A stretch of DNA of 33,278 bases, from contig VEOV01000332.1 in the NCBI GenBank assembly GCA_012026855.1, positions 1 to 33,278 on the forward strand, in the 5' to 3' direction. The position numbers and the translations under genes were made by a program. The DNA is from Geobacter sp. (GTDB lineage Bacteria > Desulfobacterota > Desulfuromonadia > Geobacterales > DSM-12255). Each line of letters opens with the position of its first letter. Positions within the stretch are counted from its first letter, which is position 1. The notes beneath the pieces are model-generated. The model was not told the DNA's origin. It was given only the letters and a program-made list of their open reading frames with translations, and ran no database searches. Positions 1 through 33,278 of this stretch are shown piece after piece.

Positions 1-633
1 CTCCCCTATCCGACCAGCTACAAGACCCACTATCCCCAAACCAAGATGCTGGCGGAAAAGCTGGTGCTGGAGGCAAATTCGCCCCAGCTGGCAACGGTTT
101 CGCTCCGGCCGCACCTGATCTGGGGGCCGGGGGACAATCACCTGGTGCCGCGCATCATTGCCAAGGCAAAGGCTGGCAGGCTGAAGCGGATCGGCACTCG
201 CCCCTGCCTGGTGGATACCGTTTACGTGGATAATGCCGCTCAGGCCCATCTGCTGGCTGCTGACAGGCTTGCTCCCGGCAGCGCCATCAGCGGCAAGGCA
301 TATTTTATCTCCAACGGCGAACCGCTGCCTCTCTGGGAAATGGTCAACCGCATTCTGGCCGCGGCCGGCCTGCCGCCGGTGACAGGTGAGATTTCGCCCG
401 CTGCCGCCAGGGTGATCGGAGCTGTGTGCGAATGGCTCTGGGGGACATTCAAGCTGGCCGGTGAGCCGCCAATGACCCGTTTTGTCGCCAGTGAGCTGTC
501 AACAGCCCACTGGTTTGATATTTCTGCTGCCAGACGCGATCTTGGTTATGAACCGGAAGTGACTATAGAGGAAGGTCTGCAGCGGCTGCACAAGTGGCTG
601 GCCGCTGCAGGTTTACTTGCCGAGAAAGGGTGA
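1..633 (+). CDS. NAD(P)-dependent epimerase/dehydrogenase, extended SDR (3-beta-HSD family), OleD-like, 5'-truncated by window edge
   Basis: Frame 1 is open from base 1 (LPYPTSYKTHYPQTKMLAEKLVLEAN, YxxxK motif) into the listed ORF. SLRPHLIWGPGDNHLVPRI, VDTVYVDNAAQAHLLAAD and GEPPMTRFVASELSTAHWFDISAARRDLGY resemble OleD-type reductases. Confidence 0.75.
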   Translation, partial: LPYPTSYKTHYPQTKMLAEKLVLEANSPQLATVSLRPHLIWGPGDNHLVPRIIAKAKAGRLKRIGTRPCLVDTVYVDNAAQAHLLAADRLAPGSAISGKAYFISNGEPLPLWEMVNRILAAAGLPPVTGEISPAAARVIGAVCEWLWGTFKLAGEPPMTRFVASELSTAHWFDISAARRDLGYEPEVTIEEGLQRLHKWLAAAGLLAEKG

Positions 634-1617
634 CATCAGCAGATAACAGGCGTAGGCCACGACTGCCGACGCCGGGATGGTGAGCACCCAGGCGGTCAGA
701 ATCCGGCCGGCTATGGCCCAGTTGACCGCATTGATCCTTTTAGAGAGCCCCACCCCGAGAATTGAAGAGGTGATGACATGGGTGGTACTGGTCGGCAGGC
801 CGAAGGCCGAGGCGCTCAGGATGACCGTTGCCGCTGCGCTGTCGACGCTGAAGCCGGTCAGCGGCTGCAGTTTGACGAAATCCCGTCCCACCGTCTTGAT
901 GATTCGCCAGCCCCCCGCAGCAGTCCCGATGGCCATGGCCGTGGCGCAGGCCAGCTTGACCCAGAGAGGTACTTCAAAAGCTGGGATCACGCCGTAACTT
1001 AACAGCGCCATGGTGATGATACCCATGGATTTCTGGGCATCGGCAGTGCCGTGGGAAAAGGACATGAAGCAGGCCGACAGCACCTGCATCCGGCGGAACC
1101 CCTTGTTGACCCCGTAGGGAGAGCCCTTTTTAACCAGGTTGGTGAAAAACACTACAAAGATAAAGCCGATCACCGTTCCCAGCACCGGTGAGATGATCAG
1201 CGCCAGGATGATCTTCTTGACCCCGGCAGCCTGGAGGGCTTGAAAACTGCCGGTGCCCGCGACGACAGCACCGATGAGTCCGCCTACTATGGCGTGGGAT
1301 GATGAAGATGGCAGGCCGTAGTACCAGGTGATGATATCCCAGATAATGGCGCCGAGGATGCCGGAGAGCACGATCATCTGGGTGATGCAGGCCGGATCCA
1401 CGATCCCTTTGCCGATGGTAGAAGCTACCTTGGTTGAGACCATGGCGCCGGCAAAGTTAAGCACCGCGGCGATGCAGATGGCTGATTTTACCGACAGCGC
1501 CCGGGTAGAGACACTGGTGGCAATGGCGTTGGCAGTATCATGAAAACCGTTTACATAGTCGAAAATCAGTGCCGTCACAATGACCAGCACCAGCATGACT
1601 AGTGCTACATCAGGCAT
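613..1617 (-). CDS. pit: Inorganic phosphate transporter, PiT family
   Basis: 334 aa multi-spanning protein with PiT signatures DYVNGFHDTANAIATSVSTRAL and GLPTSTTHVITSSILGVG. Start overlaps the upstream DUF47 gene. Confidence 0.93.
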   Translation of the reverse strand: MPDVALVMLVLVIVTALIFDYVNGFHDTANAIATSVSTRALSVKSAICIAAVLNFAGAMVSTKVASTIGKGIVDPACITQMIVLSGILGAIIWDIITWYYGLPSSSSHAIVGGLIGAVVAGTGSFQALQAAGVKKIILALIISPVLGTVIGFIFVVFFTNLVKKGSPYGVNKGFRRMQVLSACFMSFSHGTADAQKSMGIITMALLSYGVIPAFEVPLWVKLACATAMAIGTAAGGWRIIKTVGRDFVKLQPLTGFSVDSAAATVILSASAFGLPTSTTHVITSSILGVGLSKRINAVNWAIAGRILTAWVLTIPASAVVAYACYLLMSPFLGK

Positions 1618-2227
1618 TTTTCACCACCACGCTCTCCAGGATATTGGCGGCATCTTCACACTTGTCAGTGGCTTTTTCGAGAGTTTCGTAGATTTCTTTC
1701 CATTTGATCAGCTGGATCGGATCCTTTTCTTCATCAAACAGCCGGCTGACCGCTTCGCGGCAGACCCGGTCTGCCTCGTTTTCCAAGGCATTGACCTCAA
1801 CGCAGTACTCGGCAATCGGCTCAAGCTTGCCGCCGATAACATGCAGCGCCCGGTTGATGGCCTCGGCACCCTTGAGGATCAGGAAGGCGAGCTCTTTGGC
1901 TTCGGGTGTAGACGACTCCACATTGTACATGACGAACCTCTGGGAAGAGGCGTCAATCAGGTCGAGGATGTCGTCCAGTGCCGAGGCCAGGGAGTAGATA
2001 TCTTCCCGGTCAAAGGGGGTAATGAAGCTTTTGTTGAGCTTCTTGATGATTTCGTGAGTCTTGGTATCGCCACGGTGTTCGATGTCCTTGATGGCCTTCT
2101 GACTGGCGGCAGGATCGGAGTAGTTGTCCAGCATGTCCTTGAGGGCTTTGGCCCCTTCGACGATGATGCCCCCCATTTCCTGGAACATCTGGAAAAACTT
2201 CTCTTCTTTCGGGATTAATCCGAACAT
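1610..2227 (-). CDS. DUF47 / PhoU-like phosphate transport accessory protein
   Basis: MFGLIPKEEKFFQMFQEMGGIIVEGAKAL; typical DUF47 partner of PiT. Start placed at ATG 2227 rather than the longer ORF start at 2290. Overlaps the pit start by 8 bp. Confidence 0.9.
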   Translation of the reverse strand: MFGLIPKEEKFFQMFQEMGGIIVEGAKALKDMLDNYSDPAASQKAIKDIEHRGDTKTHEIIKKLNKSFITPFDREDIYSLASALDDILDLIDASSQRFVMYNVESSTPEAKELAFLILKGAEAINRALHVIGGKLEPIAEYCVEVNALENEADRVCREAVSRLFDEEKDPIQLIKWKEIYETLEKATDKCEDAANILESVVVKNA

Positions 2228-2420
2228 TATGTGGGTGTCTCCTTTTGAAGGTGATGAATGTTTGAGTTGTTTGTAACAATTGTGTGACAACTTCGGAAAT
2301 ATACCAGAAACTCTGTCTGCTGTGTCAAAAAAGGCGGAAAAAAATCCTAAGCCGTGACCAATGATTGACAGCCGGGCAGGCAGTGATTAGATTCTCTACA
2401 AACACAACTGGAGGCATATC

Positions 2421-3314
2421 GTGGCACAACAGGACTATTATGAACTTCTGGGGCTCAAAAAAGGTGCGACGCCGGAAGAGATAAAAAAAGCCTACCGCAA
2501 GCTGGCGGTGAAATACCATCCGGACAAGAATCCGGGCGACAAGAAGGCGGAAGACCGTTTCAAGGAGATCAACGAGGCCTACGCGGTCCTGTCTGACCCG
2601 CAGAAAAAAGCCCAGTACGACCAGTTCGGCTCGGCCGGGTTCCATCAGCGCTACTCCCAGGAGGATATCTTCCGCGGCTTCAATGCCAATGACATCTTTC
2701 GCGAGTTCAATCTGGGCGGTTCGGACGACATCTTCTCCAGAATTTTCGGCATGGGGGGTGGTTTTCGCCAGGGGGGCGGCCGCAGCATGAGCCGCAAGGG
2801 TCAGGACTTCGAGATGGCGCTGGTGATCAGCTTTCAGGAGGCCTTTGACGGCGGGGAAAAGCGGGTCGCCTACAACAGGGATGGTAAGAACGAAGAGGTT
2901 GCGGTCAGGATTCCTGCCGGCAAGCCGCAGCTTGGCGCCGGTATCGATGCCGGCAAGGGTGGTGCTGGCATCGGCGGCGGCCCCAGCGGAGACCTTTATC
3001 TGAATGTCTCGTTGCGGGAGGACTCCAGGTACTCCTGAGATGGCGTTGACATCCTCTGCAAGCTGCAGATTCCCTTCAGTCAGGCCTGTCTGGGGGGCTC
3101 ACTGGAGGTGCCGACCCTTGACGGCGTCAAGCGGATCAAGACCCCGGCAGGTATCCAGCCGGATACAAAAATCCGGCTCAAAGGGCTTGGTTTTCCGAAA
3201 AAAGGGGGGGCTGAGCGGGGTGATTTCTTTGTGACGGTGACAGTTGCCGTGCCGGAATCGCTCAGCGCCAGGCAGAAGACGCTGGCTGAAGAGCTGGCAG
3301 AAGCAGGTCTTTGA
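2421..3314 (+). pseudogene. CbpA-type (class C DnaJ) co-chaperone with one in-frame TGA at 3036-3038; possible nonsense mutation, recoding or sequence error
   Basis: J-domain with HPD ([10 protein letters not shown]), G/F region and DnaJ C-terminal domain. ORF 2421-3038 ends ...LREDSRYS*, and the same frame continues DGVDILCKLQIPFSQACLGGSLEVPTLDGVKRIKTPAG...LAEAGL* to 3314. Confidence 0.88.
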
Positions 3315-3315
3315 T

Positions 3316-4290
3316 TTACGGTAACTTTTTGATTTCTATGGAGGCGCTCTTCCGCAGGTCTTCGGCCCACTGCTTGAAGCGTTCTTCGGATTTCTTCCGG
3401 TAGAGTTGGTCGTCAATCAGCCCTTTGACGCTTTCAAAGGGCTTCACCTTGCCGGCGATCTTTTCTTCCAGCTTGATGATGTGGAAACCGGCCGAACTGG
3501 TAACCAGCTCGCTGATCTCTCCCGGTTTCATGGCCAGGACGGCGGTTTCAATTTCAGGGAGCATGTCCCCTTTTTTGAAAGTGCCGAGATCGCCGCCATC
3601 CTTGGCAGCGCCGGGGTCGTCGGAGTATTTTTTGGCCAGCTCCGCAAAATCGGCGCTACTGCCGGCTTCTGCCATGACATTGGCAGCTTTCAGCATGATC
3701 TTCTTGATCTCCTCGTTGGTCGCTTGCTTGTCAATCTTCAGGAAAATGTGACGGGCGCGGTAGGTGGGTTCTTCCGTGTACTGGCCGAGGTTGGCATCGT
3801 AGTAATCACGAACCTCCTTTTCCCCAACCTGAATCTTGGATTTTACCTCTTGACTCATCAGGCGCAGTCGTTCCAGCTGCTCCTTGATTTGCGCCCGGTA
3901 CTGGTCAAAGGTTAGTCCCTGGGCCAGCAGGGCCGATGCCAGGGCCTCCTGGCTCAGCTTGTTCTGTTTCTTCACATCCTCGATTGACTGGCGCACCTCT
4001 TCTTCAGAGACGACGATGTTCAACTCCTTGATCTTCTGCTTGATGAGTTTTCTGTCAATCAGGGCATTAATAATGTCTTTCTTCAGGGTATTCACTGCTT
4101 CCTTAGAGAGAGGCTGGCCGGTTCTTTTTTCCTCTTCCTGCAGTGCGGCTGCATATTCGCGGTTCACTTCGTAGATGGTGATGATGTCATCATTGACGAT
4201 GGCAGCAATGCCGCTGATCAACTCTGCGGCTGAAGCCGTGGTGAGGAAAAGGGTGACAAGCAAAAAGATCGTTGTGGAAGTAATGCGCAT
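3316..4290 (-). CDS. Periplasmic SurA/PpiC-type peptidyl-prolyl isomerase
   Basis: Signal peptide MRITSTTIFLLVTLFLTTASA, SurA-like N-terminal domain, parvulin domain (ARHIFLKIDKQA...GDLGTFKKGDMLPE...GFHIIKLEE). Confidence 0.9.
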   Translation of the reverse strand: MRITSTTIFLLVTLFLTTASAAELISGIAAIVNDDIITIYEVNREYAAALQEEEKRTGQPLSKEAVNTLKKDIINALIDRKLIKQKIKELNIVVSEEEVRQSIEDVKKQNKLSQEALASALLAQGLTFDQYRAQIKEQLERLRLMSQEVKSKIQVGEKEVRDYYDANLGQYTEEPTYRARHIFLKIDKQATNEEIKKIMLKAANVMAEAGSSADFAELAKKYSDDPGAAKDGGDLGTFKKGDMLPEIETAVLAMKPGEISELVTSSAGFHIIKLEEKIAGKVKPFESVKGLIDDQLYRKKSEERFKQWAEDLRKSASIEIKKLP

Positions 4291-4310
4291 GAGCTGCCTC
4301 TGGATAAATA

Positions 4311-4332
4311 AAGGCCGGTGTTAGCCGGCCTT
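4311..4332 (-). terminator. Hairpin AAGGCCGG-6nt-CCGGCCTT between the two PPIase genes
   Basis: Perfect 8-bp stem; followed on the minus strand by a T-rich stretch (TTTATTTATCC). Confidence 0.55.
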
Positions 4333-4341
4333 GTTATCAGA

Positions 4342-5313
4342 CTATTTTTTCTCTGCCGGTTTTGCCCCGGCCGGAGCAGGTGGCTGGGCAGGGAGAACCT
4401 TGGCGTCACCTTCGGGTTTTTTGGCCTCGGACGGTGCCCCGCCGAGCCCTTTCAGGACATCTTCCTTGATGGTGAACTTGCCGCTTTTCTTGAGATCATC
4501 CTTCAGCTTCTGGAAAACCTCCTGCTGCTTGTTCGGGAGCAAGGAGGCCTTGATCTGGTCCTTGACATCTTCAAAACTGCGGGCGCCGGCAGCGCGCTTG
4601 CCGGTCAGCTTGATTACATGGTAGCCGAACTTGGTTTTGACCACGCCGGAGATATCACCCTCCTTCATGGCAAAAGCAACCTTCTCGAATTCAGGAATCA
4701 TCGAACCCTTGCTGAACCAGCCGAGATCGCCACCCTTGGAAGCGGCGCCATCAGTGGAGTTCTTCTTGGCCAGTTCTTCGAAATTACCGCCTGCCTTGAT
4801 CTGGGCCAGCAGATCCTTGGCCTCTTTCTCGGTTTTGACGATGATATGGCTGGCCTTTACCTGGTCGCCGGTCTTGAACTTGTCCTTGTTCTGCTCGTAG
4901 AACTTTTTCAGCTCCTCGTCGCTGATCTTGGCCTGCTCCTCAACCTTCTTCTTCAGGAATGCTTCCACAACCAGGCGCTTTTTCAGCTCTTCAAGCTTCT
5001 CCTTGACTGCCGGGGTATTTTCGATCCCCTCCTTGGCAGCCTCCTGAATGATCAGCTCGCGGATGATCATGGTTTCCAGCATCTCTTTTTTGCCGTCGGC
5101 GGTTTCGGTCATCGGCTTCAGGTAGGGGGGAAGGTTCTCCATCTCCTTCTTGAAGGCATCAACAGTGATACTGGTGCTGCCAACCTCTGCCAGTACCGGC
5201 CCGGTGGGTTTGCTATCTTTTGCTGTCTCGGTCTCTTTCTTGCCGCTGCAGCCGAAAAGTGCCATCATGCATACTGCCGCCGCGGCGGCCCTTGTTACGT
5301 TGCGTCCAGTCAC
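4342..5313 (-). CDS. PpiC-type parvulin lipoprotein (PrsA-like)
   Basis: Parvulin core (ASHIIVKTEKEAKDLL...GDLGWFSKGSMIPE...GYHVIKL). Lipobox MALFGC. GTG start at 5313 preferred because AAGGAG lies 6 nt upstream. Confidence 0.85.
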   Translation of the reverse strand: MTGRNVTRAAAAAVCMMALFGCSGKKETETAKDSKPTGPVLAEVGSTSITVDAFKKEMENLPPYLKPMTETADGKKEMLETMIIRELIIQEAAKEGIENTPAVKEKLEELKKRLVVEAFLKKKVEEQAKISDEELKKFYEQNKDKFKTGDQVKASHIIVKTEKEAKDLLAQIKAGGNFEELAKKNSTDGAASKGGDLGWFSKGSMIPEFEKVAFAMKEGDISGVVKTKFGYHVIKLTGKRAAGARSFEDVKDQIKASLLPNKQQEVFQKLKDDLKKSGKFTIKEDVLKGLGGAPSEAKKPEGDAKVLPAQPPAPAGAKPAEKK

Positions 5314-5351
5314 GTCAATCTCCTTGAATCGTCGATAATAACTTATGAAAA

Positions 5352-8834
<3,483 letters not shown>

Positions 8835-8936
8835 GTGTTAAACTCCGGGCTATTTTAACGTCTTGCAGCGTGACCTGCGGGGCGTTGTTTGACGCGTCAA
8901 TCTACGCTGGCGATATCTGTCAACATTATTGCTGTT

Positions 8937-10016
8937 TTACTTACCGAAAGTAATGAAGTACAAGAACCTTGCAGAGCCAATGTAACAGCACACAAGGAAG
9001 ATAAACCCCAGTAATGCTCCGCTCCGGCCATTCTTTTTGATTAGCTCAGTCAAATCACCGGATCTTGCAACGATTGGAAAAAACTTTCTTCTCAGGCAAA
9101 GGTATTTATCAAGAGTGACACCAGATAGCACGATCTGGATGAACATATCGATCAGAAAGGATGCAAAAAAAAGCAATATTACTAGAACAGCCACACCCCA
9201 AAAGACAAGTCTCGGGCTAGGAATCTGAATTTTGTTGGACATAAGCACAACCCAGATAATTGGGCACCATATGACTAGAAAAAACAGACAGCCAAAGCTT
9301 TGAGCTGTTTCCTCATCAATAATGGCACCATCATTACCCTGCATTTTGCTGCATTGATCGGAGTTAACCTCAACTTGTGATGTGGGCATAGCGGCGACTT
9401 GATCGTCAACTGGCTCTTTTTCGATGCCACTCCCAGTGGCAATACCTGCTCCATCGTCCGGAACGTTTGAAATGAGTTGATCGAGTTGCGTAACGGCATT
9501 TTTGATCACTTCTATTTTTGGATATGGTCCACCGACTTTTAGCCATTTTATGGCTTTCAAAAAACCATCTTCGGAACGAATTGCGTCAAAACCTAGTGAC
9601 AACAAGTCCGATATCCCCTGTCTGACGATGCTATTAGCGAAGAATTGGGTTCCCCAATTAGTGTTTTCGACTCGTATATGAAATTTGGCATCGAAGTCCG
9701 AATCGCCAGCCTTGAAGTCAGTATTGGCTAAAAGATGCTCAGCAAGCCAGTCGGTGGCATCTGACTTTCTGATGCTGAAAGATGCGTGTGCGAAGGGAAT
9801 GATGGTTTTGATTTCAAAGAATGATGGCGCTCCTACTGCAGTTTCTTGAAGTCCTCTACATTCTGGAAGATATATAAACATCAAATACTCTCTGCCAGCC
9901 AGCTGCACTTTTATCTCACCGCAATCATAAGCAACGCCAAGTTGATTGGCTATGTTGTGTAGTATTTGGGATGTGGTAAGACCAAAATTTTCATCAAATA
10001 GTTCAATCATGTTCAT
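8937..10016 (-). CDS. Hypothetical protein: N-terminal soluble domain plus C-terminal transmembrane region
   Basis: 359 aa ORF, visibly lower GC than neighbours; hydrophobic segments CLFFLVIWCPIIWVVLM, LVFWGVAVLVILLFFASFLIDMFIQIVL and GALLGFIFLVCCYIGSARFLYFI. No family recognised with confidence. Confidence 0.75.
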   Translation of the reverse strand: MNMIELFDENFGLTTSQILHNIANQLGVAYDCGEIKVQLAGREYLMFIYLPECRGLQETAVGAPSFFEIKTIIPFAHASFSIRKSDATDWLAEHLLANTDFKAGDSDFDAKFHIRVENTNWGTQFFANSIVRQGISDLLSLGFDAIRSEDGFLKAIKWLKVGGPYPKIEVIKNAVTQLDQLISNVPDDGAGIATGSGIEKEPVDDQVAAMPTSQVEVNSDQCSKMQGNDGAIIDEETAQSFGCLFFLVIWCPIIWVVLMSNKIQIPSPRLVFWGVAVLVILLFFASFLIDMFIQIVLSGVTLDKYLCLRRKFFPIVARSGDLTELIKKNGRSGALLGFIFLVCCYIGSARFLYFITFGK

Positions 10017-10046
10017 CCAATTCTATTTCAGATAACTCAGTATTTG

Positions 10047-10072
10047 ACCGGTTCACGCGCGCGTGAACCGGT
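10047..10072. repeat. 26-bp perfect palindrome ACCGGTTCACGCGCGCGTGAACCGGT
   Basis: Read directly; lies between the ATPase stop (10134) and the start of the downstream membrane-protein ORF (10016). Confidence 0.95.
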
Positions 10073-10133
10073 GATCCAGCCGTATAGAACATTTATCCGA
10101 GTCAGGGCCAGCGCCAGCGAGCGCTTCTTGCCT

Positions 10134-11303
10134 TCAGGCCCTTGTCGCCATCATCTCGGCAATATCGGTAGCACGCCAGATATTGACATCGCTCCGTTGC
10201 TGGCGCTGAGTGCCGCCGTATACCAGGGAGCAGGCGGCTGGCGGCGCCGGCAGCCGGGAGGCGAATGTCCGCAATCCTTTGAAAAAATCGTCGCTGATGG
10301 TTGCCCCCGACTTGATCTCCACCGGGAAGACATCTGGCCCCGACTCGATCACCAGATCGACTTCGTTCCCTTTGCTGTCCCGCCAGAAATGCAGATTGCT
10401 CCGCCGGCCGCGGTGGTAACGGTACTTGAGAGCTTCGATCACTACCATATTTTCGAACAGGTGCCCCCGCAAAGGGTGTCGATTGACGTGCAGCTCGCTT
10501 TCGATACCGAGGAGGTATGATGCCAATCCCACATCGTAGAAGTAGAGCTTCGGCGTTTTAACCTGTCGTTTGCCGAGATTGGTGTGCCACGGCTGGAGCA
10601 GGAACACCACGTAGCTCGCCTCCAGCAGGGTCAGCCAGCTCCGGGCGGTGGTGTGGGAGATCCCCACATCGTGGCCGAGGCTTTGCAGGTTGAGTAGTTG
10701 CCCGGTGCGTCCGGCACAGAGCTTGACGAATTTTTCGAACAGCGCCAGATCCTTTATGTTGATCAGTTGGCGGATATCCCGTTCCACGTAGGTTTCGAAG
10801 TAATCGCCCATCGCCTGGGTCGGATTCAGGCCGGCATCGTAGATCCGCGGGTAAAAACCGTACAGCAGCAACCGGTCGATTTTTGCGGATATCCCGGCTG
10901 TCGCCAGCTCCTCGATGCTTAACGGCAACAGCTTCAGTAGTGCTGTCCGGCCGGCCAGGGATTGGCCGATAGTGGTCATTACCTCGAACTGCTGACTGCC
11001 GGTAAGAATATACTGTCCGGGAGTGTTCCGTTGATCGACGAGCGGCTGCAGATAAGAAAGAAGTTGGGGCGTTCGCTGGATTTCGTCGAATATGGCGCCA
11101 TCAGGGTAGGAGGCCAGGAAGCCGTGGGGGTCGGATATGGCAAATTCGCGAGTATCCGGGCTTTCCAGGTTGACATACGGTTTGCCCGGAAATGCACTGC
11201 GGCAGAGGGTTGTCTTGCCACTCTGACGGGGGCCGGTGACGGTTACAACCGGGTACTGGTTCGCCAGTTGAGCAAGCGTTGGTGTGACGGTTCTGGTAAT
11301 CAT
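10134..11303 (-). CDS. AAA-family ATPase with DUF4143 domain
   Basis: Walker A TVTGPRQSGKTTLC, Walker B-like GAIFDEIQRTPQLLSYLQ, C-terminal RSNLHFWRDSKGNEVDLVIE (restriction-like fold motif typical of DUF4143). Confidence 0.93.
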   Translation of the reverse strand: MITRTVTPTLAQLANQYPVVTVTGPRQSGKTTLCRSAFPGKPYVNLESPDTREFAISDPHGFLASYPDGAIFDEIQRTPQLLSYLQPLVDQRNTPGQYILTGSQQFEVMTTIGQSLAGRTALLKLLPLSIEELATAGISAKIDRLLLYGFYPRIYDAGLNPTQAMGDYFETYVERDIRQLINIKDLALFEKFVKLCAGRTGQLLNLQSLGHDVGISHTTARSWLTLLEASYVVFLLQPWHTNLGKRQVKTPKLYFYDVGLASYLLGIESELHVNRHPLRGHLFENMVVIEALKYRYHRGRRSNLHFWRDSKGNEVDLVIESGPDVFPVEIKSGATISDDFFKGLRTFASRLPAPPAACSLVYGGTQRQQRSDVNIWRATDIAEMMATRA

Positions 11304-11319
11304 GACAAGAGGTTATCTC

Positions 11320-11364
11320 GCTTTGGGGAAAATTGCAAGTTCAACTTTCAATTTTCCCCAAAGC
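11320..11364. repeat. 45-bp near-perfect palindrome GCTTTGGGGAAAATTG-c-AAGTT-c-AACTT-t-CAATTTTCCCCAAAGC
   Basis: 16-bp perfect arms, a single mismatch, then a 5-bp inner stem around one central base; 16 bp upstream of the ATPase start. Confidence 0.95.
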
Positions 11365-11379
11365 AGTTCCCTCTCTGTT

Positions 11380-12192
11380 TCAGTACACCACATTGCGCTT
11401 CGGCGCTGTGCCGGCCAGCACCTGGGCCAACGCCTTCTGGTTGTCGGCGGCAATCAGCAGATAGCGGGGGAGCTTCATGATGCTGTCGCCGGCAGTGGCG
11501 TGGCGACGCTCGATGGAGAAAGTGGCGATGTAGCCGGCCGCAGTGGCCTTCTGGATCAGCTGATCGTCGTAGATGCCGAAAGGCCAGGCCAGCAGATCGA
11601 CCTTGGTGCCGACCTCTTTCTCGATCTTGTCCTTGGCCTTTTTCAGCTGGGTCTCCACCAGTTTGTCGTAATCCGCCGGTTTGAGTTTCCTTTTTTCCCG
11701 CTTGAAGTTCGGGTGCCAGTAGGTGTGGGACTGGAAATCGAACAGGCCGGTCTTCTTCAGTTCCCTGATCTGGTCCCAGGTCATGGCATACTTGGCATTG
11801 GAAACGGCCGACGGGTAGATGAACACCGTCACCGGCACATTGTACTTTTTCACCAGCGGCAGCATGTCGCTGTAGACGGTTTTATGGGCATCGTCCTCAA
11901 CAATGACCACCGATTTCGCCGGTGGCGCCGGCGCCTTTTTCTGGTACCAGTCGATCAGGCGGCGCAGGGGAATGACGGTGTAGCCGTTCTCCTTGAGGTA
12001 TTTCAGGTGGGATTCAAAAGTGGCAGTGGTCATGGTCATGCTGTCGGCCACAGTCGGGCCGAGGCGGTGGTAGAGCAGGATGGGGACCCCGCTTGCTGCT
12101 GGGGGAGCCGGTGCGGCCATGGCCGGTGCAGCCATGGCCGGTGCAGCCAGAAAAAGGGTGTAGAACAGGAGCGCAGTAAAGAGACGAACCAT
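11380..12192 (-). CDS. Polysaccharide deacetylase family protein (secreted)
   Basis: Signal peptide; VPILLYHRLGP, KSVVIVEDDAHKTVYSDMLPL, DFQSHTYWHPNF, LLAWPFGIYDDQLIQKATAAGY (NodB-homology motifs). Confidence 0.9.
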   Translation of the reverse strand: MVRLFTALLFYTLFLAAPAMAAPAMAAPAPPAASGVPILLYHRLGPTVADSMTMTTATFESHLKYLKENGYTVIPLRRLIDWYQKKAPAPPAKSVVIVEDDAHKTVYSDMLPLVKKYNVPVTVFIYPSAVSNAKYAMTWDQIRELKKTGLFDFQSHTYWHPNFKREKRKLKPADYDKLVETQLKKAKDKIEKEVGTKVDLLAWPFGIYDDQLIQKATAAGYIATFSIERRHATAGDSIMKLPRYLLIAADNQKALAQVLAGTAPKRNVVY

Positions 12193-12197
12193 TGAGA

Positions 12198-12224
12198 AAA
12201 ACCTCCATTGAAATCGGAGGTTTT
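12198..12224 (-). terminator. Hairpin AAAACCTCC-9nt-GGAGGTTTT followed by T-rich tract on minus strand; probable uup terminator overlapping the deacetylase Shine-Dalgarno
   Basis: 9-bp perfect stem; minus-strand 3' arm GGAGGTTTT then TCTCA-ATG of the deacetylase. Confidence 0.7.
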
Positions 12225-12249
12225 GTATAGCAGATTTCCTGAAGAAAAG

Positions 12250-14145
12250 CTATTGCCCTCTCAAGGTTTCCAGCTCTTCCCAGCGCTCGTAAACCACCAG
12301 CAGCTCGGTTTCCAGAGCCCCCAGCCGGTCATTGACAACCGTGATCTCCGCTCCGGCAGTTTTGTAGAACTCCGGGTCGGCCAGCCGGGTGTGCAGCGCC
12401 GCCTGCTCGGCCTCCAGCAAGGCGATCTTCTCCGGCAGCGTCTCCAGCTCACGCTCTTCCTTGAAGGTCAGCTTACGGGGCTTTTCCTTTTCCGGCCGGC
12501 CCTTCTCCGGTTGTTTGACCGCTTTCACCGCGGCAGGCACCTCGGCCAGGCTTTCCCTGGTGCGGAGCCAGTCGTCATAGCCCCCCACATTGTCGCTGAC
12601 CCGGCCGTTGCCCTCCAGTGCCAGGGTCCGGGAGACGACATTGTTGAGGAACTCCCGGTCATGGCTCACCAGCAGCAGGGTGCCGCTGTACTCGGCCAGG
12701 ATATCCTCCAGTAGCTCCAGGGTTTCGGCATCCAGATCATTGGTCGGTTCGTCCAGCACCAGCAGGTTGGCCGGTTTGGTGAACAGTTTGGCCAGCAGCA
12801 ACCGGTTGCGCTCCCCGCCGGAGAGGATGTGCACCGGCGTGCGCGCCCGTTCCGGGGAGAAGAGGAAATCCTGCAGATAGCCGATGACATGGCGCTGCTT
12901 GCCGTTGATGGTGACGGTGTCGTTCCCTTCCCCAACATTCTCCTGCACGGTGGCGTTCATGTCCAGCTGGTCGCGCAGCTGGTCGAAATAAAGGATTTCG
13001 CGCCTTGTGCCGAGCCTGATTTCGCCGCTTTGCGGGGGGAGCTCCCCCAGTATGAGGCGCAGCAGGGTGGTCTTGCCGGTGCCGTTGGCGCCGATGATGC
13101 CGATCCGGTCGCCACGCATTACCGTGGTGGAGAGCCCGGCAATAACCGGGGTGTCGTTGTAGCCGAAGGTGACATTCTCCAGTTCGGCCACCATGGCGCC
13201 GGAACGTCCCCCCTCCTGCAGCTGGAGCTTGGCCACCCCCTGCCGGTCACGCCGCTGGCGGTACTCTTCCCGCAGCGCCTTCAACGCCCGTACCCGCCCT
13301 TCGTTCCTGGTGCGGCGCGCCTTGATCCCCTGCCTGATCCAGGCCTCTTCCGCGGCCAGCTTCTTGTCGAACAGCGCCTGGCGGGTGATCTCCGCATCCA
13401 GCAGCGCTTCGCGCCGTTCCACAAAGGTGTCATAGCCGCAGGTGAAGGCGTAGAGCCTCCCCCGGTCCAGCTCGGCCACCCTGGTGGCCAGCTTCCGGGC
13501 AAAGGCCCGGTCGTGGGTGACGAACACCAACGCGGCGCTGCTTTTTTTCAGGAGCTCCTCCAGCCAGCCGATGGTTTCGATGTCGATATGGTTGGTCGGC
13601 TCATCCAGAATGAGCAGGTCCGGGGCGGCGATCAGCGCCCTGGCAAGCAGGACGCGGCGTTTCGTACCGCCCGAGAGTTCGCTGAAAGCGGCTTCCGCCG
13701 GGAGGGAAAGGGAATCGAGCAGCCGTTCCACCTCCTGATGGAGCGTCCAGCCCCCCTCCTCTTCCAGGCGGTGCTGCAATGTTTCCAGTTCTTCCAGCAG
13801 CCTGGCGCTGCTCTCCCTTGCCAGGTGCTGGGCCAGGTTGTGGTAGTCGGTGAGGAGTCTGGCCGCATCCCCCATGCCGGCGGCTACAATGTCGAACACC
13901 GTGCCGTCAAGCCCCGGGGGCGCTTCCTGGGGGAGGGAGGCAATCTTCACCCCCTGCTGGCGGTGGATATCGCCGCTGTCCGGGGGGAGTTCACCGCTAA
14001 GCAGCTTGAGAAGGGTCGATTTGCCGCTGCCGTTGCGCCCCATGAGGCAGAGCCGGTCTCCGGGTTCGATCTGCAGGGAGATGCCGTCAAAGACCGGCGC
14101 GGCGCCGAAAGAGAGGGTGATTTTCTGTAAAGAAATGAGGGCCAA
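12250..14145 (-). CDS. uup: ABC-F family ATPase, Uup-type
   Basis: Two ABC cassettes (GRNGSGKSTLLKLL; GANGTGKTTLLRLI; two LSGG signatures) and a C-terminal charged coiled-coil (KLTFKEERELETLPEKIALLEAEQ). Confidence 0.88.
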   Translation of the reverse strand: MALISLQKITLSFGAAPVFDGISLQIEPGDRLCLMGRNGSGKSTLLKLLSGELPPDSGDIHRQQGVKIASLPQEAPPGLDGTVFDIVAAGMGDAARLLTDYHNLAQHLARESSARLLEELETLQHRLEEEGGWTLHQEVERLLDSLSLPAEAAFSELSGGTKRRVLLARALIAAPDLLILDEPTNHIDIETIGWLEELLKKSSAALVFVTHDRAFARKLATRVAELDRGRLYAFTCGYDTFVERREALLDAEITRQALFDKKLAAEEAWIRQGIKARRTRNEGRVRALKALREEYRQRRDRQGVAKLQLQEGGRSGAMVAELENVTFGYNDTPVIAGLSTTVMRGDRIGIIGANGTGKTTLLRLILGELPPQSGEIRLGTRREILYFDQLRDQLDMNATVQENVGEGNDTVTINGKQRHVIGYLQDFLFSPERARTPVHILSGGERNRLLLAKLFTKPANLLVLDEPTNDLDAETLELLEDILAEYSGTLLLVSHDREFLNNVVSRTLALEGNGRVSDNVGGYDDWLRTRESLAEVPAAVKAVKQPEKGRPEKEKPRKLTFKEERELETLPEKIALLEAEQAALHTRLADPEFYKTAGAEITVVNDRLGALETELLVVYERWEELETLRGQ

Positions 14146-14261
14146 GAGATTCTCCGGAATTGCTGCGGCAAGATTCGGCCATCCTACAGCTACCTGGCCG
14201 GATCGTCAACCGCAGAGGCGTTGCAGACCCGTGGCAGCGGTTTCCCCTGTTGACCTGAAGG

Positions 14262-15020
14262 CTAGCCCAGTTTTTTGACAAAGCTCCGGATCCGTCGCGC
14301 ATTGGTCCCCACGTCACTGATACCGACCCGGGAGACCGAACGGATGTCCACCAGCGACCGGTTGCCAGCCGGTGCGACCCGAATGACGATATCGTCCCTG
14401 AAGCCGAACCAGAAGGTGGTGTCGGTCGCCTCGATCCGCCCCTCCGCGGGAACGGCGGCGACTATCTGCCACCCCATGGAGTTGGCCGCGGCCAGGGTCT
14501 TGTCAAAGGCAACGGCCATGGGGAGATCGAGCACCACGGTCTTGATATCGGGATAACCCTGGCGCTGGAGGGCGGCGATTTCCTGGCCGCCGTAGCTGGC
14601 CGGATTGGGGCTCCCCTGTCGGAGCGGCATGACTGCCACAAACGGAGGAGGATTGGCTGTGTCGGTGGAGATGTCGTGGATGCGGGGGAGCCTGCCGGCC
14701 GTCAGTTTCCAGCTTGCCGGTACGGCAGTGAGGGCGGCGCTACCGACCAATGCCAGTAGGGTCAGGAGCAGCCCGATGCGGCGACTACTTCTGAAAGAGT
14801 GGATGGCTGCGGCAAGGGAGACCAAGGCTGCAGCAGAGCCACAGTAGGCGCCGTAGCGGAGCAGGTCGAAGCCGGTGCGAAAGTGCCAGAGCCCCAGACG
14901 GGTGCCAAAGCCGGCGGCTGCCATCAGGAGTGCTGCCACGACGAGGAAAAAGATTCCGGCCAGGGGGAGCAACAGCCCTCTGCCGGTCGAAATATCGCTG
15001 TCTGCCGAACGGTCGTTCAT
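14262..15020 (-). CDS. DUF1499 domain membrane protein
   Basis: Hydrophobic N-terminal helices then LPRIHDISTDTANPPPFVAV...DTTFWFGFRDDIVIRV...VDIRSVSRVGISDVGTNARRIRSF. Start at ATG 15020 with GGAGGTGA upstream rather than ORF start 15128. Confidence 0.85.
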   Translation of the reverse strand: MNDRSADSDISTGRGLLLPLAGIFFLVVAALLMAAAGFGTRLGLWHFRTGFDLLRYGAYCGSAAALVSLAAAIHSFRSSRRIGLLLTLLALVGSAALTAVPASWKLTAGRLPRIHDISTDTANPPPFVAVMPLRQGSPNPASYGGQEIAALQRQGYPDIKTVVLDLPMAVAFDKTLAAANSMGWQIVAAVPAEGRIEATDTTFWFGFRDDIVIRVAPAGNRSLVDIRSVSRVGISDVGTNARRIRSFVKKLG

Positions 15021-15167
15021 AATTCCATCACCTCCGGAATTATCTTCTGTTTCACAGTTCCAGTGTACCACGGAAGGCGGGTGGAGCGTGATGTTTCCGG
15101 CGGCTTCCGGAGGGTGGCAGTGGGTCATTGAGCTTGGTGTGATTGTCGGTGTCTGGAGAGTGCCTTA

Positions 15168-15278
15168 GGGGCATTTCGTCTTAATTCCTGTGAAATGAAG
15201 CGTCAACAGCAGATACTGTCTGAGCGCAGCGAGTTTATCTGCTGTAGCTGAATGAGCTTGGAATTACAGAAATGGCCC
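15168..15278. repeat. Intergenic inverted-repeat element (about 111 bp) with nested stems
   Basis: Outer arms GGGGCATTTC..TTAATTCC / GGAATTA..GAAATGGCCC (imperfect); inner perfect 10-bp stem ACAGCAGATA (15206-15215) / TATCTGCTGT (15236-15245). Confidence 0.75.
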
Positions 15279-15316
15279 GTCAGCACGAAGCCAGACGCCG
15301 GCAATCACGCCAAGCG

Positions 15317-16729
15317 TCACTCGGCGCAGCAGGAGAGGCGGCTGATGTCCCGGCTAAACCCCTGGGCGCAGAGCCGGAGTCCTTCGCCGATGGAAGGGTA
15401 GACATGCATGGTGGCGGCCAGATCGTCCACCGTGGCCTTCAGCCGCAGCGCCAGGGAGGCTTCGTTGATCATGTCCGCTCCCCGGTGGCAGATCAGGTGA
15501 ACCCCCAGCAGACGGACGCTGGGACGGTCGGCGATCATCTTGATGACCCCGTCGGTCTGGCCGACGACATGGGCCTTGGGGATGGCGCTGACCGGCATGA
15601 CATTCACCATGCAGTCGAAACCGGCAGCGCGGGCCTCTGCTTCGCCATAGCCGGCCATGGCGACCTCCGGGTCGGTGAAGATGGCCATGGGAGCGGCCAG
15701 GTAATCCATGCTGCAGCCACAGGAGGCGTTGAACATGTCATCCACGGCCACAATTCCTTCCCTGGCCCCTACCGTGGCAATCATCAGCCTGCCGACCACA
15801 TCGCCGGCCGCCCAGATTCCCGCTACCGAGGTGCGCATCTGACCATCCACCTGGATAAAGCCTTTACGGTCAACAGTTACCCCGACCTCCTCCAGGCCGA
15901 TGCCGTCAGTGGCAGGCAGGGTGCCGGCTGCCAGCAGAATCCGCTCGCAGGTATATTTATGGCGATGGTCCCCCTGGTCGGCATGGACCACGTTCAGTTC
16001 CCCCAGCCTGTCCACGGAACAGAAACTGACATTGGTCGCCACCTTGAGCCCTTCGGCAGTCAGCACGGCTTCGAGGGCGGCCGACAGCTCAGGCTCAACG
16101 GCCGGCAGCAGGCGCGGCCCATGTTCAAGAATGGTGACCCGGCACCCCAGGCGGTGATACATCTGGCCAAGCTCAACCGCCACCACCCCGCCGCCGATGA
16201 TGACCAGTGATGTCGGCAGCTTTTTCAGGAGCAGGGCGCTCCGGCTGGTGAGATAGTTGCAACGCTCCAGCCCGGGCAGGGGCGGGATGCGCGGTGTGCC
16301 CCCCATGGCCAGCAGAATCCGCTCCGCTGTGTAGTTCTGCCCATCACAGGTGACGGTCCGGCTGTCAACCAGCCGGGCGGTCCCCTTGACCAGCTGCAGA
16401 CCCTCCATGCCGGCAAGCACATTGAGATAGCGTTCCTGGCGCAGTTCAGCAACGACCGTTTCCCGATGGCGGAAGAGCCGCTCCGCATCCGGCGTGCTGT
16501 TGTCGTCGTCGCGGCCCATCCCCAACCGGGCGCCACGGCCGGCCTCATGTTTGAAAAGGGCTGCATGAATCAGCGTTTTGCTGGGGATGCAGCCCCAATT
16601 GATGCAGGTTCCGCCCAGGACACTCTTTTCGAACATCAAAACCCTGGCGCCGTAACTCGTGGCACGCAGAGCCGCCGCAAAAGCGGTCGAGCCTGAGCCG
16701 ATAATTATGAGATCTGCTTGTGCAGCCAT
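15317..16729 (-). CDS. Mercuric reductase-like pyridine nucleotide-disulfide oxidoreductase (no N-terminal HMA domain)
   Basis: Redox motif GGTCINWGCIPSK, FAD/NAD Rossmann motifs, C-terminal CAQGFSRDISRLSCCAE with the MerA-type vicinal Cys pair. Confidence 0.85.
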   Translation of the reverse strand: MAAQADLIIIGSGSTAFAAALRATSYGARVLMFEKSVLGGTCINWGCIPSKTLIHAALFKHEAGRGARLGMGRDDDNSTPDAERLFRHRETVVAELRQERYLNVLAGMEGLQLVKGTARLVDSRTVTCDGQNYTAERILLAMGGTPRIPPLPGLERCNYLTSRSALLLKKLPTSLVIIGGGVVAVELGQMYHRLGCRVTILEHGPRLLPAVEPELSAALEAVLTAEGLKVATNVSFCSVDRLGELNVVHADQGDHRHKYTCERILLAAGTLPATDGIGLEEVGVTVDRKGFIQVDGQMRTSVAGIWAAGDVVGRLMIATVGAREGIVAVDDMFNASCGCSMDYLAAPMAIFTDPEVAMAGYGEAEARAAGFDCMVNVMPVSAIPKAHVVGQTDGVIKMIADRPSVRLLGVHLICHRGADMINEASLALRLKATVDDLAATMHVYPSIGEGLRLCAQGFSRDISRLSCCAE

Positions 16730-16747
16730 CTACTCCCTCCGGAAAAG

Positions 16748-17107
16748 TCAGACTATCGGGTTACCCCTGGTCTCCACATCATAGATATGCATGACCGTTT
16801 CCGGCGTGAAAACACAGACCTCGGTCTGTCGGCCGTTTTTCCCCTCGTGGACCCATTCCACCACGTCACCTTTCGTTTCGTGCCGCAGAGCTATCCGCCT
16901 GCCGCAGACCCGTTCGACTTCATGCCACATCTCCTCGGTGGTCAGCAGATCAAGTCCGTCGATCTCTTCGGATGTTTCGGCATTTTTGACAAAGCGGTCG
17001 ATCAGGTCATAGTCCAGAAAGTCGTTCTCCTTGCGCCACCACTTCACGAAACGATGCTCGTCACTTCTGAGCTTTTCCAAAGTACTGTAAATTTCCCGTC
17101 CTCTCAT
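16748..17107 (-). CDS. Hypothetical protein (119 aa)
   Basis: ORF with GGGGG ribosome-binding site near ATG 17107; directly upstream of and co-oriented with the MerA-like gene. Confidence 0.7.
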   Translation of the reverse strand: MRGREIYSTLEKLRSDEHRFVKWWRKENDFLDYDLIDRFVKNAETSEEIDGLDLLTTEEMWHEVERVCGRRIALRHETKGDVVEWVHEGKNGRQTEVCVFTPETVMHIYDVETRGNPIV

Positions 17108-17292
17108 GACCTACCCCCTTTGCTCGCCTGTTAGCGGCGAACAGATTGCTTCCTATGTAAATATTATACACCCGGTCTAGCGAAATTCAGTGCAGAATAC
17201 TGACAATAACCTTTGCCCCGCTCCTTGCCTTTCCCGGTCGTTCATGCTAAAAACTAGCGTTCATTCGCACCATTAACATCACTGGAGCTGTC

Positions 17293-17580
17293 ATGAGAAT
17301 TACCCGCAAAGAGGTCGAGCATGTTGCCCTGCTGGCCCGCCTGAACCTTGCCGAAGGGGAGCTGGAGACGTTTACCGGCCAGATGGATGCCATCCTTGCC
17401 TACGTGGACAAGCTGAACGAGCTGGATACCGACGGCATTGTGCCGACTTCCCATGCCGTGCCGATGGAGAACGCTTTCCGGGCTGACGAAGTACGGCCGT
17501 CCATTGGCACAGACAATGCCCTGGCCAATGCACCTGACAGGATTGAAGCCTTCTTCCGCGTACCCAAGGTAATTGAGTAG
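17293..17580 (+). CDS. gatC: Asp-tRNA(Asn)/Glu-tRNA(Gln) amidotransferase subunit C
   Basis: MRITRKEVEHVALLARLNLAEGELETFTGQMDAILAYVDKLNELDT; adjacent gatA/gatB. Confidence 0.96.
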   Translation: MRITRKEVEHVALLARLNLAEGELETFTGQMDAILAYVDKLNELDTDGIVPTSHAVPMENAFRADEVRPSIGTDNALANAPDRIEAFFRVPKVIE

Positions 17581-17585
17581 CAAAA

Positions 17586-17737
17586 GTGACGGCGCGAGCC
17601 GGATCGAACGGAAACAGCCGGGGCTTCCGAGATGACGTAAAAAGCGCCTGACTGCCTGACATGATGACAGCTGTCGAAGTCGGCACTGCGGGTATGGAAG
17701 CAGAGGCGTTGCAGTGAGAGCCGGTTCGCGCCGTTAC
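17586..17737. repeat. Inverted-repeat element between gatC and gatA
   Basis: GTGACGGCGCGAGCCGG (17586-17602) pairs with CCGGTTCGCGCCGTTAC (17721-17737), 17 bp with two G-U wobbles in the plus-strand RNA. Confidence 0.85.
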
Positions 17738-17785
17738 AATACTCGAAATAATTGAGATTTCCCCCAAATTTGGAGAATTTTGCCA

Positions 17786-19243
17786 ATGGAACTTTTTGAT
17801 CTGACCATTCACGAGCTGCACGCCAAGTTGAAAACGAAGGAAATCTCCTCGGTGGAGGCAACCAAAGCCTGTCTGCAGCGCATTGAAGCGACCGATGAAC
17901 GGGTGAACGCCTTCATCACCGTTACTGCCGATTCGGCGCTGCAAGCGGCTGCCGCGGCTGACAGCCGGATCGCCCGGGGGGAGATGGACCTCCTTACCGG
18001 CATCCCGCTGGCGCTCAAGGATATCTTCCTCACCAAAGGGATCAGGACCACCTGCGCCTCGAAGATTCTGGCGGATTTCACCCCCCCTTACGACGCCACC
18101 TCCTGGGGCAGGCTGCAGCAGCGGGGCGCCGTCCTGCTTGGCAAGCTGAACCAGGACGAGTTCGCCATGGGCTCCTCCTGCGAGTCCAGCGCCTTCGGGG
18201 CAACCCGCAACCCCTGGAACCTGGAGTGCATTCCCGGCGGCTCTTCCGGCGGCTCGGCCGCTGCCATTGCCGCCCAACAGGCCATTGCCACCCTGGGGAC
18301 CGATACCGGCGGCTCCATCCGCCAGCCAGCCTCCCACTGTGGCTGCGTCGGCCTGAAGCCGACCTATGGCCGGGTCTCCCGCTACGGCGTCATTGCCTAT
18401 GCTTCCTCCCTTGACCAGGTCGGCCCCATGACTCGTGACGTACGCGATGCCGCCATCATGCTCGGTGCCATTGCCGGCCACGATCCTCTGGACTCCACCA
18501 GTGTCGACTGCGCCGTGCCCGATTACACCGCTGGGCTGCAAGGCGACCTTAAAGGGGTCAAAATCGGCCTCCCCAAAGAGTACTACATCGACGGTCTTGA
18601 CCCGGATGTGAAGAGCGCCATGGACCGGGCCATTGCCACCTACCGCGCCCTCGGTGCCGAGTTTGTCGACATCTCCCTCCCCAACACCGATTACGCCGTG
18701 GCCTGCTACTACCTGATCGCCACTGCCGAGGCCAGCTCCAACCTGGCCCGTTACGACGGCGTTCGCTTCGGTCATCGCGCCGCTGACGCCAAATCCCTGG
18801 CCGAAATGTACCGCCAAACCCGGGCCGAGGGGTTCGGCACAGAAGTGAAGCGGCGGATCATGATCGGCACCTACGCCCTCTCTTCCGGCTATTACGACGC
18901 CTACTACATCAAGGCCCAGAAAGTGCGGACGCTGATCATGCAGGACTTCCTCAAGGCGTTCGAATCAGTGGATGTCATCCTCACCCCGGTGGCGCCGACC
19001 CCGGCCTTCAAGGTCGGCGAAAAGACCGCCGATCCGCTCCAGATGTACCTGTCCGACATCTTCACCATCCCGGTCAACCTGGCTGGCACCTGCGCCATGT
19101 CCATCCCGGCCGGCAGCAGCGCCGCGGGCCTTCCCATCGGCTTGCAGCTGATCGGCAAGCCGTTCGGCGAGGCAGAGATCATCCGCGCTGCCTATGCCTT
19201 CGAGCAGGCGACCGAGTGGCACAGACAAAAGGCGCAGCTCTAA
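17786..19243 (+). CDS. gatA: Asp-tRNA(Asn)/Glu-tRNA(Gln) amidotransferase subunit A
   Basis: Amidase signature [38 protein letters not shown] 17786 with GGAGAA upstream. Confidence 0.97.
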
Positions 19244-19264
19244 ATACTTCCGGAGAATTGATAT

Positions 19265-20704
19265 ATGAAATACCAACCAGTCATCGGCCTCGAAGTCCAC
19301 GTCCAGCTGAAAACCAACACCAAGATCTTCTGCGGTTGCTCGACCCAGTTCGGCTCTGAGCCCAACTCCCAGACCTGCCCGGTCTGCCTCGGCCTGCCCG
19401 GCGCCCTGCCGGTGCTGAACGAAAAGGTGGTGGATTACGCCATCAGGGCCGGCCTGGCCACCCCCTGCCAAATTGCCCCCCGCTCGGTCTTTGCCCGGAA
19501 GAACTACTTCTATCCCGACCTCCCCAAAGGCTACCAGATCAGCCAGTACGAGCTCCCCATCTGCGAGCATGGCCATCTGGACATCGAAGTGGACGGCGTC
19601 GGCAAACGGATCGGCATCACCAGAATCCATATGGAAGAGGATGCCGGCAAGCTGGTGCACAGCGACATTCCCGGCCTGGGGAGCGGCTCCGGCGTTGACC
19701 TCAATCGCGCCTGCACCCCGCTGCTGGAGATCGTCTCCGAGCCGGACATCCGCACCGCCGACGAAGCGGTCGCCTACCTGAAAAAACTGCACCAGATCGT
19801 GGTCTATCTCGGCATCTGTGACGGCAACATGGAAGAGGGGAGTTTCCGCTGCGACGCCAACGTCTCGGTCATGCCGGTCGGCTCCGACAAGTTCGGCACC
19901 CGCACCGAGACCAAGAACGTCAACTCCTTCCGTTTCGTCAAGCAGGCCATTGAGCATGAAATAGAGCGGCAGATCGAAGTTATCGAAGAGGGTGGCAAGA
20001 TCGTTCAGGAGACCCGCCTCTTTGACCCGGACAGCGGCACGACCCGCTCCATGCGGGGCAAGGAGGATGCCCACGACTATCGCTACTTCCCCGATCCGGA
20101 CCTGGTGCCCCTGGTCATCTCCCAGGACTGGGTCGAGGCGACCCGCCAAGGGATGCCGGAATTGCCGGAAGTGAAACTGGCCCGCTACCAGAGCGAGCTG
20201 GGCCTCTCCCTCTACGACGCCGAGGTGCTCACCGCAACCCGGCCCCTGGCGGCATACTACGAAGGGGGCCTGGCCGCCGGTGCCCAGCCCAAGGCTGCTG
20301 CCAACTGGGTCATGGGGGAAGTGACCCGAGGGCTGAACGACAACGGCCTGGAGATCGCCGACTGCCCGGTAGCACCGGCACTGCTGGCCGAACTGCTGGC
20401 CCTGATCGACAAGGGGACCATCTCCAACAAGATCGCCAAAACGGTCTTTGACGAGATGTGGCAGAATGGCGGCAACCCGGCCGACATCGTGGCTGCCAAG
20501 GGGCTGGTTCAGGTCTCCGACACCGGCGAGATCGAAAAGATCATCGACGAGATCATGGCTGCCAACATGGGGCAGGTGGAAGAGTTCCGCGGCGGCAAGG
20601 AGAAGGTTTTCGGCTTCTTCGTCGGCCAGGTGATGCGCGCATCCAAAGGGAAGGCCAACCCAGGGGTGGTCAACGACCTGCTGCTGGCCAAGCTGAAGGG
20701 GTAG
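19265..20704 (+). CDS. gatB: Asp-tRNA(Asn)/Glu-tRNA(Gln) amidotransferase subunit B
   Basis: [30 protein letters not shown]...[20 protein letters not shown]-terminal YqeY-like domain. Confidence 0.98.
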
Positions 20705-20724
20705 TACGAAATTGGCAACATCTG

Positions 20725-20743
20725 CCTGACCCGACTGGTCAGG
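20725..20743. other. Short hairpin CCTGACC-cgact-GGTCAGG between gatB and the downstream gene
   Basis: Perfect 7-bp stem, 5-nt loop; no U-tract follows, so not called a terminator. Confidence 0.5.
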
Positions 20744-20760
20744 ACGTAAGTGAGGCTAGT

Positions 20761-22626
20761 ATGCATGCCCCAATCGTCGACAGCTTCATAGCGCTTATCC
20801 TGATTGGCATTTCCTGGTTAACACTTACTGGAGCCGGCCTGCAGTTGCTAGGTTGGCTGAAATTTCCTGAGACCGGCCCAGCGGAGCGGCTTTTTCTCGC
20901 CTTTACCTGTGGTGCCGGGTTTACCGGCACCATCATTTTCCTAGCAGCAGCAGCCGGCCTGCTCATTTCCCCCTTGCTGTATACAGTTACGGTTCTGTTG
21001 GTTGCGGTGGCAATCCGCGGCTGGCAACAGGCCAGCCTGAACCGTCTCGATGTGATGCCCCCGCCCGTCGGCATCACGGAAAAATTATCTTTGTTTGCAG
21101 CATTGCTGCTGCTTATGACCGCACTGCTTCTGACGCTCACCCCCGAGATCGGCAAGGACGCCCTGGTTTACCACCTGGCAGCGCCGAAAATCTATCTCAA
21201 GCAGCACGGCTTCTCCTTCATCTCCGGCAACATCTTCTCGAACCTGCCGTTTCAGTCGGAAATGCTCTACATCCTGGCGCTGTTTCTGAAGGGGGACGTC
21301 CTGTCCAAGGGGATTAATTTCCTGGCACTTCCCATGCTCATGTTGGGCATGGTAGTCATGGCGACCCGCAAGCTCGGCAGCCGTTACCCCTACACCGGCG
21401 TTTTCGTCTTCGCCATGATCCCCACTGTTTTCGAGCTGTCTCACATGGCCTATGCCGATCTCTATGCGACACTGTTCGTGCTGGCCTCTTTTTATGCTTT
21501 TCTGCAGTGGCAGGAAAACAAGGAGCTGCGTTGGATCGGCCTGTGTGGGCTGTTTCTCGGCTTTGCCCTGGCCACCAAATACTCGGTGTTGATTCTGCCA
21601 CTCCTCGGTTTTCTCGGCATTCTCGTCCGGTTCCGGGACGGAGAGGACGGCAGGAAGCTGGTTGCCACCATTGCCGTTTTCACTGGTGCCATGATCATTG
21701 TCGGGGCTCCCTTTTACCTAAAAAACCTGGTTCTTACCGGTAATCCGCTCTACCCGTTTTTCTACGGCATATTCGGTGGCCGGGGCTTGGATGATGATCT
21801 GGCAAGGCTTTTCGAGGGGCTCTATCGCCATATGGGGATGGGGCGGCAACCGATTGATTATCTGCTGCTGCCGATTAATGTCAGTTTTTTTGCGAAGATG
21901 AACAGCAGCCGTTTCGATGGGCTGCTCAGCCCTATTTTTCTGCTGTTGCTCCCTCTCCTGTTGCGGGGCCGTGACCGGAGCCCCCATCTGACGACCTGCG
22001 GCATCTTTTGCGCCACATTTTTTCTCTTCTGGGCGGTTTCTTCTCAGGACATTCGCTATCTTACGCCAATTCTGCCGCTGCTGGCCGTATTCTGCGGAGT
22101 CGTACTTACCGCGCTGGCAGGCAGTAAAATCCTGCAAGCATATGCAGTTACCGTAATCCTTGCCTGCAGCGCTTTTAATATTGCCACTATTTATGAAGAG
22201 TTTGCCAAGATCAGACCGTTGCCCGTGCTGCTGGGGAGTGAGGCTCGCCAAGATTTCTTGAAGCGCAACCTGACCGTGTACGGCATGTACGACTATGCCA
22301 ATCGTAATCTTGTCCCCAAGGACAAGGTCTTTCTCGTTAACATGAAGAACTACTCCTTTCTGGCCGATTTCGACTGCTTTTCGGACAGCATGTTCGAGTC
22401 CTATTCCCTGAACAGGTTGCTGTCGCAGTCGGCAAGCCCGGAACAACTGCTTGCCGGCCTGGGCAGCTCAGGGTTCACCCACCTTATGTATGACGACAAT
22501 CATGTCACCGGAGCAAAAAGTCTGTTAGGTCCGCGGGAAATCCAGCTCTTCTCCGAGTTCAGAAAGAGCCGCCTGCAGCCAGTTTTCTCTGACCACACCT
22601 ACCGGTTGGAAAAGATTGTTTTTTGA
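20761..22626 (+). CDS. Multi-spanning membrane glycosyltransferase-like protein (GT-C/PMT-like)
   Basis: Many hydrophobic helices; TPEIGKDALVYHLAAPKIYLKQHGF acidic loop and DLYATLFVLASFYAFLQW. Start at ATG 20761 rather than listed 20458, which lies inside gatB. Confidence 0.75.
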   Translation: MHAPIVDSFIALILIGISWLTLTGAGLQLLGWLKFPETGPAERLFLAFTCGAGFTGTIIFLAAAAGLLISPLLYTVTVLLVAVAIRGWQQASLNRLDVMPPPVGITEKLSLFAALLLLMTALLLTLTPEIGKDALVYHLAAPKIYLKQHGFSFISGNIFSNLPFQSEMLYILALFLKGDVLSKGINFLALPMLMLGMVVMATRKLGSRYPYTGVFVFAMIPTVFELSHMAYADLYATLFVLASFYAFLQWQENKELRWIGLCGLFLGFALATKYSVLILPLLGFLGILVRFRDGEDGRKLVATIAVFTGAMIIVGAPFYLKNLVLTGNPLYPFFYGIFGGRGLDDDLARLFEGLYRHMGMGRQPIDYLLLPINVSFFAKMNSSRFDGLLSPIFLLLLPLLLRGRDRSPHLTTCGIFCATFFLFWAVSSQDIRYLTPILPLLAVFCGVVLTALAGSKILQAYAVTVILACSAFNIATIYEEFAKIRPLPVLLGSEARQDFLKRNLTVYGMYDYANRNLVPKDKVFLVNMKNYSFLADFDCFSDSMFESYSLNRLLSQSASPEQLLAGLGSSGFTHLMYDDNHVTGAKSLLGPREIQLFSEFRKSRLQPVFSDHTYRLEKIVF

Positions 22627-22740
22627 CAACAGCTGTACCCTGTTGCCATATCATGGGGGCAGGCTTGTCTGCAGGATGTTATCAGGCAGTTCAATTTTTT
22701 CAGGGTGATTGAGCCAACATCAGCTGGTCAGGGGGACATT

Positions 22741-23160
22741 ATGTTCGGCTGGTTCGGGAAGAAAGATGAGCGGCTGGAATTTGCGGACAACCGCGCTGCT
22801 TTTGAGTATGCCTGTGCCAACCTGCCGAACCGCATCCTGCTGGAAGCGGTGATCCCGGCGCTGGTTGAGGAGGAGGGGCGGCGCGGGCGGGACGGTGAGC
22901 GGACTTTCCTCGTTACCCTTGCTGCCGGGAACGGCGGCCGGCAGCTCTGGACCTGCACCCTGGCCGAGGCTGTGGACTGGCCTGTTGTGGGCGACTTTGT
23001 TGGCTTTCGCGTCGTGACCATTGCCGAAGACCTTGCCGACGAGCCGACGCCGATCGGCTATATTGCGGCGGTGCTGGCGCCGCTGCTGGTTGGCGGCAAA
23101 TACTGGAAAATTGCGCGCAACCTTACTCCAGACAACATCAAGCAGACCTTTCGTTACTAA
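22741..23160 (+). CDS. Hypothetical protein (139 aa)
   Basis: MFGWFGKKDERLEFADNRAAFEYACANLPN...; GGGGG ribosome-binding site before ATG 22741. Confidence 0.7.
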   Translation: MFGWFGKKDERLEFADNRAAFEYACANLPNRILLEAVIPALVEEEGRRGRDGERTFLVTLAAGNGGRQLWTCTLAEAVDWPVVGDFVGFRVVTIAEDLADEPTPIGYIAAVLAPLLVGGKYWKIARNLTPDNIKQTFRY

Positions 23161-23170
23161 AAGGATACTT

Positions 23171-23656
23171 ATGTCAGCCCCATGGTGGAAAAATTCCCGC
23201 GGCGAGCTGTTCGTGGCCACCCAGTTCATCGTCTTCGCTCTGGTGGCCTTCGGGCCGCGGACGCTGTCAATCTTTCCCGGGTGGCCGGACGGCGCCCGGA
23301 TTGTCGGCGTTTATGCCGGCGGGTTGCTGCTCTGCTCTGGAGTCGCTCTGGCAACAGCCGGCACATTCGGCCTCGGCCGCAACCTCACCCCCCTCATCAT
23401 CCCGAAAAGCGGCGCTGTCCTCCTGGAAACCGGGGCCTACAGCCTGGTGCGCCATCCGATCTACTCGGGCCTGCTGCAGATGGCCTTCGGCTGGGGGCTC
23501 TGGGTGCATGGCTGGCTGACCCTCGGCTATGGTCTGGTCCTGCTGGTGATTTTTGATCTGAAATCAAGGCGGGAGGAAAAGTTTCTGCAACAGATCTTCC
23601 CCGGTTACGGGGCCTACTCAAGCCGTGTCAAGCGGCTCATTCCCTTCATTTACTGA
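23171..23656 (+). CDS. Isoprenylcysteine carboxyl methyltransferase-like membrane methyltransferase
   Basis: GAYSLVRHPIYSGLLQMAFGWGLW and EEKFLQQIFPGYGAYSSRVKRLIPFIY motifs; ATG 23171. Confidence 0.85.
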   Translation: MSAPWWKNSRGELFVATQFIVFALVAFGPRTLSIFPGWPDGARIVGVYAGGLLLCSGVALATAGTFGLGRNLTPLIIPKSGAVLLETGAYSLVRHPIYSGLLQMAFGWGLWVHGWLTLGYGLVLLVIFDLKSRREEKFLQQIFPGYGAYSSRVKRLIPFIY

Positions 23657-23680
23657 TACCGCCTCCATAGCAGGGCGCTA

Positions 23681-23772
23681 GCTTCGTTGGCTTGTCTTCG
23701 GCTGCCAACGTACCTGAGTGTACACCTCGCAACCTCAATCTTCGCCGCCTTGATATCATCCTTGATCTGAAA
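23681..23772. repeat. Putative dispersed intergenic repeat with internal stem CGTTGG/CCAACG
   Basis: GCTTCGTTGGCTTGTCTTCGGCTGCCAACGTACCTGAGTGTACACCTCGCAACCTCAATCTTCGCCGCCTTGATATCA; non-coding, shares sub-motifs with 26146-26265. Confidence 0.5.
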
Positions 23773-23780
23773 TCGGTACG

Positions 23781-23834
23781 AGATTCCTGCTGCTCCTGTT
23801 CGATGGGCCTCAAACAGTGAACAGCAGGGAATCT
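23781..23834. other. Hairpin AGATTCCTGCTG / CAGCAGGGAATCT downstream of the cupin gene
   Basis: 12-bp arms with a single bulge just beyond the cupin stop on the minus strand; alternative inner pairing TGTTC/GAACA. Confidence 0.65.
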
Positions 23835-23847
23835 GGCGGCGTTGCCG

Positions 23848-24186
23848 TTATTCTGCCGCTGCCCGGATCATCACCAGCATCATTTTAAACTGTTGCACCG
23901 CCTTGAGGGAATGGGGGGTATTGGCCGGCATGATGATGAACTCACCGGCGGTAACATTCTGTGCTACGCCGGCAATGGTCACCTCGGCGGTACCGTCGAC
24001 TATCTGTACAAAAGCATCATAGGGAACGGTATGTTCGCTCAGCCCCTGACCGGCATCGAAAGAGAACAGGGTAATGGTGCCGACTTTCCGGTCGATGAGG
24101 GTGCGGCTGATAATTGAACCGGGGTGATAGTTGACCAGTTCACTGGTCTCCACTGCTTTGCCGATGAAATCAGTAGGGTTGCTCAT
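23848..24186 (-). CDS. Small single-domain cupin
   Basis: SEHTVPYDAFVQIVDGTAEVTIAG...GEFIIMPANTPHSLKA; AAGGAG ribosome-binding site and ATG 24186, 10 nt after the cbiL stop. Confidence 0.88.
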   Translation of the reverse strand: MSNPTDFIGKAVETSELVNYHPGSIISRTLIDRKVGTITLFSFDAGQGLSEHTVPYDAFVQIVDGTAEVTIAGVAQNVTAGEFIIMPANTPHSLKAVQQFKMMLVMIRAAAE

Positions 24187-24196
24187 GCTGTTCTCC

Positions 24197-24904
24197 TTAT
24201 TTCCTGATGATAAGCATTGACAGGTAATCAAGCTTTTTGCCGGCCAGCGAGGCCAGGTCGACCACAACCTCCTCCTGCTCCGAACCGACCCGGCGGATGA
24301 AGGCGCCGCTCTTCTCCAGCCCCAGCTCTTCCAGCATGGCGTAGACCCGGTCGAACACCCGGCTGACTTTCATCAGGACGATGGTGTCGAAGTCCAGCAG
24401 GGTCTGTCTCAGTTCAGCGTCGGCATAGGTGGCCGGAAGAATGGCGATCCGCTCACCGGCCATCCCCAGGGGGATGCCGGCGGCCGCTGCGGCCGCATTG
24501 ATGCAGGAGATGCCGGGGATGATCTCGATCGGCACATCGGGGCGTTTGGCGCGCAGGATCCGGTAAATGTAGAGGAAGGTGGAGTAAAGCAGCGGGTCGC
24601 CGATGGTGATGAAGGCCACATCAAGGCCGGCATCGACCCTGGTCAGCACCTCGTCGGCCGCCTTCTGCCAGAACTCTTCCAGCAGGGACTCGTCCTTGCT
24701 CATGGGAAAGAGCTGGGTGATGATCTCCTGGGTGAGCGGGTTGACGATGCCTTTGACAATGGAGAGGGCGTAGCTGGCGGCATCGGCCTGACCGGTTGGC
24801 GTGCAGATGACTTTTGCCGTGCGCAGGACCCGCTCGGCCTTGCGGGTGATAAGTTCGGGGTCGCCGGGGCCGACGCCGACGGCGTAGATTTTTGCCACGG
24901 TCAA
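24197..24904 (-). CDS. cbiL: Precorrin-2/cobalt-factor II C20-methyltransferase
   Basis: AKIYAVGVGPGDPELITRKAERVLRTAKVICTPTG; TTG at 24904 (TTGA overlap with cbiET) or GTG at 24898 as start. Confidence 0.92.
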   Translation of the reverse strand: MTVAKIYAVGVGPGDPELITRKAERVLRTAKVICTPTGQADAASYALSIVKGIVNPLTQEIITQLFPMSKDESLLEEFWQKAADEVLTRVDAGLDVAFITIGDPLLYSTFLYIYRILRAKRPDVPIEIIPGISCINAAAAAAGIPLGMAGERIAILPATYADAELRQTLLDFDTIVLMKVSRVFDRVYAMLEELGLEKSGAFIRRVGSEQEEVVVDLASLAGKKLDYLSMLIIRK

Positions 24905-26115
24905 TACTCCTTGGCGGCAGAGATGATGTAGACCGGGTTCTGCGCCTCCAGCAGCTTGTATTCGCTGAGCGGCTTGGTCTTGGCAATATTGACGCAGGTT
25001 ACCTCAACGGCATAGCCGTGGTCCTCAAGGAACTCCACCGACTTGGTCAGGGTGTTGATGGTAACGGCATTGAGGACAATCAGCCCTTCAGGCTTGAGGC
25101 GCCGGTCCACTGTTTCGATGACCTCTTCCAGCATGCCGCCGGAGCCGCCGATAAAGACCCGGTCCGGGTCGGGCAGGTCCTCAAGCACGGCCGGAGCATC
25201 CCCTTCGATCAGCTTGACGTTTCTGGCAACAAATTTTTTCAGATTTTCACGGATGAAACTGACGCACTGGGGGTTATGTTCGATGGCAAACAGCTTGCCG
25301 TTGGGGACCAGGTTGCTGGCCTCGATGGAGACAGAGCCGCTGCCGGCGCCGATGTCCCAGACAACCAGGTCGTCCTGGAGCTGCAGTTTTGCCAGGGTGA
25401 CGGCCCTCACCTCCTGCTTGGTGATCAGCTTCTTGACCGTGGCAAACTCATCGTCGGAGATGCCGATAAGCGGGTAGTGCACCAGGTTGGGCTCCCACGC
25501 CTTGATGAGGATGAGGATGTTCAGCTCGGCAGAGGGGAGGTCGAGCAGCCCCCTGACATCGGTCTTGGTGAACTTTTCACCCGGCAGGCCCATCTCCTCG
25601 CAGAGCCACGCCTCGTAACCGTCGGCGCCACGCTCCAGCAGCTCACGGGCGATGACCGCCGGAGTATTGACCTTGTCGGTGAGGATGGCGGCTTTTTCCG
25701 AAGCGATGATCCGGTCGATGGAGCGCCCCAGCCCCCGGCCATGGACCGAGATGAAGACGGCGTCGTCCCACGGCTCCTTGATCATGGCAAAGGCGTACTG
25801 CACGCTGGTGACATTGGGGTAAATCTCGATCCGCTCCTTGGGCAGGTTGCGCATCAGGAAACGGCCGATGCCGAAGAAGTTGGGGTCGCCGGAGCCGAGC
25901 ACGACACAGCGTTTCTCCGTAGTCCGGAGCTGCTCCAGCATGATGGAGAGATCTCCCAGCAGCTGCTTTTCACCGGCAAAATCAGGGAAATTGTCAAGAT
26001 GGCGCTGATGGCCGATGAGCAGATCAGCAGTCCTGATTACCTCCAGGGCCTTGCTCCCCAGCCCTTCCCAGCCGGTAATCCCGGCGCCGACCAAGTGAAT
26101 TTTCTGCTGTGACAT
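24901..26115 (-). CDS. cbiET: Precorrin-6Y methylase/decarboxylase fusion CbiE-CbiT (CobL-type)
   Basis: N-terminal IHLVGAGITGWEGL (CbiE) and C-terminal VWDIGAGSGSVSIEASNLVPNGKLFAIE (CbiT SAM-binding). ATG 26115 with GAGGAG preferred over 26130. Confidence 0.92.
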   Translation of the reverse strand: MSQQKIHLVGAGITGWEGLGSKALEVIRTADLLIGHQRHLDNFPDFAGEKQLLGDLSIMLEQLRTTEKRCVVLGSGDPNFFGIGRFLMRNLPKERIEIYPNVTSVQYAFAMIKEPWDDAVFISVHGRGLGRSIDRIIASEKAAILTDKVNTPAVIARELLERGADGYEAWLCEEMGLPGEKFTKTDVRGLLDLPSAELNILILIKAWEPNLVHYPLIGISDDEFATVKKLITKQEVRAVTLAKLQLQDDLVVWDIGAGSGSVSIEASNLVPNGKLFAIEHNPQCVSFIRENLKKFVARNVKLIEGDAPAVLEDLPDPDRVFIGGSGGMLEEVIETVDRRLKPEGLIVLNAVTINTLTKSVEFLEDHGYAVEVTCVNIAKTKPLSEYKLLEAQNPVYIISAAKEY

Positions 26116-26145
26116 AGTTTTTCTCCTCAAATGGGAAAAATCCCG

Positions 26146-26265
26146 CAGGGCGCAAATTTTTCGTTAGATCAAGGCGGTCAAGTAGTGACGCGGAGGCCTG
26201 GCAGCGCCAAGCCGCACAAGGAATTACGCAGACCAACGCCGATATCACGGAAAAGTTGCGCCCTG
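26146..26265. repeat. 120-bp inverted-repeat element between cbiD and cbiET
   Basis: CAGGGCGCAAATTTTTC (26146-26162) and GAAAAGTTGCGCCCTG (26250-26265) as terminal arms; ends 1 bp from the cbiD stop. Confidence 0.88.
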
Positions 26266-26266
26266 G

Positions 26267-27340
26267 TCAGGCGAAATATAGCATTTCTCCGTGATACCCT
26301 GCCAGCAAAACCCTGACAGAAAGTTCAGGGGCCATTGTTACTGCCGCTGCTCTGGTCCTGCGGCAGACAAGTTCCATGAGGCTGGCGTCATACTCAGAAT
26401 CCACCAGCACCTGGCGGGCCGTATTGGCACTCTGGCAGAGCTGTTCGAAGCGGGCGGTTGCTGGTGCTGCTGCGCACCATCTGGCCAGTTCCTGCAGGTC
26501 CAGCTCCGAAGATGATACGTGGGTCTGTTCGTGGCCGCAGGCGATCTTCAGCAGTTTGGCAAACTGGCCGGCAACGATGACCTCCTTGACCCCCTTGTGC
26601 TCACAGGCCTGCAGGGCATAACCGACGTGGTCTCCCATCATCACGTAGCACTCTTCCGGGCATTGTCCGGAGAGTTTTTTATCTGCCACCAGTTCGCTGG
26701 TCCTGCCCGTTGAAAGGATAACTGTTTCGCTACCGGATGCAAGGGCAACATCGATGGCACAGTCCAGGGTGTCGGTCCAGGCCTTGGTGGAGATTGGCTT
26801 GACAATGCCGGTGGTGCCGAGGATGGAGAGCCCGCCGACTATGCCGAGGCGCTCGTTGAGGGTTTTTTTGGCGAGCTCCCTGCCGTTGGGGATGCTGATG
26901 GTGATGGTGAAGGTAGCCGGGATGCAGCGCATGGCCAGCACTTCCTTAACCCCCTCGAAGATCATGCTGCGTGGCACCGGATTAATGGCCCACTCACCGG
27001 GTTTGACCGCCAGGCCCGGCTTGGTGACTCTGCCGATACCTTCACCCCCTTGCAGAACGATGGCATGGGGGGTGAAAAACTCGACGCTGACATCGGCATG
27101 GATTTCGGCGCCATTGGTGACGTCCGGGTCGTCCCCGGCATCCTTGACCACGTAGCAGGCGGCGCCGTTGGCAGTCAAATGCTGGCCGTGCAGCCTGAAC
27201 TTTACCCCATTGGCAGCCGGAAGATTAATCTCCACTTCGTCGATCAGCCGCCGGTCCCGGAGCATTAGCGCCGCCCCCTTGGCGGCCGCTGCGGCGCAGG
27301 CACCGGTTGTGAAACCGTATTTCAGGGGTGCCTTGCTCAA
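26267..27340 (-). CDS. cbiD: Cobalt-precorrin-5B (C1)-methyltransferase
   Basis: LKYGFTTGACAAAAAKGAALML...; GGLSILGTTGIVKPIS. Confidence 0.96.
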   Translation of the reverse strand: MSKAPLKYGFTTGACAAAAAKGAALMLRDRRLIDEVEINLPAANGVKFRLHGQHLTANGAACYVVKDAGDDPDVTNGAEIHADVSVEFFTPHAIVLQGGEGIGRVTKPGLAVKPGEWAINPVPRSMIFEGVKEVLAMRCIPATFTITISIPNGRELAKKTLNERLGIVGGLSILGTTGIVKPISTKAWTDTLDCAIDVALASGSETVILSTGRTSELVADKKLSGQCPEECYVMMGDHVGYALQACEHKGVKEVIVAGQFAKLLKIACGHEQTHVSSSELDLQELARWCAAAPATARFEQLCQSANTARQVLVDSEYDASLMELVCRRTRAAAVTMAPELSVRVLLAGYHGEMLYFA

Positions 27341-27993
27341 GGAGCAGTCCGTTCGGCTGCCAGGATCAGCAGGGCATTAAGCACTGCGGCGGCCACATTG
27401 GAGCCCCCTTTGCGGCCACGATTGGTGATGAACGGAATGCCGTACTGCGTGGCAACGGTCAGCAGTTCTTCCTTGCTCTCGGCGGCGCCGACAAAGCCGA
27501 CCGGCAGCCCGACGATCAGATCGGGGCGCAGGCCCTCTTCCCGCACCTGGCGCAGCAGCTCGAACAGGGCGGTCGGCGCGTTGCCGATGACAAAGATACC
27601 GTTGCCGGCAGTGGCGGTTGCCTTGCGCATCGCCATGATGGAGCGGGTGCCGCCGCGCTCCTTCGCCTCGGCAGCCACAGCCGCATCAGCCACATGGCAG
27701 GCCAGGGGAGCGCCGAACTTGGCCAGATTCATCTTGTTGATTCCGGCGAGCGCCATGTTGGTGTCGGTCACCACCCCCCGACCGGCCTTGAACGCCTCAC
27801 AGGCGGCATCGATTGCCGTGGCAGAGATTACCACTGTTCTGGCGTAATCGAAATCTGCCGAGGTGTGGATCATTCTCCTGACGATCTGCCAGCTGTCGCC
27901 CGGCCAGCCATGCTCTCCGGCCTCGCTGTCAATAATCCGGAAGGACTCTGCCTCGATCTCCTCCGGCTTGAGATGCACCGACATCAGTGCCAC
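27337..27993 (-). CDS. cbiC: Precorrin-8X / cobalt-precorrin-8 methylmutase
   Basis: ESFRIIDSEAGEHG...VVTDTNMALAGINK...GNAPTALFELLR...GLPVGFVGAAESKE. Confidence 0.96.
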   Translation of the reverse strand: MALMSVHLKPEEIEAESFRIIDSEAGEHGWPGDSWQIVRRMIHTSADFDYARTVVISATAIDAACEAFKAGRGVVTDTNMALAGINKMNLAKFGAPLACHVADAAVAAEAKERGGTRSIMAMRKATATAGNGIFVIGNAPTALFELLRQVREEGLRPDLIVGLPVGFVGAAESKEELLTVATQYGIPFITNRGRKGGSNVAAAVLNALLILAAERTAP

Positions 27994-28367
27994 CCTGCCT
28001 TGGCTAGACCTGCACCGATCCGCTCGGTGACTATCTCGGCCAGCTTCCTGTGGGCGCCGAGGTGCGATCCCATGACCATCTCCAGGCCGGGGTGGCGCTG
28101 CTGCGCCGCCTCGAGCTCTTCCGGCAGGTCGTGCTGCACATGGGCCCCCATGAAGAGGAAGTAGGGGATCAGCAGGATGCGCGTTGCCCCTTTGGCCACG
28201 CAGTTGTCGACCCCCTGCTGGATATTCGGCTCATGCATCTCCCGGAACGATACCTCGACAATCTCGTGACCGGTCATCTCCTGCACCATTTTCGCCACCT
28301 CGCGGGCGGCGTCATTGGCCTCGGCAATGCGGCTGCCGTGTGCCATGAGTAGAATTGCTGTTTTCAT
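27984..28367 (-). CDS. cbiX: Sirohydrochlorin cobaltochelatase, short single-domain form
   Basis: AILLMAHGSRIAEAND...RILLIPYFLFMGAHVQHDLPEEL; 127 aa. Confidence 0.9.
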   Translation of the reverse strand: MKTAILLMAHGSRIAEANDAAREVAKMVQEMTGHEIVEVSFREMHEPNIQQGVDNCVAKGATRILLIPYFLFMGAHVQHDLPEELEAAQQRHPGLEMVMGSHLGAHRKLAEIVTERIGAGLAKAGWH

Positions 28368-29215
28368 AAAGACCCTTTCAGTAGTGACTTTGCTGCAGTA
28401 ATCTTTGTTTTTGCCTCGTCAATGGTCAGCGGCAGCCGCTCCAGCTGCAACCCGTCAGCCCCCAGCTGCCAGCAGAGCTCGGCAACGTAGGGGAGCCTCA
28501 GCTTGACGGCGGCCATCTCCTCAGGGGAACTGAACAGCTCGGTCGCGCTCCCCGAACAGACCAGCCGCCCTTTGGCGAGAATATGCACCTGCTCAACAAA
28601 GAGCGGCACCAGGTCAACCGCGTGGGTGGCCATGACGATGGTTACGTTGTTGCTGCGATTCAGTTTCTGCAGCAGCGCCAGCATGCGCAGTTCGCCGACC
28701 GGATCCAGCCCGGCGGTCGGTTCGTCCAGCAGGAGGATTTCATGTCCCATGGCCAGCAGTCCGGCGATGCAGACCCGTTTTTTCTGGCCGTAGCTCAGGT
28801 GGTGGATGTTCCGGGCAGCATCGGCCGTCATCTCCACCTGCTCCAGGGCGGCTATAACCCGGCGGCTGACTTCGTCTTCGCCAAAGCCCATGTTACGAGG
28901 GCCAAAGGCAACATCTTCACTGACCGAGTGGGCGAAGAGCTGGTCATCGGGGTTCTGGAAGACCAGGCCGACCTTGCGGTAGATCTCTTTCGGATGGAGC
29001 TTGAGAATATTCTGTCCGTCCAGGAGCACGCTGCCGCGGTAATCCCGGATCAGGCCATCCATGGCCTTCAGCAGGGTGGTCTTGCCGGAGCCGTTGGCCC
29101 CCAGCAGGGCATGGAACTCCCCCTGCCGCACTTCGAGCCGGATGTCGGTCAGGGCGGCAGTGCCGTCGGGGTAGGCAAAGGAAGCTATGTCTACGGCCAG
29201 GCGGACAGCAGTCAT
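28364..29215 (-). CDS. cbiO: Cobalt ECF transporter ATPase
   Basis: ALLGANGSGKTTLLKAMDGL, Q-loop VGLVFQNPDDQLFAHSVSEDVAFGPRNMG, LSYGQKKRVCIAGLLAM, LLLDEPTAGLDP. Confidence 0.96.
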   Translation of the reverse strand: MTAVRLAVDIASFAYPDGTAALTDIRLEVRQGEFHALLGANGSGKTTLLKAMDGLIRDYRGSVLLDGQNILKLHPKEIYRKVGLVFQNPDDQLFAHSVSEDVAFGPRNMGFGEDEVSRRVIAALEQVEMTADAARNIHHLSYGQKKRVCIAGLLAMGHEILLLDEPTAGLDPVGELRMLALLQKLNRSNNVTIVMATHAVDLVPLFVEQVHILAKGRLVCSGSATELFSSPEEMAAVKLRLPYVAELCWQLGADGLQLERLPLTIDEAKTKITAAKSLLKGSL

Positions 29216-29967
29216 CAGAGTCTCCAGAATATGCCCATGGCGGTCACAATCAGCAGCGAGGTCAACAGTTCGGAGGGCCTGAAGGGCCGGTGCTTCATCA
29301 GCGGCAGGGTGCCGTCATAGCCCCGCTGAGTCATGGCCACGGTCATGGTCTGGCTGCTGTCGAAAGCCTTGATTACCAGGGCGCCGGCCAACGTTCCCAA
29401 AGAGCGGAACGAGCGGCGCACCCCCACGTAGCCGAGGCGGTTCTTCTGGGCGGCATGGATCACCTGGGCATCATCGGCCAGGACAAAGAGGTAGCGCCAG
29501 GCAAAGACGGTGACTTCGATGAAGCCCCGAGGGAGACGAAGCCAGGCAAGGGCGGCCAGCAGTTCGGTAAAAGGGGTGGCAAAGCCGAGGGCGGCCACCA
29601 GGGTGACCGCGCCGCAGATCCGGGCGGCGATCCGGCACCCCTCCAGCAGTCCGGTGCGGCTGACGGAGAGCTGCAGCCAGTGCAGATCGATGCTGGCAAG
29701 CGGCTCACCGCCGCTGAACAGGGCTTTGAGCAGCAGCACCACCATGACCAGGAAGAGCGGCTCGGCAAATCTCATCAGCAGCTGCTTTGCCGGCACCTGC
29801 AGCCAGATGCAGACCCCGAGCCCAAAGGCCGTCACCAGCAGGGGGAAGGCGATGCCGGCGGAGCTGATCACCATGACCAGCAGGGCAAGGGCGGCGACCA
29901 GCTTTACCCGGGGGTCGCAGCTGGAGAGCTGGTGTTGGCGGTTATTTTGGGGTTTGATTGTTTTCAT
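29215..29967 (-). CDS. cbiQ: Cobalt ECF transporter transmembrane component
   Basis: DPRVKLVAALALLVMV...; FIEVTVFAWRYLFVLADDAQVIHAAQKNRLG...; TVAMTQRGYDG. Confidence 0.93.
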   Translation of the reverse strand: MKTIKPQNNRQHQLSSCDPRVKLVAALALLVMVISSAGIAFPLLVTAFGLGVCIWLQVPAKQLLMRFAEPLFLVMVVLLLKALFSGGEPLASIDLHWLQLSVSRTGLLEGCRIAARICGAVTLVAALGFATPFTELLAALAWLRLPRGFIEVTVFAWRYLFVLADDAQVIHAAQKNRLGYVGVRRSFRSLGTLAGALVIKAFDSSQTMTVAMTQRGYDGTLPLMKHRPFRPSELLTSLLIVTAMGIFWRL

Positions 29968-30022
29968 GCCATTGATATCTCATCGAGTCCTGGTGCTGCA
30001 AGGGGGCTTTCCACGGTAGCCG

Positions 30023-30334
30023 TCAACCGTTTGTGTGATTTTTCGGCTGCTCCTTCTTCTCATTCACCAGCATCCGCCAGTAATAACCGCCAACAAAACC
30101 GCCGACCGCTCCGGCCAGCAGGAAGGCGAAGAGGAGCAGGTCTCCCTTGTCGGTGCTGACAAGGGGTGGCCGTGCTTCCCGGCCATGCTCTTTGGCGATC
30201 TTCTCTACCACCGCTTCGTCGACCCCGGTCCATGGCTTGGGTGCCAGGGAGAAGAAGCTGTAGACGTAGAGCAGGGTCGGCAGCAGGATGGCGTGCACCA
30301 ACAGGATCTTGTAACGATTCTTTCGGTCAGGCAT
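30023..30334 (-). CDS. CbiN-like two-TM accessory subunit of the cobalt transporter
   Basis: TM - extracytoplasmic loop - TM topology; KPWTGVDEAVVEKIAKEHGREARPP...LLLFAFLLAGAVGGFVGGYYW; sits between cbiM and cbiQ; ATG 30334 overlaps the cbiM stop. Confidence 0.7.
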   Translation of the reverse strand: MPDRKNRYKILLVHAILLPTLLYVYSFFSLAPKPWTGVDEAVVEKIAKEHGREARPPLVSTDKGDLLLFAFLLAGAVGGFVGGYYWRMLVNEKKEQPKNHTNG

Positions 30335-31067
30335 TACCGGATACCTCACTTTGCTTCAGCAGCTTCATTTTCACCAGCAGATCGGGGCGCTTCCTGGCCA
30401 GCAGTGTTATCATGCCGGCGGTCATGGCCCCCTCCAGCAGGCCCAGCGGCAGCTGGGTCGGGATAAAGGCTATCATTATTTTGGCAAATAGGGGCAAAAA
30501 TTCGGCTGAACCGCGAATGCCGCTGGCCAGCTCCAGTGAAGTGGTCAGGTAGGTGGCCCAGTCGGTCAGCAGGCCGGCGGCAAAGGCGGCGATGCCGAGC
30601 GATGCCCCCAGGCCCCGCAGACCGCGGAACAAGCCATAGCCGACAAAGGAGCCGACCACCCCCATGGAGACGATATCTGCCCCCAGGGTGGAGAGGCCGC
30701 CATGGGCCAGGAAGAGCGCCTGGATCAACAGTGCAACGCTGCTGATCAGCACACTGACCAGCGGGCCGGCCAGGATGGCGGCAATGCCGGTGCCGCAGGG
30801 GTGGGAGCAGGTGCCGGCCGTCGGCACCGGGATCGGCATGCAGGAGATGATGAACACCACCGCCGACAAGAGGCCCACCAGCGGTTTCATGGCCAGGTCT
30901 TCTCTGGCGAGCCGGTTCAGCTGCCGCACTCCGAGCGCCACGAACGGCGCGGCCACCACGAACCAGAACGCTGCCCAGGGGAGTGGCAGGATTCCCTCGG
31001 AGATGTGCATGGCATGGGCCGGTGTGGCTAAGGCCAGCAGCAGGATTGTCAGGGTGATCCGGGGCAT
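30327..31067 (-). CDS. cbiM: Cobalt ECF transporter S component CbiM, with signal peptide
   Basis: ATPAHA-MHISEGILPLPWAAFW; PIPVPTAGTCSHPCGTGIAAILAGP. Confidence 0.95.
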   Translation of the reverse strand: MPRITLTILLLALATPAHAMHISEGILPLPWAAFWFVVAAPFVALGVRQLNRLAREDLAMKPLVGLLSAVVFIISCMPIPVPTAGTCSHPCGTGIAAILAGPLVSVLISSVALLIQALFLAHGGLSTLGADIVSMGVVGSFVGYGLFRGLRGLGASLGIAAFAAGLLTDWATYLTTSLELASGIRGSAEFLPLFAKIMIAFIPTQLPLGLLEGAMTAGMITLLARKRPDLLVKMKLLKQSEVSGNA

Positions 31068-31074
31068 GATGGAC

Positions 31075-32454
31075 TCAAATTGAATGATTGGCTTTGAATT
31101 TACGGCAATTTTCCACCAGTGAAGCGGCTATTCCCGGATTGCTGCCGAAATGGAGATGGATGTAGGAGGCGAGGCAGTTCTTGTAGCTATAACCCTCGAT
31201 GCCCAGGTCGTTCAGCCCCCTGCTTACCTGGTAGAACCGGGGGAAGCTTTCCGGGATTTCGCCGGTTTCGGAGTAATGGAATTCATGCCCCCTGGCCACA
31301 TCCCCTTTTTTGCCCAGCAGGCAGTTCTGGCGCAGCCGGACTTCACGGTAACCGAGGGTCTTTCTTTTCTTGAGCATGGTGGTCTGCACCGGGAAGATGC
31401 CACTAAAGCCGTGCAGTGTGTTGTTCTCCCTGTCCATGAGGCCTTCAGTCAGGTAGATCAGGCCGCCGCATTCGGCGTAGACCGGCATGCCGGCCTCTAT
31501 GGCGCCTTTGATGGCGGCAAGCATGCTCCTGTTGGCGGCAAGATCGGCGGCGTACAGTTCCGGATACCCTCCCGGCAGATAGATGCCGGCAATCCCGGCC
31601 GGGAGTGCACTGTCAGCCAGCGGTGAGAAGTCAATCAGTTCGGCTCCGGCGGCAGCCAGCAGCTGGAGATTGGTTTCATAGACAAAACAGAAGGCGCTAT
31701 CCCTGGCAACGGCGATTTTGACCGGCTTCTTCCGGGCCGCCCGCTTGCCGGGGAGGTCAATGACGAAACCGGCCGCGGCAGCAGCCCAGAGAGCGCCGAA
31801 ATCCACCGATGAGCGGACAATGTCGGCCAGGTTGTCCAGATACTGGCTGGAGAGCGGGTTGTCTTCCGCCGTAACCAGGCCGAGATGACGCGAAGGGAGA
31901 TGCAGGGCAGTGTTGCGCAGGATACTGCCGATTACCTTGATGCCGGGCAGATTCCCTTCGACCGCCTCGCGCAGGATTCTGGCGTGGTGGTCGCTGCCGA
32001 CGTTATTGAAGATCACGCCGCCGATCCTTACCTCGGGATCAAATTCGACAAAGCCCTTCACAAAAGCGGCCGCACTCCGGGCAAAACCCTTGGCATCGAT
32101 GACCAGGAATACCGTGGCCCCGGTCAGTTTGGCAATCTGGGCGCTGCTCCCTTCCTCGGAGTTGCCGCCGATGCCATCAAAAAGACCCATGACCCCTTCG
32201 ATTACGGCAATGTCGGCATCGGCGCAGTGGCCGGCATAAACCTCCTGCACCGTTTCCGGGGAGCAGATCCAGCCATCCAGATTGAGGGAAGGGTGGCCGG
32301 TTACCATGGTGTGGTAGCCGGGATCGATGAAGTCCGGGCCGACCTTGAACGGGGCGACTTTAAGGCCGCGCCGCTTCAGGCACTCCATGATGCCGATGGT
32401 GACGGTTGTTTTGCCGCTGCTGCTCATGGGGGCGGCGATCATGATCGATTTCAT
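31075..32454 (-). CDS. cbiA: Cobyrinate a,c-diamide synthase
   Basis: SIMIAAPMSSSGKTTVTIGIMECL...FKVGPDFIDPGYHTMVTG; glutamine amidotransferase domain PVYAECGGLIYLTEGL. Confidence 0.96.
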   Translation of the reverse strand: MKSIMIAAPMSSSGKTTVTIGIMECLKRRGLKVAPFKVGPDFIDPGYHTMVTGHPSLNLDGWICSPETVQEVYAGHCADADIAVIEGVMGLFDGIGGNSEEGSSAQIAKLTGATVFLVIDAKGFARSAAAFVKGFVEFDPEVRIGGVIFNNVGSDHHARILREAVEGNLPGIKVIGSILRNTALHLPSRHLGLVTAEDNPLSSQYLDNLADIVRSSVDFGALWAAAAAGFVIDLPGKRAARKKPVKIAVARDSAFCFVYETNLQLLAAAGAELIDFSPLADSALPAGIAGIYLPGGYPELYAADLAANRSMLAAIKGAIEAGMPVYAECGGLIYLTEGLMDRENNTLHGFSGIFPVQTTMLKKRKTLGYREVRLRQNCLLGKKGDVARGHEFHYSETGEIPESFPRFYQVSRGLNDLGIEGYSYKNCLASYIHLHFGSNPGIAASLVENCRKFKANHSI

Positions 32455-32471
32455 GGCGTACTCCTTGCGGC

Positions 32472-33074
32472 TCAGCCGTTCAAGAGGCTGACAACCCTTT
32501 TGCCGTCGGCGTAGAAGTCGATGATGTTCAGGCAGGCATACTTCTGCTCGATGTTGAACAGCGCCGCCAGCGGCGCGCCGATGGTGTCCAGCAGCAGCAC
32601 CCTGTTCATGCCGCCATGGCCGACCACCAGGACATTTTCGCCCGGGTGGGCGGCAATGATCCCTTTGAAAGCCGGGATGGCGCGGTCTGCCATGTCCTGC
32701 AGATTCTCCCCTTCCGGCACCCGGTAGTTAACGATGTCCGCCAGCCGAGCCTGCCACTGGTCTGGGTACTTGGCGGTGATCTCCTGCCAGGTCATTCCTT
32801 CCCAGATGCCGATGTTCAGCTCCCGCAGCTCTGGTTTGTGCACCGGCTTGATGCCGAGCGGGCTGCAGATGATCTCGGCGCCGATGGTGCAGCGGGAGAG
32901 ATCGCTGGAGTAGCAGGCGGTGATGTTGCAATCGACGAGCCGCTCCCGTAGCTGATGGTACTGGTTCACGCCGTGCTCGGTCAGGCCGACGTCGGCATGG
33001 CCGTTGTAGGAGGGTGTTGCGTGTGTGACGACCTGACCGTGGCGGATCAGGTAGATGCGGGTTTTACTGGTCAT
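32472..33074 (-). CDS. cobC: Histidine phosphatase, probable alpha-ribazole phosphatase
   Basis: IYLIRHGQVVTHATPSYNGHADVGLTEHG...LRELNIGIWEGMTWQEI...VLVVGHGGMNRVLL. ATG 33074 preferred over 33110. Confidence 0.85.
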   Translation of the reverse strand: MTSKTRIYLIRHGQVVTHATPSYNGHADVGLTEHGVNQYHQLRERLVDCNITACYSSDLSRCTIGAEIICSPLGIKPVHKPELRELNIGIWEGMTWQEITAKYPDQWQARLADIVNYRVPEGENLQDMADRAIPAFKGIIAAHPGENVLVVGHGGMNRVLLLDTIGAPLAALFNIEQKYACLNIIDFYADGKRVVSLLNG

Positions 33075-33081
33075 GATGATG

Positions 33082-33278
33082 CTATGCTCCTGAGACGATA
33101 ATGATGCCAAGGAGGCAGATTATTTCCGCCACCTCGCTGCCGGCGCCGATAATGTCGCCGGTGATGCCGCCCAGACGGCGGTGAAAGTAATATTTGACAA
33201 AAACGGCAAAAATTACAACAGGAATACAACAGAGAATCCCCGGCAGACCGAGGAGTAGCCAGGCAGCACTAATAGTAA
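33082..33278 (-). CDS. cobS: Adenosylcobinamide-GDP ribazoletransferase, C-terminal fragment (window edge)
   Basis: Not in the ORF track. Minus-strand translation TISAAWLLLGLPGILCCIPVVIFAVFVKYYFHRRLGGITGDIIGAGSEVAEIICLLGIIIVSGA* carries the CobS RLGGITGDxxGAxxE motif. Confidence 0.9.
   Translation of the reverse strand, partial: TISAAWLLLGLPGILCCIPVVIFAVFVKYYFHRRLGGITGDIIGAGSEVAEIICLLGIIIVSGA

Follow-up and report, generated by a model that had tools for sequence, protein, structure and literature searches.

A MITE family with IS1380-type ends in Geobacterales and its probable old copy in the gatC-gatA spacer of a Geobacter sp.

In this work we present the analysis of a hairpin lying between gatC and gatA of a Geobacter sp., within a window of 33,278 nucleotides (the whole stretch of DNA that was analysed). 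Most probably we see in this hairpin an old and decayed member of a non-autonomous MITE family of the Geobacterales, moved in trans by an IS1380-type transposase. The existence of a MITE family with ends of the IS1380 type is well supported. This family of small gene-less hairpin elements in Geobacter-like bacteria is previously uncatalogued, the multicopy sequences already described from Geobacter having been compared with it by description only. Obtained results tie an unexplained class of palindromic repeats found in Geobacter-type genomes to the IS1380 transposon family via termini, duplication length and empty sites, and they offer a rare test case of a MITE with an internal structured core better conserved in place than its surroundings.

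Methods

The genome of origin was searched over 2.57 Mb (82% complete). A covariance model was built from 10 copies of the element, and the gene context of each copy was assigned by a simple gene caller.

Results

The hairpin of the gatC-gatA spacer

In the initial annotation an inserted, structured inverted-repeat element was proposed for a spacer of about 200 bp between gatC and gatA, the gap from gatA to gatB being given as 21 bp. Measured gaps are 205 bp (17581-17785) and 21 bp (19243/19265), and the arms of 17 bp each are found as described (17586-17602 and 17721-17737), with both non-Watson-Crick positions forming G-U pairs in the plus strand. The features of the region are as follows.

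17293..17580, plus strand: gatC, 95 aa (PF02686, E 1.7e-22), last codons GTA ATT GAG TAG
17570..17577, plus strand: left copy of TAATTGAG, within the gatC coding sequence (C-terminal codons)
17577..17746, plus strand: whole element; boundaries approximate, the ends being set by comparison with relatives whose CCTGAATCCGTGACG termini are intact
17586..17602, plus strand: left arm of the outer stem P1, GTGACGGCGCGAGCCGG, from P1 pairing across 66 copies
17603..17624, plus strand: 5' strand of the core, ATCGAACGGAAACAGCCGGGGC, with purine-rich internal-loop strands GA, GGA and GGG; identical in the G005 ortholog
17625..17699, plus strand: apical region of about 75 nt, variable in sequence and nearly constant in length, with no detectable structure
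17700..17720, plus strand: 3' strand of the core, GCAGAGGCGTTGCAGTGAGAG, with internal-loop strands AGA, GCA and GA; identical in the G005 ortholog
17721..17737, plus strand: right arm of P1, CCGGTTCGCGCCGTTAC
17749..17756, plus strand: right copy of TAATTGAG, missing at the orthologous insertion in G005
17786..19243, plus strand: gatA, ATG start (the frame 17780-19243 matches PF01425, E 7.1e-166)

The predicted fold of the plus strand has an energy of -74.3 kcal/mol (z = -5.0), a value equalled in none of 200 shuffles, and that of the minus strand reaches z = -3.1. A GGAG at 17772-17775 (plus strand) lies outside the hairpin and is likely the gatA ribosome-binding site, start codon and site both being read from the sequence; the hairpin in the gat transcript leaves this site free.

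Distribution of the family

A search of the same and related genomes, proposed at the outset, identified a dispersed repeat, which bears out the proposal of an inserted element. At the DNA level about ten further places in the own genome carry two conserved blocks separated by about 75 nt. The covariance model recovered 10 full copies of a hairpin element of about 166 bp there, the gat copy being matched at 17580-17745 (131 bits, E 6.7e-33). Elsewhere it matched 47 times in the congener G003 (about 50), 5 times in G002 and once in G005, with two adjacent weaker matches in G039. Single-copy, unconserved sequence with no compensatory changes, the outcome set against the element in the initial annotation, is thus not what was found: the element is multicopy and its arms covary in 66 copies. 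In a pattern scan of named genomes, Geobacter sp. Bin_37_8 was among the Geobacteraceae MAGs that carry the family; pattern matches in Polaromonas and Saprospiraceae MAGs, which gave no model match, are ascribed to chance.

In a 395-genome sample of the phylum there were zero matches apart from the own genome. The window holds no gathering-level Rfam match, and over the elements no Rfam model reached its gathering score, even at E <= 5; no tRNA or tmRNA was found. A search for an ORF-carrying full-length version with the same core returned none, every right-half motif in the family genomes belonging to an already known element, and in the matches listed paired termini occur at element length or as mini-hairpins of about 45 bp and at no other spacing.

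The copies lie in tight gaps, often no more than about 10 bp from a stop codon and with 15-60 bp left to the following start, beside genes as unrelated as those for cobalamin synthesis, pstB/phoU, tgt/rlmN, groES, tadA and an efflux operon. Several copies stand as close pairs separated by 14-51 bp: the two members are inverted in L112 and L133 (G003) and tandem in L137 (G039). On contig C309 of the own genome two opposite copies (L009:1376-1542:- and 2473-2641:+) bracket a pstB-like ABC-transporter ATPase gene located between a permease gene and phoU; the Chunjie element, discussed below, has also been reported from a phosphate-uptake operon. The gap separating an outer-membrane efflux gene from its hlyD-like partner holds L106 in G003 and L136 in G002, in opposite orientation, which suggests independent insertion at a hot spot. 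L052 and L053, considered as a shared locus, lie on opposite sides of the gene and are not orthologous.

Anatomy of type I copies

The copies of the gat kind, here type I, consist of an outer stem P1 of about 20-26 bp followed by a core of short helices with symmetric purine-rich loops, in the order A/G, UC/GA, GA/GA, AC/GU, GRA/GCA, AAC/GUU, bulged A, GCC/GGC, GGG/AGA and GC/GC. The core is capped by the apical region of about 75 nt, nearly constant in length and with no detectable structure (mean z -0.4 over 66 copies), its pairwise identity being 0.36-0.40. The core loops are nearly invariant, while the sequence of P1 and the apex vary. In three G003 copies (L108, L109 and L114) the apex hosts another repeat, nested within it, CCCCCCTC.GTCCCCC...GGGGAGATTTAGAGGGGTTT.

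Two known structures were considered for the core and dropped. It bears what we take to be a resemblance to domain V of group II introns (GAGCCGUAU...ACGGUUC), dropped because the position of the AGC triad differs among copies. For an integron attC site the conservation is in the wrong place, internal and not in end boxes.

Termini, target duplications and empty sites

Within the order, another family gave weak matches to the model that turned out to be relatives (type II), which carry a AGCCGGGGC/GCAGAGGC motif and perfect CCTGAATCCGTGACG termini; the view of these matches as unrelated palindromes was rejected, types I and II having the terminus and the AGCCGGGGC/GCAGAGGC motif in common. The P1 terminus in G003 is TGAATCCGTGACGG, therefore the two types have common ends. 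Type III subfamilies and the mini-hairpins of about 45 bp also end in CCTGAATCCGTGACG. Two of the latter, L204 (G091) and L205 (G003), consist of the two termini alone, and L204 is flanked by a perfect 5-bp duplication, AATTT.

Filled and empty orthologous sites of type II elements were found in five species of one genus, with 5-bp duplications TTAAA, ACGCC, TCTAC/TTTAC and CATTT/CATTA. Among 67 terminus-bounded elements, the flanking 5-mers match at 4-5 of 5 bases in 24, where 1.9 are expected and the maximum in 500 permutations was 7. For type I, lengths and offsets were scanned blindly, and the highest score (z 5.3) falls exactly at the predicted offset and length of 5 bp; flank identity there is only 0.38 against 0.27, so most of the duplications have decayed. 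The family is multicopy, lacks a transposase gene and shows presence and absence at orthologous sites, as is characteristic of MITEs.

An intact insertion sequence of 1692 bp was found in G010, a genome of the same family (C6:2759-4450, duplication ATATA). Its transposase matches PF13701 and NF033539, 'IS1380 family transposase' (E 1.1e-87), and its terminus is identical at 15 of 15 positions to type II and type III elements, with which it has nothing else in common. At least two further repeats in G010 (L206-L216) start with the same terminus at contig ends and are probably other copies of this insertion sequence collapsed in assembly. No IS1380 transposase (E <= 1e-5) turned up in G003, in G002 or in the own genome, which is 82% complete, so that the genomes rich in type I do not show the mobilising enzyme.

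The terminal inverted repeats CCTGAATCCGTGACG, present at both ends in relatives, are degraded in the gat copy, the outer 9 bp or so having been degraded or replaced on the left, where the gatC stop abuts, and no 5-bp duplication is recognisable. Since the outer terminus is lost and the duplication is not recognisable, membership of the gat copy in the MITE family is based on the family alignment. The 8-bp direct repeat TAATTGAG, earlier thought to be a possible target-site duplication, does occur at 17570-17577 and 17749-17756, but it is not such a duplication: that of the family is 5 bp long, the left copy consists of conserved GatC codons and the right copy is absent in G005. The GatC C-terminus V-I-E-stop is kept in relatives that have no element of this family.

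The orthologous insertion in G005

The single match in G005, a member of another genus, groups with the gat copy in the tree (76% identical to it, the next copy being at 62%), the gatC and gatA flanks of the two align on both sides, and both have a common left end running into the gatC stop. Judged by these alignments, the G005 insertion is orthologous to the gat copy. P1 has changed by single-sided substitutions that keep or break pairs about equally, and its one double change ends in a mismatch; a compensatory change between the gat orthologs was for that reason rejected.

Discussion

Is the core under selection?

Once the MITE origin is accepted, the question is whether the structured core has acquired a role. 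That the copies arose as MITEs and the core was later recruited as a functional motif of RNA or ssDNA, with core and stem selected on the plus strand of the element, is quite possible, and we put it forward tentatively. At the orthologous gat sites the two strands of the core match throughout (31/31 and 32/32 nt, together 63/63), whereas the apical loop keeps about half of its bases. Within genome G000 core identity is 0.91, against 0.40 for the apical region and 0.56 for the outer part of P1, with P1 still 94% paired. Together with the largely decayed type I target duplications, these data suggest selection on the core in place, on the basis of one orthologous pair and inference. The other side of the balance is that this pair of type I copies is a single one, that its P1 changes are single-sided and indifferent to pairing, and that young copies of a constrained master could account for some of the conservation.

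The strand bias bears on the same question. The initial annotation took the G-U pairs of the arms, A-C mismatches in the opposite strand, as a sign of structure in the gat transcript. The asymmetry is real across the family: on the plus strand of the element the inner P1 mismatches are 56 G-T against 15 A-C, and the minimum free energy of this strand is the lower one in 55 of 66 copies. It is, however, not specific to gat, as it follows the plus strand of the element in antisense copies too (22 G-T to 5 A-C among those in operons; lower energy in 19 of 23). Such independence of operon orientation is in favour of a functional core, but antisense copies, half of those in operons, would not yield plus-strand RNA from their operon. 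Moreover, when independent events between sister copies are counted, the bias is weaker (31 G-T to 13 A-C, or 25 to 13 without one column, p 0.07).

Still more specific, and rather unlikely in our estimate, is the proposal of a transposon-borne structured RNA or ssDNA motif with a core recognised by a host or transposon factor and selected at many sites, which would make the copies dispersed functional elements unlike those in Rfam.

Covariation of the arms

Covariance modelling, also suggested initially, gave a 66-copy alignment in which 93% of paired cells are complementary, compared with 80% after shuffling and at most 49% when one side is slid, and in which all 25 pairs of the outermost helix, P1, have changed on both sides. 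It is possible that this covariation is an artefact at the DNA level, produced by quasi-palindrome template switching in replication without any selection on RNA. Sister copies differ by 24 double Watson-Crick changes, and 11 of these are transversions, with no G-U route between the two states; template switching in a palindrome can produce them without selection, which weakens the case for a functional core. Some copies have wholly different yet matching arms, as would be expected from such a mechanism. Template switching, on the other hand, predicts neither the invariant unpaired core loops nor more G-T than A-C mismatches, nor loops rich in purines on one strand. It could account for some of the covariation between the arms. 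A functional core would make the family a class of structured elements that Rfam lacks and that transposition has spread; without such a function, the family shows cleanly how palindrome mutagenesis mimics RNA covariation.

The gat operon and other readings

A cis-acting leader or attenuator, riboswitch-like or ribosomal-leader-like and specific to gatA expression, is very improbable. The gat copy is in sense orientation, folds with z -5.0 and is found at the same place in two genera; nevertheless, the same element stands beside unrelated genes and is antisense about equally often (26 sense, 23 antisense, 11 divergent and 5 convergent copies), and it has no Rfam match. Riboswitches and mRNA leaders were rejected, there being no fixed orientation and no functional relation among the neighbouring genes.

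Comparison of gatC-gatA spacing in relatives, which the initial annotation had recommended, points the same way. A palindrome of some kind is present in the gap of nearly every relative having that gap, usually of an unrelated kind; one relative has a gap of only 42 bp. The gap of G006 is short and lacks a palindrome. The gat element is absent from G001 and G003. A different hairpin, GTAGGGGCG...CGCCCCTAC, occupies the spacer in G001, G007 and G010 (L062, L068 and L070), a GGTTGAGG palindrome that of G003, and yet other palindromes those of G002 and G009. The spacer is therefore a tolerant landing site, and the attenuation or processing role specific to gat, raised in the initial annotation, is unsupported.

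A palindrome of the REP/RAYT kind mobilised by a Y1 single-strand transposase, which the palindromic, intergenic, multicopy and strand-asymmetric nature of the family might recall, is hardly credible, because REP/RAYT elements insert without duplication whereas here 5-bp target duplications occur and the terminus is identical to that of a DDE-type IS1380 element.

We thus return to the decayed MITE. An IS1380-type transposase would have moved the elements in trans, and the gat copy persists in the operon because an element that lands after a stop codon and ahead of the following ribosome-binding site is tolerated. Co-transcribed with gat, it would form a stem of about 17 bp followed by the internal-loop core and the loop of about 75 nt, a hairpin that is probably a target for RNase III-type processing, by analogy with the Correia elements considered below. 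More tentatively, selection may keep the invariant plus-strand core, as structured RNA or as ssDNA bound by some factor.

Comparison with known systems

The closest relation is to insertion sequences of the IS1380 family, of which ISEcp1 likewise makes 5-bp duplications (PMC2887853). The MITEs have the same target duplication length and, as regards the G010 insertion sequence, the same CCTGAATCCGTGACG terminus (15/15); they differ in having no transposase gene and an unrelated internal sequence, so that they are not internal-deletion derivatives.

Correia/NEMIS of Neisseria and ERIC of enterobacteria resemble the gat family in being short, intergenic and bounded by inverted repeats, with a stable hairpin; they have other termini and other hosts, and the invariant internal-loop core and arm covariation set the gat family apart. 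RNase III cleaves the transcripts of Correia elements, and ERIC has an effect on the stability of mRNA (reviewed in PMC10969869), and by analogy with Correia/NEMIS, processing of the gat hairpin by a double-strand nuclease is plausible.

Within Geobacter itself, Chunjie, described as a MITE of Geobacter uraniireducens of 178-235 bp, multicopy and found in a phosphate-uptake operon (Chen et al. 2008, as cited in PMC10969869), is likewise a multicopy Geobacter MITE. CCTGAATCCGTGACG at <=1 mismatch has no copy in the two complete genomes G035 and G022, which by their size could be G. uraniireducens and G. daltonii, and for this reason Chunjie is probably a different family. The 'multicopy nucleotide sequences' of G. 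metallireducens and G. bemidjiensis, families of unknown function (PMC2700814, PMC2996986), are, like the gat family, palindromic, intergenic and multicopy, a likeness that is one of description only.
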